A DNA stretch of 64,000 nucleotides from Calothrix brevissima NIES-22 (lineage in GTDB: Bacteria; Cyanobacteriota; Cyanobacteriia; Cyanobacteriales; Nostocaceae). The stretch covers positions 8,037,366-8,101,365 of the forward strand of contig NZ_AP018207.1 of the NCBI RefSeq assembly GCF_002367995.1, written 5' to 3'. Below are positions 1-64,000 of the stretch, one piece after another; position 1 is the stretch's first letter, and each line of letters opens with the position of its first letter. The notes under the pieces are model-generated. The model was not told the DNA's origin and made no database searches. It was given only the letters and a program-made list of their open reading frames with translations. The translations under genes were made by a program, and so were the position numbers.

Positions 1-5
1 TGATT

Positions 6-466
6 TGAATCATGTCTTGACCAAACGGTCACGAAATACTTCGTAACCCCATAGGACAACATATAGTTCAAAGCTATAAATGGTCTGTGTAAAACCTCAA
101 AATTTAAGTACAGCAAGCAATAGGGCTTTTGTGGTTCATTTGTATGCAATGCAGCGAACAGAGCCTTTAAAACTGAGTCTAGATGCGATCGCTTGATCAC
201 TTAATTTGTAACTAAAACTGTTTTTGAACCATATTATTGGCGTTTTGAACCATATCTTGACCGAATGTTGAAAATTTTAGCTCTCAAGAATGTGTCTCAA
301 TCTGGTTTTTTTACAAAATGCATAAATAAAACTTTTGGTGACATTATGGTTCACATTTAAAACACACGGACATGATTTGATTCATAGCATGAGGTGATGG
401 ATTGGCTCTTAAGCTTGAAATTCCGTTAACTTTTGGTCACGCTATGGTTCAAAATTTGGTCACGCG
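6..466. repeat. Degenerate ~21-bp repeats in two opposed clusters, inside the Tn7-like element
   Basis: Units of the form TTTTGGTCA...TATGGTTCA lie at 333-353 and 431-451, with a partial copy at 454-464. Inverse copies (TGAACCATA...TGACC-AA) lie at 6-26, 225-245 and 246-265; the last two abut head to tail. They occupy the gene-free stretch downstream of tniQ. They differ from the TnsB-type sites at the element's end near 5.4-5.5 kb. They could be operators for a regulator encoded to the left, or protein-binding sites of another element. No gene is visible in 1-503. Confidence 0.5.
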
Positions 467-503
467 GGGGGTAAAATCACAGTCCAGTAGCTCAGGTCTG
501 GGT

Positions 504-1421
504 TCAACTGATTACACTCGGCATGATCGAGAGAATTTCCAAACCCTCAACAGGGTTAATTCCCAGCTTGTAACACCACCTTAAAAACGTAGTGAGAGTA
601 GGTTTTCGCCAATATTTAGCTAGCGGAGTATGGTTATAAGAAGAAGTCTCACTAAGTGTTGGCAGAGCGGCGAAAATCTGTCCGACAGATTGAGCAGCCC
701 ACTTGTCCCAATCGAACCGAGATCCGTGAGATTTAGCAGTATTATCGAAAAACCGACCCAGCCATGCATTACAAGCACAACAATAACCAAGAGAATGACA
801 ATCTAGATTGAGAAATTTTTGAAAACAACCACAGTACAAGCAGCGCAATTGTAGGTAACGTTGGTGAACTGGACAAACACTAACAGCTTCTATTGTCCAC
901 AACAAAGGGTGATAAATAGGTTTTCCAGCTTCACGCCAGTCTTGATAACAACCAGGACACCAACGTTGTTCAGTATGGAAAATATGATTGAAGTTAAGCC
1001 GCCAGGAATGCCATTGGAGTAAAGTCAGAAAACTCAGATCCCGCCTAGCAGTTAATTTTTCAACGATGGCAACTACCTTTGAAACATGTTGCGTTCGGTC
1101 TAACCAAAATTTAGCAGACTGCTGTTGTAAAAGTGCAGGCTCCCGATGCCAAGCATTGATGAGCATTTTGATAGCATCATCAGCTTTCAACAAATCTGGT
1201 GGTTGGTTGCTTTGGATAAATAACGGCGTAATTTTATAGCGAATTAAACTAGCAACCTCGACACCATGTGCAGCAGCCAAGCGCTGTAAGTAACTAGTAA
1301 AACTTTCAACTGTGGGTGTACCAAAACCTATTGGTTGAAGAGAGTAAAGATGACTGCGTTTTGGAAGTTGGTTCATTGTTAAGTCCCAAGACTCATAATT
1401 AGCCAAACTTTCAACCGACAT
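504..1421 (-). CDS. tniQ: TniQ-family transposon target-selection protein
   Basis: This 305-residue protein has the TniQ signature: an N-terminal segment reading RSHLYSLQPIGFGTPTVESF, then zinc-binding cysteine/histidine motifs (CPGCYQDW, then CPVH and CLYCGC). TniQ proteins link a target-recognition module to TnsC; short versions serve CRISPR-associated elements, while longer TnsD forms bind attachment sites directly. At about 300 residues this copy is of the short class. I chose the ATG at 1421 because a strong GGAGGTGG ribosome site precedes it and the residues upstream of it are low-complexity. The start overlaps the end of tnsC by 11 bases, so the two are probably translationally coupled. 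Confidence 0.85.
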   Translation of the reverse strand: MSVESLANYESWDLTMNQLPKRSHLYSLQPIGFGTPTVESFTSYLQRLAAAHGVEVASLIRYKITPLFIQSNQPPDLLKADDAIKMLINAWHREPALLQQQSAKFWLDRTQHVSKVVAIVEKLTARRDLSFLTLLQWHSWRLNFNHIFHTEQRWCPGCYQDWREAGKPIYHPLLWTIEAVSVCPVHQRYLQLRCLYCGCFQKFLNLDCHSLGYCCACNAWLGRFFDNTAKSHGSRFDWDKWAAQSVGQIFAALPTLSETSSYNHTPLAKYWRKPTLTTFLRWCYKLGINPVEGLEILSIMPSVIS

Positions 1422-2517
1422 TTTCACCACCTCCAACAGGACGACGTTGAGGTTTAGTGTTACCAGTAGCAGAACGACGAGATTGAGTTTTGGTTGTCTG
1501 GGATGTGCTATGTGTAACTGACACCTGATGAGATTCCAAACCCAAAGCAATTCTCAAAGCGGAACTATCCGAGGTCAACTCAAGTTGCTTTTCTCCCAAT
1601 CTTGTTTCATTGACGATAATTATGCATTGTTCATGAGAGTAAGCAGAAGATATAAGGTGCGACAGAGTGAGAGTTTTAGCTCCCTGGTGTAACGCCGTTG
1701 CCAATGCTTGAGATAACCAATCTTTGAGAATACCGACACAACCGAAACTGCGTTCGTAGCAAAAATCCCAGTATTGAAGTAAATCAGGCTCTTCCTCAAA
1801 AGGTAAATGACGTTGGAAAGTTTGAACAACACCTCTGAAAGCTTTTAAATCTTCTTCATTCTCAGCTTTGTACCGTTCAAAATGAATATCCAAGCTGCGT
1901 CTGCATAACTGGGCACTCAAGTTACGAAGTATTAACAAGTCATAAGTACCTGCTAGTACAAATTTGACCCCAGTCAGGTTTGCTAGGGACTTAATACAGT
2001 CCGTCTGGTCACGTAATTTGCGTCCACTGGCAACTTTACTGAGATTTTGTGCTTCATCAATGCAAAAAACTTTCAGACGACGATGTTTAAGTGCAGCTTC
2101 TAATGATGTTTTCAACTTCAAATTAGTGATTCGACCAGAACCAGGTAACTGAATGCATGGGTCTTGGAGAACGCCCAGAGCACGTAGATAAAAATCTTTC
2201 CAATCAAAATTACTAAATTCAGGGGTAGCTACTTCGATATTAGCGATAGGAATAAAACCTTTATCTAGCTCCATTTCTTTTTGAAAAGAACCTAGTAACT
2301 TTTGTGTGATGCGACGTAATAATGTGGTTTTCCCTACACCTGTTGGGCCAAATAAAAATATTAAAGAAAAGAACGCTGGGTCATCAATTGCATTTTTGAG
2401 TTTCTCTGCTGCTCTTAATAATTTGGGATGTGCCATTGTATATTGCTGAAAATAAGCAATTTTGTCAGCAATAGGTAGAGTTAGTAATTCTTGAGGAAAG
2501 CTATAATCATGTGCCAT
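1411..2517 (-). CDS. tnsC: TnsC/TniB-type AAA+ ATPase transposition regulator
   Basis: The 368-residue protein carries a Walker A motif (GPTGVGKTT, residues 57-65) and a Walker B motif (VFCIDEAQ, about 150-157), as expected for the AAA+ regulators that sit between the target selector and the TnsB transposase. In this family ATP-dependent filaments on DNA recruit TnsB. The C-terminal tail is rich in Ser, Thr, Arg and Gly, typical of the flexible segments that contact partners. The ATG overlaps the tnsAB stop codon by one base (TAATG), and tniQ overlaps the 3' end, so all three form one operon. Identification as TnsC rather than a generic TniB rests mainly on the neighbours. Confidence 0.88.
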   Translation of the reverse strand: MAHDYSFPQELLTLPIADKIAYFQQYTMAHPKLLRAAEKLKNAIDDPAFFSLIFLFGPTGVGKTTLLRRITQKLLGSFQKEMELDKGFIPIANIEVATPEFSNFDWKDFYLRALGVLQDPCIQLPGSGRITNLKLKTSLEAALKHRRLKVFCIDEAQNLSKVASGRKLRDQTDCIKSLANLTGVKFVLAGTYDLLILRNLSAQLCRRSLDIHFERYKAENEEDLKAFRGVVQTFQRHLPFEEEPDLLQYWDFCYERSFGCVGILKDWLSQALATALHQGAKTLTLSHLISSAYSHEQCIIIVNETRLGEKQLELTSDSSALRIALGLESHQVSVTHSTSQTTKTQSRRSATGNTKPQRRPVGGGENVG

Positions 2518-5345
2518 TAGAACTCTCCATAATATTCAAGGGTTTCTGTGGCATATGCACTTAAATGGCTGACTCTTTCACAATTTTTATCTTCATTAGT
2601 CGAGTCATTTTCTGGAGAATCATTATTTTCTGCTGCCGGAAATTCTCCTACATGTAAACTTGGTTCGGGGAGGAAATTATTTTGAATCATTTTGTGAACT
2701 TTTTCATGTTCAGCATCGCGCAAGCGTTGTTTGAGAATAGCGCCTTCTTGAGCATGTTTTGAGTTTAAAAATTCTACTAGTTCTCTATCATTGATTGTTA
2801 ACTTTCGCCCATAATTGCGTTGGCGCTGATTAAGTTCTGCACTGACGAGCCGGATTTCTTTTTCGGAACGTCCTTGGAAGTATTGATAGTAAGAAGAAAT
2901 GCATTTGACCCACTGTCCTTGTGCCAGTGCATAGGCAATTCCTGCATTCCAAGGGTCGTAACGAACCCACAGCATTGATTTCTCGATTTCTGGGTCACGG
3001 AATACATCTGCCCAGTAATAAATATTGTGTATTTTGACACCCTTTCCTGGCTGAACTTTACGCTTTCGTTGATCGGGTGCTGGTAGAGTCAGAATCTGGA
3101 ATAATTCGTCATTTGCCACTCTTCGGTGTAAGCGACTTCCACCTGTTGCTAGTCCAGTGACAAAAGCATCATGGGGACTAGTACCTAATGCCGGATGCAA
3201 TCGTTGGTCATAAACTGAATATGCCCATTCGCAAAAGGCAGAGTACAGTTGTTCTAATGTCCAAATTGCTAATCTTTCTGGACTGACAGATTTGGTGACT
3301 TGACGGTGAAGGCGTTTGATTTGGGTGTTACCTTGCAACTCATGAATAAACTGCGTATTCGCGGTGCCAAATAGTCTTTCAACAATTGAACCAAACCGAG
3401 CATATGCTGGCGGGCGATACTTCAGCGTGCAAGTATAAGATGCTAATAATTGTTCAAAATAGTGACTGTGAAATTCTTTTCCGTTATCGACAACAATATT
3501 TTGCGGAAACCGTCCAAATCTGGCGACGCATATGCGAATTACCATCATACAATCACGGTAGCTTGGCTCATCGAAGGTCAGGTAAACTGATAAAATTCTT
3601 CGACTATATGCATCAACCATAAAGGTTGCCCAAGGACGACCTAAATTGTGATGAATTGAGTTGTTTGTAGCAATATAACAATTAGTTAGAGATTCGAGGG
3701 AACTGACTAATTCAATGTCAATTTGAGTATGGTCAATATGGACAATCTCGAAGGGACGACTACCATGTTGTGGAGTAGTTTGCTCTAATTCCCAATAAAA
3801 TGGTTCTTCGGCAATAGCGGCTCGATTACCAAGACGTTTTCTGGTTTGATTGTGCCCGCTTCGTTGTTTAATCGCTTGGCAAAATGTGATTCTCGATGGT
3901 GGTTTCAATGGGGGTTCATGGTTTTGGCACGCTAAGACAAATGCCTCGTAAACCCGTAATTTTCTGCGTTGTTTGGGTGTTTCATAATGCTCTATGATAA
4001 ATTCGAGCATAAATTCTTGGGTTTGAGAATCAATTTTGGGAGTACGATTGCCTTTACTTTTATGCTTGGGCAGTAATCCCAGGTATCCATGACCATAGAT
4101 GAGTAAGGCTTTTTGGTATTGAGTACGCCAACGACGGACTGTGCTGCTTGGATATGCTCTCGGATTATCTCCTAAGTATGGTTGTATTAAATTGTAGCGA
4201 CGGTTGGCTTCGATAATATCTTCACAAGTTGCATGTTTAATAATTTCCGTCGCTGCTGCTTTAATATTTGAGGTTTGTGTTGTCTCAACTCCCACAATTT
4301 TACCTGTATCAATCAATGCTGTGAATGCTGCATTTGGTAGTTCTATAAGTTTGCCATCTGCACGTAATAATCCAGTAGTAGTCGTCCCAGTATTTACTAT
4401 TTCCCATGACTCTCCATCCCAATAAATATTAGTACCTACTGCTATTTGGAGTAATATTTGATTACTAGTTTGGGTTTTTGACTCGATTGAGTTAAGATGC
4501 TCATAAGATAAAGCAACATCTTGGTTAATAAATACGAGTACGGTTTCTGGTTGTGAGAGTTTGACTTGATTCAGTTCTACGTAAAGTTTATCTGTGGCTA
4601 TTAACCAATAAAGAACATCGGGATTTATTTCTTCTATTTGTAACAGTTCTGCCAGGGTTATTCCTGGATAATTTTTTACCGTGGCTCTAATCAAGCTAGG
4701 CTCGGTTTCGTCTAGAATTTCTGATGAGTATCCGAAATAATCTGATAGCCAAATTAGATTTTGTTGAAACTTCCAATTAATCAAAGCATCTGACCATACG
4801 TGAAAGTCTAAGCCTTGAAGACGAGCGTATTCTTCACCTGGGGGACAATGCCATTTGCCATCTGGGCTTTTGCAATAGCGATTTGGGTTCAATTCGGTCA
4901 GCTTGTTGAGTTCTAGTTCGGTTTTGCATTCCTCCCAAAAAGCTGAATCTGTCCGAATTATAAAGAAATCGGGTGTGTACTGGTGTCTGTTTTTTCGCCC
5001 GTTTTTGCTTTGATAGACTAATTCTATTGCTGGCGGTTGGTCGTAATATTCGAGTACAGATGGGTCATGTTCTAGTTCATAAATACGTGCTAATTCGTTA
5101 TGATGGCTCTCAAATTGAATAGTCACTCCCATTTTTCTTGAGGGGTAACTGCCACATACGTTTTTTCTTGCCCCGGTTACTCGACGAGATGGGTTGGCGC
5201 TGCGAATCTCCTCAATTATTGCCTGCGCTGCTTGACTGAGGTCTTGTTGACGGCACCAGTTGTTAAATTCTTGCTTGCCAAGCATAATTTTAGGTGAGGA
5301 GAGAGTGTTGCTTGCCAATGTCTCTCCTACTGTTGATCTCAGCAC
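2517..5345 (-). CDS. tnsAB: TnsA-TnsB fusion transposase
   Basis: A 942-residue protein joins two enzymes that are separate in Tn7. The N-terminal ~200 residues resemble TnsA endonuclease: a conserved Glu-rich stretch near 89-92, TPDFF with Asp126, then EECK with Glu139 and Lys141 forming a PD-(D/E)XK-like site. The rest is a TnsB/Mu-type integrase with helix-turn-helix segments around 400-500 and a DDE triad at Asp538 (HIDHTQID), Asp620 (VVDNGKEF) and Glu656 (GSIVERLFG), with the usual 35-residue D-E gap. A fusion implies both strands are cut at the ends, so cut-and-paste movement. Starts at GTG 5345, TTG 5318 (preceded by AGGAGAG) or ATG 5285 are possible. Confidence 0.88.
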   Translation of the reverse strand: MLRSTVGETLASNTLSSPKIMLGKQEFNNWCRQQDLSQAAQAIIEEIRSANPSRRVTGARKNVCGSYPSRKMGVTIQFESHHNELARIYELEHDPSVLEYYDQPPAIELVYQSKNGRKNRHQYTPDFFIIRTDSAFWEECKTELELNKLTELNPNRYCKSPDGKWHCPPGEEYARLQGLDFHVWSDALINWKFQQNLIWLSDYFGYSSEILDETEPSLIRATVKNYPGITLAELLQIEEINPDVLYWLIATDKLYVELNQVKLSQPETVLVFINQDVALSYEHLNSIESKTQTSNQILLQIAVGTNIYWDGESWEIVNTGTTTTGLLRADGKLIELPNAAFTALIDTGKIVGVETTQTSNIKAAATEIIKHATCEDIIEANRRYNLIQPYLGDNPRAYPSSTVRRWRTQYQKALLIYGHGYLGLLPKHKSKGNRTPKIDSQTQEFMLEFIIEHYETPKQRRKLRVYEAFVLACQNHEPPLKPPSRITFCQAIKQRSGHNQTRKRLGNRAAIAEEPFYWELEQTTPQHGSRPFEIVHIDHTQIDIELVSSLESLTNCYIATNNSIHHNLGRPWATFMVDAYSRRILSVYLTFDEPSYRDCMMVIRICVARFGRFPQNIVVDNGKEFHSHYFEQLLASYTCTLKYRPPAYARFGSIVERLFGTANTQFIHELQGNTQIKRLHRQVTKSVSPERLAIWTLEQLYSAFCEWAYSVYDQRLHPALGTSPHDAFVTGLATGGSRLHRRVANDELFQILTLPAPDQRKRKVQPGKGVKIHNIYYWADVFRDPEIEKSMLWVRYDPWNAGIAYALAQGQWVKCISSYYQYFQGRSEKEIRLVSAELNQRQRNYGRKLTINDRELVEFLNSKHAQEGAILKQRLRDAEHEKVHKMIQNNFLPEPSLHVGEFPAAENNDSPENDSTNEDKNCERVSHLSAYATETLEYYGEF

Positions 5346-5380
5346 AATGCTGTATATTTATGAACAAAGTGTTGAAAATG

Positions 5381-5530
5381 TTTGCGCAACTTATACTTTC
5401 TCAATCATATTTTTGCTCAACTTATACTTTCAAGACTCGTGGATTTGCTTGTTACTCCTGACGAAATTAATACTGTTTCCAGCAATCTGTTGCTCAACTT
5501 ATGCTTTCACAGTTGCTCATCTTATGATTA
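5381..5530 (+). repeat. Four TnsB-type 20-bp binding repeats at the transposon end
   Basis: Near-identical units of the form TTTGCTCAACTTATACTTTC occur at 5381-5400, 5412-5431, 5489-5508 and 5511-5530, all in the same orientation. The outermost copy runs into the TGT...ACA terminus at 5538. Spaced, same-direction repeats next to the terminus match known TnsB site arrays. They also cover the promoter region of tnsAB, so TnsAB may repress its own operon (inference). Confidence 0.8.
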
Positions 5531-5572
5531 CAGTGACACCCACCATGAAGAGGCCTCTTGCGGTTTAAACTC

Positions 5573-5610
5573 AAAATAAAACTCGCCTTAACTTGAGAGC
5601 TAAGGCGAGC
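5573..5610 (-). terminator. Rho-independent terminator of tRNA-Lys
   Basis: On the minus strand a perfect 9-bp stem (CTCGCCTTA/TAAGGCGAG) with a 10-base loop is followed by TTTTATTT. It lies 17 bases past the 3' end of tRNA-Lys and just outside the transposon terminus, so the insertion left the tRNA transcription unit intact. Confidence 0.85.
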
Positions 5611-5626
5611 ATTGTTTCCTTGTAAA

Positions 5627-5698
5627 TGGGTCGCCCGGGATTCGAACCCGGAACTAATCGGTTAAAAGCCGAGTACTCTACCGTTGAGTTAGCGACCC
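5627..5698 (-). tRNA. trnK: tRNA-Lys(TTT), chromosomal copy beside the transposon
   Basis: The acceptor arms GGGTCGC/GCGACCC, T-arm GGGTTCGAATCCC and anticodon loop CTTTTAA give a normal 72-nt lysine tRNA. It has its own terminator and is probably the landmark for the nearby Tn7-like insertion. Confidence 0.95.
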
Positions 5699-5762
5699 GT
5701 TCCGTTGTTTTCGCAACTTTTTGATTATAGCACAGACATCTGTAGTTTTGTAAAGAGGTTTT

Positions 5763-6632
5763 TTAGAAGAAATTACCTGTTAACTTTACAGATGCTTGGT
5801 AACTAGTACCTGGCTCTAGAACAGTTAGATGTTCGCCACTGTTGAGCGAGTTGCGGGGCGCACTCCAAGGCTCTAGACAATAGAATTCTTTACCCTTAAC
5901 TGTCCAAAAGACTAATATAGGATATTCTTTGCCGTAATCTAGTGTCAAGCTTAACTTTCTGCTGTTATCTACCACAGAAGCCGATTGACTACTTAGCTGC
6001 TTAAAGGCAACGTCGATTTCATCCAGACCAAAATCAAATTTACCATCAAACGGATGAATTTGTTTAGTTTTTTGGTCTTGAAATTCTCTAGAAGGGATGG
6101 AAACCTCAAGTTGATCTTTATCAGCAGTCACAAAGTAGGGATGGAAGCCCATCGAAAAAGGCAATGGCACTGAAGACAAATTTTGATACTGCTGGTGAAT
6201 TGCTAGGGTATGACCTTGGAGTTCGTAGGTAAAAGCCAGTTGAAACTCAAAAGGATAAACAGCGCGAGTCTGTTCGTTGCTGTTGAGGACTAAAGTTAGA
6301 CTAGCGCGATCGCTCGTTACTTGGTCAACAACTTGCCAAGGTAAGTCACGGGCAAAACCATGCTGTTTCAAGTTATAGGTTTGACCGTTGTAGGTGTAAG
6401 TGTTATCCGGCAAATTCCCGCAAATCGGAAATAAAATCGGAATTCCGCCCCTAACACTCAAATCAGGATGAGTAAAGCGTTCCGCATCCAAATAGAGAAT
6501 TTCTTGCCCTTGGACGCGCCAACGGGTAATAATACCCCCCCGTTCCGGCACAACTTCTATCTGAGAACCAGCCGTTTCATCAGAAAGAATATAGGTTTTG
6601 TATTGCTGCTGTTGAGTTGCTATAGAAAACAC
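5763..6632 (-). CDS. Aldose 1-epimerase/galactose mutarotase-like protein
   Basis: This protein of about 289 residues resembles the mutarotase superfamily, in particular the D-hexose-6-phosphate mutarotase/YeaD-like branch. It contains a conserved GGIPILFPICGN segment, KQHGFARDLPW with the catalytic-type His, and SMGFHPYF with a second His, on a beta-sandwich pattern. These enzymes interconvert alpha and beta anomers of aldoses or sugar phosphates. I place the start at GTG 6632, preceded by AAGGAG; an upstream ATG would add residues encoded by a GGGCAT repeat tract. The gene is monocistronic and convergent with nothing nearby. The exact sugar substrate cannot be told from sequence. Confidence 0.8.
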   Translation of the reverse strand: MFSIATQQQQYKTYILSDETAGSQIEVVPERGGIITRWRVQGQEILYLDAERFTHPDLSVRGGIPILFPICGNLPDNTYTYNGQTYNLKQHGFARDLPWQVVDQVTSDRASLTLVLNSNEQTRAVYPFEFQLAFTYELQGHTLAIHQQYQNLSSVPLPFSMGFHPYFVTADKDQLEVSIPSREFQDQKTKQIHPFDGKFDFGLDEIDVAFKQLSSQSASVVDNSRKLSLTLDYGKEYPILVFWTVKGKEFYCLEPWSAPRNSLNSGEHLTVLEPGTSYQASVKLTGNFF

Positions 6633-6649
6633 AAATTTCTCCTTACATG

Positions 6650-6805
6650 GGTATGGGGCATGGGGCATGGGGCATGGGGCATTGGGCATTGGGCATGGGC
6701 ATGGGCATGGGGCATTTGTTAGAGACGCGATTAATCGCGTCTCTACAATTGTCCCGCTTGTCCTCCTTGTCCTCCTTGTCCCCCTTGTCCCCCTGCTCCC
6801 TGCTC
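6650..6805. repeat. Low-complexity tracts and a palindrome between epimerase and pdhA
   Basis: Bases 6650-6716 are tandem TGGGGCA/TGGGCAT units. A perfect 24-bp palindrome built on GAGACGCGATT/AATCGCGTCTC lies at 6721-6744. Bases 6748-6805 are tandem TTGTCCCCC-type units. All are typical Nostocales intergenic repeats and none is a CRISPR array. Confidence 0.8.
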
Positions 6806-6817
6806 CCTAGCCTCTAT

Positions 6818-7855
6818 TTACTCGTCTTCTGCGAACACAAAGCGATATAACTCACTCGGATCTGGTTCAGGGCTACTTTCAGCGAATTTCACCGCGTCTT
6901 CAATGAGTGCCTGAATTTTGCGATCGATATCTTTGAGTTCTTCTTGAGTTGATATATTGTGTTCAACTAAATAAGCTGCCAACTTTTTAATTGGGTCACG
7001 GGCAAACCAGAATTCTTTCTCAGCTTTGCTGCGCAGTTCGTCTGGGTCTGCTAGGGAGTGACCGCGAAAACGGTAAGTTAACGCTTCAATTAAGGTGGGC
7101 CCTTCACCTGCACGGGCGCGGGCGACGGCTTCTTGGGCGACGGCACGCACAGCCAAAACATCCATACCGTCTACTTCCACACCTGCCATGTTAAATGCGC
7201 TGGCTTTTTTGTAGATTTCTGGGTCAGAAGTGGCGCGATCGTGAGCCATGCCAATTGCCCACTTATTATTTTCTACCACAAAAAGAATTGGCAGTTTCCA
7301 TAAAGCTGCCATATTTAAGGTTTCAAAAAATTGACCGTTGTTGGCTGCACCATCGCCAAAAAAGCAAGCTGTTACTTGGTCAGCATTTTTGTCTCCCAAT
7401 ACTTCGCGGCGGTATTTACTTTGAAAAGCTGCGCCAGCTGCTACAGGAATACCTTCAGCCACAAAAGCATAGCCACCCAATAAGCGATGTTCGGCAGAAA
7501 ACATGTGCATGGAACCACCACGGCCTTTGCTACAACCTGTGGCTTTACCAAATAACTCCGCCATTACCTCTCTGGCTGGAACTCCCGCACTTAGGGCGTG
7601 AACGTGGTCGCGGTAGGTACTGGATACATAATCTTCTCCTGGTCGCATCGCGCCCTGAATTATGCCAGTAGAAACGGCTTCTTGACCGTTGTATAAATGG
7701 ACAAAACCAAACATTTTGCCCCGATAGTACATTTCGGCGCATTTGTCTTCAAAAGATCTGCCGAGAACCATGTCCTCGTATAACCGCAAGCCTTCTTCTT
7801 TAGTAATCTGAACTTTAGCGGCATTAAAAGTGGGTAATGTGCGTTCTTGAACCAT
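6818..7855 (-). CDS. pdhA: Pyruvate dehydrogenase E1 component, alpha subunit
   Basis: The 345-residue protein matches the E1-alpha subunit: [11 protein letters not shown] near the N-terminus, the [11 protein letters not shown] loop, and the thiamine-diphosphate motif [12 protein letters not shown] ending in NNKWAIGM, followed by the [15 protein letters not shown] phosphorylation-loop region. With PdhB, E2 and E3 it decarboxylates pyruvate and feeds acetyl-CoA into fatty acid synthesis and the TCA branches. Length is normal for cyanobacteria and plastids, where alpha and beta are separate genes. No pdhB is adjacent, as is usual in cyanobacteria. A long non-coding stretch upstream may hold its promoter. 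Confidence 0.95.
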
Positions 7856-9408
7856 TATTTTGTTTAGTATCCCTGTCGCATCAAACTGAAATTTACCGCG
7901 CTGTATGTGTCAGTTGTCTTGTCTGACAAAGTTGAAACAGTGTGTTGATGGGGTTCCCCGCTTAAATAAACACCAGTTCGTTTAAGTCAGGAGAATAACC
8001 CAGCATAGATAACTGGCTGGACTTTGCGCTTTGTTAATTGTCAGGTGTTTTTGCAAGTAGTTCAATGCCCCATCCGATTGCGATCGTTCTGTGCTATTTT
8101 TATTTTCCACATAGAAAAATGTGGAGTTGCTGGTAGATTGTTTGACAACTAACTGCTGACTGGTAAGGGTTTAGCAATCCTCAAGCCTGACAACTGACAC
8201 AATTCTTATCCCCTAGTGAATGGGGATATTAAAATTTTCAAGAACCGGCTTTGATGAAGCATTAGATATTTAACAAGCTAGTGTTTACCAAAGTCAATGC
8301 TCAAAGCGAACATACCTCAATGAACATGAGGGAATGGGTGAATTTTTCGTTTTAATTTTTAATTATCAATTTTTTCGCCCAGGTTTTGTGAGGATAGTAG
8401 CCTCAAGTCCCAAACCACCCTGTAAAGTTCTCTCACCATCCCTTTATAAGCTACCAATCAAGATAGCTTGCTGTCTGCATAGCCATGAACAATTTGCCAA
8501 AAATCAAGATAAAACTACCTCATCTGCATAAATACTTGGGTAGATAATTGTATTTTAAATCTGGGAATGATATGATTCTTGTCTCTAGTTATCGTCAGGA
8601 AATCTACCGAGCATTAATTATCCCCAGGGATGTAAAGGCATTCGTTTAGAAATTCTTAAAAAAATCAAGCATTAAACCTCCCAAACATGAAATAACATGT
8701 TTTTCCCCAGCGAGGAAGCGATCGCTATACAGTAGCTCTGTTTTAGTGGTAGTCTTCCATCTGGTAAAATCAACACTTGCGTGTTGATTGATTTAGATTT
8801 AGTAACTATTGTGAACTGGTTAAGGATGGCTACACCGAAAATGTAGCCCTAAAACCAAAATAGCAATACTCACCCTATTGAAGATAAATCAAAAACATAA
8901 TACTTTAGTCGTCAAGTTCGTCTCTGTTCTGTAAACCAGAAAGAGTCAGAGCATTTAGCATAGCTTTGATTACAAAAGCTAGCTTGATGCTAGCCTACAA
9001 GCTTTACCAGATAAGGTATACAACTAAATCTGAGTAAAGTATAAAAGGCTAACTTGGCTTACTTGGTATAATATTAACTCCCGTATGGGAGAGTCAGAAT
9101 ATTGCTAAATATACAACTTTGAGACTGACATCACTGAGAAAACCAGAAATTTTTTATGGTATACAAAGCTGAGATCGGGTATCAAAAATCAAAATACTAA
9201 GAATTAAAACAAAAAGCTGAAGCTTTATAGGCGAAGGCAAAATATAGGTACTAGAATATGACTCAAATTTCGGGAAAACACAAAACAGGTTGTTGCAATA
9301 TACACTTGTGGTGTAAAGTCAACACGGTATTATTATGGCACGGTTTTACATGCCTGGAATGCTCTAGATGAATTATTTATGTTGATCGCGGTGCAGGGGA
9401 AGTAGGCT
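7856..9408. other. 1.55-kb gene-poor region between pdhA and ftn2
   Basis: I found no convincing coding region here; the one 65-codon open frame (8334-8531) lacks a ribosome site and recognisable motifs. The region is AT-rich, contains one HIP1-like site near 8721 and a TATAAT at 9067-9072. It separates two divergent genes, so it must contain both promoters, and is long enough for a small RNA, though I cannot identify one. Confidence 0.5.
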
Positions 9409-11721
9409 GTGCGAATTCCGCTAGATTACTACCGAATTTTAGGACTACCGTTAGCGGCAAGTCAGGAGCAATTGCGGCAGGCATACAGCGATCGCATTGT
9501 ACAATTGCCGCGACGTGAGTATTCTCAAGCAGCAATTTCTTCGCGCAAACAACTTATAGAAGAAGCTTACGTGGTTTTATCAGATCCAAAAGAACGTAGC
9601 AGTTACGATCAGCTGTATCTTGCCCATGCCTATGACCCTGATGGTACTGCCTCTGCAACTGTAGCAGTTGAACATCCACCAGGAAATAATCATGGTGGGA
9701 ATGACTCACACAATCTCAGTATCGAAATTTCTCAAGACGAATTGGTTGGTGCTTTACTAATTTTGCAAGACTTAGGCGAGTACGAAATTGTCCTCAAACT
9801 AGGTCGCCCTTACTTAGTGCATAAAAACAGTGGCGCAAATGCATCACGTAACAATCTCGCCAGCGAAACATCCCCAGAAGATAGGCCTGACATTGTTCTC
9901 ACCATTGCTTTGGCTTGTCTAGAACTCGGTCGGGAACAATGGCAACAAGGTCATTATGAAAATGCTGCCAATTCCTTAGAAACTGGTTTAGAAGTCCTAT
10001 CTCGTGAAGGCTTATTTACCAGCGTCCAGGCAGAAATTCAGGCGGATCTTTATAAATTGCGACCTTATCGGATTCTGGAATTACTAGCTTTACCAGACAC
10101 CAATACAACCGAACGCGCCCAAGGCTTGGAATTATTGCAGAACATCTTAGACGATCGCGGCGGCATCGATGGCAATGGCAATGATGAATCCGGTCTGAAC
10201 ATAGATGACTTCCTGCGATTTATCCAGCAATTGCGCTATCACTTAACAGTCGCCGAACAGCACAAGTTATTTGAAGCCGAAAGCAAACGTCCTTCTGCTG
10301 TTGCTACTTATTTGGCTGTTTATGCCTTGATAGCACGGGGCTTTGTGCAACGTCAACCGGCTTTGATCCGTCAAGCCAAGCAAATGCTGATGCGTTTGGG
10401 TAAGCGCCAAGATGTACATTTAGAACAATCACTCTGTGCGCTTTTATTAGGACAAACTGAAGAGGCTACCCGTGTTTTAGAACTAAGCCAAGAATACGAA
10501 GCTTTAGCTTTTATTCGCGAAAAATCTCAAGAATCTCCAGATTTGCTCCCTGGGTTATGTCTATATGGCGAACAGTGGCTACAACATGAAGTTTTTCCCC
10601 ACTTTCGCGATTTGACAAAACAGCCAGCTTCTCTTAAAAGCTACTTTGCTGAACCACAGGTACAAACTTATTTGGAAGCCTTACCTACGGATGCAGAACC
10701 AACGAGTGAATGGTCTGTCATTAACCGTCAGCCTTTATCACCTCCGCAAACAAACACTAGCCACAAATCCCATAATTCCCCAGGATTTTCCCGACAATTT
10801 CATCAAAATCCCACAACTGACCCAGATTTACCAACAACTCACTCTAGGGAAAGACTGGAACCTCCCAACTTCTCGCCATCAAGATGGAATAGGTCGTCTG
10901 CTTCCACACCTGCTAGAAGTAACACAGCAGAAAATTCAACATCAAAATTTCCATCTGCGGAACGCCTAACCAGAGAACCACATCAGAACATGAATGGTTC
11001 ATCTAGGGCGGCTACACCTGGACAAGCACAACCGCGCAAAAAACGCAAGCCTAGTCAAACTGTCAACCGAGAACGTCGTTATCCCCCAAGAAGGGGCAAT
11101 TTTGGCAGTTCTTTACCAGGAAAAATGCGTCTATTGTGGACTGTGTTAATTTCTTTAGTCGTCATAGTCGTTTTTTGGTTCATAGTCTCCACCACCTTTG
11201 GATTTGTCAGAGAATTCTTATATCCAGTACCACCGTTACCAGAAAATCCATTATCCATAGCAATTAATAATCCACCGATAGAGATTCCTGACAAAGACAG
11301 CAAACCGGAAACACCAGAGGGATCTTTAACCACCGCTACCGCAGAAGAAGTGATTCGGAATTGGCTATCCACAAAAGCAGCTGCTTTAGGTCCAAATCAT
11401 CAGGTTGATAGTTTGCAGCAGATTTTAACTGGTGCATCTTTAGATTTATGGCGGTCAATTGCTCAAGGAGATAAGGTGGCGAATCGTTATCGGCAATATG
11501 AGCATAGCCTCAAGGTAGAATCTGTAGAAAAAACTGATGCAGAATCGAATCGCGCCAGCGTCGAAGCTACAGTTAAGGAAGTTACTCAGTTCTATCAAAA
11601 TGGTCAAATCAAGAAGTCTTCTGATGAGACTTTGCGAGTTAGGTATAATTTGGTTCGCCAAGACAATGTTTGGCGGATTCAGAGTATGTCGATTGTCAAT
11701 AAGATCAGTATGATCTTTTAG
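9409..11721 (+). CDS. ftn2: ARC6-like cell division protein Ftn2/ZipN
   Basis: The 770-residue protein starts with a divergent J-domain (residues 1-75, DYYRILGLP...EEAYVVLSDPKERSSYDQLY). A helical middle region follows (about 100-430), then a Ser/Pro/Asn-rich disordered linker (about 440-570), one membrane helix at 572-598, and a C-terminal IMS-type domain (about 640-770). This order is that of cyanobacterial Ftn2/ZipN and plant ARC6, which tether FtsZ to the membrane and organise the divisome. The N-terminal part is expected in the cytoplasm and the IMS domain in the periplasm. A GTG start gives the conserved MRIPLDYYRILGLP opening. It is monocistronic with a hairpin downstream. Confidence 0.93.
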   Translation: MRIPLDYYRILGLPLAASQEQLRQAYSDRIVQLPRREYSQAAISSRKQLIEEAYVVLSDPKERSSYDQLYLAHAYDPDGTASATVAVEHPPGNNHGGNDSHNLSIEISQDELVGALLILQDLGEYEIVLKLGRPYLVHKNSGANASRNNLASETSPEDRPDIVLTIALACLELGREQWQQGHYENAANSLETGLEVLSREGLFTSVQAEIQADLYKLRPYRILELLALPDTNTTERAQGLELLQNILDDRGGIDGNGNDESGLNIDDFLRFIQQLRYHLTVAEQHKLFEAESKRPSAVATYLAVYALIARGFVQRQPALIRQAKQMLMRLGKRQDVHLEQSLCALLLGQTEEATRVLELSQEYEALAFIREKSQESPDLLPGLCLYGEQWLQHEVFPHFRDLTKQPASLKSYFAEPQVQTYLEALPTDAEPTSEWSVINRQPLSPPQTNTSHKSHNSPGFSRQFHQNPTTDPDLPTTHSRERLEPPNFSPSRWNRSSASTPARSNTAENSTSKFPSAERLTREPHQNMNGSSRAATPGQAQPRKKRKPSQTVNRERRYPPRRGNFGSSLPGKMRLLWTVLISLVVIVVFWFIVSTTFGFVREFLYPVPPLPENPLSIAINNPPIEIPDKDSKPETPEGSLTTATAEEVIRNWLSTKAAALGPNHQVDSLQQILTGASLDLWRSIAQGDKVANRYRQYEHSLKVESVEKTDAESNRASVEATVKEVTQFYQNGQIKKSSDETLRVRYNLVRQDNVWRIQSMSIVNKISMIF

Positions 11722-11798
11722 TACTATTGTGAAACATACAGAGTTTGACTGAGTGGACATAGCCTCTTCAGTTCACTCCTAACCTCATAAATTTGGAA

Positions 11799-11835
11799 AT
11801 GGGTGGTACCGCGAAGGTATCACCCATAAATTTTA
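11799..11835 (+). terminator. Likely terminator of ftn2
   Basis: A 12-bp stem with one mismatch (ATGGGTGGTACC/GGTATCACCCAT) and a 4-base loop lies about 80 bases past ftn2, followed by an AAATTTTAT tail. The T-run is weak, so confidence is moderate. Confidence 0.55.
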
Positions 11836-12383
11836 TAAATTGGTTTAGAAATATCTATTAGTTCACATAATCAAAAACTTATTGTGCGTATATTAAGCCC
11901 TTTAAATTTATTTATGGAGATTCCCTTCTGCCTGTTTAAGCTGTTTTTCCAGTGAAACTACTGCTGGAGAATGTTCCATCCTTTGCTGTGACTGCTTCTG
12001 AATCATTTGTTAGGGAATCTTGATATTTAGTTCCAATTGCCCCTAGCAAAGAGCAATTATGTCATGAATTCATAACAATGCGATCCCCGGAGGGCTGATA
12101 GATTCGTGAAAGTGCTGGAAAAGCGTCTTGCTACCCCTTGATACATACACAAAGTTGTTGCTTAATATTTATTAAAGAACACCTCCCAACGATCCCAAAG
12201 AAATGCTGATTTTGGCATAGCGAGGAATTGAACAGGAGTATTTAATACATGTTTAAAAAACTACAACACTGGGCAAAACCAGGAGCCAGGAATAAGAAAT
12301 TCATCTGGAGTAAATGAGATGTTAAATAACATTCTGTAACCAGAGGAAATAAATTACCTTTCAAACTACTGGAGGCCAAATTA
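11836..12383. other. Non-coding leader region upstream of the DUF4912 gene
   Basis: No gene is visible. The stretch carries a long AT-rich leader ending in GGAGGCC shortly before the next start codon; it probably contains the promoter and 5' UTR of that gene. Confidence 0.45.
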
Positions 12384-13631
12384 ATGGCAAAAGAACGCCC
12401 GCCGCTAGAGGAGATGACACTGCGGCAGTTACGCAAAGTAGCAAGTGAATATGGAATTTCGCGCTACAGCCGGATGCGTAAATCCCAACTATTAGCATCA
12501 ATTCAAGAAGTTCAGCGCAACAAGTTTTCGCTTAATTCATCTCATTCACTGGAGGCACAGGAAACCGTGGAAGCAGCAAAATTCGAGTTAGGTCAAGAAG
12601 ATCGTAATGGCGGTTCTCTCGCTGATGTTGATGAAGGACTAGCAGATCTACCTGCTGGTTACGGTGACAGCCGGATTGTACTGTTACCCCGCGATCCCCA
12701 ATGGGCTTACACCTACTGGGATGTCCCCAACGAACACAAAGAAGAATTGCGTCGTCAAGGTGGACAACAGCTAGCACTGCGGATTTATGATGTAACCGAC
12801 ATCGATCTTGATTACCAAAGCCCTCACAGCTTGCAAGAATATCCTGCTGATGAGTTGGCGAGAGAATGGTATTTACCGATTCCCGTGAGCGATCGCGATT
12901 ATGTGATCGATATCGGTTATCGTGCTTTTGATGGCCGTTGGTTAGTTCTAGCTCGTTCTGCACGAGTCCACATTCCTCCTGTATATCCTTCCGACTGGAT
13001 CGAAGATGTTTTCGTTACAGTCAACTTTGAAGAAGATTTGCGCGGTAAGACTGTTTACGAATTGGTTCCCCCTGCTAAGAAGGTGGCTGCAACAGCTTAC
13101 GCTAACGGTGGTAACCCCATTTACGACCAAATCTTTGGTTTGGCGGAATCTGCAGAAGCACAACGGGTTGCAGGTTCTCTGTTTGGTTCTATGCAGCACG
13201 TAGCTGGCTCTGTACCTCCAGAACAAGCTATCAGCTCCTACATTTTCCCATCTGGCGTAGGTATGTGGGCAGTTCCCACCACCTCTGGTTTAAACATGTC
13301 TGGTGTAGGTATGTCAGGCGTTGGCTTCTCCGCTTCTGCTGTACCTGTACGTCCCCGCAAGTTCTGGTTGATTGCGGATGCTGAGTTGATTGTTTACGGT
13401 GCAACTGAACCAGATGCTACTGTAACTATTGGCGGTCGTCCAATCAAGCTCAATCCCGATGGTACATTCCGCTTCCAGATGTCCTTCCAAGATGGTTTAA
13501 TCGACTATCCTATCTTGGCTGTTGCGGCTGATGGCGAGCAAACCCGCTCAATTCACATGAAGTTTGAACGCGAAACCCCATCTCGCAATACCAACACCAA
13601 AGACGAAGCTGTTCTAGAATGGCTGTCTTAA
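12384..13631 (+). CDS. DUF4912 protein with N-terminal Rho/SAP-like domain
   Basis: The 415-residue protein opens with a Rho-N/SAP-like helical motif (MTLRQLRKVASEYGISRYSR, about residues 10-45) that in other proteins binds nucleic acid. It continues with a DUF4912 core (about 95-225) rich in aromatic strands such as PQWAYTYWDVP and YVIDIGYRAFDGRWLVLARS. A Gly/Met/Val-rich linker follows, and then a C-terminal beta-domain (about 320-400, ATVTIGGRPIKLNPDGTFRFQM) resembling an Ig-like module. This architecture is widespread in cyanobacteria but has no settled function. The ATG is preceded by GGAGG and codon choice looks like that of a well-expressed gene. A strong terminator follows, so it is monocistronic. 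Confidence 0.8.
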   Translation: MAKERPPLEEMTLRQLRKVASEYGISRYSRMRKSQLLASIQEVQRNKFSLNSSHSLEAQETVEAAKFELGQEDRNGGSLADVDEGLADLPAGYGDSRIVLLPRDPQWAYTYWDVPNEHKEELRRQGGQQLALRIYDVTDIDLDYQSPHSLQEYPADELAREWYLPIPVSDRDYVIDIGYRAFDGRWLVLARSARVHIPPVYPSDWIEDVFVTVNFEEDLRGKTVYELVPPAKKVAATAYANGGNPIYDQIFGLAESAEAQRVAGSLFGSMQHVAGSVPPEQAISSYIFPSGVGMWAVPTTSGLNMSGVGMSGVGFSASAVPVRPRKFWLIADAELIVYGATEPDATVTIGGRPIKLNPDGTFRFQMSFQDGLIDYPILAVAADGEQTRSIHMKFERETPSRNTNTKDEAVLEWLS

Positions 13632-13695
13632 TTAGAGTTTGTTAATCACACAGAGTGCTAACCTCATCATAAATTTACTCTAGAATAAATTTCTT

Positions 13696-13730
13696 ACTCG
13701 CTATAGTAATTCTGTAGCGAGTTTTTTTTA
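13696..13730 (+). terminator. Rho-independent terminator of the DUF4912 gene
   Basis: The stem ACTCGCTATAG/CTGTAGCGAGT (one mismatch) with a short loop is followed by eight T residues. Confidence 0.85.
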
Positions 13731-14103
13731 ATCTGGGTCGGTACAATGAAAAATTGGCGGGGGTTGTCATTTGTCATTGGTCATTTGTCATTGGTAATAC
13801 CATTTTTCTATGAAGTTGAGCTTAATTTGACCCTCCTTTAGTCCCGCCTTGCTAAGGAGGAACAGGGAAGCTGGGGGGTAATTATTAAGCACATTGTTAC
13901 AGAGAATTGCTATCAGGGTTTCAAGGTTAGGTAATACCAATTGGAAAAAAGAATGCACCAGATTGTAGGGGCACTGGCACTGCCATGCCCTCTAGAATAT
14001 TTTGATGTGTCGCAAAGATTATTTGAATTGGTATATTCTTAGTAAGATAGTTAAGTTTATTTGCATTAATTTATTTATGTAAAAGTGTTGGGTTTATATC
14101 AAT
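13731..14103. repeat. Intergenic repeats upstream of the lipoprotein gene
   Basis: Tandem TCATTTG/TCATTGG units lie at about 13768-13797. A palindromic micro-repeat (GGGGCACTGGCACTGCCATGCCC) lies near 13968-13990 and belongs to a family seen at several other places in the window. No gene is visible. Confidence 0.6.
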
Positions 14104-15030
14104 ATGTCGAGATTATTATTAATATCTATTTTTGGAGTTTTGCTCAATTTATTATCAGGCTGTAAAAGTCTGGAATCTAATGCAGCCCAAGAGCCTGGGA
14201 AATCTACTACTTGTATTGGCAAGAATGCTAATTTTAGTATTGAGTTTTTCAAAACTAATAACCAGGGTAAAAAATTTTCTAAAGGTATTAATCATGTGAT
14301 TATTTTTAACCCTAGATCGGCTCAATTGGATTTTAAAGTAAATGTGGGTTTAGCTCATAAACTTTATGCTAAAGATAATCGCGGAAATTTGCGTAAGGAA
14401 TATCTACCAAAGCAATTTCGCGAAATTATTAATGATGAAAATTCGCGATTAAACGGACAAAAACCTATAGCAGCAATTAATGCTGATTATATAGATACAG
14501 ATAATAAACCCCAAGGATTAAATATTTCTCGCGGGTTTGAGTATTCTGGAGCTTTTAAAACTAAACGTTCTTCTTTTGGTATTTCTGGAGGTAAGCCTCA
14601 AGAGAGAAAAGCTACTATTCAGGCGGGAAGAAGAAGTAATGAAATTTTGAATTACAACTTAGTAGGAGGTAATGGCAGATTTTACCGAAATGGTAAATTT
14701 AAAGATATTTGTGCAGATTTGGGGGAATTTGCTTGTAAGCAAGCGACTAATCGCTCTTTAGCGGCTATCACAGACAAAGGCTATGTGATTTTATTAGTGA
14801 ATGATGCTAAGGCTAATTCCAATATAGAATTTTCTGCGATTAATCAAGAACTATTCCCCGATCAATTTGATGATGTTCTAGAAGGTATTGCGCGGAATAA
14901 TTGTTTGGGCAATATTCAAGAAGGAATTTTGTTTGATGGGGGAATGTCGCCAGGATTGTATTACAACAATCAAATTTATGTAGAAAATCCTGGGCCGATT
15001 GGTTCGGTGTTTTTGGTATATAAAAGATAG
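14104..15030 (+). CDS. Phosphodiester glycosidase (NAGPA-like) family lipoprotein
   Basis: The 308-residue protein begins with a lipoprotein signal (hydrophobic stretch ending in LLSGC, Cys at about residue 20), so it should be anchored in a membrane facing the periplasm or outside. The mature part matches the phosphodiester glycosidase/DUF2233 fold: AAINADYID, NLVGGNGRF, NRSLAAITDKGYVILLVND and the C-terminal LFDGGMSPGLYY. Enzymes of this fold remove N-acetylglucosamine or related sugars from phosphodiesters, but many bacterial members lack a known substrate. The gene stands alone, convergent with the ammonium transporter gene. The substrate cannot be inferred. Confidence 0.75.
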   Translation: MSRLLLISIFGVLLNLLSGCKSLESNAAQEPGKSTTCIGKNANFSIEFFKTNNQGKKFSKGINHVIIFNPRSAQLDFKVNVGLAHKLYAKDNRGNLRKEYLPKQFREIINDENSRLNGQKPIAAINADYIDTDNKPQGLNISRGFEYSGAFKTKRSSFGISGGKPQERKATIQAGRRSNEILNYNLVGGNGRFYRNGKFKDICADLGEFACKQATNRSLAAITDKGYVILLVNDAKANSNIEFSAINQELFPDQFDDVLEGIARNNCLGNIQEGILFDGGMSPGLYYNNQIYVENPGPIGSVFLVYKR

Positions 15031-15209
15031 TGGGCATGGGGCATGGGGTAAACAGTTTTTAATTATCGTAAATAAAATGGTTTAAGACCCCTACGTCTAT
15101 ACGTAGTATAATTTTCACTTGAGGTTTAAATCCCCGTCTGAAATTGTCTTTAATTTTGAATTTTGAATACTTCGACAGAGCTTCAGTACAAGTTTTGAAT
15201 TTTGAATTG

Positions 15210-16802
15210 TTATTTACCGAGATTGCGTTTACGTTGCCAATCACGTTTTTGTTTTTGTGTTTCGATGTATTCTCGTTTGAGTTGTTGGATGTCGCTACCT
15301 TCAGCAAATAAACTATCTAAGCCGATGACTTCTTCTTGAGGTAAAACGCGTAAGGATTTAAAAACTTTAAATTGAGTACGAGAGGTACTAGAGGTAAGAT
15401 ACATAAAATAGCTGATGCCAATCCAGGCGATCGCACTAGATATAACTGTGAACTCGCTAACTAGCAAAATCCCTACAAGTTGCGCAAACAACAGATTTGT
15501 TCCCCCACCAAAAAATAACCCGCCTTTGATTGAGGTTTCTTGAGTGAAAAAGTCTTTAGCCCAGGCATAAGTGCTAGGATCTTGGCTAAATAAGCCTACT
15601 GCTAATGTTCCCCAAATTCCACATACAAGATGAACTGGAATTGCACCGACGGGATCGTCAATTTCGCACTTGTCTAAAATTACAGCAGCATACACAACCA
15701 GCACTCCACCAAGAAAGCCGATAAAAGCTGCACTGGGAATATTCACAAAAGCACAAGAAGCGGTAATACTTACACAACCTGCTAAGATACCGTTAATCAT
15801 AAATGAGAGACTAGGTTTTTCATAAAATTGCCACGACCAAAAAGTAGCGCCAAGTGCCCCCATTGCACCAGCCATGAGTGTAGTGACAATAATATGAGCG
15901 ATCGCCTCAGGATGAGCTGTGAGTGTTGAGCCGGCATTAAAACCATACCAACCCAGCCAAAGAATAAAACAACCGAGAGTAGCCGCGCTGAGGTTATATC
16001 CTGGAACCGCAACGATTTTTCTACCATAAAAGCTGGTTCGCCGCCAAGAGCGTTTTTCATCTGGGTTAAATTTTCTATATTTTCCTAACCTTGGTTTTAA
16101 CAAGACAGTGCCCATGAAAGCTGCCCAACCGCCAACTGAGTGAACTACAGTTGAACCCGCAAAATCTCTAAAACCTAATGTGTAGAGAAAACCACCTCCC
16201 CAGATCCAGTGACCGGTAATAGAATAGCTCAACACTAGGAAAAAACTGAAAATCATAAATGCAGCGAATTTAATTCTTTCTGCAACCGCACCGGAAACAA
16301 TTGTTGCAGCAGTACCAGCAAAGGTTAATTGAAAGAAAAATTTCGCACTCAGAGGAATTGCCGCCCAGCTTAACGAATCAAAGACTCCTTGGTAATCATT
16401 GGCGATCGCTGGGCTATTGTCATAACCTTGTAACAAAAAACCGTTTGTGCCAATAAATTCGCTGCCATCACCAAACATCAAGCCGAAGCCTAAAAGCCAG
16501 TAGGCTAAAGCAGCAATAGCAAACACAATCAGGTTTTTAGCTAAAACAGTTATGGCATTGGCGCTACGACAAAAGCCAGACTCTACCATCGCGAAGCCGG
16601 AGTTCATAAAGAACACTAAACATCCTGTCAACAGTACCCACTGAGTGTTATCAGCTACTTTATAACTAGCTGCAGGAGCCGTTTGGGCAATGGTTACATG
16701 AGATATGCACAGCAGGATGATGAAAGTTAATACAGGTAACAGAGCATACTTGAAAAGCCGACTTTTTTTTTCTTTCGCTTTCTGGCTTTTTGGCTTCAGC
16801 AT
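15210..16802 (-). CDS. amt: Ammonium transporter (Amt family)
   Basis: The 530-residue protein has a signal-like N-terminal helix (about 20-40) and then the Amt/Mep/Rh fold with about 11 membrane helices. Visible hallmarks are MNSGFAMVESGFCR, the AGSTVVHSVGGWAAFMG region holding the first pore His, and DDPVGAIPVHLVCGIWG with the second pore His. It imports ammonium across the inner membrane. The C-terminal tail (residues about 470-530) is long and charged; in this family it regulates the trimer, often with PII. I did not recognise a clear NtcA site upstream. Nostoc-type genomes carry several amt genes, so I do not assign a number. Confidence 0.93.
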   Translation of the reverse strand: MLKPKSQKAKEKKSRLFKYALLPVLTFIILLCISHVTIAQTAPAASYKVADNTQWVLLTGCLVFFMNSGFAMVESGFCRSANAITVLAKNLIVFAIAALAYWLLGFGLMFGDGSEFIGTNGFLLQGYDNSPAIANDYQGVFDSLSWAAIPLSAKFFFQLTFAGTAATIVSGAVAERIKFAAFMIFSFFLVLSYSITGHWIWGGGFLYTLGFRDFAGSTVVHSVGGWAAFMGTVLLKPRLGKYRKFNPDEKRSWRRTSFYGRKIVAVPGYNLSAATLGCFILWLGWYGFNAGSTLTAHPEAIAHIIVTTLMAGAMGALGATFWSWQFYEKPSLSFMINGILAGCVSITASCAFVNIPSAAFIGFLGGVLVVYAAVILDKCEIDDPVGAIPVHLVCGIWGTLAVGLFSQDPSTYAWAKDFFTQETSIKGGLFFGGGTNLLFAQLVGILLVSEFTVISSAIAWIGISYFMYLTSSTSRTQFKVFKSLRVLPQEEVIGLDSLFAEGSDIQQLKREYIETQKQKRDWQRKRNLGK

Positions 16803-17283
16803 AGATAAACAGACTATTGTGATGGGAATACCGGATGGATGTATTTATAACTTATTTATACTTGTATCAGAGATATTTTCAAAGTAAAACTTTTAACAAG
16901 TTTGTTCCGGATTCAAGTGCTGACCAAGCGATCGTAATATAATCAAAAATACATATTAGTAAGTATTAGGATGTGTTCTTAAATTTAGTAAAGTATTTTA
17001 TACTACGTTAAATTTCGGACTCTGAATGTAATAATAAAACTTCACAAACTAGCTAATATTTTCCATAAAACGTGTGAAAATATCAGAATTAAGTCAATAT
17101 ATTAATGATAGTTAACCTTTATTTAAACCAGATAAGTTTTCGTTGTTAGGTAAATACTGGCTGTTAGGGGAGAGCAAAATTATCGCATGTCATTGACATA
17201 TTTAGTCTCAACAAATATTTTAGGTATCGCCTTAAATAGAAAAAGTTATCTACCATTTCTTATCATCTTTAATCCCCCATAAG
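16803..17283. other. Divergent promoter region between amt and the kinase gene
   Basis: This AT-rich 480-base gap separates two divergent genes and should hold both promoters. One GCGATCG site is present near 16928. I saw no clear GTA-N8-TAC NtcA box and no structured RNA. Confidence 0.45.
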
Positions 17284-17292
17284 TTGAAAATA

Positions 17293-18657
17293 ATGGCCAT
17301 ATTTGATTCATTTAAATCATCTAACTCACAAGAAAATATTTGCTTATGTATTAATTTAACCTGCCTACATAAGCCCAAAAATTTTCATGAGCTTTATTGC
17401 CAAGACTGTGGTGCTGATTTGCTATTAAATGGACGTTATCGGGTAATTGGCTTATTGAATCAAAGGCAAATTAAAGAGTCAATGGTTTATGATGCCATTG
17501 ATATGCTCGATGGTGGAAAGCCTAAAGTTATCAAAGTATTGTATACAGATAATGAGGAAGCAATCTCCCGATTTAACCGAGGAGCATATGTATTAGCAAA
17601 ACATTGGTTTCCCGGACTACCGCAGTTAGAACCGGGGGGATACTTCCCGATAAATTTTCCGAATAAAACGATCGCTTATTGTTTAGCTATGGAGAAAATT
17701 GCTGGATTAGATTTACAAGAATTAATCGAAAGTGGCAATAATCGATCGCTTACCGAAGAGCAAGTAATTAATTTGTTAGAACAACTAACTGTCATTTTAG
17801 GTAATCTTCATCAAAAAAATTTCTTTCACCGTGATATCAAACCTGCAAATATCATGGTTAGAAGCCAGAATGAAGAGTTGGTATTAATTGGTATTGATGC
17901 TATTCGATCTATTACTGAAGCTGCTTTAAAGGGAAAAAATCTGAGCAGAATTGGTACAAAGGGTTACGTTGCACCAGAGCAAGAAAAAGGTAAGCCTGTA
18001 CCTCAATCTGATTTTTATGCTTTGGGGCGTACTTTTGTACATTTGTTAACAAGTAAAGCTCCACATGATTTAGCTGAAGGAGCAGATAGAAAACTGCTGT
18101 GGCGTCACAGCTTGCCCAATTTATCAAATGATTTAGCATATTTCATTGATAGTTTGATGGCTTTTTCTCCAGAAGATAGACCGAGAAATGCCGAGGAAAT
18201 TTTACAGCGATTAGCAGAAATTAAACAGAATTTACAAAACGAAAATCAAAGTAAAAAACGCTTAAGTTTTAAAAAGATTGTCGGGTTGATGGTATTTTTA
18301 TTAGTTGGGGTTTTGGGCTATATAGCAATTCAATCACCCAAAAATGAAAATATTAGCCCCCAAAATGCCGCTTCATCCAATCCAAAATGTCAAATGCGTC
18401 AGGGAAAAACTGTACCAGAGGAAAACGCTCTGGCTAAGGATGTATATCAGATGTTGCTAGAGCAAAAACTCAGCAGTAAAGATCCAGAAATTCGCCAAAT
18501 TGAGCTGCTTAATGTGATGCAATCTAATTGTGACTTAAATATATATGTCAGTTTGGCGGAAAATAATCTCCTCAGTTCTAGCCTAGAAAAGAAAATTACC
18601 GATTTAATCAGAAGTCGTTTTGATTATGCTGGTAAAATCAAAGTGAATAAATATTAA
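17293..18657 (+). CDS. Membrane-anchored Ser/Thr kinase-like protein with degenerate DFG motif
   Basis: The protein has an N-terminal four-cysteine ribbon (CINLTCLHK...CQDCGADLL), a kinase domain (about residues 50-310), a single membrane helix (about 337-355) and a 100-residue outer domain. The catalytic loop HRDIKPANIM and the APEQ segment are intact and a Lys sits in KVIKVLY. The glycine-rich loop is lost (RVIGLLNQRQIKESMVYD), and where relatives read LVLIDFGAIR this one reads LVLIGIDAIR, so the metal-binding Asp of DFG is displaced. It may be a weak kinase or pseudokinase that signals across the membrane. The ATG at 17293 is preferred over a TTG at 17284. Confidence 0.8.
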   Translation: MAIFDSFKSSNSQENICLCINLTCLHKPKNFHELYCQDCGADLLLNGRYRVIGLLNQRQIKESMVYDAIDMLDGGKPKVIKVLYTDNEEAISRFNRGAYVLAKHWFPGLPQLEPGGYFPINFPNKTIAYCLAMEKIAGLDLQELIESGNNRSLTEEQVINLLEQLTVILGNLHQKNFFHRDIKPANIMVRSQNEELVLIGIDAIRSITEAALKGKNLSRIGTKGYVAPEQEKGKPVPQSDFYALGRTFVHLLTSKAPHDLAEGADRKLLWRHSLPNLSNDLAYFIDSLMAFSPEDRPRNAEEILQRLAEIKQNLQNENQSKKRLSFKKIVGLMVFLLVGVLGYIAIQSPKNENISPQNAASSNPKCQMRQGKTVPEENALAKDVYQMLLEQKLSSKDPEIRQIELLNVMQSNCDLNIYVSLAENNLLSSSLEKKITDLIRSRFDYAGKIKVNKY

Positions 18658-18792
18658 GAGATATTAAGAGAAAGTTGGGTATCGGTATTGTTGATAGTTG
18701 ACGGTTGACGGTTGAGTGATGCGATCGCCTCAAGGTAGAGCAGTTGCGATCCCCGAAAGCTGTACTCTAGAGGTGATAGTTTAAAAAAACCT

Positions 18793-19362
18793 ATGACACC
18801 TGAAGAAATTGCGGGTACGCTAACAAAATTGTTCGGTACAGCAGCTGTAGCAGCGATCGCTCCCGGATCGTGGCAAGTTGAGACGGCTAATTTTCGGCTG
18901 TTGGTGTTGCTGGCTGAGGATCGCGCTTGGTTGCGAGTGTTAATCCCAATTGTGCCCATAGAAGCAGCGCAACCATTCTTAGAACAGTTCCTCGAAGCTA
19001 ACTTTGATGAGACGCAGGAAGTACGCTACGCCTTATATCAAGGCGCAATGTGGGGAGTATTTCAGCACAACAACGCCACTTTAGCTAGTGAGGATTTGTC
19101 GAGAGCGATCGCTCACCTGATAGCTTTACATGAAGCTGGTTTAAATGATGTCTTCAATCGCTTGATTGAAAATCGCATCAGACAAATTGTCCAAGCAGCT
19201 AAAAAACAAGGACAATCTCTCCAATTCACAATGCAAAACCTGGAACGTTTTTATACAGAGGGATTACTGGGAGAAATTGAGCAAACCCAAGAAGCACGAG
19301 ACCAAGTGCTATCTATATGGCGGTATCAACTAGAACGCCTATGGGATGAAATCGAAGCGTAA
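18793..19362 (+). CDS. Conserved cyanobacterial protein of unknown function
   Basis: I do not recognise a named family. The 189-residue protein is soluble, acidic and mostly helical in its second half (residues 85-189), with an alternating strand pattern in the first half (NFRLLVLLAEDRAWLRVLIPIV). The size and shape recall small cyanobacterial proteins with a type III secretion chaperone-like fold, but that is an impression only. It ends 47 bases before the start I prefer for the DUF2358 gene, so the two probably form an operon. Confidence 0.7.
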   Translation: MTPEEIAGTLTKLFGTAAVAAIAPGSWQVETANFRLLVLLAEDRAWLRVLIPIVPIEAAQPFLEQFLEANFDETQEVRYALYQGAMWGVFQHNNATLASEDLSRAIAHLIALHEAGLNDVFNRLIENRIRQIVQAAKKQGQSLQFTMQNLERFYTEGLLGEIEQTQEARDQVLSIWRYQLERLWDEIEA

Positions 19363-19408
19363 AATATTTAAAAACGGTAATTGTGCGATCGCAAATATTT
19401 CTAGTGGT

Positions 19409-19822
19409 ATGGGTGCTATGGATATAATTCAAATTCTCAAAGAAGACTATCAAAGATTTCCTGTCAATCAAACTTATAGTATTTATGCAGCAGATGTTTA
19501 TTTTCAAGATGCTGTATTTAAATTTCGGGGTGTAACTCTGTACAAGCTGATGATTAATTTCATCAAGACTTTTTTTCTCAATCCCCAGATGGATTTACAT
19601 GACATTCAATTATTGGGAGACACCATTAAAACCGAATGGACGCTCAGTTGGAATAGCCCCCTACCTTGGAAACCGAGAATTTCTATTGCTGGCTGGAGTG
19701 AATTACGTCTCAATGCTGAAGGTTTAATTAGTTCTCACATTGATTATTGGCACTGTTCGCAACTAGATGTGCTGAAACAACATGGTTTTTCGGGAAAAAA
19801 TCGTTCAGATACTTCCAAATAA
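19409..19822 (+). CDS. DUF2358 family protein
   Basis: This protein of about 137 residues matches DUF2358, a small family of cyanobacteria and plastids with an NTF2/SnoaL-like cone fold: DIIQILKEDYQRFPVNQTYSIY at the start, FQDAVFKFRG, and WSELRLNAEGLISSHIDYWH near the end. The fold often binds small hydrophobic ligands, but no function is established. An open frame extends upstream to 19346, overlapping the previous gene, yet the conserved part begins near ATG 19409 or 19418. It is probably co-transcribed with the upstream gene. Confidence 0.8.
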   Translation: MGAMDIIQILKEDYQRFPVNQTYSIYAADVYFQDAVFKFRGVTLYKLMINFIKTFFLNPQMDLHDIQLLGDTIKTEWTLSWNSPLPWKPRISIAGWSELRLNAEGLISSHIDYWHCSQLDVLKQHGFSGKNRSDTSK

Positions 19823-20024
19823 TCAACGAGCCAATTTCAGTAGAACGGCGGAAATAGGTAATATTTTCTATTTCCCCCTTACTCCCTGCCCTGAGCGAAG
19901 TCGAAGGGCTTCCCCCTGCCTCTGACATGCACTGCCCTAGCCCTAGCATTTATGATCTTGAAACATCGATAATAGAGATAGCGTAAATAAATGTAAACAA
20001 TTCTCAGGCAGGGTAAAATCATTC

Positions 20025-21197
20025 ATGCGGGTAATTTTGATGACAGGCAAGGGCGGCGTGGGAAAAACTTCTGTAGCCGCTGCTACTGGACTCCGTTGTG
20101 CAGAGTTAGGTTATCGCACATTGGTGTTAAGTACAGATCCCGCCCATTCCTTAGCCGATAGTTTTGATTTGGAACTAGGACACGCACCAAAACAAATTCG
20201 TCCTAATTTATGGGGTGCGGAACTAGATGCACTGCAAGAACTAGAAGGAAACTGGGGTTCTGTGAAGCGTTACATTACCCAAGTTCTTCAAGCTAGAGGC
20301 TTAGAAGGAGTACAAGCGGAAGAATTAGCTATTCTACCAGGCATGGATGAAATTTTCGGTTTGGTGAGAATGAAACGCCATTATGATGAAGGCGAGTATG
20401 ATGTCTTGATTATTGATTCAGCGCCTACTGGTACTGCTTTGCGATTGCTGAGTTTACCGGAAGTTGGCGGTTGGTACATGCGCCGTTTCTACAAACCATT
20501 TCAAAATATCTCGGTAGCGCTGCGTCCTTTGGTAGAACCGCTATTTCGCCCAATTGCTGGTTTTTCCCTCCCAGATAAAGAAGTGATGGATGCGCCTTAT
20601 GAGTTCTATGAACAAATAGAAGCTTTGGAGAAAGTACTGACTGATAATACCCAAACTTCAGTTCGCCTAGTCGCCAATCCAGAAAAGATGGTGATTAAAG
20701 AATCTCTGCGCGCTCATGCTTACTTGAGTTTATATAATGTTGCCACGGATTTAGTGATCGCTAATCGCATTATCCCAGAGGAAGTCAAAGATCCCTTTTT
20801 CCAGCGCTGGAAGGAAAATCAGCAACAGTATCGTCAGGAAATCCATGATGATTTTCATCCGCTCCCGGTGAAGGAAGTTCCTCTATTTTCGGAGGAAATG
20901 TGTGGTTTAGCCGCCTTAGAAAGACTGAAAGAGACACTTTACAAAGACGAAGATCCCACGCAAGTTTATTACAAGGAAACAACTATTAGAGTTGTTCAAG
21001 AGAATAACCAATACAGTTTAGAACTGTATTTACCGGGGATTCCCAAAAGTCAAGTCAATTTGAGTAAAATAGGAGATGAATTAAACATTACTATTGGCAA
21101 TCATCGGCGTAATTTAGTATTACCACAAGCTCTAGCTGCACTCCAACCTGCTGGTGCAAAAATGGATGAAGACTATCTAAAAATTCGGTTTGCTTAA
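20025..21197 (+). CDS. ArsA/Get3-like ATPase with C-terminal Hsp20-like domain
   Basis: The 390-residue protein begins with the deviant P-loop [15 protein letters not shown] and has the switch segment [14 protein letters not shown] and the [18 protein letters not shown] loop of the ArsA/Get3 family. The last 85 residues (about 305-390, [40 protein letters not shown]) form an alpha-crystallin-like beta domain, a fusion typical of cyanobacterial and plastid Get3 homologues. There are no arsenic genes nearby and the metal-binding cysteines of true ArsA are not evident. A protein-targeting or chaperone role is therefore more likely than arsenite export. A strong hairpin follows the gene. Confidence 0.88.
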
Positions 21198-21253
21198 AAT
21201 GTAAGAGTTTAATTCTACTTTCAAGAGCATCAGAATTAAACTTTGTTTTTGTC

Positions 21254-21283
21254 CAGACGCGATCGCGATCGCGTCTGTTTTTT
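21254..21283 (+). terminator. HIP1-rich palindrome acting as terminator
   Basis: A perfect 24-bp palindrome (CAGACGCGATCG mirrored by CGATCGCGTCTG) containing overlapping HIP1-type sites is followed directly by six T residues, 56 bases after the ATPase gene. Confidence 0.75.
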
Positions 21284-21680
21284 CAGTAATAATTTTGTAT
21301 ATAATTACACTTATACAAGAGTCATTTTCTGTTGTTTAGCAAGGCTCAAGGGGCTTTAGTGGAAGCAGTTAATAATTAGTTTTAATTAATCAAAGCTAGT
21401 TAAAGCGAGTATTAGCAAGTTATGTATAGATTTTCCATCCGGACGATTTAGACACATTTATTTAATGCAATCATCACAGCGATTAATTGTTGCATCCTGT
21501 TGCTTAAAAGAAATTTTTTATATTATAAATGATGATTTTTTAGGGTTGATTTACCTAATGTCTATAGGTGCGTATACCGTAGTTTTACTGAAGACAGGTA
21601 TAGGAAATAATTTAATAATATTTTTAGATATAATCTTTTATTTTTTCTGATTAAAAAATAACTTATATAATTTACGAGCA
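21284..21680. other. AT-rich upstream region of the GAF histidine kinase
   Basis: No gene or structured RNA is recognised in these 397 bases. They presumably contain the promoter of the kinase gene. Confidence 0.4.
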
Positions 21681-24600
21681 ATGACCCCGATCGCCAAAAT
21701 AGACTTGCAGTTAAACCTTGAGCAAGAAGGTTTATTACGACGGATTACAAACAGTATCCGGGAAACGTTGGAATTAGAAGAAATTCTGACAACAACGACA
21801 AAGGAAGTGCGATCGCTCCTCAAAACCGATCGGGTGATGATTTATAAATTTCATACTGATGGTAGCGGTCAGGTCATTGCTGAATCAATTTATAACGATA
21901 CATTACCAACGCTATTAGGGCTAAATTTTCCGACTGATGACATTCCACTTCATGCGCGAGAACTATTCAAGAATTCACAGGTACGTTCTGTAGTCGATGT
22001 GGAAAAACAGCAGATTGGCTACAGTCATCTGCGTCACTCAGAAAGCGGAGAACCGCTAGCAGATGATATTCATTATCGCCCGGTCGATCCCTGCCATGTG
22101 CAATACCTAACGGCTATGGGAGTGAAGTCTTCTTTAGTAGCGCCTATTATTTGTCACGCAGAACTCTGGGGACTTTTGGTATCCCATCATGCAGACAGCC
22201 ATGAGATTTCCGCAGATGAAATTAAAATAGTGCAGATGGTAGTAGAGCAATTATCAGTAGCGATCGCTCAAAGTAACCTACTGGTGCAAGCCCAAAACAA
22301 AGCTAAACGGGAAGCAAATATTAGCCGAATTGCGGCTTTATTACATTCATTGCCGACTATTGTACTACAACCTGCCTTAGAAGCCACCGTAGCAGCTTTA
22401 GGTGGTTGTGGTGGTAGGCTGTGTATGCGAAATAATGCTTTTAACTTCCAAAATAGTACATTTAAACCCTTCACAGAATGTTTAATTCCCGGAAGTGATT
22501 GTATTCGGCTATTCATTTGTGGAGAACAACCAAAAATCGCAGAACCAACCATTTATCCCCTGATTGAGCAGTTTAATATCTGGCAAGAACATTATCAATC
22601 TGGTGAATATGAAGTCTGGGCAATTTCCGACATTTACCAAGCACCAAAGATGCGAACTTTGCAAGTTGCTTGTGACGGCACTAAGATTCGCAGCATATTA
22701 ATAATTCCCTTAAATTATCGCCAAGAATTAGTCGGCTATTTAAGCATTTTTCGCAATGAAATCGATACAGAAACTTTATGGGCAGGTCGATTTGATACCG
22801 ATAGCAGACAACTATATCCGCGTCAATCCTTTGAATTATGGCGCGAAACTAAAACATCACAAATTCAACAATGGACAGATGAAGAAATAGAAATGTCCAG
22901 AGAAATTGGTAAATATTTTGCCTCAGCGATTCAGCAATATGAACTTTATCAACAAGTACAAGTATTTAACAGCAATTTAGAAAAACAAGTTAGAAAACGC
23001 ACAATTGAAGTTCAAAAGACAGCCGAACAACAACAGGCTGTATTTGGAGTCATTGCCAAAATTCGCGAATCACTAGATATTAAAAATATTTTTCAAATAA
23101 CTACTAAAGAAGTTTGTCAGTTAATTAAAGGCGATCGCGTTTCTATTTATCGCTTTGATGGTGATTGGGGTGGTGAATTTGTCGGTGATTTTGAAGTAGC
23201 TAGTCCCCATTGGTCAAATGAGTCAAAGTTGACAGTGAATACAGTCTGGAATGACACTTATTTACAAGATACTCAGGGAGGACGTTACCGCTACAACGAA
23301 ACATTTGCAGTCCATGATATTTACCACATGGGCTTTACTCAGTGTCATCTTGATAATTTAGAAGAGTATCAAATTTACGCTTTTGTTTTAGCGCCTATCT
23401 TTGTAGGACAACAATTATGGGGTTTGCTTTGTACATATCAACATTCTGGCCCCCGTCAATGGCAAGATTCAGAAGTTAACTTTCTCAGTCAAATTGCGGC
23501 TCAACTTGGGGTAGCATTCCAGCAAGCAGAATTACTCAGACGTACCCAGGAGCAAGCCTTAGATTTAAAACAAGCCGCAGAGCAACAACGGGTATTGTTT
23601 GAAGTTGTGGCAAAAATTCGCGAATCTTTAGACTTAGAGGCAATTTTTCAGACCACAACTCAAGAAATATGTAAAGCCCTCCAAGCAGATCGGGTAGCTG
23701 TGTATCAATTTCATGCAGATTGGAGTGGTGAGTTTATTGCTGAGTTTGTTGGTGAGGGTTGGATAAAGTTAGTCAGCCCAGAAAGTAAGACAATTTGGAA
23801 AGATACTTATTTACAAGAAACTCAAGGTGGGCGCTATCGTCAAAATGAAACCTTTGCAGTCCATGATATCTATCGCGCCGGTCATTCTCATTGTCATATT
23901 GAGTTGTTAGAGCAATTTCAAATTAAAGCATACGCGATCGCGCCCATTTTTATCGGTCAAAAACTCTGGGGTTTGCTAGCAGCTTATCAAAACTCCGCAC
24001 CGCGCCACTGGGAACCCTCAGAAATTCAGTTTCTCGCCCAGATTGCTAATCAGTTAGGGGTAGCACTCCAGCAAGTTAACTTATTTTTGCAAACTCAGCA
24101 GCAAACACAACAGTTAACTCAAGCCTTATACGATTTGCAAGCAACCCAAACCCAACTCATCCAAACCGAGAAAATGTCCTCATTAGGACAACTAGTGGCA
24201 GGTATTGCCCATGAAATTAATAACCCTGTAAACTTTATTTACGGCAATTTAGTTCATGTCAGTGAATATGCTGATGATTTACTGAAGATGCTAGATTTAT
24301 ATCAGCAAGAATTACCCAATCCCAGCCAAAAAATTTGGGAACTAAGAGAAGCAATTGACTTAGAATTTATCAACGAAGATTTGCCCAAAACTCTCACTTC
24401 TATGAAAGTGGGAATCGATCGCATCCGTCAAATTGTCTTGGGTTTAAGAAATTTCTCCCGTCTAGATGAAGCGGAAATGAAAGCGGTAAATATTCACGAA
24501 GGTATTGATAATACCCTGCTAATTTTGCAACATCGCCTGAAAGCCAAGCCAGAAAGTCCAGCGATTAATATAGTTAAGAATTACGATGAACTTCCCTTAG

Positions 24601-24989
24601 TAGAATGCTACGCCGGACAGTTAAATCAAGTATTTATGAATGTCTTGAGTAATGCGATTGATGCATTAGAAGAATCTCGAGCATCTCATCCAGAAAATCA
24701 TCAAAGTCAAATTACAATTTACACTTCTATTGGCAATATGAAGGGTAATATTAAGAGTGTAGTAATTCGCATTGCTGATAACGGGGCTGGGATTCCTGAA
24801 GCTTTAAAAACAAGAATTTGTGACCCATTTTTTACTACTAAGCCAGTAGGTAAAGGTACTGGCTTAGGGTTATCAATTAGTTACAAAATTGTTGTAGAAA
24901 AACATGGTGGTATTTTTAAAGCTGATTCTGAACCAGGTTTAGGTACAGAATTCTGGATTGAAATTCCTATTCAACAGAATGGTCATTAG
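21681..24989 (+). CDS. Multi-GAF sensor histidine kinase with cyanobacteriochrome-type GAF domains
   Basis: The 1,102-residue protein has four GAF-like units and a C-terminal kinase. GAF1 (about 20-200) has phytochrome-like [11 protein letters not shown] and a Cys138-His139 pair. GAF2 (about 215-405) lacks such a pair. GAF3 (about 455-635) and GAF4 (about 650-815) carry Cys-His at 555 and 738 in the context W-D-TYLQ-T-GGRY...HDIY, typical of red/green cyanobacteriochromes. The kinase has an H-box at His844 (GIAHEINNP), an N-box ([11 protein letters not shown]) and ATP-lid motifs ([17 protein letters not shown]). No membrane helix is seen, so it is soluble. No response regulator is adjacent. 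A light-sensing role with up to three bilins is inferred. Confidence 0.85.
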
Positions 24990-25037
24990 TCATTAGTCAT
25001 TAGTCATTTGTCATTTGTCATTTGTCATTTGTCATTG
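24985..25037 (+). repeat. Tandem heptamer repeat (TCATTAG/TCATTTG)
   Basis: About seven tandem units start at the stop codon of the kinase gene. The same short tandem family occurs near 13770, 42645 and 43790. Confidence 0.85.
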
Positions 25038-25080
25038 GTAAGAGTTGATAGGTTAATTATTGAATTTGGAGATAGGAAAA

Positions 25081-25130
25081 GCAGCACATCAATATATTCT
25101 AGAGGGCATGGCATTGCCATGCCCCTACCA
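25081..25130. repeat. Dispersed palindromic micro-repeat
   Basis: The palindrome GGGCATGGCATTGCCATGCCC near 25105-25126 belongs to a family also visible near 13970, 43674, 54225, 55305 and 55510. Confidence 0.6.
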
Positions 25131-25237
25131 TCTGTCGCATTCTTTTTTCAAATTGGTATTAGATTTGTAACTTTGGATTTCAATCCAAAATCCAAAATCT
25201 AAAATCCAAAATTCTTTCAATGCCCCATACCCTATAT

Positions 25238-26395
25238 TTAACTTCTCAGTTGTACTGGCATAGCTAAATAAGTCATTTTTAAAGCGCCCAATGGTGTAAA
25301 AATCACTGGAGTTAGGCTTTGATTGAGATGCATTTGGATTTCTGAAGATGGTAATTCTTTTAAGCCTTCCATGAGATATTTGATATTAAAGGCAATATCT
25401 ATATCTTCACCAGAAATTTGGGCTGGCATGGATTCTCTACCGCTACCTATATCTTGAGATTCACAAGATAATGTAATCTCTTGGTTAGCGCCATTGATGC
25501 TGAGTTTGACAATATTATTTTTCTGATCTGCTAGGACTGCAATTCGCTCTAAAGTGCTGACAAATTGTTTTCTATCAATAGTAACTTGACGCTCAAATTG
25601 ACGGGGTATGAGTTGCCGATAGGCAGGATATTGCCCTTCTAAAGTGCGGCTGGTTAAGCGTTGATTTTTCCAAGCAAATACTACTTGACCTTGATCTAAA
25701 TATAAAGCTACAGGTTCATCATCAGCAGAACTATGAGCTAACATTCTTTGGAGTTCTCGTAGCGCTCTGGCTGGTACTGTCACTTCTAATTGGTTACTAT
25801 TTTCCATCGGACGCTCGTTTGTAGTTTCTACGACTGCTAAACGATGTCCATCAGTAGCGGCAAATTCGAGGGTGTCTTGTTTAACTGTTAAATGTACGCC
25901 TGTGAGTACCTGCTTAGTTTCATCGCCACTGGTAGCAAATAAGGAACCGCGTAAGCCTTCAATTAAAGCGGCGACGGTTAAGTGAATGACTTCGGAATTT
26001 TCAATTATAGGTAATTCGGGAAACTCTTCTGCACCCATCGCCCGGACTTGGTAATGTCCGCTTTTTGGTGTGAGAGTAACGATTAAACCCTCGCCTGTGT
26101 TGGTTTCGGTTGCTGATTCATCATCGAGGGTGATTTCGCCTTCTGGGAGACGAGAGGTAATATCTACGAGTAATTTAGCAGGAAGAGCGATCGCACCTCC
26201 TTGCCACACCTCAGCATTAAAGCTGGTGCGAATACCCAAGCTGAGATCGAAGGCGGTAAGACTTACTTGGTTAGTTTGTGCATCTGCTTGTAGCAGCACA
26301 TTAGCAAGTACTGGATGTGTCGGGCGTGAAGGGACAGCACGGCTAACAAGGGAAAGGTTTGTACTGAGGTCACTTTGGGCGCAAACTAATTTCAT
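25238..26395 (-). CDS. dnaN: DNA polymerase III sliding clamp (beta subunit)
   Basis: The 385-residue protein is the expected length for DnaN and has its opening MKLVCAQSDLSTNLSLVSRAVPSRPTHPVLANVLL, the middle FATDGHRLAVVET and the C-terminal MPVQLR. It forms the ring-shaped clamp that holds replicative polymerase on DNA. The conserved C-terminal hydrophobic cleft residues are present in the TPLGALKMTYLAMPVQL tail. It stands alone here rather than next to dnaA, as is usual in cyanobacteria. A convergent gap of about 250 bases with repeats lies between it and the kinase gene. Confidence 0.97.
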   Translation of the reverse strand: MKLVCAQSDLSTNLSLVSRAVPSRPTHPVLANVLLQADAQTNQVSLTAFDLSLGIRTSFNAEVWQGGAIALPAKLLVDITSRLPEGEITLDDESATETNTGEGLIVTLTPKSGHYQVRAMGAEEFPELPIIENSEVIHLTVAALIEGLRGSLFATSGDETKQVLTGVHLTVKQDTLEFAATDGHRLAVVETTNERPMENSNQLEVTVPARALRELQRMLAHSSADDEPVALYLDQGQVVFAWKNQRLTSRTLEGQYPAYRQLIPRQFERQVTIDRKQFVSTLERIAVLADQKNNIVKLSINGANQEITLSCESQDIGSGRESMPAQISGEDIDIAFNIKYLMEGLKELPSSEIQMHLNQSLTPVIFTPLGALKMTYLAMPVQLRS

Positions 26396-26507
26396 GGTCA
26401 GATTCAGCTTGTGAGTGTCTATATTATCACTCTAGAAAGATTTTTCAGTCATTGTTCACTAGCTGCTTTGATTCCCAAGCTGAACAGTTCTGACCATTGA
26501 GCGTGAA

Positions 26508-28097
26508 TTACATATTCTTAACTAGGGTTCGTTCCACCTCAGGTAGTACAGAGACTTCTAATGGGTCGTAGCCTAGCTGTTGGGTAATACGTTCCCTGGC
26601 TAAAACTCGATATTCCCAAAAATGCTCGCCCGTAGCGCATAGCGCCAAATACATATTCAGAACTTGGGGTTTTCTCCACAACACTGTCCATAGTTGTCCC
26701 CAAAATTGCCCTCTAATTTCTGGTCGTCGTAAGCCTTGATGCCAGATTAACTGGGCAAACAGCCGCAACTTTCTACCTACAGGAATCTGCATTGTTTGTG
26801 TTCCCCTTCTAGAGGGCACAATATTGAGGCACTGTTGAAAAGCTCTGCGCAGATAGTTTACAGGTTCGTATAACGTCCAGAAGCCTTCTACATACTCTCT
26901 AGCAATTTCGGCAATGGGGCGGGTGGGGATAAAATTCATCAGGGTATTCTGATCACCCGTCGGATGAATGCTATCACTCTCAATTAAACGCTGTTCCTGT
27001 TGGAGGCGATTCCAGAGGGCTGTGTTGGGCAAAGCTTGGAGGATTCCCAACATAGGTTGAGGAATACTGGTTTGTTCCACAAAGGTTTGAATTCTTTCTC
27101 CTGCACCAGTGCGTTCTCCATCAAACCCCAGAATAAACCCAGCATAGATCAGCAAACCTGCTTCATTGATTTTGTGACAAGCTTCTACTAAGGGGTTGCG
27201 TGTATTTTGCACTTTGCGCGTTACGACGAGGCTATCTTGATCGGGAGTTTCAATACCGAGAAAGACAGCATAAAATCCTGCTTCTACCATTAGTTCTAGC
27301 AGTTCATCATCTTCTGCTAAGTTCACAGATGCTTCGGTCATGAAGGTGAAGGGATAGTTGTGCTGTTGCATCCAAGGAATTAATTCTCTTAAGAAGCGTT
27401 TAACATTACGCTGATTGCCAATAAAGTTGTCATCGACAATGAATAGCGATCCTCGCCAACCTAAATCATAGAGATATTGCAACTCTGCTAAGGTTTGAGC
27501 AGGTTCTTTAGTCCGCGATTTGCGACCGTAGAGAGAGATAATGTCACAAAATTCGCAATTGAAGGGACAACCGCGAGAAAACTGAATTGCCATCATGAAG
27601 TAGGCATCAAGTTCCAGCAAATCAAAGCGAGGCATAGGGCTTTGAGTCACATCCGGCTTTTCTGGCGAGCGGAAGATTCCTTGAGTTTGGCCTTGCGCGA
27701 TCGCTTCTAAGAATAGCGGAACTGTCATCTCTCCTTCATCTAGGATGAGATAATCTGCTCCAGAAGCTTGGGCTTCCTGTGGGACTGATGTGGGATAAGG
27801 CCCGCCTACTGCTACTTTTTTACCTAACCTTACGGCTTTTTTAATCAGGGCGTGGAAATCTGGTCTTTGCACCAGCATGGCAGAGATAATCACTAGGTCA
27901 CACCACTCCCAATCTGCCTCTGTCTCTAGGCGGACATTGCGGTCATAAAATCTCACTTGCCAATCTTCGGGTAATAATGCTGCAACAGTAATGATTCCCA
28001 GGGGTGGAATGACGGCTTTAAGTCCGGCGATTTCCATAGCGCGATCGTAAGACCAAAAAGACTGAGGAAACTGGGGGTAGAGCAACAGTGTTTTCAT
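26508..28097 (-). CDS. B12-binding radical SAM protein (DUF4070 type)
   Basis: The 529-residue enzyme has an N-terminal cobalamin-binding Rossmann-like domain (about 1-140), a radical SAM core with the cluster motif CPFNCEFC (Cys177, Cys181, Cys184), and a C-terminal DUF4070-like region. Such enzymes methylate unactivated carbons or carry out related radical steps. The family includes hopanoid C-2 methylase HpnP and many uncharacterised members, and sequence reading alone does not separate them here. No hopanoid genes are adjacent. The ATG is followed by the conserved LLLYPQFPQSFWSYD. The gene appears monocistronic. Confidence 0.82.
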   Translation of the reverse strand: MKTLLLYPQFPQSFWSYDRAMEIAGLKAVIPPLGIITVAALLPEDWQVRFYDRNVRLETEADWEWCDLVIISAMLVQRPDFHALIKKAVRLGKKVAVGGPYPTSVPQEAQASGADYLILDEGEMTVPLFLEAIAQGQTQGIFRSPEKPDVTQSPMPRFDLLELDAYFMMAIQFSRGCPFNCEFCDIISLYGRKSRTKEPAQTLAELQYLYDLGWRGSLFIVDDNFIGNQRNVKRFLRELIPWMQQHNYPFTFMTEASVNLAEDDELLELMVEAGFYAVFLGIETPDQDSLVVTRKVQNTRNPLVEACHKINEAGLLIYAGFILGFDGERTGAGERIQTFVEQTSIPQPMLGILQALPNTALWNRLQQEQRLIESDSIHPTGDQNTLMNFIPTRPIAEIAREYVEGFWTLYEPVNYLRRAFQQCLNIVPSRRGTQTMQIPVGRKLRLFAQLIWHQGLRRPEIRGQFWGQLWTVLWRKPQVLNMYLALCATGEHFWEYRVLARERITQQLGYDPLEVSVLPEVERTLVKNM

Positions 28098-28263
28098 AGT
28101 CTCTTTTTAAGATCCTTAGTGCAGGGTTGCTTATTTTTGCACAAGCGCATCGAGAAAGAGTCTAGCAAAAGTTAGATTTATGGAAGAACAAATCAGAATT
28201 TACTTTTTCTGGAATCGGATGGTAGCACTGAAGGGTGGGTTTAAGGAAATTTTTGTGATTGAT

Positions 28264-28524
28264 TTATCTTAATTCGATATCTTGTTCAAAAACTAATATC
28301 AAATCATTTATGGTTTTTTTGTATTGAAACCCATAGTCTAACAAAGCTTGCTTTAAAGTTTCTACTACAGATGCTTCGATTTGATTTTTGGGGTTAATTT
28401 CAATAGTTGCCTCATTTACTGTAAAATCGAAATAGTCTTTAAATTGACTATAATCCCAGTTTAGTTTTCTCGCTGCATTTAACTCAATGGCAGCTAATGT
28501 ATCATCAAATTTGCTGTTAACCAT
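28264..28524 (-). CDS. Small hypothetical protein (86 aa)
   Basis: I do not recognise this 86-residue protein. It has a helical N-terminal half and an alternating C-terminal half, no membrane segment and no cysteines. A GGGAGAG ribosome site lies 8 bases before the ATG, and base composition fits a coding frame. It sits alone, about 165 bases upstream of the radical SAM gene start, on the same strand. Confidence 0.6.
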   Translation of the reverse strand: MVNSKFDDTLAAIELNAARKLNWDYSQFKDYFDFTVNEATIEINPKNQIEASVVETLKQALLDYGFQYKKTINDLILVFEQDIELR

Positions 28525-28938
28525 GAGTTTGTCTCTCCCAGGAGCTTAAAAATATATTGTAACAAAAATGATCGCTAAAAAACTTAATATCACCCTTAGT
28601 AAAGAGCGAATAATAACTGCTAAGTAGAGATAAGTTAACAATTATAGTTATTGAAAAGCAGATGACAGATGGTACAAAAAAAGATTGTTTAAATGCGATT
28701 TAAATTTATAAATCTAATTATGTTTGTTTGCCATTTTCTCCTAATACATTTTGAAAATCTCAAAAATCCATCTTTTGGTTAAGATAAAAAATCAAATTAT
28801 AAAGTTATGATTTAAAAGCTATAAATTAAGTTGATTTTATAGACAATCAAGATTGACAAGACTATTATTAGTCATGTTTATGAGTTGATCAATTCTGAAG
28901 CAGAACCGCAATCCTCAGACAAATAATATTCTTTTGAT
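28525..28938. other. AT-rich spacer without visible genes
   Basis: These 414 bases are strongly AT-rich. I see no open frame of interest, repeat array or hairpin with a T-run. Confidence 0.5.
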
Positions 28939-29913
28939 TTAATTGCGATCGCAATTTTTGACAATATGCAAAATTGCTTTAACAATCAACTCTGGTTGAT
29001 CGATCCAGACAAAATGACTACTTCTATCAGTTTGAATTTGCATAGAATTTGTAGATAAATTCATTAATTCATCGTGCATTTTATCGCGTAGCTCGTTAGC
29101 TGCTCTACCTGGTAAAAGTAGCGTCCAAAAAGAAGGATGAAAAAAAGTATTAGCTTTAATATTCACTATAGGTAATGTCCCAAAATCATTAGCTGGCTGA
29201 ACTTGGCGACTACTAGTATCTAAATTTAAAATTTCCCGGCTCATGGTAATCCAGTGTTTAGGACGACAAAAAGAACGCTTAACTGGTTTCTTGGTTATTT
29301 GGGGAAAATTCCCTAATTCACGCTTGATGAGTTCAAATGTGCCAATCAATTTCAGTAATCTGACAATACCGAGAACTGAGCCGAAAAAGGACATCACAAA
29401 GCCGGAAAGAAAAAAGTATTTCAGACATTGTAAATGGATAGGCATTTTCAACATACCTGTTTCATGAAGTCCATCGGTAAGTACCATTCCCATAACTTTT
29501 TGGGGAAATCGCTTTGCATACAAGCGCACGTTATAGCTACCGAAGGAATTACCCACGAGAATATAAGGGGGTTCAATTCCGCCTTGGGTTAACAGACAAT
29601 CGAGTTCTGTAACGATTTGCTGACTGGTTCGGGGATAAGGACTATGATCGCTCCAACCATAGCCAGCGCGATCGTAAATACAAACTTTTGTCAGCTTGGC
29701 TATCTCTGGTAGAAGTAAATAACCTTCAATTCCGCCTAAACTATGTTCGATTACCACTGTCGGCCCGGATTCGCCGGCTGTGTAAAGGTGTAGGTTATAA
29801 CCACCTACATCAATCAACTTTCCTGGTGGAGGGTGACGATCTTCTATCAAGCAAGCGATCGCCTGATAGCAAGTTGTCGCCAAAAGTATCATACTGTTGA
29901 TAGATGGCAACAT
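28939..29913 (-). CDS. Alpha/beta hydrolase
   Basis: The 324-residue protein has an N-terminal hydrophobic segment (about 5-20), then an alpha/beta hydrolase fold: oxyanion-loop HSLGG, CIYDRAGYGWSDHSPYPRT, the nucleophile elbow GNSFGSYN with the catalytic Ser, and a late His in RSSHFVWIDQPE. The acid is probably the Asp in LTDGLHE. The substrate is unknown; relatives include esterases and proline iminopeptidase-like enzymes. A single membrane anchor or signal segment suggests an envelope location. Confidence 0.8.
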   Translation of the reverse strand: MLPSINSMILLATTCYQAIACLIEDRHPPPGKLIDVGGYNLHLYTAGESGPTVVIEHSLGGIEGYLLLPEIAKLTKVCIYDRAGYGWSDHSPYPRTSQQIVTELDCLLTQGGIEPPYILVGNSFGSYNVRLYAKRFPQKVMGMVLTDGLHETGMLKMPIHLQCLKYFFLSGFVMSFFGSVLGIVRLLKLIGTFELIKRELGNFPQITKKPVKRSFCRPKHWITMSREILNLDTSSRQVQPANDFGTLPIVNIKANTFFHPSFWTLLLPGRAANELRDKMHDELMNLSTNSMQIQTDRSSHFVWIDQPELIVKAILHIVKNCDRN

Positions 29914-29933
29914 ATTTACAATATGTTTAATTA

Positions 29934-30545
29934 CTAGTTTTTACACCAGCGCCAATTATAACGGTTCCATTCGTAAATTCCTTGAATTTCATATTCAGCA
30001 CCATTATTGAAGCGGACAATACAATTGCTACAGAAAGTATCGCCATTCTCAATTTCCGCAACTTGTAGCACCACACAGCCGAACCATTCTCGCTTACAGG
30101 GGCCATCATCTTGCACCCATTCCCACATTGCATTACAAATTTCAATGCGATCGCCCGCTTTTAATTTGAGCGCATCCTCAAAATATACATATTTATCAAA
30201 ATGATAGGGCTGAAGGCGATTGAGCCATTGCAAACCGTAACGTTCCCGAATAAATTGTACTTCTCCAGAATCTGACGCATTCAGCCAATCATTCAAGAAT
30301 TGCGCTTTCCAATTACCATTATCTTGTTCGTGTGTTTTCACAAATTGCAAAAATGCTGCCAATTCTTCTGAGGTTAGTTCATCTAAGGGATTAGCAATTT
30401 CTAACAATCCACAATGAGAATTTGCGGGAATTTGCTCAATTACTTGCAGTAGTATCTGTTTCTGTGTCTCAGTGAGAGGACAGCTGGCTACATCACAACA
30501 CTTAAAGGCTGCTTGCAAAGCTGCTTTAATCTCATCCGGAGTCAT
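29934..30545 (-). CDS. Hypothetical protein (203 aa)
   Basis: I do not recognise a family. The 203-residue protein has a helical first half (about 1-85) and a second half rich in Trp, Tyr and Cys (CKREWFGCVVLQV, YEIQGIYEWNRYNWRWCKN) that looks like a compact beta domain. It contains six or more cysteines, some paired as CSNC. It ends 20 bases upstream of the hydrolase start, so the two may be transcribed together. Confidence 0.65.
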   Translation of the reverse strand: MTPDEIKAALQAAFKCCDVASCPLTETQKQILLQVIEQIPANSHCGLLEIANPLDELTSEELAAFLQFVKTHEQDNGNWKAQFLNDWLNASDSGEVQFIRERYGLQWLNRLQPYHFDKYVYFEDALKLKAGDRIEICNAMWEWVQDDGPCKREWFGCVVLQVAEIENGDTFCSNCIVRFNNGAEYEIQGIYEWNRYNWRWCKN

Positions 30546-30711
30546 AAGTTAATAGCAAGTTAAGGTTTGTTTTCCCTAATTATTACAAAAGTTTAATAAA
30601 AGTCTCCAATATATTTTGGTTGGCAATGGTCAATTTTAAGAAGGCAGAAGTACGCTCGTCTGAGGGCAAGCTTATGTATCCCGATGAATAAATGCGCAAA
30701 GATTTAATCAG

Positions 30712-30942
30712 GACGTTGTATTTCTTGCAGAGCGTTCAGAAATACAGTTATATTTAAAACAATATGAATACTTAGAATTACTAGCTGATGATGCCGGAGT
30801 TCTCTGCAGTCAAGTTTTTCCCGGTTTGTGGTTAGCCGCATCAGAACTATTAGCCGGGAATATGCAGACTGTGTTGGCGACTTTATAAGTAGGGTTGCAA
30901 TCTGCTGAATATGCAGCATTTGTCAAGCAATTATCAACTTGA
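30712..30942 (+). pseudogene. Remnant of a Uma2-family endonuclease gene
   Basis: One frame reads the C-terminal half of a Uma2 (DUF820) protein: SEIQLYLKQYEYLELL, the family hallmark VFPGLWLAASELLAGN, and after an in-frame TAA at about 30886 the expected SAEYAAFVKQLST ending. The stop replaces what is probably a Gln codon, and the N-terminal catalytic half is missing. Uma2 proteins are abundant, fast-decaying PD-(D/E)XK nucleases of cyanobacteria. Confidence 0.75.
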
Positions 30943-31224
30943 TTGATTTTCAGGACTTGATGACATTGTTGAAGTTAATCATCTAGGATACAGGACTACC
31001 AAAGCCTCAAGCTGTGACGTAGCAGACTGTACAGTACGTTATTGTGAATTTAAGGCACATTTATGAGTTGTAGCGTAAACTTTTTCAACATAAACACCAT
31101 TCACTAGTTATAATTTCCTATATGTTGAAAAAACTCTTAAGATTAGCGTAACAATTACATTAATGGTAAATAATTACGCTTCTCTCACACCGACTAGCTG
31201 ACAACCACATTAGGAGGACTATCT

Positions 31225-32304
31225 ATGGCGCTTGTACCCTTACGGCTGTTGTTGGATCACGCGGCTGAAAACGGTTACGGCATCCCAGCTTTCAACGTTA
31301 ACAACTTGGAACAAATTCAGGCAATCCTGAAGGCTGCTGCTGAGACAGATAGCCCCGTAATTTTACAAGCTTCTCGTGGCGCTCGTAACTATGCAGGGGA
31401 AAACTTCCTCCGTCACTTGATTTTAGCGGCGGTAGAAACCTATCCTCATATTCCCATCGTGATGCACCAAGATCACGGTAATGCTCCTTCTACCTGCTAC
31501 TCAGCAATTAAGAACAACTTCACCAGCGTCATGATGGACGGTTCCTTGGAAGCTGATGCTAAGACCCCAGCAAGCTTCGAGTACAACGTTCGTGTTACCA
31601 GCGAAGTTGTGAATGTAGCTCATGCTTTGGGCGTCAGCGTTGAAGGCGAACTCGGTTGCTTAGGTTCTCTAGAAACTGGTGCGGGTGAAGCTGAAGATGG
31701 TCATGGTTTTGAAGGTACACTCGACCACTCTCAATTGCTGACCGACCCCGATGAAGCTGTTAGCTTTGTAGAACAAACCCAAGTAGATGCTTTGGCTGTT
31801 GCTATCGGTACCAGCCACGGTGCTTATAAGTTTACTCGTAAGCCAACTGGCGAAATTTTGGCAATCAGCCGCATTGAAGAAATTCACCGCCGCTTACCCA
31901 ACACCCACTTGGTAATGCACGGTTCTTCTTCTGTACCTGAAGATTTGATTGCTTTAATTAACGAGTACGGCGGTGCTATTCCTGAAACCTACGGCGTACC
32001 TGTAGAAGAAATTCAAAAAGGTATCAAGAGCGGTGTACGTAAGGTAAATATTGACACCGACAACCGTTTGGCTATTACTGCTGCGGTACGTGAAGCTTTA
32101 ACCAAGAATCCTAAGGAATTTGACCCCCGTCACTTCCTCAAGCCTTCTATCACTTACATGCAGAAGGTTTGTGCAGAACGCTATCAGCAATTTGGTACTG
32201 CTGGTAACGCTAGCAAGATTAAGCAAGTTTCTTTGGAAGATTTCGCTGCTAAGTACGCTAAAGGCGAACTTAAAATGATCACTAAAGCAGCTGCTAAAGT
32301 TTAA
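31225..32304 (+). CDS. fba: Fructose-bisphosphate aldolase, class II
   Basis: The 359-residue zinc enzyme has the class II landmarks MHQDHG, the [15 protein letters not shown] loop, [15 protein letters not shown] and [10 protein letters not shown], and the C-terminal DPRHFLKPS. It cleaves fructose 1,6-bisphosphate and, in cyanobacteria, also sedoheptulose 1,7-bisphosphate, so it serves glycolysis and the Calvin cycle. A perfect AGGAGG lies 7 bases before the ATG, and codon use is that of a highly expressed gene. A strong terminator follows. The gene is also called cbbA or fda. Confidence 0.97.
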
Positions 32305-32370
32305 TTTGGTTAAACAATAATTAGGAGCATAGCAATACTTTGCTCCAATCAGTCTGGAAATTGTGATTAA

Positions 32371-32405
32371 AAAACCAGGTAGCAATTGAGTTACCTGGTT
32401 TTTTG
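32371..32405 (+). terminator. Rho-independent terminator of fba
   Basis: The stem AACCAGGTA/TACCTGGTT with an 10-base loop is flanked by A and T runs and ends in TTTTTTG. Confidence 0.9.
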
Positions 32406-32435
32406 TTATTGGGGATTGGGCATGGGGCATGGGGC

Positions 32436-32548
32436 ATAAAAAGTCAAAAGTCAAAAGTCAAAAGTCAAAAGTCAAAAATATTTCTGAATTTTGAATTGAT
32501 TTTGTCCCCCTTGTCCCCCTTGTCTCCCTTGTCTCCCTTGTCTCCCTT
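32436..32548 (+). repeat. Tandem heptamer and TTGTCCCCC repeats
   Basis: Five tandem AAAGTCA units lie at about 32439-32477, and TTGTCCCCC/TTGTCTCCC units at about 32502-32548. Both are short tandemly repeated types common in Nostocales. Confidence 0.85.
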
Positions 32549-32550
32549 CC

Positions 32551-33837
32551 CTATTCTGCTGCCAATCGTATGGCTACGCTACCGCCGTGTGCGGGTAGTC
32601 CTTCGGCTGTGGCTAGGGTGACTGCTGCTTGACCGATTGTTTGTAATGCTTGTTGGTTGCATTCTAGATAGGTGATGCGCTTTAAGAAGTCGTAGACGCT
32701 TAAGCCGGAAGCAAAACGGGCGGAACGGGAGGTAGGTAACACGTGATTTGGCCCGCCTAAATAATCGCCAATGGCTTCTGGGGTGTAGCGTCCTAAAAAT
32801 AGGCTACCAGCGCATTTGATTTGGTTGGCGAGTAATTGGGGATTATCAATACACAATTCTATGTGTTCTGGTGCTAGCTGGTTGATGAGGGGAATACTTT
32901 CGGCTAAATCGTTGACAATAATTACCGCCCCATGCTTTTCCCAACTGGCGCTAGCTACTGCTTTTGTCGCGAGGTTATTTAAAACTTGCTCAACAGATGC
33001 GATCGCTTTTTCGGCAAATTCGGCTGAGTCGGTAATTAAAATAGATTGGGCGCTGGGATCGTGTTCGGCTTGTGATAGCAAATCCCATGCAATCCATTCG
33101 GGATTATTTTGATTATCAGCAACTACGAGAATTTCTGATGGCCCGGCTATACTATCAATTCCTACCGTACCAAACACTTGGCGTTTAGCTTCGGCAACAT
33201 AGGCGTTACCAGGGCCGACTATTTTATCAACTGGGGCGATAGTTTCTGTACCATAAGCTAAAGCTGCGATCGCTTGTGCCCCACCAATACCATAGATTTC
33301 TGTGACACCAGCAATTTTAGCAGCTGCCAACACTGCGGGATTAATCTCACCGCGAGGCATTGGTACTGTCATCACAATTCGTTCAACGCCAGCAATTTTG
33401 GCTGGTAGGGCGTTCATTAATACCGAACTAGGGTAACTAGCACGTCCCCCCGGTACATAAATCCCCACTTTTGACAGCGCTACCCAATTTAAGCCCAATT
33501 TGACGCCGACTGTATCGGTATAGCCGATATCTTGGGGTAGTTGTTTTTCATGGAACGCCGCGATTCTTTGGGCGGCTAGTTCTAAAGCTGCTGTGACATC
33601 CGCCGGACATTGGGCAGCTAATTCGGCAATAAATGTTTCACTTAAATGCAAAGACTGAGGATTATAATGGTCAAAGCGGCTGGTATAATCCCCAACTGCC
33701 GCATCACCACGAGCCTTAACATCAGCCAGAATCTCTCTTACTGTCCCGCTAACATCAACAGTTGCTTCCCGGCGATCGTTTACAAGTGCTTTGAATTGAG
33801 TAGAAAAATCTTTGTCGGTTGTGTGAAGTAGCTGCAT
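32551..33837 (-). CDS. hisD: Histidinol dehydrogenase
   Basis: The 428-residue protein matches HisD: VGIYVPGGRASYPSSVLMNALPAKIAGV, the GGAQAIAALAYGTETI and GPGNAYVAEAKRQVFG segments, DSIAGPSEILVVAD, and the zinc-binding AEHDP and NQLAPEHIE. It makes histidine from histidinol in two NAD-dependent oxidations. The ATG at 33837 is chosen because the family begins MQLL; an open frame continues 12 codons further without conservation. No other his genes are adjacent, which is normal for cyanobacteria. Confidence 0.96.
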   Translation of the reverse strand: MQLLHTTDKDFSTQFKALVNDRREATVDVSGTVREILADVKARGDAAVGDYTSRFDHYNPQSLHLSETFIAELAAQCPADVTAALELAAQRIAAFHEKQLPQDIGYTDTVGVKLGLNWVALSKVGIYVPGGRASYPSSVLMNALPAKIAGVERIVMTVPMPRGEINPAVLAAAKIAGVTEIYGIGGAQAIAALAYGTETIAPVDKIVGPGNAYVAEAKRQVFGTVGIDSIAGPSEILVVADNQNNPEWIAWDLLSQAEHDPSAQSILITDSAEFAEKAIASVEQVLNNLATKAVASASWEKHGAVIIVNDLAESIPLINQLAPEHIELCIDNPQLLANQIKCAGSLFLGRYTPEAIGDYLGGPNHVLPTSRSARFASGLSVYDFLKRITYLECNQQALQTIGQAAVTLATAEGLPAHGGSVAIRLAAE

Positions 33838-33990
33838 GGACAGTATCTTTAATGCCCCAAGGTCAACAATCAATTGGGACTAACAATCACATTTTATCTC
33901 AATTGTCGTCACCAAAGGTTTAATTGTGGGAGCAATCACACTTTGGTAATTTTTGTGTCTACAATAAGTATTCAAGCGGAGGAATAAGGC

Positions 33991-34584
33991 TTGAAGTTGG
34001 TATTAGTAGCGCCCAATTCATTATTAGCGGCAGCATTTCAAGAACATTTCAATTATTTACCTAATGTTGAAATAGTCAATGACTACTTTGAGTGGTTGCC
34101 TAATTTTGACTGTTTAGTTAGTCCTGCTAACTCTTTTGGCATGATGGATGGTGGTATGGATGCTGCCATTATCAAATTTTTTGGTAGTTCTTTGATGGAC
34201 AGAGTACAGCAACGTATACTTGCAGATTATTTAGGTGAACAGCCAGTAGGAACATCAATGATTGTGGAAACTGGTCATTTTAAGCATCCGTTTCTAGCAC
34301 ATACACCGACAATGCGAGTTCCTATGTCTATTATGGGGACGGACATTCCTTATATAGCCATGTGGGCTATGCTTTTAGCTGTGCGCCACCATAACCAACA
34401 CGCTCAGTACAAGATTAATACCATTGCTTGTCCTGGTTTGGGTACGGGTATTGGTAGAGTACCATATCATGAGGCTGCTAGATTAATGGCATTAGCCTAT
34501 GACCATTTTCTCTATCCCCCCAAGCATCTTAACTGCTTTGTAGCAGCTTCACGACAACTTTTGATCTGGGAGGGAAGAAGTTAA
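33991..34584 (+). CDS. Macro-domain protein
   Basis: The 197-residue protein is a stand-alone macro domain: DCLVSPANSFGMMDGGMDAAI at about 46-66 is the ribose-binding region and IACPGLGTGIGRVPYHEAA at about 150-168 the phosphate loop. Macro domains bind or hydrolyse ADP-ribose derivatives. Cyanobacterial and phage members of this form often have unknown targets. Translation starts at TTG 33991, 13 bases after GGAGG. It converges with the acylphosphatase gene, overlapping its end by four bases. Confidence 0.82.
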   Translation: MKLVLVAPNSLLAAAFQEHFNYLPNVEIVNDYFEWLPNFDCLVSPANSFGMMDGGMDAAIIKFFGSSLMDRVQQRILADYLGEQPVGTSMIVETGHFKHPFLAHTPTMRVPMSIMGTDIPYIAMWAMLLAVRHHNQHAQYKINTIACPGLGTGIGRVPYHEAARLMALAYDHFLYPPKHLNCFVAASRQLLIWEGRS

Positions 34585-34800
34585 GGTGATAAACGCCTGA
34601 CTTCAAATCCCCGCAAACCTTCCGGTTCTTCGTACTCAACTACAACATTTTGTACTACAGCCGCCGGAGGGCCACTATGACACCAGCGAAGCATGTCTTC
34701 TACTACTTCCCGCGCACCTTCAAAAACTGCTTCCACACGACTATCACCGAGATTGCGCACCCAGCCAGTTAATCCCAACTGACTAGCTGTATCTACTGTA
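34581..34800 (-). pseudogene. acyP: Acylphosphatase gene, 3' fragment (split by an insertion sequence)
   Basis: The frame reads TVDTASQLGLTGWVRNLGDS and VEDMLRWCHSGPPAAVVQNV, the last two-thirds of an acylphosphatase. The catalytic Arg-containing loop is missing because the 5' part lies beyond the inserted element at 36305-36397. A shorter open frame starting inside the element (34859) could still make this part with an unrelated N-terminus, but it would lack the active-site Arg. Acylphosphatases hydrolyse carboxyl-phosphate bonds. Confidence 0.9.
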
Positions 34801-36304
34801 TTTGAGTTTAGACTAGACAGCAACAAATGACCCAGCAGTGCTGAGTTAATAAAACACAACCTTCAAGAATGAAGATATTTGAGATTAAGCAGATTTTTGT
34901 TCCTCTTTGCGTGGTTTAGAAGCAGTCTTTTTAACAATTGGATATCGTATTTTCCGGTTACGGACTTTACCTGGTGTCCACCCAAGGGACTTTCCACGAG
35001 GTTTGGGTGGAGAGGTAGGAGTACCAATCGCGGCGAAAACTCCACCCATAGCTTGAGCAACTCGTCCTGGGGTCAATTTATCCATTGACTTCTGCCAAGG
35101 AAGAGGATTATCAGCAACGATATCACAAGCTAACCATAACTCCCAAGTGATTAACGGCATTAAGTCACTCCAATGTTCACATTGTTCTGGAGTACTGAAT
35201 TTTGGTACTGTCCAATGTAAGCGTTGCTTAAGAAAACGATACCAATGGTCAATCGTGAATCGGCGCAAGTACAATCGCCAAACTTCATCCAATGGTGGCA
35301 TTTGTTCCCCAACCCAAGCCAACCACAAGGGTCTTAATACTCTCAAATTGCCATCAAGATCAAGACGTTCCACCTTCAGTAGCATCATTGGGCGTGCAGC
35401 AGCTTTGCGAAAATGCAAATCTTCCCACAGACTGACTTTAACTCGTCCCAATTTTGGGTCATTTACTTCCAGCACAGATGCCACTTCGCCCCAGGTTGAG
35501 GGTTCATTGAGTTTAAATTGAGCACCATGCTTGCGAGGACGACCCTTGCCAGAGTAAGCAGGTGGTGCGCCCCATAGACACAGATTTGAACGCAGTCTAA
35601 CTAAGATATCGGCTTTTATACTAGCTGTCTTTAATACGAAAGGCGCACAACCATATTCACTGTCCCAAAGCGAAATTGGTCGAACAGACATTGATTCACA
35701 TACCTTTTTGAGTTGTTCAACTGCTTTCTCAATCGGATTGTCCCAACTGGTAATCCGTTCATGCCTCAGCGGTAGTGCCCAACTTCCTGAATCCTCTGGT
35801 ATCCAAGCTATAGTACTATATCCCTGCCCAATCGTAATCGGTTTATTTCCCGCGATCGCTGTGCTACTGTGTTCTATTGTCCGTTCTTTGAGTGTCACCG
35901 CATCTGGGCGTGACCAAGCTGTATGGTCTCCTGCCAACAATATGCGTTTTTCTGTTGGTATTTGCTTGATATATAACTCCATTAATTTCTCACGGTCTGG
36001 TTTGGTATCTTGTATCGCTTCATAGATACTCGGCCATTTACGTCTAAACACTGGCGATAAAGATAAATCTGCCAGACTGTAGACATTACGGGTCAACAGT
36101 ATCGCATCTGTTAGTTCAAATGTTGCATCATGTGCTTTGCCTAGATGCGTATAGGCGGCTTGACGAAATTCTTCGAGTCTGGCACGTTTCATATTGGCAG
36201 ATAAGAGTAGGTGATTCTCTCTTAGCTTCTGCCGAAAGGGGGACTGTCTTCAATCAGACATCCCCTTTTTCTCTTTCATCTCTCCCATTTAGTCTAAACT
36301 CCAG
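34801..36304 (-). mobile_element. 1,504-bp DDE insertion sequence in acyP
   Basis: The element has terminal inverted repeats sharing GAGTTTAGACTA (left end TTTGAGTTTAGACTA, right end read inward CTGGAGTTTAGACTA). It is flanked by the 7-bp duplication TACTGTA at 34794-34800 and 36305-36311. It carries one transposase gene. Removing it plus one copy of the duplication restores the acylphosphatase frame exactly, which fixes both ends. Confidence 0.93.
34885..36192 (-). CDS. IS4/IS701-like DDE transposase
   Basis: The 435-residue protein looks like the DDE transposases common in cyanobacterial IS4-superfamily elements. Likely catalytic residues are the Asp in LLAGDHTAWSRP, the Asp in ISLWDSEYG and the Glu or Asp of the FTIDHWYRFLKQ helix. 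The C-terminal tail is strongly basic. The gene is intact and fills most of the element, so the copy may still be active; the precise duplication suggests a recent insertion. Exact IS family assignment is uncertain. Confidence 0.85.
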   Translation of the reverse strand: MKRARLEEFRQAAYTHLGKAHDATFELTDAILLTRNVYSLADLSLSPVFRRKWPSIYEAIQDTKPDREKLMELYIKQIPTEKRILLAGDHTAWSRPDAVTLKERTIEHSSTAIAGNKPITIGQGYSTIAWIPEDSGSWALPLRHERITSWDNPIEKAVEQLKKVCESMSVRPISLWDSEYGCAPFVLKTASIKADILVRLRSNLCLWGAPPAYSGKGRPRKHGAQFKLNEPSTWGEVASVLEVNDPKLGRVKVSLWEDLHFRKAAARPMMLLKVERLDLDGNLRVLRPLWLAWVGEQMPPLDEVWRLYLRRFTIDHWYRFLKQRLHWTVPKFSTPEQCEHWSDLMPLITWELWLACDIVADNPLPWQKSMDKLTPGRVAQAMGGVFAAIGTPTSPPKPRGKSLGWTPGKVRNRKIRYPIVKKTASKPRKEEQKSA

Positions 36305-36397
36305 TACTGTAGCGTAGCGATAACCAACCCCCTGGACTTTTCCAGAAATCCAAACATGGGCGCGAATTAGCTTTGGTATTGGTGTAGAATTCGGCAT
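36305..36397 (-). pseudogene. acyP: Acylphosphatase gene, 5' fragment
   Basis: Starting at ATG 36397 the frame reads MPNSTPIPKLIRAHVWISGK followed by VQGVGYRYATV, the catalytic N-terminal part of acylphosphatase with the phosphate-binding loop and Arg. It is cut off by the insertion sequence. Joined to the 3' fragment at the duplicated TACAGTA (minus strand), it would give a normal protein of about 101 residues. Confidence 0.92.
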
Positions 36398-36632
36398 TGG
36401 CTGGTATGTGGCTGACGATTTCCAGTTTAGCGGGTTTTGCGACAGGGATTAAATCATCCCTAGATTTAGCTATTTGGTTGAGTAATAGTGATAAATTGTT
36501 GGTCACTGAAATTGCGATCGCTCTTGAGGATGCTTGTCCACAATTGAGACTGGAGACTGTCAACCAGCAAATACATCCCAAAGTTGCAATTACCAATTAC
36601 CCAACCTGTCAATTTCAACTTTTCACGTACTT

Positions 36633-37016
36633 ATGTCTAATTTGCCACCACTCACTACAGAAACTATTTGGGCAATTCTCAACGAAACCATTGATGATGC
36701 AACAGTCAACCAATTGTTATGGTATCACTTAGGTTATCGCTACAACTCATCAACACAAGAATGGGACAATAGCCAAGTCGCATCAGAATGGCGAGACGAA
36801 TACCCCCAACCACCAGATTTTATTGATAGTCGTCCCGCCATAGTCAAATTAACTCGTTCCATTCCCAAAGAAAACAAACAAATACTCAAAGAAAAGTTAG
36901 GGTTCAAAGGTTATAAAATTGGTGAATTCGGCCCAAGACAAACTCGCAGAGCAACTGCTGCCAATTGGTTGTATAGTTACATGAATCCACCCAGCAGCAA
37001 CCTCGAACCAGTTTAA
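36633..37016 (+). CDS. DUF1823 family protein
   Basis: The 127-residue protein matches DUF1823, a small family of cyanobacteria and plastids: LPPLTTETIWAILNETIDDA at the start, QLLWYHLGYRYN, and FIDSRPAIVKLTRSIPKENK to FGPRQTRRATAANWLY near the end. Function is unknown. The ATG at 36633 is chosen because family proteins begin here; an open frame extends upstream to 36534 without conservation. The gene is divergent from the split acylphosphatase. Confidence 0.82.
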   Translation: MSNLPPLTTETIWAILNETIDDATVNQLLWYHLGYRYNSSTQEWDNSQVASEWRDEYPQPPDFIDSRPAIVKLTRSIPKENKQILKEKLGFKGYKIGEFGPRQTRRATAANWLYSYMNPPSSNLEPV

Positions 37017-37488
37017 GAATAATCCAGTCTATTATTTAGGGTGCGCTCTTACACACCCTAAAATCTCAATATGATACCGTTTCTTTGTCACACTACGCCA
37101 AATTCTCCTCATCTCTAATTCTTGGCGTACTTGGCGTCTTGGCGGTTAATTTTCTTCATATTTATTTAAGTCACACTAGTAGGTTGGGTTGAACGAAGTG
37201 AAACCCAACATTTCCGGCTGCTTGTTGAGTTTCCTTCCTCATGTACACAACACTTTATTGATGCATAAAGTACACAAATAGAAAGGCTAAATTGTTTTAG
37301 ACGGATAATTATCTGTACCTTAAAAAGCGATAATCTGCTGTTAATTAAAACCTAATATATAAAAAATTTAAAATTTATATCTCTAGATAGAGGAACTCAT
37401 CAGTTAATTATCTCCACAGGTCTATTGGCGAATTTCATGTGGCAATAAGAGAATAATCTTAACAAGATTTGCTACTCCAAATAATTAT
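37017..37488. repeat. Intergenic region with dispersed repeats
   Basis: An inverted repeat around GGGTGCG...CACACCC lies at 37039-37062 and may terminate the DUF1823 transcript. An AGTAGGTTGGGTTGAACGAA-type repeat lies at 37179-37215, also present in the element at 40515-40690. A CTTGGCGT tandem near 37122-37148 recurs at 62260-62286. No gene is seen. Confidence 0.6.
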
Positions 37489-39147
37489 ATGTCGAAGCCA
37501 ATTGAATTTAATTTATTTGCTCCCTACAACAAAGGTGCAGTATTAATTGGGTCTTTTTCTGATTGGCAAGAAATACCCATGCAAAAAGGAGATGATGGTT
37601 ATTTCCGCACAACAGTAGATTTAGAAGACGGCGCTTATCAATATAAATTCCGCGTCCAAACAAACTCTTGGTTTTTTGAGGCAGAACAATGGGTAGATGT
37701 CACAGATCCTTATGCAACTGACATTGATGAATTAAGCGGTAAAGATAATGGTGTAGTTCGCATCAAAGATGGGGAAAGAATAGTTGATACCTATGTTTGG
37801 CACCATGATGATAAACATTTACCTGCCGATCATGAATTAGTAATTTATGAATTGCATGTTGCAGATTTTTCTGGTGGAGAAGACGATCCCTATGCACGCG
37901 GAAAGTATAAACATGTAATTGAAAAATTAGATTATTTATGTGAATTAGGAATTAACGCCATCGAATTAATGCCAGTTAAAGAATATCCAGGAGATTATAG
38001 CTGGGGATATAACCCGCGTCACTTTTTTGCCACAGAATCTAGTTATGGTTCTACAGCAGAATTAAAAAATCTCATTGATGAATGTCATGCTAGAGGCATT
38101 CGCATCATCATGGATGGTATTTATAATCATTCAGAAGCTAGCGCACCCTTAACCCAAATCGATCACGATTATTGGTATCACCATGCGCCTCGCGATCCTG
38201 ATAATAGCTGGGGGCCTGAGTTTAACTACGAACATTACGACGAAAATTTAGAAACCTATCCCGCTAGAAAATTTATTGGTGATACTATTCGTTTTTGGAT
38301 TGAAGAATATCATGTAGATGGTATTCGTTATGATGCAGCACGCCAAATTGCTAACTACGATTTTATGCACTGGATTGTGCAAGAAGCAAAAAAAACTGCC
38401 GGTGCAAAACCTTTTTATAATATTGCCGAACACATTCCCGAAACTACCAGTATTACTAATGTAGACGGGCCAATGGATGGTTGCTGGCATGATAGTTTCC
38501 GTCATACAGTTACAGTACATATTTGTGGCGATACCTTTGATTTAGAAAGCCTAAAAGACGTAATTGATGCCAAACGTCAAGGCTTTATGGGTGCTACCAA
38601 TGTGGTTAATTATCTCACCAACCACGACCACGATCGCCTCATGGCAGAATTAGGTAAGCGAGAAATTTTCGATGAAGAAGCTTTTAGACGAGCTAAATTA
38701 GGAGCAGCAATTCTCTTTACCGCAGTTGGTGTACCTTTGATTTGGATGGCTGAAGAATTTGGTGAATACAAACCAAAACAACAAGAATCAGCGAAAATTG
38801 ATTGGACAATACTAGCTAATGACCTCAATTCTAGCTTACTTGCATACTATAAAGGCTTAATTCACTTGCGTAAAAATAGCCATGCACTCTACACCGAGAA
38901 TATAGACTTTATTCATGAAAATGCCGAAGCAAAAGTACTTGCTTATAGCCGTTGGAATGATGAAGGTTCTCGCGTTGTCGTAGTAGCCAATTTTTCTGAA
39001 AACTTCCTAGCTGGATATCATGTCCCTAACTTTCCTTGTGCTGGTACATGGCACGAGTGGACAGCCGATTATGATGTAGAAGCTGGTGATGATGGCATCA
39101 TCACTGATATCGGGCCTTACGAAGCTAAAGTATTTGTGTTGCAGTAA
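37489..39147 (+). CDS. GH13 alpha-glucan-acting enzyme with N-terminal CBM48-like domain (copy 1)
   Basis: The 552-residue protein has an N-terminal starch-binding-like beta domain (about 5-95, FNLFAPYNKGAVLIGSFSDWQE) followed by a GH13 barrel. The catalytic residues are visible as Asp282 (DGIRYDAAR), Glu314 (IAEHIPE) and Asp380 (TNHDHDR). The layout resembles branching enzymes and maltooligosyl-trehalose hydrolases, but the protein is shorter than cyanobacterial GlgB, so substrate and reaction remain open. A paralogue of the same build lies at 62330-64000. The gene is monocistronic with a hairpin downstream. Confidence 0.85.
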   Translation: MSKPIEFNLFAPYNKGAVLIGSFSDWQEIPMQKGDDGYFRTTVDLEDGAYQYKFRVQTNSWFFEAEQWVDVTDPYATDIDELSGKDNGVVRIKDGERIVDTYVWHHDDKHLPADHELVIYELHVADFSGGEDDPYARGKYKHVIEKLDYLCELGINAIELMPVKEYPGDYSWGYNPRHFFATESSYGSTAELKNLIDECHARGIRIIMDGIYNHSEASAPLTQIDHDYWYHHAPRDPDNSWGPEFNYEHYDENLETYPARKFIGDTIRFWIEEYHVDGIRYDAARQIANYDFMHWIVQEAKKTAGAKPFYNIAEHIPETTSITNVDGPMDGCWHDSFRHTVTVHICGDTFDLESLKDVIDAKRQGFMGATNVVNYLTNHDHDRLMAELGKREIFDEEAFRRAKLGAAILFTAVGVPLIWMAEEFGEYKPKQQESAKIDWTILANDLNSSLLAYYKGLIHLRKNSHALYTENIDFIHENAEAKVLAYSRWNDEGSRVVVVANFSENFLAGYHVPNFPCAGTWHEWTADYDVEAGDDGIITDIGPYEAKVFVLQ

Positions 39148-39185
39148 TTAATTACACTTGTACTTACGAATATCTTAGGCAGTAA

Positions 39186-39213
39186 AAAAAGGGGGAAATA
39201 TTGCCCCCTTTCA
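39186..39213. terminator. Likely terminator after GH13 copy 1
   Basis: The stem AAAGGGGG/CCCCCTTT with an 8-base loop lies 40 bases past the gene. The T-run is short, so it is only a moderate prediction. Confidence 0.6.
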
Positions 39214-39423
39214 ATTTAGAAGAAATTTGCAAGTAATAAAAATTATTTTCTTGGTCTAATAAAATACAAATTTTCGGAGAGCGTTACAAACTATATATAA
39301 ATATATAAAATTTAGTTTTCTCACAATTCTCTGATTTCTTTAAATTTGGCGTTCGTTTGGGCCTGGAAACTGTGTATAATTTTTAAGCCTCAGTATAGTA
39401 GCATAAATCACATGATCTGCTCC

Positions 39424-40467
39424 ATGCGCCACACATTGTTTGATGCCAACATTGAGAATTCTCGCGTTTTATTAACTCCCAACGAAGTAAAATCAAAATT
39501 ACCATTAACAAAATTAGCCGAAGAGACTGTTCTAAAATCTAGGGAAGAATTAGAACAAATTCTCGATTTTCAAGACAGAAGAAAATTTATCGTTGTCGGC
39601 CCTTGCTCAATCCACGATCCAAAAGCCGCATTAGAATATTCACATAAACTCAAGGCTTTAGCAGAGCAAGTTAAAGATAAATTATTGTTAGTGATGCGGG
39701 TGTATTTTGAAAAACCCAGAACGACAGTAGGCTGGAAAGGATTAATCAACGATCCGGAAATGGATGATTCCTTCCATGTAGAAAATGGTTTATTAATTGC
39801 GCGGGAATTACTATTACAAATTGCCGAATTAGGATTACCTACCGCAACAGAAGCACTTGACCCAATTGTACCCCAATATATTAGCGAACTAGTTGCTTGG
39901 TCAGCAATTGGCGCGCGTACAACCGAATCACAAACTCACCGAGAAATGGCAAGCGGACTTTCCATGCCCGTGGGTTTTAAAAATGGTACAGATGGCAATA
40001 TTCAAGTTGCCTTAAATGCTTTGCAATCTGCGAGAACTCCCCACAATTTTCTCGGCATTAATCAAGACGGACAGGTTAGTGTATTTCAAACTAAAGGAAA
40101 TCCCTACGGTCATGTAATTTTACGGGGTGGTTATCAACCTAACTTTGATGCAGATAGTGTCAACGTAGTAGAAGAAAAATTGAAAGAAGCGAAATTACCA
40201 CCCAGAATTGTCATTGATTGTAGTCATGGTAATACCAATAAGGATTACCGATTGCAATCTGCCGTGTTAGAAAACGTCATTCAACAAGTAGTTGATGGCA
40301 ATACTTCCATCGTGGGTATGATGCTGGAATCAAACTTATATGAAGGTAATCAACCAGTAAATTGCCAGAAAGAAGAATTAAAATATGGTGTTTCGGTTAC
40401 CGATAAATGTATTAGTTGGGAGGAAACCGAAAGAATTATTTTGGCTGCATACGAAAAGCTGAAGTAG
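39424..40467 (+). CDS. 3-deoxy-7-phosphoheptulonate (DAHP) synthase, AroFGH type
   Basis: This protein of about 347 residues is a type I-alpha DAHP synthase: VVGPCSIHDPKAALEYS, YFEKPRTTVGWKG, GARTTESQTHREMASGLSMP and the metal-binding DCSHGNTNKDY. It condenses phosphoenolpyruvate with erythrose 4-phosphate, the first step of the shikimate pathway, and in this subtype is usually inhibited by an aromatic amino acid. ATG 39424 is preferred; another ATG at 39412 is possible. A second, different DAHP synthase (type I-beta) lies at 59689-60744, so two isoenzymes with separate control are likely. Confidence 0.93.
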   Translation: MRHTLFDANIENSRVLLTPNEVKSKLPLTKLAEETVLKSREELEQILDFQDRRKFIVVGPCSIHDPKAALEYSHKLKALAEQVKDKLLLVMRVYFEKPRTTVGWKGLINDPEMDDSFHVENGLLIARELLLQIAELGLPTATEALDPIVPQYISELVAWSAIGARTTESQTHREMASGLSMPVGFKNGTDGNIQVALNALQSARTPHNFLGINQDGQVSVFQTKGNPYGHVILRGGYQPNFDADSVNVVEEKLKEAKLPPRIVIDCSHGNTNKDYRLQSAVLENVIQQVVDGNTSIVGMMLESNLYEGNQPVNCQKEELKYGVSVTDKCISWEETERIILAAYEKLK

Positions 40468-40514
40468 AGAGATTAGGGACTAGAGGCTAGAGGCTAGGAG
40501 CTAGCAATTTGTAG

Positions 40515-40690
40515 GGTGCGTTATGGTGCAATACAGTTCAGTTAGCGTTGAAAACCTTAAACTGTGTAGGTTGGGTTGAGGAACGAAACCCAACATTTCC
40601 GGGGTTTTGTTGGGTTTCACTTTGTTCAACCCAACCTACGATTATCCTTAACTGAACCGTATTGCGTTATGGTGTTTTACCCAACGCACC
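40515..40690. repeat. Nested inverted-repeat element (MITE-like, ~176 bp)
   Basis: Outer arms GGTGCGTT and GCAATACAGTTCAGTTA are matched by TAACTGAACCGTATTGC and AACGCACC. Inside lies the dispersed GTAGGTTGGGTTGA...TTCAACCCAACCTAC inverted repeat (40566-40639). It appears to be one palindromic repeat inserted into another. It has no coding capacity. Confidence 0.7.
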
Positions 40691-40743
40691 TTATGAATTA
40701 TTTGGTAATTCTTTTAATTACGAATTATGAATTACAAATTATT

Positions 40744-41703
40744 TTAGGTTTTAGTTTTTTTCCGCCTACAATACTGAACTAAAAGTACAAATAATCCCAT
40801 GCCAACCAGATACTTAAAAGCGTCTGGTACCCTGGGATTAGGAGAGAAAAAACCTTCGATTGTGCCAGCAATAACTAACATCGGCACAATTCCGTATACT
40901 AACTGCACCGCCTGGTAACCATAAAATTTGATTGCATCGCGACGACGATATTTACCAGGAAATAAAATCGCTTTTGCTAAGAGAAAACCAGCAGCGCCAG
41001 CAAAAAATATTGCCGGTAATTCTAAAGAACCATGTGGAAACACAAAAGCCCAAAAGGGATAGGCGAGATGATTTTGCCCAACTAGAGTACCAATAGCACC
41101 AATTAATAAACCATTAAATAGCATTAAATATGCTGTATATGCTCCGGCTGTCATTCCACCAGCAACAGCGCCGAAGGAAACTGATAAATTATTCACCATA
41201 ATACTGCTGGATGCTAAAGGTTCAATACCCACAATCGAACCCATCCACAATTGGCGATCGTCGCGCACTTTAGAAATTAAATGTTCAGGTACAATCAATG
41301 ACATAAAGCTAGGATCTCGCCAAGCGTACCACCAAGCAACTAATGCCGCCAACAAAAATAAGGATGTAGCAAATGCAATGTATGCGAATGTTTGCTGCAC
41401 TACGGCTGGTAATCCCCATTTGTAGAATTCCACTACAGCTTGCCATTCTTGTCGTCGCGAACCTTGATAAATCTGCGTATAGGCGCGAGTTGTTAAAGAT
41501 TGTAAACTATGTATCAATGTGTTTCCAACTTTCTGAGTCCGGGCACGGGCGAGATCTGCCGCTACTGACCGATATAAACTTGCTAATTCGCGAATTTCAC
41601 CAGATTGTAGCGATTTTAGCCCTTTTTTTTCTACTTGCCGTAAAAGTTTGTCCAAACGCTGCCAATTTATTTCTCGTCGTGCAATCCAACGTTGAATATT
41701 CAT
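40744..41703 (-). CDS. Stage II sporulation protein M (SpoIIM) family membrane protein
   Basis: The 319-residue protein has a basic, helical N-terminal part (about 1-95) and about five membrane helices. Family features are the RELASLYRSVAADLARARTQ segment and the buried ASSSIMVNNLSVSFGAVAGGMTAG. In non-sporulating bacteria these DUF95 proteins are of unknown role but often sit beside RDD and related membrane proteins, as here with the divergent genes at 41783 and 42701. A role in envelope remodelling or transport is inference only. Confidence 0.85.
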   Translation of the reverse strand: MNIQRWIARREINWQRLDKLLRQVEKKGLKSLQSGEIRELASLYRSVAADLARARTQKVGNTLIHSLQSLTTRAYTQIYQGSRRQEWQAVVEFYKWGLPAVVQQTFAYIAFATSLFLLAALVAWWYAWRDPSFMSLIVPEHLISKVRDDRQLWMGSIVGIEPLASSSIMVNNLSVSFGAVAGGMTAGAYTAYLMLFNGLLIGAIGTLVGQNHLAYPFWAFVFPHGSLELPAIFFAGAAGFLLAKAILFPGKYRRRDAIKFYGYQAVQLVYGIVPMLVIAGTIEGFFSPNPRVPDAFKYLVGMGLFVLLVQYCRRKKTKT

Positions 41704-41782
41704 AAATTTTAGGAGGATTCGCTTGAGTGTACTTTAAGATAGCGTCAATTCATCTCCGTACTTGCAAGGATAATTTAACATC

Positions 41783-42637
41783 ATGTCTGGTGATTTTGGT
41801 TCTCCCAGCCCTATGCAACCCCTGAGTGTGGGAAATGTCGTGAGTGCAGGAATACGATTGTATCGTTCTCACCTCAAGGAATACTTTTTATTGGCTTTGA
41901 AAGCTTATCTTTGGATCTTAGTTCCAGTTTATGGCTGGGCAAAGTTTTATGCTTTGATAGCCTTGATTTCTCGCTTGGCTTTTGGGGATTTAGTCGATCA
42001 ACCCGAAAGCATTAGTGCTGGCGAACGTTTTGTCAATTCCCGAATATGGCAGTTTTTAATGACAATGCTGCTAATGTCGATTGTCGGTATGGGTGTTGTC
42101 TTTGGTATCGTATTTGTATTTGTCTTAGTCGGCGCTTTAGCGGCTGTAGTAGTGGGCGGGATAGGTCAACAACCTAGTCCGGCTGCGGCTTTACTCATAG
42201 GTTTGCTGGCTTTGGTGTTAGGTTTAGCAGCATTTGTCGCTATTTTGTGGCTGTTGACACGCTTTTATTTAGTAGATGTACCTCTAGCAATTGAAGATAA
42301 TGTTGATGCGACTTCAACTATCGGTCGGAGTTGGGAGTTAACCCAAGGTTATGTTTGGCGGATTCTACTGATTGGATTTGTAGCTTTTTTGATTACAATA
42401 CCTATTCAAGTTTTGGTGCAAATCCTCACTACTATTATTCAGTTAATCTTTATGCCTTTGATGCAACAGGGTTCTACTTTGGCTGCGGTGGTGATGTTCT
42501 TACTGATATTGGCTTTAAGTTTTGCTAGTGGGGCGGTGATTGTACCATTTTGGCAAACTATCAAAGCGGTGATTTATTATGACTTGCGGAGTCGGCGTGA
42601 AGGCTTAGGTTTGAGGTTACGCGATCGCGATATTTAA
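41783..42637 (+). CDS. Multi-span membrane protein, unknown function
   Basis: The 284-residue protein is very hydrophobic with about five to six membrane helices and a conserved opening PLSVGNVVSAGIRLYRSHLKEY like that of glycerophosphoryl-diester-phosphodiesterase membrane-domain proteins. It contains no catalytic residues that I recognise. It is divergent from the SpoIIM gene (79 bases between starts) and 63 bases upstream of the RDD gene, with a TCATTGG tandem in between. The three are probably one functional unit. Confidence 0.75.
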   Translation: MSGDFGSPSPMQPLSVGNVVSAGIRLYRSHLKEYFLLALKAYLWILVPVYGWAKFYALIALISRLAFGDLVDQPESISAGERFVNSRIWQFLMTMLLMSIVGMGVVFGIVFVFVLVGALAAVVVGGIGQQPSPAAALLIGLLALVLGLAAFVAILWLLTRFYLVDVPLAIEDNVDATSTIGRSWELTQGYVWRILLIGFVAFLITIPIQVLVQILTTIIQLIFMPLMQQGSTLAAVVMFLLILALSFASGAVIVPFWQTIKAVIYYDLRSRREGLGLRLRDRDI

Positions 42638-42700
42638 ATATTAATCATTAGTCATTGGTCATTGGTCATTTGTTATTCTGCCTTTTCGTAAAATTTTAAC

Positions 42701-43486
42701 TTGCTTATGCACCTTTTTAATCGTGTTAAATTCCGCACTCCCGAAAGTGTAGAACTAGAATTTACCCTGGCGGGAATTGGTAATCGCGCTTGGGCTTTGA
42801 TAATTGACTATCATATATTGGCTTTTATTTTAGTTTTGTTATACGTAATTTTTGGGGTAATTTTAGTCCAATTATCAGATTTTTGGGTCACAGCTTTAGG
42901 TTCTAATTTAGGTTTGTGGATGATAGCGATATTTTTTATCACCACTTTTGCTATTTATACAGGTTATTTCGTATTTTTTGAAACTTTATGGCAAGGACAA
43001 ACCCTTGGTAAACGCTGGGCGAAAATTCGTGTAATCCGAGATGATGGTAGACCAATTGGATTACCTCAAGCTGCTTTACGGGGCTTACTGCGTCCCTTAG
43101 ATGAATTTTTATTTATCGGTGCTTTTTTAATTATGTTAGGACGCAACGAAAAGCGGTTAGGAGATTTCGCTGCAGGTACAATTGTCATTCAAGACCAAAT
43201 ACCCACTGGTGCAGCTACTTTAACTATTTCTGAGCAGGCAAAGTTAGTCCATGAAGAATTGAAACAAATTGCTGATTTTTCAGCATTATTACCAGATGAT
43301 TTTGCGGTAATTCGAGAATATTTACAAAGACGTAATGGCATGTCACCTAGAGCCAAATCTTCTCTGTCTTTGAAGTTGTCTCAACAAGTTCAAGCTATTA
43401 TTAATTTAGAGCAAATACCTTTAGGTGTCGCACCTGATGTATTTTTAGAAGCGATTTATTTAGCTTATAAACAAACAGAATATTAA
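42701..43486 (+). CDS. RDD family membrane protein
   Basis: The 261-residue protein carries an RDD domain (about 25-160) with FTLAGIGNRAWALIIDYHIL, the LWQGQTLGKRWAKIRVIRDDG loop and NEKRLGDFAAGTIVI, and three or four membrane helices. A soluble C-terminal part (about 170-261) is helical. RDD proteins are proposed to transport small solutes in some bacteria, but the role here is unknown. It probably shares a transcript with the gene upstream. Confidence 0.85.
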   Translation: MLMHLFNRVKFRTPESVELEFTLAGIGNRAWALIIDYHILAFILVLLYVIFGVILVQLSDFWVTALGSNLGLWMIAIFFITTFAIYTGYFVFFETLWQGQTLGKRWAKIRVIRDDGRPIGLPQAALRGLLRPLDEFLFIGAFLIMLGRNEKRLGDFAAGTIVIQDQIPTGAATLTISEQAKLVHEELKQIADFSALLPDDFAVIREYLQRRNGMSPRAKSSLSLKLSQQVQAIINLEQIPLGVAPDVFLEAIYLAYKQTEY

Positions 43487-43637
43487 ATATTAAATCTAGA
43501 TTTTAATAAAATGTTTAATACTCAATTATATAGGATTATAATTAATACCAACCGAAATCTGAATATATTGTAAATTGCCTAGCCTACATATAAGGAAAAA
43601 TTTCCAGGCATACAATTGGATTTCTATATTTTGTAGA

Positions 43638-43742
43638 TACAGCATATTTCAGGTACATGAGGTACGCGCTTCGGGGCATGGCAGTGCCAGTGCCCCTACA
43701 ATCAACGATTATCTGTACCTCACTAACTGGCAATCTGCTGTA
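43638..43742. repeat. 105-bp MITE copy A (TIR TACAGCAGATT)
   Basis: Ends TACAGCATATT and AATCTGCTGTA form inverted repeats with one mismatch. The interior contains GAGGTACGCGCTTCGGGGCA and a GGCAGTGCCAGTGCCCC hairpin. Copy B at 54192-54298 is about 90 percent identical by eye. The terminal TA fits a TA target duplication of IS630/mariner type. Confidence 0.75.
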
Positions 43743-43821
43743 TGTAGAGATGATTGATCCTCAGTCAATAGTCAAAAGTACAGAAGCTAATGACTAATGA
43801 CTATTGACCATTGACTAATGA

Positions 43822-44619
43822 CTATTGACTAATGACTAAACTTGGCCAATCTGGCTGACGATTATAGCTTGTCATATCGTCAAATTTTCTCATTTCCACA
43901 CGATCTATGAAAAAGTCTGGTGAATTTAACGGCCATTGTTGATTTAATTCAGATAGCTTTGTACTAAAATCTGTACGGTCTAATTCAGGTGAAATTTCGC
44001 CAAAATAACCTAATGTAATATGGGCAGTGAAGTGATAATGTTGTTCAATGCCCAAAGCCATTAACTGAGAAGTTTGATAAACCATGCGGCGAAATTTAAT
44101 CACCTGTTCGTAACAAGTTTCATCCTGTGGTACTAGACATACGCCTATTGCTCTTGGCATGACCATTAGTCCTAGTACTTGCCAATATATTGGTTGACTA
44201 TCGGCGGTAAGAGATTTTTTATAGTCCTCAAATATATTAGCAATACAAGAACTTAAGTCTTGTTCAAATTGTGGATTTTCCTCTAAAGCATGACGGTAGG
44301 CACTATCCCAAATTAAGTCTGCTAAAGTCAAATGAAAGCTAGTAGAAGGTACAGGTACAATCAAATTACTGTCAGCAGACAATTGTAATAATTGTTGCTG
44401 ATAACTCTGCAACTGGGCATAGAAAGCAGAGTTTTCCGTTGCTTCTACTGCAGGTGGGGTAATTAGTGTGTAGCCAGGAAATGGTACGGCTTTTCTCGAT
44501 CCAGTAGCATCTGGCTGGAATTTAGAAGATTCCTGGATACGCTGAACTTGGGATCTGTAGGCTTCTGGTAGCGTCATTCTGGCTACCCGATTTAGGTAAG
44601 TTTGATAATTGTCGTCCAA
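43822..44619 (-). CDS. DUF1868-type 2H phosphoesterase-like protein
   Basis: The 265-residue protein has two H-x-T-L motifs, FHLTLADLIW (about residue 97) and FTAHITLGYFG (about 200), that define the 2H phosphoesterase superfamily of ligT/cyclic phosphodiesterase-like enzymes. The N-terminal PFPGYTLITPP fits the DUF1868 subfamily. Members act on 2',3'-cyclic phosphates of RNA or nucleotides, so a role in RNA ends is possible. It lies next to the tRNA array, but that may be chance. Confidence 0.75.
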   Translation of the reverse strand: MDDNYQTYLNRVARMTLPEAYRSQVQRIQESSKFQPDATGSRKAVPFPGYTLITPPAVEATENSAFYAQLQSYQQQLLQLSADSNLIVPVPSTSFHLTLADLIWDSAYRHALEENPQFEQDLSSCIANIFEDYKKSLTADSQPIYWQVLGLMVMPRAIGVCLVPQDETCYEQVIKFRRMVYQTSQLMALGIEQHYHFTAHITLGYFGEISPELDRTDFSTKLSELNQQWPLNSPDFFIDRVEMRKFDDMTSYNRQPDWPSLVISQ

Positions 44620-44832
44620 TCTCGTTGGCCTCGCGCGTTCACTTGATAGATTTTAGCTGAATAGGCAGTAAACGCTGCAATCTAACTGTAATGTAATACC
44701 TTCGCTCAATTATGATGAAGGCGATTGTAGTTTTGCTGAGTTGGATTTGATGATAATCCACCAGGAAGGTACTGCCCCTTCTGTATCTGTGTTATCAGCA
44801 CAGCGCCTCACTTTTCGGCTTCTGGTGGAAGG

Positions 44833-44915
44833 CGGAAGATGGAGGAATCGAACCCCTAGGTGTTACCCTACCCCGGTTTTCAAGACCGGTTGCCGACCAT
44901 TTAGCGGCATCTTCC
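44833..44915 (-). tRNA. tRNA-Ser(TGA)
   Basis: Acceptor GGAAGAT/ATCTTCC, anticodon loop CTTGAAA on a CCGGT/ACCGG stem, a variable arm of about 15 bases and T-arm AGGGGTTCGATTCCT. It is the last tRNA of the array in the direction of transcription. Confidence 0.9.
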
Positions 44916-44921
44916 ATTTAA

Positions 44922-44997
44922 GGGTATCTGACGGGACTCGAACCCGTTATGACTGGTTCCACAAACCAGCGCCGCGACCGCTTTGGCTTCAGACACC
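44922..44997 (-). tRNA. tRNA-His(GTG)
   Basis: Acceptor GGTGTCT/AGATACC with discriminator C, as expected for histidine; anticodon loop TTGTGGA on a CTGGT/ACCAG stem; T-arm ACGGGTTCGAGTCCCGT. The encoded -1 base is not G. Confidence 0.88.
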
Positions 44998-45001
44998 ACA
45001 G

Positions 45002-45101
45002 TGGAATCAAGGGGATTTGTAGACGCGAAGCGGCTTCCCGAAGGGTACCCCTAACCTTCCGCTTGCAAGGCGGATGCTCTAGCCAATTGAGCTATGACCC
45101 C
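45002..45101 (-). tRNA. tRNA-Ala(TGC) with a 27-bp insertion in the T-loop
   Basis: Acceptor GGGGTCA/TGATTCC includes the G3:U70 wobble that marks alanine, and the loop CTTGCAA gives anticodon TGC. The T-stem AGGGG/CCCCT is intact, but its loop reads T, then 27 bases (minus strand of 45020-45046, beginning ACCCTTCGGG), then CAAAT. Without the repeat the loop would be a normal TTCAAAT. Whether the RNA is functional is unclear. Confidence 0.85.
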
Positions 45102-45108
45102 ATACAGC

Positions 45109-45144
45109 AGGAGTGGTAGGACTCGAACCCCTACAAATCGATTT
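45109..45144 (-). pseudogene. tRNA-Thr(TGT), 3' half, split by a TnpB element
   Basis: The bases give the last two positions of the anticodon loop, the stem ATCGA, T-arm GTAGGGGTTCGAGTCCTAC and acceptor CCACTCC. Joined to the 5' half at 46558-46591 they form a 70-base tRNA with a seven-base loop CTTGTAA. Confidence 0.85.
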
Positions 45145-45180
45145 AGCTAAAACAGCAAGAAGCCTCAAGCCTCACCCGTT

Positions 45181-45202
45181 CACGAAGTGTTCCCGAAGGG
45201 TA
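45181..45202 (-). repeat. Variant of the T-loop repeat in the left end of the TnpB element
   Basis: On the minus strand it reads TACCCTTCGGGAA then CACTTCGTG, matching the repeat found inside the T-loops of three neighbouring tRNA genes apart from a two-base gap. Confidence 0.6.
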
Positions 45203-45344
45203 GGGGAGCGTGAGATGAATTGGGCGTGAGTTGACGACAGTTCTGTGACCAAATTCTTCCGCAGGAAGAACTCTTAGCAGAACATGGAGGAAACGAACAA
45301 ATCTTGTGTTATGCTCTTTTATAGCGAACGTAGTTTACTCTAAT

Positions 45345-46550
45345 ATGTTAAAGGTTGTCAAAGTCAGATTATATCCAGATGCCCAACAACAACAGTCTCT
45401 AGCGCAAGCTTTTGGCTGTTGTCGTTGGCTTTGGAATTATTGCCTGAATTTGATGAACCAAACATACAAGGAAACGGGCAAGGGCTTATCTGGCTACGCA
45501 GTGAAAAAGATAATCCCACAGTTGAAGAAAGAGTATGAATGGTTAACTTCGACCTATTCACAATGTTTGCAGCAAGTCTGCTTAAATTTGGGTGTAGCTT
45601 TCAATAATTTCTTTGAAAAACGAGCTAAATATCCTAGATTCAAATCAAAGCATGGTAAGCAGTCAATACAATATCCCCAAAACGTCAAGGTTGCTGATAA
45701 TTATTTAAGTCTGCCCAAGATAGGCGACGTATCAGCAATAATTCATAGATCTGTCGAGGGGAAAGTCAAAACTGTAACCATATCTAAAAATTGTTCCAAT
45801 CAATACTTTGCAGCTATTCTGTTTGACGATGGTAAAGAAAAACCAGAATCAAACACAGATGGCAAAGCGATAGGCATTGATTTGGGTTTGACCCACTTCG
45901 CCGTTACCAGTGATGGGTCAAAGTTTGAAAATCCCAGAATACTCAACAAGCATGAGAAGAATTTAAAACTTAAACAGCAGCAGCTATCTAGAAAACAAAA
46001 AGGCTCTAACAACCGTGTTAAATCTAGAAAAAAAGTTGCTAGGGTTCATAGAAAAATAACTAGCTGCCGTGAGGATTTTCTACACAAGCTATCTCGTAGG
46101 ATAGTTAACGAAAACCAAGTTATCGTGCTTGAAAATCTTAATGTTAAAGGCATGATGCAAAATCATTGTTTGGCTAAGTCTATCGATCAAGTCGGATGGG
46201 GAATGTTTTGCACCATGTTGAAATATAAGGCAGAAATGGGAGGTAAAGTATATCAAGAAGTTGATAGATTTTTCCCCAGTTCAAAAACCTGTCATGTGTG
46301 CTTAAACCAAGTCGGTAGTTTACCGCTAGATGTAAGATTCTGGACTTGCGAACACTGCCATACAAAACATGATCGGGATGTGAACGCAGCTATTAACCTC
46401 AGAGATGAGGGACTACGAATTTTGACCTCTGGAACGGGGGATAAAGCCTGTTGCCCAGATGTAAGTCGAAGTAAGGGAGGACGCAAGAAATCCACTACTG
46501 CGCTTTCTGTTGGACAGGAAGCCTACAGTGACGCTTCGCGTACACTGTAG
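45345..46550 (+). CDS. tnpB: TnpB RNA-guided nuclease
   Basis: The 401-residue protein has the TnpB layout: an N-terminal helical domain (KVRLYPDAQQQQSLAQAFGC), then a RuvC-like nuclease split into AIGIDLGLTHFAV (Asp), VIVLENLNVKGM (Glu) and HDRDVNAAINL (Asp). A zinc finger CHVCLNQ...CEHCH precedes the last motif. All catalytic residues are present, so it should be active. TnpB uses an omega-RNA made from the element's right end to cut DNA next to a short motif. I chose ATG 45345, where family proteins begin. The stop codon lies inside the right-end hairpin. Confidence 0.92.
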   Translation: MLKVVKVRLYPDAQQQQSLAQAFGCCRWLWNYCLNLMNQTYKETGKGLSGYAVKKIIPQLKKEYEWLTSTYSQCLQQVCLNLGVAFNNFFEKRAKYPRFKSKHGKQSIQYPQNVKVADNYLSLPKIGDVSAIIHRSVEGKVKTVTISKNCSNQYFAAILFDDGKEKPESNTDGKAIGIDLGLTHFAVTSDGSKFENPRILNKHEKNLKLKQQQLSRKQKGSNNRVKSRKKVARVHRKITSCREDFLHKLSRRIVNENQVIVLENLNVKGMMQNHCLAKSIDQVGWGMFCTMLKYKAEMGGKVYQEVDRFFPSSKTCHVCLNQVGSLPLDVRFWTCEHCHTKHDRDVNAAINLRDEGLRILTSGTGDKACCPDVSRSKGGRKKSTTALSVGQEAYSDASRTL

Positions 46551-46551
46551 G
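46522..46551 (+). ncRNA. Right-end hairpin, likely 3' part of the TnpB omega-RNA scaffold
   Basis: A perfect CCTACAGTG/CACTGTAGG stem with a 12-base loop overlaps the end of tnpB and stops six bases before the tRNA sequence. In related elements the omega-RNA ends here and the guide is the flanking DNA, which in this case begins ACAAGATCGATGCCC, the tRNA-Thr anticodon arm. Confidence 0.6.
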
Positions 46552-46557
46552 TAGTTC

Positions 46558-46591
46558 ACAAGATCGATGCCCATCCATTAGGCGACACTCC
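46558..46591 (-). pseudogene. tRNA-Thr(TGT), 5' half, split by a TnpB element
   Basis: It reads GGAGTGT, a short D-arm and ATCGATCTTGT, ending within the anticodon at the element boundary. The 3' half is at 45109-45144. An intact tRNA-Thr(TGT) of different sequence lies at 46862-46935. Confidence 0.85.
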
Positions 46592-46601
46592 CATGAATTA
46601 G

Positions 46602-46699
46602 TAGCCCTGACAGGATTTGTAGACGCGGAGCGGCTTCCCGAAGGGTACCTGTAACCCTCTGTTTGTAGGACAGTTGCTCCACCATTGAGTTACAGGGCT
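46602..46699 (-). tRNA. tRNA-Val(TAC)-like with a 27-bp insertion in the T-loop
   Basis: Acceptor AGCCCTG/CAGGGCT, anticodon loop CCTACAA (anticodon TAC, but position 33 is C rather than the nearly universal T) and T-stem ACAGG/CCTGT. The T-loop reads T, the 27-base repeat (46620-46646), then CAAAT. Identity as Val is read from the anticodon only and the gene may be degenerate. Confidence 0.65.
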
Positions 46700-46704
46700 A
46701 CGAG

Positions 46705-46775
46705 AGCGGACGACGAGATTTGAACTCGTATCTGAAGCTTGGCATACTTCGGTGTTGCCCTTACACTACATCCGC
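46705..46775 (-). tRNA. tRNA-Gly(GCC)
   Basis: Acceptor GCGGATG/CGTCCGC, anticodon loop ATGCCAA on GAAGT/GCTTC, T-arm ACGAGTTCAAATCTCGT. Confidence 0.9.
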
Positions 46776-46783
46776 ATTATTGG

Positions 46784-46854
46784 AGCAATCGACGAGAATC
46801 GAACTCGTACCGTGAGTATGGAAGACTCTGATGCTGCCTTTACAGTGCGATCGC
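46784..46854 (-). tRNA. tRNA-Gly(TCC)
   Basis: Acceptor GCGATCG/CGATTGC, which includes most of a HIP1 site; anticodon loop CTTCCAT on AGAGT/ACTC; T-arm ACGAGTTCGATTCTCGT. Confidence 0.9.
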
Positions 46855-46861
46855 ATTCTGG

Positions 46862-46935
46862 AGCTGATGACAGGAGTTGAACCTGTAACCCATCGCTTAC
46901 AAGGCGATTGCTCTGCCACATTGAGCTACACCAGC
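46862..46935 (-). tRNA. tRNA-Thr(TGT)
   Basis: Acceptor GCTGGTG/CATCAGC, anticodon loop CTTGTAA on ATCGC/GCGAT, T-arm ACAGGTTCAACTCCTGT. Its presence makes the split copy at 45109/46591 redundant. Confidence 0.92.
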
Positions 46936-47001
46936 ATTTGTGGATCTGAAAGTAGAAATTGTAGTCGCTCTTTTGGGCGACTATCCACTCTATCTCAGCC
47001 A

Positions 47002-47075
47002 TACCCCTGACTGGATTTGAACCAGCATCTTCCAAATTTTAAGTTTGGCACCTCTTCCAATTGGGTTACAGGGGC
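47002..47075 (-). tRNA. tRNA with Leu anticodon (TAA) but short variable loop
   Basis: Acceptor GCCCCTG/CAGGGGT, anticodon loop CTTAAAA on CCAAA/TTTGG, T-arm GCTGGTTCAAATCCAGT. The variable loop has only five bases, whereas leucine tRNAs normally have a long arm. Charging identity is uncertain. Confidence 0.75.
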
Positions 47076-47084
47076 ATAATTTGG

Positions 47085-47182
47085 TGGGCGCTACAGGAGT
47101 TGTAGACACGAAGTGGCTTCCCGAAGGGTACCTGTGTGAGCCTGATTAAGAGTCAGGAGCATAACCGTTCTGCCAAACGCCC
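47085..47182 (-). tRNA. tRNA-Lys(CTT) with a 27-bp insertion in the T-loop
   Basis: Acceptor GGGCGTT/AGCGCCC, anticodon loop CTCTTAA on CCTGA/TCAGG. The T-stem ACAGG/CCTGT is intact, and its loop reads T, 27 bases (47103-47129), then CAACT. The repeat differs slightly from the other two (GAAGCCACTTC instead of GAAGCCGCTTC) but keeps its hairpin. Confidence 0.85.
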
Positions 47183-47191
47183 TAATTTTGG

Positions 47192-47263
47192 TGGGTCGCC
47201 CAGGGGTTGAACCTGGATAAGTCTACTTAAAAGGTAGCTGCATATCCGCTCTGCCAACGACCC
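47192..47263 (-). tRNA. tRNA-Lys(TTT)
   Basis: Acceptor GGGTCGT/GCGACCC, anticodon loop CTTTTAA on CTAC/GTAG, T-arm CCAGGTTCAACCCCTGG. Its sequence differs from the chromosomal tRNA-Lys at 5627. Confidence 0.92.
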
Positions 47264-47270
47264 AATTTGG

Positions 47271-47348
47271 TACTCCCGACAGGATTTGAACCTGCAACAA
47301 GAAACTCAGCGCTCAACTGAGTGCGTCTACCTATTCCGCCACGGGAGC
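47271..47348 (-). tRNA. tRNA-Leu(GAG)
   Basis: Acceptor GCTCCCG/CGGGAGT, anticodon loop TTGAGCG on CTCAG/CTGAG, a variable region of about 9-10 bases, T-arm GCAGGTTCAAATCCTGT. The 3' end of a broken HNH gene overlaps its first bases. Confidence 0.85.
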
Positions 47349-47737
47349 TTGAATTGAACGTTGTTTAGCCCAGTAACCCCTACAAGGTTTCTCAATCCCA
47401 TAAGTTTTACACCACTTTTCTATCGCTTTATCACTGACACCGAACTCTTTAGCTATTTGAGAAGTTGGTTTGATCCAAATCAATTGTTGAAGTTCCTCTT
47501 TAGAGGGTCATTAATACAAGACCCTTTGTAAAGATAATCACTTGCAGGCTTTTTTTGACCAGTTTTATGTGCGCGTCCACCTTGATTACCTTTGTAGACA
47601 ATATTCATTTGAGCGAGATACGACTCTAAGGTTATAGGTCTACAACGCAGTTGGCTGCAAATAAACGCCTTAGAACGGTGTTCGCTAATCCACTGCCTAA
47701 TTTGGGCTTCTTTGTTTAAAATGTCATCTCTTTTCAT
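47331..47737 (-). pseudogene. Broken HNH homing-endonuclease gene within the tRNA array
   Basis: The first 85 codons from ATG 47737 read an N-terminal domain with ICSQLRCRPITLESYLAQMN and IVYKGNQGGRAHKTG, like the start of phage-type HNH endonucleases. A frameshift near 47500 leads to a second frame reading LIWIKPTSQIAKEFGVSDK and KWCKTYGIEKPCRGYWAK, the typical C-terminal DNA-binding segment. The HNH core between them is deleted, so the enzyme is dead. The second frame ends inside tRNA-Leu(GAG). Family assignment is from memory of such proteins. Confidence 0.75.
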
Positions 47738-47816
47738 TCCTCCGGTTTATAATACACGCTAAAAAATTTAATCTAATGTCTGTCACTAAGCGAAAGCAGT
47801 ACAAACAAAGATTCAG

Positions 47817-47890
47817 TACCCCTGACAGGAGTCGAACCTGCAAAACACTCGGTCTAAACGAGCGACGGTTTCCAATTACGTCACAGGGGC
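47817..47890 (-). tRNA. tRNA with Leu anticodon (TAG) but short variable loop
   Basis: Acceptor GCCCCTG/CAGGGGT, the same as the TAA tRNA at 47002; anticodon loop TTTAGAC on GCTCG/CGAGT; T-arm GCAGGTTCGACTCCTGT. The variable loop has about five bases, unusual for leucine. Confidence 0.75.
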
Positions 47891-47896
47891 AAATGG

Positions 47897-47970
47897 TCGG
47901 GATGGCAGGATTTGAACCTGCAACCTTCAGCTCCCAAAGCTGCCGCGCTACCAAGTTGCGCCACATCCCG
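47897..47970 (-). tRNA. tRNA-Pro(TGG)
   Basis: Acceptor CGGGATG/CATCCCG, the D-arm of proline type (TGGCGCAACTTGGTAGCGC), anticodon loop TTTGGGA on CAGC/GCTG, T-arm GCAGGTTCAAATCCTGC. Confidence 0.95.
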
Positions 47971-47974
47971 TTGG

Positions 47975-48052
47975 TACTCCTGACGGGAGTTGAACCCGTA
48001 CAAATTAGACTGTTTTTGAGACAGCCGCCTCTTCCAATTGGGCTACAGGAGC
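47975..48052 (-). tRNA. tRNA-Leu(CAA)
   Basis: Acceptor GCTCCTG/CAGGAGT, anticodon loop CTCAAAA on GCTGT/ACAGT, a variable region of about 9 bases (short for Leu), T-arm ACGGGTTCAACTCCCGT. Confidence 0.85.
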
Positions 48053-48079
48053 ATAATTTATCTGCATATCAAAGCAGAA

Positions 48080-48154
48080 CTGGGAAGGCAGGAATCGAAC
48101 CTGCGAAATCCTGAGCCAAAATCAGGTGGCTTTGCCAACGTCGCCTACTTCCCA
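48080..48154 (-). tRNA. tRNA-Gln(TTG)
   Basis: Acceptor TGGGAAG/CTTCCCA with weak first pair and discriminator G, typical of glutamine; anticodon loop TTTTGGC on CCTGA/TCAGG; T-arm GCAGGTTCGATTCCTGC. Confidence 0.92.
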
Positions 48155-48162
48155 ATAATTGG

Positions 48163-48236
48163 TTGCCGAGGTTGGGGTCGAACCAACATCTCCGTGATTC
48201 AGAGTCACGGCGACTTTCCAAGTCGTCCACTCGGCA
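48163..48236 (-). tRNA. tRNA-Gln(CTG)
   Basis: Acceptor TGCCGAG/CTCGGCA, anticodon loop CTCTGAA on CGTGA/TCACG, T-arm GTTGGTTCGACCCCAAC. Confidence 0.9.
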
Positions 48237-48241
48237 ATGAA

Positions 48242-48316
<75 letters not shown>

Positions 48317-48324
48317 ATGTGCCA

Positions 48325-48403
48325 GTCCCCCAGGTCAGAATCGAACTGACGACCTCTGGTTTTTCAGACCAGCGCTCTCTACCAAAACTGAGCTACTAGG
48401 GGA
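48325..48403 (-). tRNA. tRNA-Phe(GAA)
   Basis: Acceptor TCCCCTA/TGGGGGA, D-arm AGCTCAGTTTTGGTAGAG, anticodon loop CTGAAAA on CTGGT/ACCAG, T-arm GTCAGTTCGATTCTGAC. The D-loop is one or two bases longer than usual. Confidence 0.88.
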
Positions 48404-48408
48404 TAGAG

Positions 48409-48482
48409 CGAGAACGGAAGGACTTGAACCTTCACTTTTCAGTTTCGTAGACTGATGTGTTATCCAGTTACACTACGTTCTC
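48409..48482 (-). tRNA. tRNA-Arg(ACG)
   Basis: Acceptor GAGAACG/CGTTCTC, anticodon loop CTACGAA on TCAGT/ACTGA, T-arm GAAGGTTCAAGTCCTTC. Confidence 0.92.
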
Positions 48483-48487
48483 AAAGA

Positions 48488-48577
48488 CGGAGAGGACAGG
48501 ATTTGAACCTGCGACGGGCTTTAAAAACCCGTTTCCTCTTAGCAGGAGGACGCTTTGAACCACTCAGCCACCTCTCC
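48488..48577 (-). tRNA. tRNA-Ser(GCT)
   Basis: Class II tRNA: acceptor GGAGAGG/CCTCTCC, anticodon loop CTGCTAA on TCCTC/GAGGA, a long variable arm (ACGGG...CCCGT) and T-arm GCAGGTTCAAATCCTGT. Confidence 0.93.
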
Positions 48578-48583
48578 AATAGA

Positions 48584-48653
48584 CGCGGGAGAAGGAATTG
48601 AACCTTCCTGTACAAGCTTATGAGACTTGTGAGTGACCACTACTCTATCCCGC
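48584..48653 (-). tRNA. tRNA with CAT anticodon (Met, or Ile2 if modified)
   Basis: Acceptor GCGGGAT/CTCCCGC, anticodon loop CTCATAA on CAAGT/GCTTG, T-arm GAAGGTTCAATTCCTTC. It lacks the three stacked G-C pairs of an initiator tRNA. No tRNA with a standard Ile anticodon is present, so this one may serve Met or Ile AUA. Confidence 0.85.
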
Positions 48654-48655
48654 TA

Positions 48656-48736
48656 TGGGTCGGGCTGGAATTGAACCAGCAACGCAAACGCGGCGGTTTT
48701 ACAGACCGTTGCCCACACCAATAGGCGAGCCGACCC
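48656..48736 (-). tRNA. tRNA-Tyr(GTA)
   Basis: Class II tRNA with acceptor GGGTCGG/CCGACCC, anticodon loop CTGTAAA on CGGT/ACCG, a variable arm (CGCG...TGCG) and T-arm GCTGGTTCAATTCCAGC. Confidence 0.93.
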
Positions 48737-48825
48737 ATGTTTGAGTAATTACTTGAGATTTCTGAGTGAAATAAAGGAATGGAGAGACCAGTTTTTCTGC
48801 TCTCTGCCATCCCAACTCAAGTCAG

Positions 48826-48899
48826 CAGTGCCGACGGGAATTGAACCCGCAATCTCCTGCGTGAAAGACAGGTGGCTTTACCAATTTGCCTACGGCACC
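48826..48899 (-). tRNA. tRNA-Glu(TTC)
   Basis: Acceptor GGTGCCG/CGGCACT with discriminator G, anticodon loop CTTTCAC on CCTGT/GCAGG, T-arm GCGGGTTCAATTCCCGT. In cyanobacteria a tRNA-Glu(UUC) also feeds tetrapyrrole synthesis; whether this copy does is unknown. Confidence 0.92.
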
Positions 48900-48959
48900 A
48901 AGGTAAAATTTCTACCACATACAAGTTTGAGAAGCTGTTTTTTCAGCCCCCTGGTTTGG

Positions 48960-49040
48960 TGGAGGCTGTAGGATTTGAACCTACTCTGATTGAGATAATC
49001 AGATGACCAGTTTGTAAGCTTCTGATGTTGGGGCACGTGG
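48960..49040 (-). pseudogene. Degenerate tRNA-like sequence
   Basis: The 3' part has a clear T-arm (GTAGGTTCAAATCCTAC) and acceptor strand AGCCTCC, and a possible long variable arm (CTGAT...ATCAG). I cannot find the matching 5' acceptor strand or a credible anticodon loop. It is probably a decayed class II tRNA gene. Confidence 0.55.
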
Positions 49041-49045
49041 TAGAA

Positions 49046-49116
49046 CGCAGAGACTAGGATTTGAACCTAGACTAAAGGTTTTGGAGACCCTTATGCTGCC
49101 GTTACACTATCCCTGC
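49046..49116 (-). tRNA. tRNA-Trp(CCA)
   Basis: Acceptor GCAGGGA/TCTCTGC with discriminator G, anticodon loop CTCCAAA on AGGGT/ACCTT, T-arm CTAGGTTCAAATCCTAG. Confidence 0.92.
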
Positions 49117-49121
49117 ATTGG

Positions 49122-49193
49122 TCGCAGAGGTGGGAGTTGAACCCACATATCCAAGGGCTAGAGCCGAGTACCTTGCCGTTAGGTTACACTGCA
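49122..49193 (-). tRNA. Amber-suppressor-like tRNA (anticodon CTA)
   Basis: Acceptor TGCAGTG/CTCTGCG with a weak first pair and discriminator A, D-arm ACCTAACGGCAAGGT, anticodon loop CTCTAGC and T-arm GTGGGTTCAACTCCCAC. The anticodon CTA pairs with UAG. The start TG and body resemble the glutamine tRNAs of the array. The anticodon stem has two mismatches (CTCGG/CCTTG), so it could be degenerate. Confidence 0.7.
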
Positions 49194-49201
49194 ACGTTTG
49201 G

Positions 49202-49272
49202 AGTCCAGGGCGAGAATTGAACTCGCACCGTCGGTTTTGCAGACCAATACCCTACCATTAGGCGACCTGGAC
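49202..49272 (-). tRNA. tRNA-Cys(GCA)
   Basis: Acceptor GTCCAGG/CCTGGAC with discriminator T, as expected for cysteine; anticodon loop CTGCAAA on TTGGT/ACCGA; T-arm GCGAGTTCAATTCTCGC. Confidence 0.93.
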
Positions 49273-49280
49273 ATTTTTGG

Positions 49281-49354
49281 AAGCCTCGACGGGAGTTGCA
49301 CCCGCTTCTCTCTGACTGAGAATCAGAGCGACTTTTCTATTCGTCCACAAGGCT
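49281..49354 (-). tRNA. tRNA-Glu(CTC)
   Basis: Acceptor AGCCTTG/CGAGGCT, anticodon loop TTCTCAG on TCTGA/TCAGA. The T-loop is TGCAACT instead of TTC-type, losing the base normally modified to pseudouridine, so function is uncertain. Confidence 0.8.
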
Positions 49355-49360
49355 ACAAGG

Positions 49361-49435
49361 CGGGGATGACGAGACTTGAACTCGCGACTTCCTATTCGAC
49401 AGATAGGCACTCTTAACCGACTGAGTTACACCCCC
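49361..49435 (-). tRNA. tRNA-Asp(GTC)
   Basis: Acceptor GGGGGTG/CATCCCC with discriminator G, anticodon loop CTGTCGA on CCTAT/ATAGG, T-arm GCGAGTTCAAGTCTCGT. It is the first gene of the array in the direction of transcription. Confidence 0.93.
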
Positions 49436-49513
49436 ACGTTGGGTGGCAATTATTTAGTTTTCATGGTTCAGAGGTGTGAGCGCTGTGCCTTTTGCTGAGG
49501 CTCTTTTGCTTCA

Positions 49514-49566
49514 CTACATATATACTACATATATACTACAAAGCTGTCAAGGGTATACTACAAATT
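49514..49566 (-). promoter_or_regulatory. Predicted promoter and repeat operator of the tRNA array
   Basis: On the minus strand TTGACA (49550-49545) is followed after 17 bases by TAGTAT (49527-49522), a good sigma-70 promoter about 80-90 bases before tRNA-Asp. GTAGTATA-type units recur at about 49564-49554, 49539-49531, 49528-49520 and 49517-49513, covering the -10 box and spacer, which suggests an operator. Confidence 0.7.
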
Positions 49567-49639
49567 TTTTTTGAGAAATGAGAGGGCGGTGTTATGTAAT
49601 GGCTGTATTGCCCTCTCTGACTGGGTTTAAGGGAGTGAA

Positions 49640-50176
49640 TTACTCATTCTCAGTTAGGCGTTGTGCGTTCCAGAACTGTTCGGCAAATGCAACGGCTGGG
49701 TGAATTGGCGCTTTGGGTTTGGTTTTGAGTACCATTCCTGCTTCATGGGGAAGGCGATCGCTTTTTGTCGAGTTACAACGTTCACAAGCTGTAACAACGT
49801 TGTCCCAGGTATGCTGTCCACCTTTGGAACGAGGTATTACATGGTCGAGGGTGAGACGCTTAGTACTACCGCAATATTGACAGCTATGGCTATCACGCTT
49901 GAGGACTTCACGACGATTGACAGGCGGTACTTTCCAATGACGTTCGGGGTTACCTACTGTCAAACGAATGTGTTCGGGAACTTGTAGTACGATGCTAGGC
50001 GATCGCACTTCCCAAAGCGTTGAACTACCAAACTCTAAGGATTCAGCCTGTCCGCTAACTAGCAAGACAATAGCGCGTTTGATATTAATCCTTGCCAATG
50101 GTAGGTAGTTCTTAGAGAACACGACTACCGAGTTTTGTAATACGTTTGCTTTCTGAGTCTGTGGTTGAGGTTCCAT
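49640..50176 (-). CDS. HNH endonuclease family protein
   Basis: This protein of about 178 residues has an N-terminal domain with NYLPLARINIKRAIVLLVSGQAE and a C-terminal HNH motif: CQYCGS, LTLDHVIPRSKGGQHTWDNVVTAC and ERCNSTKSDRLP, giving a paired-cysteine zinc site and catalytic His. The family is conserved in cyanobacterial chromosomes and is usually not a mobile homing enzyme; its role is unknown. ATG 50176 is chosen because GGAG precedes it; a GTG at 50188 is possible. It lies upstream of the tRNA array promoter on the same strand but is not part of it. Confidence 0.85.
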   Translation of the reverse strand: MEPQPQTQKANVLQNSVVVFSKNYLPLARINIKRAIVLLVSGQAESLEFGSSTLWEVRSPSIVLQVPEHIRLTVGNPERHWKVPPVNRREVLKRDSHSCQYCGSTKRLTLDHVIPRSKGGQHTWDNVVTACERCNSTKSDRLPHEAGMVLKTKPKAPIHPAVAFAEQFWNAQRLTENE

Positions 50177-50190
50177 AGGTGAATTCACTC

Positions 50191-50233
50191 CGAAAAAAAT
50201 AACCCCCGTTTCTTTGCATCAGAAGCGGGGGTT
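50191..50233 (-). terminator. Strong terminator of an upstream minus-strand transcript
   Basis: The stem AACCCCCG/CGGGGGTT with an 17-base loop is followed on the minus strand by seven T residues. It ends a transcript coming from higher coordinates, i.e. the small gene at 50232-50474. Confidence 0.85.
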
Positions 50234-50474
50234 AAGTAGTTAACACTTTTTTCCTTATCTGCGGTACAAGAACGCACTTGCACCTCCCGCTATCTATCAG
50301 CCGGTCTGGATTTAGCCAGGCGACTAGCACTTCAATAATCCCGTCCATTGCAGATTTACTGTCTGGACATTGATATGTACCCTCAAAACCAAATAGGGCG
50401 GTGTTTTTGCCCAAACCCTTGCGGGGTCGGTCATGTCTTGCTCTATCTATATTTGAGGCAAAGTTGTGGATCAT
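50232..50474 (-). CDS. Possible small protein or small RNA gene (80 codons)
   Basis: I do not recognise the 80-residue product (contains ALFGFEGTYQCPDSK and EVLVAWLNPDRLID). The strong terminator directly after its stop shows that a transcript covers the region, but it could be a non-coding RNA of about 250-300 bases instead of an mRNA. No clear ribosome site precedes the ATG. Confidence 0.45.
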   Translation of the reverse strand: MIHNFASNIDRARHDRPRKGLGKNTALFGFEGTYQCPDSKSAMDGIIEVLVAWLNPDRLIDSGRCKCVLVPQIRKKVLTT

Positions 50475-50831
50475 CGAATTTCTGTAGTATTTGTAATGAA
50501 GGAATAACTTATTTTCATATTACATTTGTAGTATGAAATTGTCTACCGTACAATTTTGAAGAATGAGTGTGGCGCTCGTAGATCGAAGCCAGCACCTTTA
50601 AGTTAATGCGATCGGTCAGTTCTCTAGAGCGATTGAGCATAACTATATGAAGAAGGGTAAAGGGAAAGGAAGAAATATTTACCCCATAATATATAGATTA
50701 ACGCAAAGCATGATTGCTGTAATCTTGCTCTAAACTCCGGAAAAACCGATACTCAAGCTGTATATCTAGCTAAAATTCAAACATCTGCCATTTTAGCCTT
50801 GCTTTTGGGCTACTGTGGTTGAAACTTCATA

Positions 50832-50912
50832 ATGAGTAACCAAAATTACACTCGAAAAATTTTACTATTATCTGCAAATCCTAGAGGAAGCAGTATGTTA
50901 GCTCTTATGTAA
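50832..50912 (+). pseudogene. Truncated start of a cyanobacterial effector/CHAT-type protein
   Basis: The frame reads 26 codons, MSNQNYTRKILLLSANPRG and a few more, then a stop. The segment KILLLSANPRG is the usual opening of large cyanobacterial signalling or defence proteins that continue with a LRLDEEVREI-like stretch, which is absent. It lies just upstream of the KAP NTPase gene. Confidence 0.45.
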
Positions 50913-50973
50913 GAATCTCAAAAATGCAATTTCCACAGTATATATTTTAGCTAACCTTATAATTCAATCTAGT

Positions 50974-53900
50974 ATGTCTACAGGTAATCCAGATACAGAA
51001 ACAGCTAATCGTATTCTGCTGAAGAAGCAAGGTAAAACTCAGATTTACGCTCTTTGTACAAGTCGTCCTTGGTTGTTACCCTTTGATGGCTTAGTTATCC
51101 CAGTTGGCTACCAAGGAAACATGGGTGGATTTGGTCAAAATTTTTTGGCTGATGTAGGAGAAAAAGACTACGGTGTGAGCTTTTTCAATTTCATGCAAGC
51201 AGAGTTGTCAAAAAATAATTTGTCTGAGATTGAGCCAGATAAACCACTTTTAATGGCTTTACCTCCGGCAGTTAATTTGGCTGTCTCTCAACTTCAGAGA
51301 AATCAAGCTCAAGCTGAAAAATTTACTATTCTGGCAACTGTAGAATCAGATTCAGAGGCAGGAAGAATTATCAATGTTAGCAACGCTGCTCAAGCTGCTG
51401 CCGCAACGATTCGTCTGGCAACAAAGCAGAGATTGACACGTTTAATCATTCCCCTGTTAGGTAGTGGAGTGAATCGCCTGAATAAACAGGAAGTGGCGAT
51501 CGCTATGTTGCAAGCAATTGATCGCGCATTAGCAACTAATCAAGGTAAAAATCATGTAATTGAAGAAGTCACTATAGTAGACAGAGAAAATATCACTGGA
51601 ATATTGCGTATAGCTGCAATTCGGCTGAATGATTTCTTGGCTCAAAGTCCTAAAAATGATTTACCTTCAGGTCAAGATCTTCTCAATATTGAACAAGAAG
51701 TTCATGCATTAGCAGAAGTTTTATTAATGCGTAGTTTAGAACCGCCATTAGCTGTTGGTATTCTTGGTGGATGGGGTAGTGGTAAATCCCATATTATGCA
51801 CCTGATGCAGCAAAAAATGACTCAAATTCGTAGCCAACCCGTAAATAAACAAAAAGCATGGGCTAATTTAGCAAGCTGCGATCGCGATTCCGTTGAAGAA
51901 CAGCTTTCACCCTACGTAGGACATGTCTATCAAATCACATTTGATGCTTGGACTTATGCTCGCTCTAACCTCTGGGCAAGTTTAATGGAAACGATACTCT
52001 TTGAACTAAATCGCCAACTGATTTTGGAAAGACAATTGGAGGAATTAGGAGTTGATGCCTACGCAGGAGGCAAAATTTGGGAAGCACTCAATGAAATGAG
52101 CGATCTGCAAAGAAGAGAGTTGTTTTATGAGGCAAAATTAACTCAAGAACAATTAGAAGACTTAGAAAAATCAGGCTCGCATAGTCAAGTAGAAAACTTA
52201 CTTTGGGAAAGTTTAAAAACTTCCAGAAAAAGAGAAAAACAAGCTTTAGAAGATAAAGAGAAAGAACTAGAAGAAGAAAAGAAAAAACTGGATGATAAAA
52301 TCAGGCAGGTACAACAAGAAGTTGCAGAAACAATTGCAAATAAGCCCGAACAAGAAATATGGATTCAGCAAATTAAAGATGAATTACTAGAAAAATATTT
52401 AGGCAAAGAGTTTAAGGATTTTAAAGACAAAATTAAGCAAGAAATTCAAAGTAGGCAACAAGAGAAAGAATCTTTAGATAATAAATTTGATGATTTCAAA
52501 GCTAATAATATAATTACATCAAAAAGCCTTAAATACTGGGCTTCCAAAAATAAAAATTTAATAATATTATTTATTGTTCTTTCAATTTTAACTTTTGCTA
52601 TTCCATTTATCTTAGAAAAATTAAAAGCTGGGATTATACCTCAGATTGCTGCAACTTTAGTAACACTTACACCAGGAATAGTTGCAGCACAAGAGTTAGT
52701 TAAAAAATGGAGAGGATATATTGAGATAATTTCTAAAAAATTTGACGAGTATCAAAAAAAGGTAGAGAAGCTCGCAGAAACAGAAAGGCTCAAATCAGCT
52801 AAAGTTCGCGAGGAAGAAATTAAAAAAAGGCTAGATACGCCAGAATTCAAAGCAAGTGAAGAAAAAATAAAATATTTACAAGCAGATGTAGAGCAACAGC
52901 GCCAAATAGTCATTCAAATATCCCAAGTTTCTCTGCCAGATTTTATCGGCAATCAATTAGAAAATGGTCTGTATGGTAAACGGCTAGGTTTAATGCAGCA
53001 AGTTAAAAATGACTTGGCAACTATTACAGAAAAACTACTACCGCCTAAGCAAAAAAGTGAGAAATTCAAAGAACATATTGAAAGTTTACAAAAGATATTC
53101 CCTAGAGGGCCAGCACGAGTTGTACTTTACATAGATGATTTGGATAGATGTCCACCTAACCGAGTTGTAGAGGTACTAGAAGCAGTTCAACTTTTAGTTA
53201 AAACACCATTATTTGTGGTTATTTTGGCTATAGATGAACGCTACATTGCACGGGCTTTAGAAAAAGTATATGCAGGTGTTTTACATCGCAAAGGTAAACC
53301 TTCAGGTATCGATTACATTGAAAAAATCATCCAAATTCCGTATCGAGTCCGACCAATTGCTCGTTCGTCTTTGAAAAATTACTTAGAAGCTCAAATGCAA
53401 TATGAAAAGGAAGAAGTTGAAGATATAAATAATCATCAATTTACTCCAGATATCGATGAAAGTCAAGCAGAGGTAAATGAAGATACAAGACAGCCAGTAG
53501 CAAGAGGAACTATTAATAATACTGCTGATGACGGCAAAGCCGAAAGTGAAGAGAAAACCGAATTAATGGAGGATTTACCATTACAAGTAATTAAGTTTAC
53601 GAAGGAAGAATTTGATACAGTACATGAATGTTGCCAACATATTGATCTTTCGCCGAGAACTCTCAAGCGATTAATTAATGTCTATAAGCTTTTCAAAATT
53701 GTTTGGTTTCGCTCTAGTAGACTCCAGGATATTCAAGAAGATGAGACTATCCGCAAGGTAATTGTTTCATTTCTAGCTCTTTCGGGTAGATACCCGTATT
53801 TGATGCGGAGTGTATTTGAAGATTTAGAAATGTATTTTGAGGAGTCAAGAGACTTGGAGCGCAATCTGCTTGAGTTCTTTCCTCAGAAACCATCTGTAAA

Positions 53901-54099
53901 TAGTGATGGTTATCTCTATCGAGAGTGGAAAAGGTTATGCCATGATGTCAAAATGCTGGGGCTGAACGATATAACATTGCAGCAATTAGGTGAAGATACT
54001 TTTAATATGGTGCGAGCATTCTGCTTTGTTGGTGATATTGGTTATGACCCCGATGATTTTATTCTCAATCAGCCATTATCTAGTACTGACTTAGATTGA
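50974..54099 (+). CDS. KAP family P-loop NTPase with N-terminal macro-like domain
   Basis: The 1,041-residue protein starts with a macro-like nucleotide-binding domain (about 1-225; FDGLVIPVGYQGN and LTRLIIPLLGSGV). The KAP NTPase follows, with Walker A GGWGSGKSH at about 265 and Walker B VVLYIDDLDRCPPNRV at about 715. A long insertion between them contains coiled coils (about 410-520 and 590-650) and two membrane helices (about 528-546 and 555-580). The C-terminal part holds an acidic linker (about 805-870) and a helical domain. KAP NTPases are membrane-associated and several act in phage defence; the macro-like domain suggests sensing of ADP-ribose or NAD-derived ligands (inference). Confidence 0.8.
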   Translation: MSTGNPDTETANRILLKKQGKTQIYALCTSRPWLLPFDGLVIPVGYQGNMGGFGQNFLADVGEKDYGVSFFNFMQAELSKNNLSEIEPDKPLLMALPPAVNLAVSQLQRNQAQAEKFTILATVESDSEAGRIINVSNAAQAAAATIRLATKQRLTRLIIPLLGSGVNRLNKQEVAIAMLQAIDRALATNQGKNHVIEEVTIVDRENITGILRIAAIRLNDFLAQSPKNDLPSGQDLLNIEQEVHALAEVLLMRSLEPPLAVGILGGWGSGKSHIMHLMQQKMTQIRSQPVNKQKAWANLASCDRDSVEEQLSPYVGHVYQITFDAWTYARSNLWASLMETILFELNRQLILERQLEELGVDAYAGGKIWEALNEMSDLQRRELFYEAKLTQEQLEDLEKSGSHSQVENLLWESLKTSRKREKQALEDKEKELEEEKKKLDDKIRQVQQEVAETIANKPEQEIWIQQIKDELLEKYLGKEFKDFKDKIKQEIQSRQQEKESLDNKFDDFKANNIITSKSLKYWASKNKNLIILFIVLSILTFAIPFILEKLKAGIIPQIAATLVTLTPGIVAAQELVKKWRGYIEIISKKFDEYQKKVEKLAETERLKSAKVREEEIKKRLDTPEFKASEEKIKYLQADVEQQRQIVIQISQVSLPDFIGNQLENGLYGKRLGLMQQVKNDLATITEKLLPPKQKSEKFKEHIESLQKIFPRGPARVVLYIDDLDRCPPNRVVEVLEAVQLLVKTPLFVVILAIDERYIARALEKVYAGVLHRKGKPSGIDYIEKIIQIPYRVRPIARSSLKNYLEAQMQYEKEEVEDINNHQFTPDIDESQAEVNEDTRQPVARGTINNTADDGKAESEEKTELMEDLPLQVIKFTKEEFDTVHECCQHIDLSPRTLKRLINVYKLFKIVWFRSSRLQDIQEDETIRKVIVSFLALSGRYPYLMRSVFEDLEMYFEESRDLERNLLEFFPQKPSVNSDGYLYREWKRLCHDVKMLGLNDITLQQLGEDTFNMVRAFCFVGDIGYDPDDFILNQPLSSTDLD

Positions 54100-54191
54100 G
54101 CGAGAATTTTTTGTTTGCATTGCTGATGTGCCTGGATGAATATAATTACTTATACTAAAGCTTAAGTATACAATAAGAGTTTGAAAATACT

Positions 54192-54298
54192 TACAGCAGA
54201 TTTTAGGTAAATGAGGTACGCGCTTCGGGGCATGGCAGTGCCAGTGCCCCTACAATCAACGATATAATCTGTACTTCACCAACTGGCAATCTGCTGTA
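54192..54298. repeat. 107-bp MITE copy B (TIR TACAGCAGATT)
   Basis: The ends TACAGCAGATT and AATCTGCTGTA are perfect 11-bp inverted repeats. The interior matches copy A at 43638-43742 almost throughout. It lies downstream of the KAP gene and is non-coding. The rest of the gap 54100-54442 shows no gene. Confidence 0.8.
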
Positions 54299-54442
54299 TT
54301 TTTGCTGTTTGGGTGAGAATGCGATCGCATTGCATCGGCTTGTTATGGTAATGCATCGACATGGATTGAGTTGCATCAGGTAACAATGCCATGACATCAA
54401 CGATAATAGAGATAGCACCAGCAATACAGTTAAAGTATAGCT

Positions 54443-55090
54443 ATGTCCTATAGTGAGTTTACAATTAATGACCTACGCGATAAATTCAACATCGTCATCA
54501 AAGAAGTTGAAACAGTAGTGTCACCATTTGAAACCATACAACCAAGTGAACTTCTTCAAGAAACTCTCAAAGAAAATATTCCCTTGGCGCTGGGTATTGA
54601 TACAGAAAAAGCACGTTCTGAGTTAATGGTTGCACCAATTTTAGTTGAAGTTAGAAAATTAAATAATCGTCAGATTAGTTTATTTTCTGGTACAGATTTA
54701 ACCGTTGACAAAGAAAAAGGATTAAATGGAGTTTGTGATTTTATCCTTAGCCATTCTTCAGAACAACTATTTTTAAACGCACCTATATTTACGTTAGTAG
54801 AAGCGAAGAATGACAATATTAAATCTGGTATTCCTCAATGTATAGCAGAAATGATTGCATCGCAATTATTTAATCAAAAACGCAATAATCCAATTCCTTG
54901 TATTTATGGTGCAGTGACAACGGGTAGTATCTGGAAATTTTTGAAACTTCAAGATAATCAAGTTTCCGTGGAAATGTTGGAACATTTTATTGAAAATATT
55001 GCATCAATATTAGGCATTCTCATGGAAATAGTTCGCACTACTGCACCACAGATGCAATCCGAATTTACACTCAAAATTAATGAAGAATGA
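54443..55090 (+). CDS. PD-(D/E)XK-like protein of unknown function
   Basis: The 215-residue protein contains GVCDFILSH and, about 25 residues later, FTLVEAKND, which fit the Asp and Glu-x-Lys of a PD-(D/E)XK nuclease core. Similar proteins are frequent in cyanobacteria and resemble the N-terminal part of type I restriction subunits, but none has a clear role. The remaining sequence is helical. It stands alone, 343 bases downstream of the KAP gene. Confidence 0.65.
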   Translation: MSYSEFTINDLRDKFNIVIKEVETVVSPFETIQPSELLQETLKENIPLALGIDTEKARSELMVAPILVEVRKLNNRQISLFSGTDLTVDKEKGLNGVCDFILSHSSEQLFLNAPIFTLVEAKNDNIKSGIPQCIAEMIASQLFNQKRNNPIPCIYGAVTTGSIWKFLKLQDNQVSVEMLEHFIENIASILGILMEIVRTTAPQMQSEFTLKINEE

Positions 55091-55596
55091 GAGGAACAAT
55101 TAAGAAGTAAAAAGATAATCCTCATAAATAAAGCGCAAAGTTTGAGCCGTGGTTTCTTTGGATCAAAGCTTTGTAAGAAATGGGATTTATAATTGGGACT
55201 TACGCAACTGACACAGAATTTCATCTTGTAGGGTGGGCTATGCCTTACGAAACCTGGATATGGTGGGCAATACTACCCTACAAATGGTTATTCTATTTTA
55301 GAGGGTATGGCAATGCCCATTGGTGTCAACTTAACGCGAAACCCTCTTTGTAGCAAGCTTTCTGCCCTCACCCCCAACCCCTCTCCCACCGGCAGAGGGG
55401 AGCAAGAGATTTAATTCCCCTTCTCCTGGGGGAGAAGGGGTTAGGGGATGAGGGCGAAAGTTTTTGTACAACGCTCTCCCTATATAGCTTTTAGCTTAAG
55501 TTAACACCAATGGGCAATGCCATGCGCCTACCATTTGTCGAACTATTTTTTTAATTGGTATAATTTTTATCTAATAATTACTGATTACTTAAATTT
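55091..55596. repeat. Repeat-rich intergenic region
   Basis: It contains a TAGGGTGGGC-type repeat (about 55230-55250), a GGGCATTGCC micro-palindrome (about 55300-55320 and 55508-55525), and a large hairpin of CCCCAACCCCTCTCCC and GGGGAGAAGGGGTTAGGGG (about 55370-55452), a common cyanobacterial repeat. The sequence TTGGTGTTAACTTAAGC-like at 55497 mirrors TTGGTGTCAACTTAACGC at 55320, so the block may be one inverted-repeat element of about 190 bp. No gene is seen. Confidence 0.55.
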
Positions 55597-56142
55597 ATGT
55601 TAAGAGAAATTACCTTAGCGATCGCAACTGTGACTATATCTTTAACCAGCTTTATTCAAAGTCCTGTAAATGCGAATATTCCGGCTAAGTATCAAATCGC
55701 CCAAAATTCTCATCAAGTAAAAGGAATCACTATCGAACGCCTGGGAATCGGTGGTGTAAAACTTGATATGTCGGAAGCACAGGTAAGAAAAATTTTAGGT
55801 AAGCCTGTAAAAGTAGAAAATCAATTTATGCCTGCTATTGGTAAAGTGCGCACGCTGAAATATCGGGGTATTTCTATTGATTTAGCCGAAAATTTTCCTG
55901 AGAATAAATTCACTGTTTATCAAATAAAAGCAACTAGTAATAAATATGCAACTCTAGATGGTGTAAAAGTTGGTGATAGTCCATCGAAAATTACTAGAAT
56001 CTATGGTAACACTGATGCTTATCAAGAAGGTAATTTCACTCGCTTAAGTTACTCGATTGAAACTCCTAGTCCCGCAGGTTTAAATTTTACCCTGGAAAAA
56101 GGAAAGATTACAGAAATTCTCTGCTTTTATCTGATGAATTAA
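55597..56142 (+). CDS. Secreted protein of unknown function with tandem BamE-like repeats
   Basis: The 181-residue protein has a Sec signal peptide (about 1-28, cleaved near NANIPA). The mature part holds two similar units, GVKLDMSEAQVRKILGKPVK and GVKVGDSPSKITRIYGNTDA, each resembling the motif of the SmpA/BamE-like fold (a helix followed by GxP or GxT and a hairpin). It is probably periplasmic. Function is unknown. It lies 23 bases upstream of the Kelch gene and is probably co-transcribed with it. Confidence 0.7.
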   Translation: MLREITLAIATVTISLTSFIQSPVNANIPAKYQIAQNSHQVKGITIERLGIGGVKLDMSEAQVRKILGKPVKVENQFMPAIGKVRTLKYRGISIDLAENFPENKFTVYQIKATSNKYATLDGVKVGDSPSKITRIYGNTDAYQEGNFTRLSYSIETPSPAGLNFTLEKGKITEILCFYLMN

Positions 56143-56165
56143 GCCTTTTTTATATTAGAAAAACT

Positions 56166-57263
56166 ATGTCATTACATACGCCTAGCTTCATTTGGAGAAA
56201 ACCCCAAATCCAGGGACAACCTCCCTCACCTCGATTTGGACATTCTGCAATTTTGTATGAAAACTCCATGATTGTATTTGCTGGAGAAAGTAACGATACT
56301 AGGGATACCTTTAACGATGTTCACGTGCTAGATTTAGAAACTTGGACTTGGACGCAACCTGATATTTTTGGCAATATTCCTGATAGTCGAGGCTTTCATA
56401 CTGCGGTTTTATATCAAGATAAAATGCTGGTTTGGGGAGGATATAAAGAAGCAAAAGACGGCGGATATACTTTTACTGATGTTGCGGTGCATATTCTCAA
56501 TCTTCAAACCTGGGAATGGTCGCAAGTTATCCCTAATGGTACGCCACCAGAACCTCGTTCTCATCATAGCGCCGCTTTATATCAAGATAAGTTATTTATT
56601 GATGGTGGTTCTTTTGATATTTACGCAGCCTATGAAGATATTCATCTATTAGATCTCTCACAAATGTGCTGGATCGATATCCAAGTTGAAAACTGTGCTG
56701 ATGCTGCTTTAGCTGGATTGAAAGTACGTGGTAATACATTAATTAAGTTTCTGGGGGATGCGGCTTACGGCGGATTCTGCGAAGATATTTTTACTTTAGA
56801 ATTAGGTAATTTAGATACTAAAAATCAAATCAAATTGCAGTGGCAAAAAGCTAATTTTATAGGTATAGAGAATTATTCATATCAAATTATTCTGCCGGAT
56901 GACGATGAGGAAGAATATGATGATGAGTTTGATGATGATAGTGGAATTCCCTATCGTACTATTCACGGCTATGGAGAATTTGGCGATAATTTAGTTTTAT
57001 TTGCAGGCATGGCTCCAGGTAATGGCGTGAGTCATGTAACTATTGGCGATTTGGTATTATTAAATCTGCCTGCTACTGGCGAAACTACTAGCGGAACTTA
57101 TACAGCAATGGTTCCGGAAGTGGAAGGGAAATTTCCGCCGCCGCGATTTGGTCATACGACAATTCAGTTTAAGCAGCAAATGATTGTTTATGGTGGTTTA
57201 TGGATTGATACTCTAGTTGGTAATAATAGCTATGATAATGATGTTTATATTTTAGAAGGTTGA
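56166..57263 (+). CDS. Kelch-repeat protein
   Basis: The 365-residue protein is built of Kelch units with the pattern P-P-R-x-G-H-x-A...V-F-x-G...W-x-W: PPSPRFGHSAILYENSMIVF, DSRGFHTAVLYQDKMLVWGG, PEPRSHHSAALYQDKLFIDG and PPPRFGHTTIQFKQQMIVYGG. They should form a six- or seven-bladed beta-propeller. There is no signal peptide. An acidic loop (DDDEEEYDDEFDDD) lies at about 243-256. Such propellers mediate protein binding; the partner is unknown, though the upstream secreted protein is in the same operon. Confidence 0.85.
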   Translation: MSLHTPSFIWRKPQIQGQPPSPRFGHSAILYENSMIVFAGESNDTRDTFNDVHVLDLETWTWTQPDIFGNIPDSRGFHTAVLYQDKMLVWGGYKEAKDGGYTFTDVAVHILNLQTWEWSQVIPNGTPPEPRSHHSAALYQDKLFIDGGSFDIYAAYEDIHLLDLSQMCWIDIQVENCADAALAGLKVRGNTLIKFLGDAAYGGFCEDIFTLELGNLDTKNQIKLQWQKANFIGIENYSYQIILPDDDEEEYDDEFDDDSGIPYRTIHGYGEFGDNLVLFAGMAPGNGVSHVTIGDLVLLNLPATGETTSGTYTAMVPEVEGKFPPPRFGHTTIQFKQQMIVYGGLWIDTLVGNNSYDNDVYILEG

Positions 57264-57387
57264 GGTTATACCAATTTAATATGAAGCTGCATAAAACTAT
57301 TGTAATCTTATTTGATATACTGAGTTGAGCAAAACCCACCTTGAGGAAGGTGGGATGAGCGCAACAGATCGCCAGAATGAAAATAAC

Positions 57388-57816
57388 TTATTTGGATGCC
57401 AGAAGTTGTGATACAGCTGCATGTGCTAAGACAACATCAGGTTCGCGCTGGAGAGCCGCATAGTATTTTCTGGCAAAAACATTGCCTAATTCTGACGGTA
57501 CAATGAGTCTTTGAGCATCGGCAATTAACTTTTGCAGAGATTCCGGTAGTATGGGTTCGTCTGCTGCTAGCATTTCATCAATTTGCACAACTAGCTCTGA
57601 AATTTTATGTAACCAAGCAAATTGTTCGTGATCGATGACTAGTTGTAAAAGTTCTGCACTTGATACTCTACCGCTTACTTGCTCGTAAGCGATGCGTTCT
57701 GTATCCAATAAGGTGGAATGCAAATTGAGGAATTTATTGCGCAAATTACGTAAAAATTGCTGTTGATCGATGCGTTGTAGAAGTGTTTTAGAAGTCAATT
57801 GAACCCATCCTCCCAT
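57388..57816 (-). CDS. Hypothetical protein co-transcribed with pirin
   Basis: The 142-residue protein is all-helical with a few hydrophobic heptads and no membrane segment. I recognise no family by name. Its start overlaps the pirin gene by 29 bases, so it is the second gene of that operon and probably works with it or shares its regulation. Confidence 0.75.
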   Translation of the reverse strand: MGGWVQLTSKTLLQRIDQQQFLRNLRNKFLNLHSTLLDTERIAYEQVSGRVSSAELLQLVIDHEQFAWLHKISELVVQIDEMLAADEPILPESLQKLIADAQRLIVPSELGNVFARKYYAALQREPDVVLAHAAVSQLLASK

Positions 57817-58681
57817 TACGATAGTCGGCTATTGCTTGTATGATTTCGGCTTCAGTGTTCATGACAAATGGGCCATAGCGAACAACTGGTTCTTTTAGCG
57901 GTACACCAGCAATGAGTAGGAAGTCTAATGGTGATAAGGCGTTCGCTGAATTGGCGATCGCTATTTCCTCTCCGTCTTGTGCAAACAATACCATTTGTCC
58001 ATCTCCAGCCAGTTCTTTTTCTGTACCAAATAAGCCTTCGCCATCAAGCACATATATAAAAGCATTGTATTCTTTTGGCACGGGTTGGACTGCGATCGCT
58101 CCTGGTTGGAGTGTGAAATGTAAGTACATAATCGGAGTTTGCGTTTGGATTGAAGATATCGCTCCTAAGGCTTCTCCAGCTATGACTTTTACTTTTACCA
58201 AGCCATCTTCTGTTTGCGCAGTCGGAATTTTGGCTGACGGAATTTCTTGATAGCGCGGTTTCATCATCTTGTCTTGGCTAGGGAGATTTACCCAAAGTTG
58301 CAATCCGTGAATTCTTCCGCCAGTGCGCGCAAATTCTGTTTCTGGCATTTCTGAATGAACTACACCTGCGCCAGCTGTCATCCATTGGACATCGCCAGTT
58401 CTCAGTTTGCCTGTATTTCCTTGAGAATCTTTATGTTCAACACATCCTTCGAGAATATAAGAAACTGTTTCAAAGCCTCTATGAGGATGATCTGGCGTGC
58501 CTTTTGCTTTACCTGGTTCAACATTAACAGGGCCAAATTCATCTAGGAGGAGAAAGGGATCGAAGTCGGTAAAGGTGCTTTTGGGAAATGGACGACGCAC
58601 CAGCATTCCTTCCCCTTCTAGAGTTTGTATACTATTGATGATTCCTGCTACTGTTCGCATTGTCTGGATTTGAGCCGTCAT
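57788..58681 (-). CDS. Pirin family protein
   Basis: The 297-residue bicupin has the pirin signatures DPFLLLDEFGPVNV, the metal-binding DHPHRGFETVSYILEGCVEH (two His and a Glu) and VQWMTAGAGVVHSEMP, plus a second cupin with PKEYNAFIYVLDGEG. Pirins are iron-binding proteins; some are quercetin dioxygenases and others respond to oxidative stress. It is the first gene of a two-gene operon and divergent from a PadR-type regulator at 58938, which may control it. Confidence 0.92.
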   Translation of the reverse strand: MTAQIQTMRTVAGIINSIQTLEGEGMLVRRPFPKSTFTDFDPFLLLDEFGPVNVEPGKAKGTPDHPHRGFETVSYILEGCVEHKDSQGNTGKLRTGDVQWMTAGAGVVHSEMPETEFARTGGRIHGLQLWVNLPSQDKMMKPRYQEIPSAKIPTAQTEDGLVKVKVIAGEALGAISSIQTQTPIMYLHFTLQPGAIAVQPVPKEYNAFIYVLDGEGLFGTEKELAGDGQMVLFAQDGEEIAIANSANALSPLDFLLIAGVPLKEPVVRYGPFVMNTEAEIIQAIADYRNGRMGSIDF

Positions 58682-58784
58682 TCATCCCCTCCTTGGTCTG
58701 CTGGGTTGATTATTAGCTATAGTGCAGAACGTATACATAGCCAGGATCTGCACTTGCAAAGTCGGAAATTTTTTATCAAAGTAT

Positions 58785-58833
58785 GATTGAGAACTAAGTA
58801 TTGATGCTATTGAGAAAAACTTAGTTCTCAATC
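58785..58833. promoter_or_regulatory. 15-bp perfect inverted repeat between pirin and padR genes
   Basis: GATTGAGAACTAAGT (58785-58799) and its exact complement ACTTAGTTCTCAATC (58819-58833) are separated by 19 bases in the divergent promoter region. The symmetry and spacing fit a regulator operator, probably for the PadR protein. No T-run follows, so a terminator is less likely. Confidence 0.65.
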
Positions 58834-58937
58834 ACAATATTTGTTTTATCCCATATATGATTAATCTTATAGTAGCATAAGATTATGTAAAAAGTGATAG
58901 ATTGAGTTTCCCCTACCTTAGCTTCGGAAAACCGCCT

Positions 58938-59477
58938 ATGTCCTTAGCTCATACAATTCTCGGACTACTTCAGCAAGAGGAGATGACAGGTTACGATCTC
59001 AAAACTACTTGTTTCGATCAATGTGTTGCACATTTGTGGCCTGCAGATCAAGCACAGATTTACAGAACCCTAGATAAATTAGTTGAGCAGGGTTGGATTA
59101 GTTGTAGCGTTGAAATTCAGAGCGATCGCCCTAATCGTAAGGTATATTCGGTGACAGAAGCAGGAAAAGCCGAATTTACCCGATGGCTGCAATGTCATCA
59201 GCCTTTACCAACAGTCAGAGAACCCTTGCTGGTGCAGTTATTTTTCGCCGCCCAATTACCGAACGCAGCTATTATGAAATTGCTAGAACAACAGCTAGCT
59301 ATCCGCAACAAAAAACGGGCTGAGTGTGACAATATTCAACTACCAAAACTAGAAGATTGCACAAATCGCGAGCAGATAATGCAACGACTGGTACTAGATT
59401 TAGTCAGCCAACGAGAACAAACTTATATTGATTGGCTGAAAACTGCCATTAATGTTATCGGGAATACGCCTCAGTAG
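58938..59477 (+). CDS. PadR family transcriptional regulator
   Basis: The 179-residue protein has a PadR winged helix at its start (AHTILGLLQQEEMTGYDLKT, then QIYRTLDKLVEQGWISC and RKVYSVTEAGKAEFTRWL) and a C-terminal helical dimerisation half. Such regulators usually repress a neighbouring operon and respond to small molecules. The divergent pirin operon and the inverted repeat between them make an autoregulated pair likely. ATG 58938 is chosen because the family opens with SLAHTILG; a TTG at 58902 in frame lacks support. Confidence 0.88.
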   Translation: MSLAHTILGLLQQEEMTGYDLKTTCFDQCVAHLWPADQAQIYRTLDKLVEQGWISCSVEIQSDRPNRKVYSVTEAGKAEFTRWLQCHQPLPTVREPLLVQLFFAAQLPNAAIMKLLEQQLAIRNKKRAECDNIQLPKLEDCTNREQIMQRLVLDLVSQREQTYIDWLKTAINVIGNTPQ

Positions 59478-59688
59478 ATAGCTGTGATTGATATAAAAAT
59501 TGATCGGGGTATTACGAATTAGGTAATACCCTAAATTTATATTTTGAAACTTCTACTATAGGAATATGTTTATCTATACCAAAAGTTTTATTTTTACCAA
59601 TTCAATAAATTTAAAGAAAAAAGATGCACGCAGATAAATTTTGGTGTTTACCTGTGTGCATTTGTGTTTATGTTTTGACTGATGAGAA

Positions 59689-60744
59689 TTAAACTACAGC
59701 AACTGCTGTTTGCCAACGTCCTACAGCTTTACCAACTACGGCTAATTCTTGCATTAAGTGGTCAAAAGCGTCTGGTGTTAGGGATTGAGGCCCGTCTGAC
59801 AAAGCTTTTTTGGGGTTGGGGTGAACCTCAATCATGAGAGAATCAGTACCAGCTGCGATCGCAGCCATAGACATGGAAGGCACAAACTCAGACCAACCCG
59901 TACCATGACTAGGATCGATCATAATTGGTAGGTGAGTTAACTTGCGTAAAACAGGCACTACCGATAAATCTAGGGTATTGCGAGTATACTGACGGTCAAA
60001 GGTGCGAATTCCGCGCTCGCATAAAATTACATTCGGATTACCTGCGGCTAACACATACTCAGCAGCCATCAACCAATCCTCAATTGTCGCCGCCATTCCC
60101 CGCTTTAAAAGCACTGGTTTTGATTGTGCGCCTACTTTTTTCAGCAGCGAGAAATTTTGCATATTTCTTGCGCCTACCTGAATCATATCGGCAACTTCCG
60201 CGATTTTATCCAGGTCGGCGGCGTCCATGACTTCTGTGATAATTCCTAATCCGCTAACTTCCCTAGCTTTCGCCAATAATTCCAAAGCACTCTCACCATG
60301 TCCTTGGAAAGCGTAAGGAGAAGTTCGGGGTTTATATGCACCACCACGTAAAAACTTGGCTCCCGAAGCTTTGACGCGCTGCGCCGTCTCAATAATCATT
60401 TCCTCATTTTCTACGGAGCAGGGGCCAGCAACTACAACTACCGGATGATGTTCGCCAAAAACAATAGTCCCGTCAGGGGTGCTAACCATAACTTCCGAAG
60501 CTTCACCATGACGGTATTGACGACTAGCACGTTTATAAGGTAACTCTACCCGCAAAACTTGCTCAATCCAAGGGCTAACTTCTTGAATTTGTAGGGGATC
60601 TAAATCCGCAGTCTCACCAACTAAACCAATAACTACTTTATGTTTACCAACAATTTTTTCCGGTGTCAGTCCCCAACCGATTAATTCTTCATTAATCCGA
60701 TTGATTTCTGCCTCTGGGGAACCAATTTTCATTACAACAATCAT
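59689..60744 (-). CDS. aroF: 3-deoxy-7-phosphoheptulonate (DAHP) synthase, type I-beta
   Basis: The 351-residue protein has an N-terminal ferredoxin-like domain (about 1-85) fused to the catalytic barrel with VVVAGPCSVENEEMI, FLRGGAYKPRTSPYAFQG, KRGMAATIEDWL, LCERGIRTF and the metal site IDPSHGTG. This is the AroF/KdsA-like subtype of Bacillus and Thermotoga, distinct from the AroFGH-type enzyme at 39424. Both catalyse the first step of the shikimate pathway; the N-terminal domain usually mediates feedback control. The gene stands alone. Confidence 0.94.
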   Translation of the reverse strand: MIVVMKIGSPEAEINRINEELIGWGLTPEKIVGKHKVVIGLVGETADLDPLQIQEVSPWIEQVLRVELPYKRASRQYRHGEASEVMVSTPDGTIVFGEHHPVVVVAGPCSVENEEMIIETAQRVKASGAKFLRGGAYKPRTSPYAFQGHGESALELLAKAREVSGLGIITEVMDAADLDKIAEVADMIQVGARNMQNFSLLKKVGAQSKPVLLKRGMAATIEDWLMAAEYVLAAGNPNVILCERGIRTFDRQYTRNTLDLSVVPVLRKLTHLPIMIDPSHGTGWSEFVPSMSMAAIAAGTDSLMIEVHPNPKKALSDGPQSLTPDAFDHLMQELAVVGKAVGRWQTAVAVV

Positions 60745-61187
60745 ATTAAATTCCCTGATTAGTTGAGTTGTTTGTTAGCGTGGTTTTCAAAAGAAGCTTG
60801 AATTAGTAAATACGCCGTCACCTAAAATTTATTAGTAGGTCTATGACAGCAGAATCTATACTTCCTCTGAGTTTTAGGTATTTTCTTTAATGTAATACAC
60901 TGTCACTGACGACAACATGAAAAACCTGATTTAATATTGTTTCTCAAACTAATCTGAGGAGCGTAATCTAATGAATTATCAATGGTTTAGCAGAAATATT
61001 GATTTTTTATTAAATATTAAAATTCAATCTTCAAAAATATAGCGCTCAGTATATTTATGACTGAAAATTGGGGATATAAATAAACATAAATTTTTAATTA
61101 GCAATGTTGAAGTTATCAATTTCAACTTCAACATTTACTTTAAAATTTACCCAAAATTACAGTCTTCTGATATCTGAGCGCCAATAA
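60745..61187. other. AT-rich spacer between DAHP synthase and PAM68-like genes
   Basis: An inverted repeat AGTTGAAGTTGAAAT-like near 61108-61132 (AATGTTGAAGT...ACTTCAACATT) may terminate the PAM68-like transcript. No coding frame is seen in the 443 bases. Confidence 0.5.
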
Positions 61188-61667
61188 TCAAACCTTTTTC
61201 TGCCGAGTTTCTCGCCAAACATCCACCATGCGTCCCCAATTGGTGCCGAACTCAGCCGCACCCAGCCAACTACCAACTCTGTCTTCATCCCAAGAAGCAG
61301 AAAGCACGCCATAGGTGATTCCTAATACTCCCAAGCCAAACAAGGCCATGTTGACCAACAACACGGCAATGGGAGGTAATCTGATGTCGGTATAAATGGT
61401 CAGTATGTAGCTAGCAACTAACGTGGCAATACCTAAAGCTGTTGGTATACCACAAAATGCCGCTACTCGGCGAATCATCCTTTGGCTGACAACCTTGGGG
61501 ATGGCCATTTCCTCTTTGGTGTAGGGTGGCTGCTTGGTTGTTTTTGTGGTCTTTTCACCAGACTCTTTGGACTGTGCTGGTGGTTGACTTTTAGCCTTTG
61601 CTGGCTTTTGGCGCTTTGTGTTCGGTTCAAAAGGTAAGCGGCTGCGTTCAGATTCTTCAGCAGGCAT
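61188..61667 (-). CDS. PAM68-like photosystem II assembly protein (DUF3464)
   Basis: The 159-residue protein has a Lys/Pro/Glu-rich N-terminal half (about 1-65), the conserved VVSQRMIRRVAAFCGIPTALG, two membrane helices (about 70-90 and 103-125), and SWDEDRVGSWLGAAEFGTNW at the end. This is the PAM68/DUF3464 family, which helps assemble photosystem II in thylakoids. It starts 11 bases after the rpsO stop and is co-transcribed with it, an arrangement that is common in cyanobacteria. Confidence 0.92.
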   Translation of the reverse strand: MPAEESERSRLPFEPNTKRQKPAKAKSQPPAQSKESGEKTTKTTKQPPYTKEEMAIPKVVSQRMIRRVAAFCGIPTALGIATLVASYILTIYTDIRLPPIAVLLVNMALFGLGVLGITYGVLSASWDEDRVGSWLGAAEFGTNWGRMVDVWRETRQKKV

Positions 61668-61678
61668 AAGCGGTATCC

Positions 61679-61948
61679 TTAACCACGAATTCCCAAACGA
61701 CCAATTAAAGCTTGATATTTTTCTCTGCTTTCCTGTTGGACATAAGCAAGAAGACGCTTACGATGTCCAATCAGCTTTAACAAGCCTCTGCGAGAAGAAT
61801 GGTCTTTTTTGTTTGCTTGCAGATGTTCGCTGAGACGGTTAATCCGTTCAGTAAGCATTGCAATTTGGACATCAGCAGAGCCTGTATCAGTTTCGTGAAC
61901 TTGATAGCTGGAAATGAGTTCTTGTTTGCGCTGTTGCGTCAGAGCCAT
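61679..61948 (-). CDS. rpsO: 30S ribosomal protein S15
   Basis: The 89-residue protein has the S15 hallmarks: [24 protein letters not shown] and [24 protein letters not shown]. It binds 16S rRNA in the central domain and in many bacteria regulates its own mRNA. Length is standard. It is the first gene of an operon with the PAM68-like gene. Confidence 0.97.
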
Positions 61949-62329
61949 GATTGATTTTAGTTCTAGTTATTCTAAATTTATGCAGCAGTCTCTAATAATA
62001 TCACAGGCCTTAAGCTGTGGGGTGAATCAAGCTGAGATACCTGAGTTATTGAGGAAGTTGGGGATGTAAGTACTGCTTTGCATAAATTTATCACTTTTTA
62101 AACACAGAGGAACGCGGAGGTTAGCGCAGCGAAAAGTCTGAGCGCCGGCTTCCGGCGCTCAGAACTTTTCAAGACAAAGTTTCGCAGAGTATTTCACCAG
62201 CCAATTCGCTATGAATTAATGAAATTGTGTACTAATAAGAGTTACGCACACTCTACGAACTCTTGGCGTTCTTGGCGTCTTGGCGGTTCCATAAATTAAG
62301 CTTTTTGGCAATTTTTGCGTAAGTCCTGA
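61949..62329. repeat. Repeat-containing spacer
   Basis: A hairpin GAGCGCCGG/CCGGCGCTC lies at about 62139-62161, and a tandem CTTGGCGTT-type repeat at about 62258-62287 also seen near 37122. No gene is visible. Confidence 0.6.
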
Positions 62330-64000
62330 CTACGCAGTAATGAATATTTTGGCTGTGTAGGGTTGGATATCGGTAATTAAACTATTTTCGCTTACTTCTA
62401 CAGGCGTGTTTGTGAACCAATCTTGCCAATTTTCGGCTTTTGGGAAGTTGGGAATTTGATAATCGTTGAGATAATCATCAGCAAAGTTGACTACAACCAC
62501 TACTTGCGAACCTTTGTTATCCCAGCGAAGGTAGCTTAAGAGTTTCGCCTGTGTATCTTCGTGGAAAAACTCTATATTGTCGCTTTGCAAAGCTAGATTC
62601 TGTTTACGCAGGGCAATGAGTTTTTTGTAATAATCGAATAAATCGCGGTTTTGGGGGTTTTCTAACAATGGCCAAGCGATTTTCTTGGGTTGAGTGACTT
62701 TTTCGCTTTTGCGCTTGTGTTCGCCAAATTCTTCACCCATCCATAACATCGGTATACCAACTGCTGTCATTAACAGGACTGCGGCTAATTTGGCGCGGGT
62801 AAATGCAGCTTCATCAAAAATTCCGCGATCGCCTAATTCTCTAAATAAATGTTCGCGATCGTGGGTGGATAAGTAATTTATCACATTGGTACCAGTTTTA
62901 TAACCCTGCTGTCGCGGATCTAAAACTTGCTTGAGATGATCTAGTTCAAATTTTTCGCCACAAACATGAGGCACTATAAAGTAACGAAAACTTTCATGCC
63001 AACAAGCATCTAAGGGGCCCTCAGGTGCTGTAACTTCGCTAGTATCTGGAATATGTTCGGCAATGTTATAAAACGGTTTGTTAACAGTATTTTTTTTTGC
63101 TTGTTGAGCCAGCCAATGCAAAAATTCAAAGTTAGCTAATTGGCGCACCGCATCAAAGCGAATCCCATCAATGTGATATTCTTGTACCCAAAACCGCACT
63201 ACATCACCAACATATTGCCAAGCAGGTTTAACATCTAGCTTTTCATCATAATTATCATAGTTAAACTCTGGGCCCCAGTAATTATCCGGGTCTTCTGGAT
63301 AGTGCATGTGTTCGTAATACCAATAATTCCTATCTATCAGCATTAACGGGCATTCTTCATCAGTATGATTATAAATTCCATCCATAAATACCCGAATGCC
63401 TCGACTATGACATTCATCAATTAATCGCTTTAAATCTGCTGTGGAACCATAACTAGATTCTGTGGCGAAAAAATGGCGAACTTTGTAACCCCAGTTATAA
63501 TCGCCAGGGTATTCATTTACTGGCATTAATTCAACAGCATTAATTCCTAATTCTTGGAGATAATCTAATTTTTCAATTGCATCTAAATATTGTCCTCTTT
63601 TTTCCCTATCAACCTCACCGCCAGTAAAATCAGCAACGTGCATTTCATAGATAATTAATTCATTATTTTCTGGCAAGGGTATATCGTCATACTGCCAACT
63701 ATAACTATCAACTATTCTTTGACCATTCTTAATTTGTACTAAACCAACTTTTTGCTGTTCGTCAACATCTGTAGCATAAGGATCTATCACATCTACCCAT
63801 TCATTTGGAGAAAAATTAGGGCTTTGACTTTGAACACGAAATTTATATTGATAAATACCGTCTGCTAAATTTACTTGCGTATAAAAATAACCATCTTCAT
63901 TTTTTTTCATTGGCGTTTCTTGCCAATCTGAAAAAGAGCCGATTAAACTAGCTTTTTGATTACGAGGTGCAAATAATTTAAAATCAATTAAGCTACCCAT
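62330..64000 (-). CDS. GH13 alpha-glucan-acting enzyme with CBM48-like domain (copy 2)
   Basis: The 556-residue protein is a close paralogue of the one at 37489: same N-terminal FKLFAPRNQKASLIGSFSDW domain and the same GH13 catalytic triad in DGIRFDAVR, IAEHIPD and STHDREHL. The third motif differs (THD instead of NHD). The ATG lies exactly at the window edge and matches the paralogue's start, so the gene is probably complete. Two such enzymes may act on different glucan chain lengths or conditions. The true reaction is not known. Confidence 0.85.
   Translation of the reverse strand: MGSLIDFKLFAPRNQKASLIGSFSDWQETPMKKNEDGYFYTQVNLADGIYQYKFRVQSQSPNFSPNEWVDVIDPYATDVDEQQKVGLVQIKNGQRIVDSYSWQYDDIPLPENNELIIYEMHVADFTGGEVDREKRGQYLDAIEKLDYLQELGINAVELMPVNEYPGDYNWGYKVRHFFATESSYGSTADLKRLIDECHSRGIRVFMDGIYNHTDEECPLMLIDRNYWYYEHMHYPEDPDNYWGPEFNYDNYDEKLDVKPAWQYVGDVVRFWVQEYHIDGIRFDAVRQLANFEFLHWLAQQAKKNTVNKPFYNIAEHIPDTSEVTAPEGPLDACWHESFRYFIVPHVCGEKFELDHLKQVLDPRQQGYKTGTNVINYLSTHDREHLFRELGDRGIFDEAAFTRAKLAAVLLMTAVGIPMLWMGEEFGEHKRKSEKVTQPKKIAWPLLENPQNRDLFDYYKKLIALRKQNLALQSDNIEFFHEDTQAKLLSYLRWDNKGSQVVVVVNFADDYLNDYQIPNFPKAENWQDWFTNTPVEVSENSLITDIQPYTAKIFITA

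Follow-up and report, generated by a model that had tools for sequence, protein, structure and literature searches.

Two-hairpin repeats in the T-loops of tRNA genes from a cyanobacterial tRNA array

Nostoc and its relatives carry small dispersed repeats (SDR), which Elhai et al. reportedly described in 2008 as non-coding, dispersed sequences of about 21 to 27 nt. Insertions in tRNA arms or at hairpins occur elsewhere: archaeal tRNAs have non-canonical introns inside tRNA arms, and group IIC introns insert at hairpins. One of the SDR, SDR5, enters HIP1 after its third base and ahead of its fourth, according to the accessible part of PMC4390886, and the literature within reach, some of it available only in part, offers no mechanism for the movement of cyanobacterial small dispersed repeats. 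REP/REPIN repeats (GTAG-tagged palindromes) are small hairpin repeats thought to be mobile in trans, and some REP dimers sit inside palindromes (accessible parts of PMC3116915 and PMC3733652). In Anabaena PCC 7120, the trn array shares its repressor, TrcR, with rtcB, as stated in the available portion of PMC10272220.

The window, a 64,000-nt stretch of the Calothrix brevissima NIES-22 genome, resembles the trn operon or L-array, as far as it is described in the accessible portions of PMC10272220 and PMC9938897, in having a dense tRNA array, an adjoining gene that appears HNH-like by eye, and TrcR-type sites (Table 1). The site sequence, TGTAGTAT, was taken from the available portion of PMC10272220; it matches at 5 places in the window, where shuffles average 1.67, and 3 of the 5 lie directly upstream of the array, near the putative promoter, features that would make this a candidate TrcR-controlled L-array. 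An annotated HNH endonuclease adjoins 9 of the 12 plasmid arrays that we fetched. Housekeeping genes for Ala-TGC, Val-TAC and Lys-CTT are present elsewhere in the genome. With TrcR-type sites upstream and housekeeping copies elsewhere, the best reading of the array is that it is probably supernumerary. The accessible portions of PMC10272220 and PMC9938897 do not mention T-loop inserts in cyanobacterial L-arrays.

Table 1. Features of the tRNA array and its surroundings, in positions of the window.
Feature	Position	Strand	Basis
Long tRNA array	44831..49435	-	24 ARAGORN genes, 3 inserted genes and 1 more (Rfam only)
tRNA-Ala(TGC) gene including insert	45002..45101	-	Rfam RF00005, 53.4 bits
27-nt two-hairpin element, T-loop of tRNA-Ala(TGC)	45020..45046	-	Sequence match, alignment with empty orthologue
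Related element TACCCTTCGGGAACACTTCGTGAA in array spacer, between CCCC and CGGG	45179..45202	-	
tRNA-Val(TAC) gene including insert	46602..46699	-	Rfam RF00005, 39.5 bits
27-nt element, T-loop of tRNA-Val(TAC)	46620..46646	-	Sequence match, alignment with empty orthologue
tRNA-Lys(CTT) gene including insert	47085..47182	-	Rfam RF00005, 41.6 bits
27-nt element, T-loop of tRNA-Lys(CTT)	47103..47129	-	Sequence match, alignment with empty orthologue
Three copies of TGTAGTAT, TrcR-type site, directly upstream of array	49522..49562	-	
Open reading frame upstream of array	49640..50188	-	HNH-like by eye

T-loop inserts in three tRNAs of the array are a confirmed observation. A preliminary description had reported the same 27-bp repeat at one exact T-loop position in three genes with intact T-stems, and this proved accurate: a 30-mer around the repeat has three matches in the window, with 0, 1 and 2 mismatches (mean of 0.00 in 100 shuffles); all three inserts lie on the tRNA strand, flanked by T54 and C56; and each T-stem retains 5 of 5 pairs. 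Orthologues with an empty site, whose absence, together with scattered copies, had been named as an argument against targeted insertion, are present in Nostoc HK-01 for Ala and Val and in Nostoc C052 for Lys. Alignment with them showed that one T (T55, the middle of TTC) is replaced by the insert, for a net gain of 26 nt, and outside the insert the HK-01 Ala gene is nearly identical to that of the window. ARAGORN, run on the window, missed all three inserted tRNAs, so that annotation can miss such genes; the Rfam tRNA model (RF00005, cut-off of 29 bits) covers each of them end to end with a score above the cut-off. Taken singly, the three have folding z-scores of 0.31, -1.93 and -0.93, values that are uninformative.

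Judged by sequence comparison, the insert is one of a family of two-hairpin elements rather than a single repeat. Members share the format T54/A-hairpin 1-A-hairpin 2-A/C56 (slashes mark the junctions) and measure 20 to 28 nt, except for one nested case of 42 nt, and the stem differences among them are compensatory in both hairpins. The predicted fold into two mini-hairpins, as first described, held up, but GAAG-CCG-CTTC was rejected as the second hairpin on comparative grounds; CGC-TTC-GCG is preferred because the Lys copy has two differences, both at paired positions, that yield CAC-TTC-GTG. Closely similar tRNAs can bear different family members, and the family is found mainly in heterocystous cyanobacteria. 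Some elements end in CTA/C and others in GAA/C; the GTAG of REP/REPIN repeats appears, on the opposite strand, only in the CTA/C-ended elements, and the tag is not a feature of the family as a whole. Loci L117 and L121, which duplicate the plasmids of L042 and L034, were dropped before the element-family, flank and tRNA-conservation counts.

Across the order, the T-loop-insert pattern matched 49 of 388 genomes, whereas the reversed pattern gave 1 match. Elements occupy the site between T54 and C56 in numerous tRNA species and strains, among them the array tRNAs of Nostoc PCC 7524, Nostoc TCL26-01 and Calothrix NIES-4101. A perfect (5/5) T-stem accompanied 62 of 79 pattern matches versus 0 of 80 matches in viral contigs. 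Chance, an assembly artefact or a single duplicated event might be suggested by the shared sequence of the three window copies, in favor of which we found nothing further; given the shuffle expectation of 0.00 and the spread over many genomes, with varied elements in various tRNA species, this account is hardly credible and is refuted by the recurrence. A second array, on contig C5 of the same genome, has two further T-loop inserts. Within this genome, inserts occur in 5 of ~51 array genes and 0 of ~45 housekeeping genes (Fisher p 0.058, with approximate gene counts).

For positional preference we relied on the 12 plasmid arrays rather than on a binomial count of 80 of 84, because the latter comes partly from loci fetched for T-loop inserts and from our own sorting of 27 “other” matches. 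In the plasmid arrays, which were chosen by tRNA similarity and in which only searched hairpin-1 motifs were counted, 16 elements were found: 15 occupy T-loops, and the remaining one lies inside a T-loop element; the T-loop TTC makes up 938 of the 2,631 TTC/GAA sites (36%) in detected array tRNAs. A wrong-position control gave 0/192, although it is a weak control, as it requires a T that is missing from the stem. Exceptions among the pattern-fetched loci were an element in a spacer (L081) and two tRNAs (L083 and L115) whose element runs on the opposite strand. Selection and targeting are confounded. T-arms of tRNA-like genes outside arrays are also hit. A passing look for an inserted housekeeping tRNA led to the isolated case L118, an unusual tRNA-like gene.

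The repeat is dispersed and is not tRNA-specific. This genome holds 56 copies (≤3 mismatches), and only 4 of the 50 with examined flanks lie in T-loops, on which grounds a tRNA-only repeat was rejected; the others occupy a MITE-like inverted repeat, tandem heptamers and a handful of single contexts. These dispersed copies and the empty sites in three tRNAs agree with the earlier view of a very small mobile repeat. The proposed exact targeting of T-loops, for which a census of the 27-mer in T-loops and elsewhere had been suggested, stands in part: T-loop insertion recurs across the order, but the census places most examined copies elsewhere and the target appears to be broader. The T-loop elements resemble SDR in being very small, non-coding, dispersed, precisely inserted and found in heterocystous cyanobacteria, with their 20 to 28 nt and their empty and filled sites. 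They differ from SDR5, with which the comparison is by description only, in using a T/../C junction with loss of the middle base rather than HIP1 (GCGATCGC); the HIP1 junction GCG/ATCGC was not seen by eye among 16 non-T-loop context families. Archaeal tRNA introns and group IIC introns share insertion in tRNA arms or at hairpins, but the T-loop elements are far shorter and lack known intron structure.

Nested elements occupy hairpin loops of other elements at the same T/../C junction, a pattern with hits in 57 of 192 genomes and none for the reversed control, and similar junctions occur in other repeats too. Of 30 unique contexts outside T-loops, 8 have a base other than C after the element, and the preceding T was required by the search pattern. 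The T-loop looks like one instance of a broader candidate T-N-C target. Flanks of the 16 context families paired better than shuffled flanks (p 0.003), and still did so after three contexts ruled T-arm-like were dropped (p 0.008), but not once an 8-bp MITE was dropped as well (p 0.21); once T-loops and nested copies are set aside, the preference for hairpins is weak, and for that reason we hold the favored explanation and the novel-machinery reading below less firmly. Structure may play no part in targeting, with any suitable T-N-C used and the T-loop copies surviving in neutral array DNA, since arrays are redundant, many copies lie in repeats without a clear hairpin, and the hairpin signal beyond T-arms and nested copies rests on one repeat family. 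We consider this unlikely: all 15 non-nested motif-found elements of the plasmid arrays are in T-loops despite the 36% share of such sites, insertion there should be no milder than in a spacer, and tRNA-like T-arms away from arrays are hit as well.

The explanation that we favor, with a probability of about 0.64, is that these are very small SDR-like mobile repeats that insert at T-N-C, prefer hairpin tips such as the T-arm and accumulate in supernumerary arrays. Putative trans-acting machinery would insert the elements at T-N-C sites, with a bias toward hairpin tips, and would probably act while the DNA is single-stranded; the T-arm, with five base pairs capped by TTC, would be a natural site of that sort. 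Supernumerary, stress-inducible arrays would gather elements because loss of one spare tRNA would cost little. More tentatively, it is possible that the elements are among the smallest mobile ones known and that novel machinery moves them, which reads T-N-C at a DNA (or RNA) hairpin tip and swaps the middle base for a two-hairpin cassette, which might itself carry the target and so give rise to both T-arm invasion and nested, module-swapping repeats. If the target is sharply defined and covers a structure found in nearly every tRNA, SDR mobility becomes testable with simple reporter hairpins.

The T-loop of a tRNA contacts the D-loop. With position 55 lost and this loop split by the insert, these tRNAs most likely serve translation badly or not at all, though their stems persist. 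The opposite view, that they are functional, with the insert tolerated or removed, and kept for a role in translational stress that might involve RtcB, the RNA ligase under the same control, seems improbable to us, although several observations fit it. The acceptor stem is complete (7/7) in 91% of 66 inserted versus 89% of 957 uninserted tRNAs, a figure biased by counting only genes that ARAGORN accepted once closed. Shared inserts are kept across species in the Tyr, Leu and Ser groups, but insert and tRNA body diverge alike in 2 of 3 groups. In close pairs (L107, L108, L109, L113 and L116), inserted tRNAs have identities of 0.95 to 0.99 versus uninserted means of 0.91 to 0.97, whereas in distant pairs some fall below the uninserted mean (for example 0.71 versus 0.84, L042 and L103). 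The Rfam model still fits the inserted genes, and the TrcR repression that links the array to rtcB in Anabaena PCC 7120 (PMC10272220, accessible portion) would suit such a role; against it, housekeeping copies exist, and excising nothing but the insert would yield a loop without position 55. The inserted tRNAs do not appear decayed, which we counted against the favored explanation of mobile repeats. What an array tRNA with two extra T-loop hairpins does under translational stress is a question that these genes raise.

Our literature search, in sources partly accessible, found no report of T-loop inserts in these tRNAs; the closest earlier papers were outside its reach, and novelty is provisional. 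Anticodon loops in the 12 plasmid arrays hold two small repeats other than these elements (L038, Asn; L039, Arg), which we counted against the favored explanation.

The array yielded 24 tRNAs by ARAGORN, and Rfam found four further array tRNAs, namely, three interrupted genes and one other. In the interrupted genes, tRNA-Ala(TGC), tRNA-Val(TAC), and tRNA-Lys(CTT), a 27-nt insert lies between T54 and C56. A 30-mer around the insert had three matches in the window, at 0, 1, and 2 mismatches, where none was expected. Alignment with empty-site orthologues (Ala and Val in Nostoc sp. HK-01; Lys in C052, whose gene reads TTCGA) showed that TTCAA becomes T-(27 nt)-CAA, that T55 is replaced by the 27 nt, and that the remainder of each gene is almost the same as in its empty orthologue. 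These alignments bear out the preliminary description, in which one repeat occupied the same T-loop spot of three tRNA genes. In the Lys copy, both differences affect paired bases, CGC-TTC-GCG becoming CAC-TTC-GTG.

Positions of the tRNA array and of features within it (window coordinates)
Feature	Position	Strand	Basis or remark
Long tRNA array	44831-49435	minus	ARAGORN and Rfam
tRNA-Arg(TCT)-like half	about 45110-45142		by eye
TnpB-type ORF	45306-46550	plus	between Ala and Val genes
tRNA-Arg(TCT)-like half	about 46562-46595		by eye
Gap of 467 bp	47349-47815		between two tRNA-Leu genes
Short ORF	47480-47737	minus	inside the gap
tRNA with anticodon CTA	49119-49193		labelled Pyl by ARAGORN

The insert belongs to a varied family. 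Closable T-loop inserts (those for which replacement by one T gives an ARAGORN tRNA) with 5/5 stems numbered 70, came from 36 loci, and comprised 45 distinct sequences, each 20 to 28 nt long except for a nested case of 42 nt. Their common format is T54/A-HP1-A-HP2-A/C56, in which the first hairpin (HP1) is chiefly CCC/GGG, CTC/GAG, CTCC/GGAG, or CTGC/GCAG and the second (HP2) is chiefly AGC/GCT, CGC/GCG, CAC/GTG, GGC/GCC, GCC/GGC, CGCC/GGCG, or CACC/GGTG; HP1 was imperfect in 5 of the 45, including the nested case. Host tRNA species were many (Tyr, Met, Glu, Leu, Gly, Val, Asn, and others). Glu(TTC) genes of 93 to 97% identity carried three different inserts across four arrays, and inserts also differed between similar Asp (95%), Gly (93%), and Val (93%) tRNAs of related arrays; independent insertions and module exchange both fit this pattern.

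Parts of the window were closely similar to 17 plasmid records, two of which (H4 and H5) matched the TnpB part only. Twelve plasmid records were fetched, picked on tRNA similarity rather than on inserts, and an HP1-motif search of them gave 19 matches: 15 T-loop elements, one element nested within another that occupies a T-loop, and 3 chance matches to a single hairpin. These motifs overlooked at least four more T-loop inserts (loci L038, L040, L041, and L042), seen in gaps or by closing. Since T-loop TTC accounts for 938 of the 2631 TTC/GAA sites that the detected array tRNAs contain, TTC-only targeting would place 15/15 elements in T-loops with a probability of about 2e-7, an arithmetic that ignores selection, shared ancestry, and two anticodon-loop repeats. 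The latter, which count against exclusive T-loop placement in plasmid arrays, are other small repeats: that in L038 Asn resembles the element family on the opposite strand, and that in L039 Arg is a long palindrome. In the Tyr array tRNA of L159, another small repeat apparently lies in the D-loop.

An order-wide pattern (element, then 3' side of the T-loop) matched 49/388 genomes and 29/149 genera; the reversed pattern had one match. Among 79 matches reexamined in fetched stretches, T-stems were 5/5 in 62, 4/5 in 10, and fewer in 7; replacing the insert by one T gave an ARAGORN tRNA in 55, and 53 had five or more tRNAs within 3 kb. The 20-nt member alone retrieved 51 stretches from GTDB contigs, and of 76 matches in those stretches, other members included, 54 had 5/5 and 19 had 4/5 stems. 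On viral contigs, the general pattern gave 82 stretches; the 80 examined included no 5/5 stem and one 4/5 stem, a control made effectively smaller by many matches being copies of one or two sequences.

Preference for T-loops, as proposed at the outset, held only in part for dispersed copies. The 28-mer had 56 copies at ≤3 mismatches in the 9.26-Mb genome (reversed pattern, 0). Flanks were inspected for 50 of these, with three more stretches fetched, and 4 lay in T-loops (the window's three plus a fourth at position 169932 of C5, another contig of NIES-22), but most lay elsewhere: chiefly in a MITE-like inverted repeat (GTTGGGT and CGTTCCTCAACCCAAC as flanks) or in tandem heptamers (TTTGCGCC and TGCGTGAG), with some single contexts besides. 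For two shorter relatives, the copy numbers were 6 and 5. One copy of the former lies in the T-loop of a tRNA-Lys(TTT)-like gene (by eye) in a second array, on C5; of the latter, two are nested in HP2 of the 27-mer and one is in the window's array spacer.

Nesting points to a wider T-N-C target. In Nostoc PCC 7524, one element lies within the T-N-C loop of another's HP1. The HP1-nested pattern occurred in 57/192 genomes of the family (304 matches by table sum; reversed control, 0), these being pattern hits of which many listed are composite copies and a few (e.g., four in genome G398) may not be nested. The HP2-nested pattern occurred in 17/192 genomes, in at least five of which (G058, G361, G387, G431, and G446) an element's own HP2 was seemingly taken as host. 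A wrong-position pattern matched 0/192, a weak control because the pattern requires a T, a base absent from the stem. For 16 non-T-loop context families, flank stems were longer than those of shuffled flanks, 3.06 versus 2.37 (P = 0.003; P = 0.008 after dropping three contexts classed as T-arm-like by rule; P = 0.21 after also dropping the 8-bp MITE). Across 30 unique non-T-loop contexts, the base directly after the element was C 22 times.

These are small two-hairpin cassettes with an exact T54/C56 junction, T55 being lost in the three genes with empty sites; they recur in T-loops, and at least some nest. We infer that cassettes would be inserted in trans, probably on single strands, at T-N-C sites, those at hairpin tips being preferred, and that they may build up in arrays under weak selection.

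Acceptor stems were preserved in inserted as in uninserted array tRNAs, a comparison biased toward closable genes. Close pairs of inserted tRNAs were as similar as uninserted neighbours; distant pairs were mixed. Insert versus body divergence was 0.090 versus 0.098 in the Tyr group, 0.019 versus 0.027 in the Leu group, and 0.000 (invariant insert) versus 0.054 in the Ser group, which fits weak constraint, youth, or function. Because loss of T55 and a split T-loop should disturb the tRNA elbow, we lean toward poor function of the inserted tRNAs. The inserted genes are spare, as ordinary Ala(TGC), Val(TAC), and Lys(CTT) copies were found elsewhere in the genome.

Three TGTAGTAT sites lie directly upstream of the array (window total, 5; shuffle average, 1.67). 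According to PMC10272220, TGTAGTAT at the trn promoter is protected by the repressor TrcR, and the trn array is induced by translational stress. Next upstream is an HNH-like ORF, in keeping with the HNH gene that PMC9938897 describes beside the Anabaena array.

Within the array, the TnpB-type ORF, whose relatives on plasmids carry the annotation RNA-guided endonuclease TnpB, is flanked by halves of a tRNA-Arg(TCT)-like gene, which it thus seems to have split close to the anticodon loop. The anticodon-CTA tRNA, labelled Pyl likewise in three plasmid arrays (L031, L038, and L042), could be amber-reading or mislabelled. The short ORF between the Leu genes may be what is left of a gene inserted there.

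Inserts also occur outside arrays, in the T-arms of unusual tRNA-like genes. Isolated tRNA-like genes with normal ends (L110, L111, L118, L192, L193, L195, L201, and L209) have a conserved ~50-nt module, e.g., catccttgttcaccccttgcctgaaaaggccgacgaatcgagggttatcg, replacing or preceding the anticodon arm, and some have the T-loop insert; they stand in rows in L110 and L111, and similar units near those of L110 and L193 match Rfam YrlA (Y RNA-like) below the cutoff. Short genes that by eye resemble tmRNA in its tRNA-like part alone (containing ccaacaaacggacgg) lie in or near arrays (L105, 5012 plus; L206, 7434 plus; and the L038 gap preceding tRNA-Pyl), some with T-loop inserts. An unpaired odd T-arm 5' side, GCTCTTTC or ACTCTTTC, recurs in L032, L033, L034, L039, and L159, spanning several array tRNA species and different strains.
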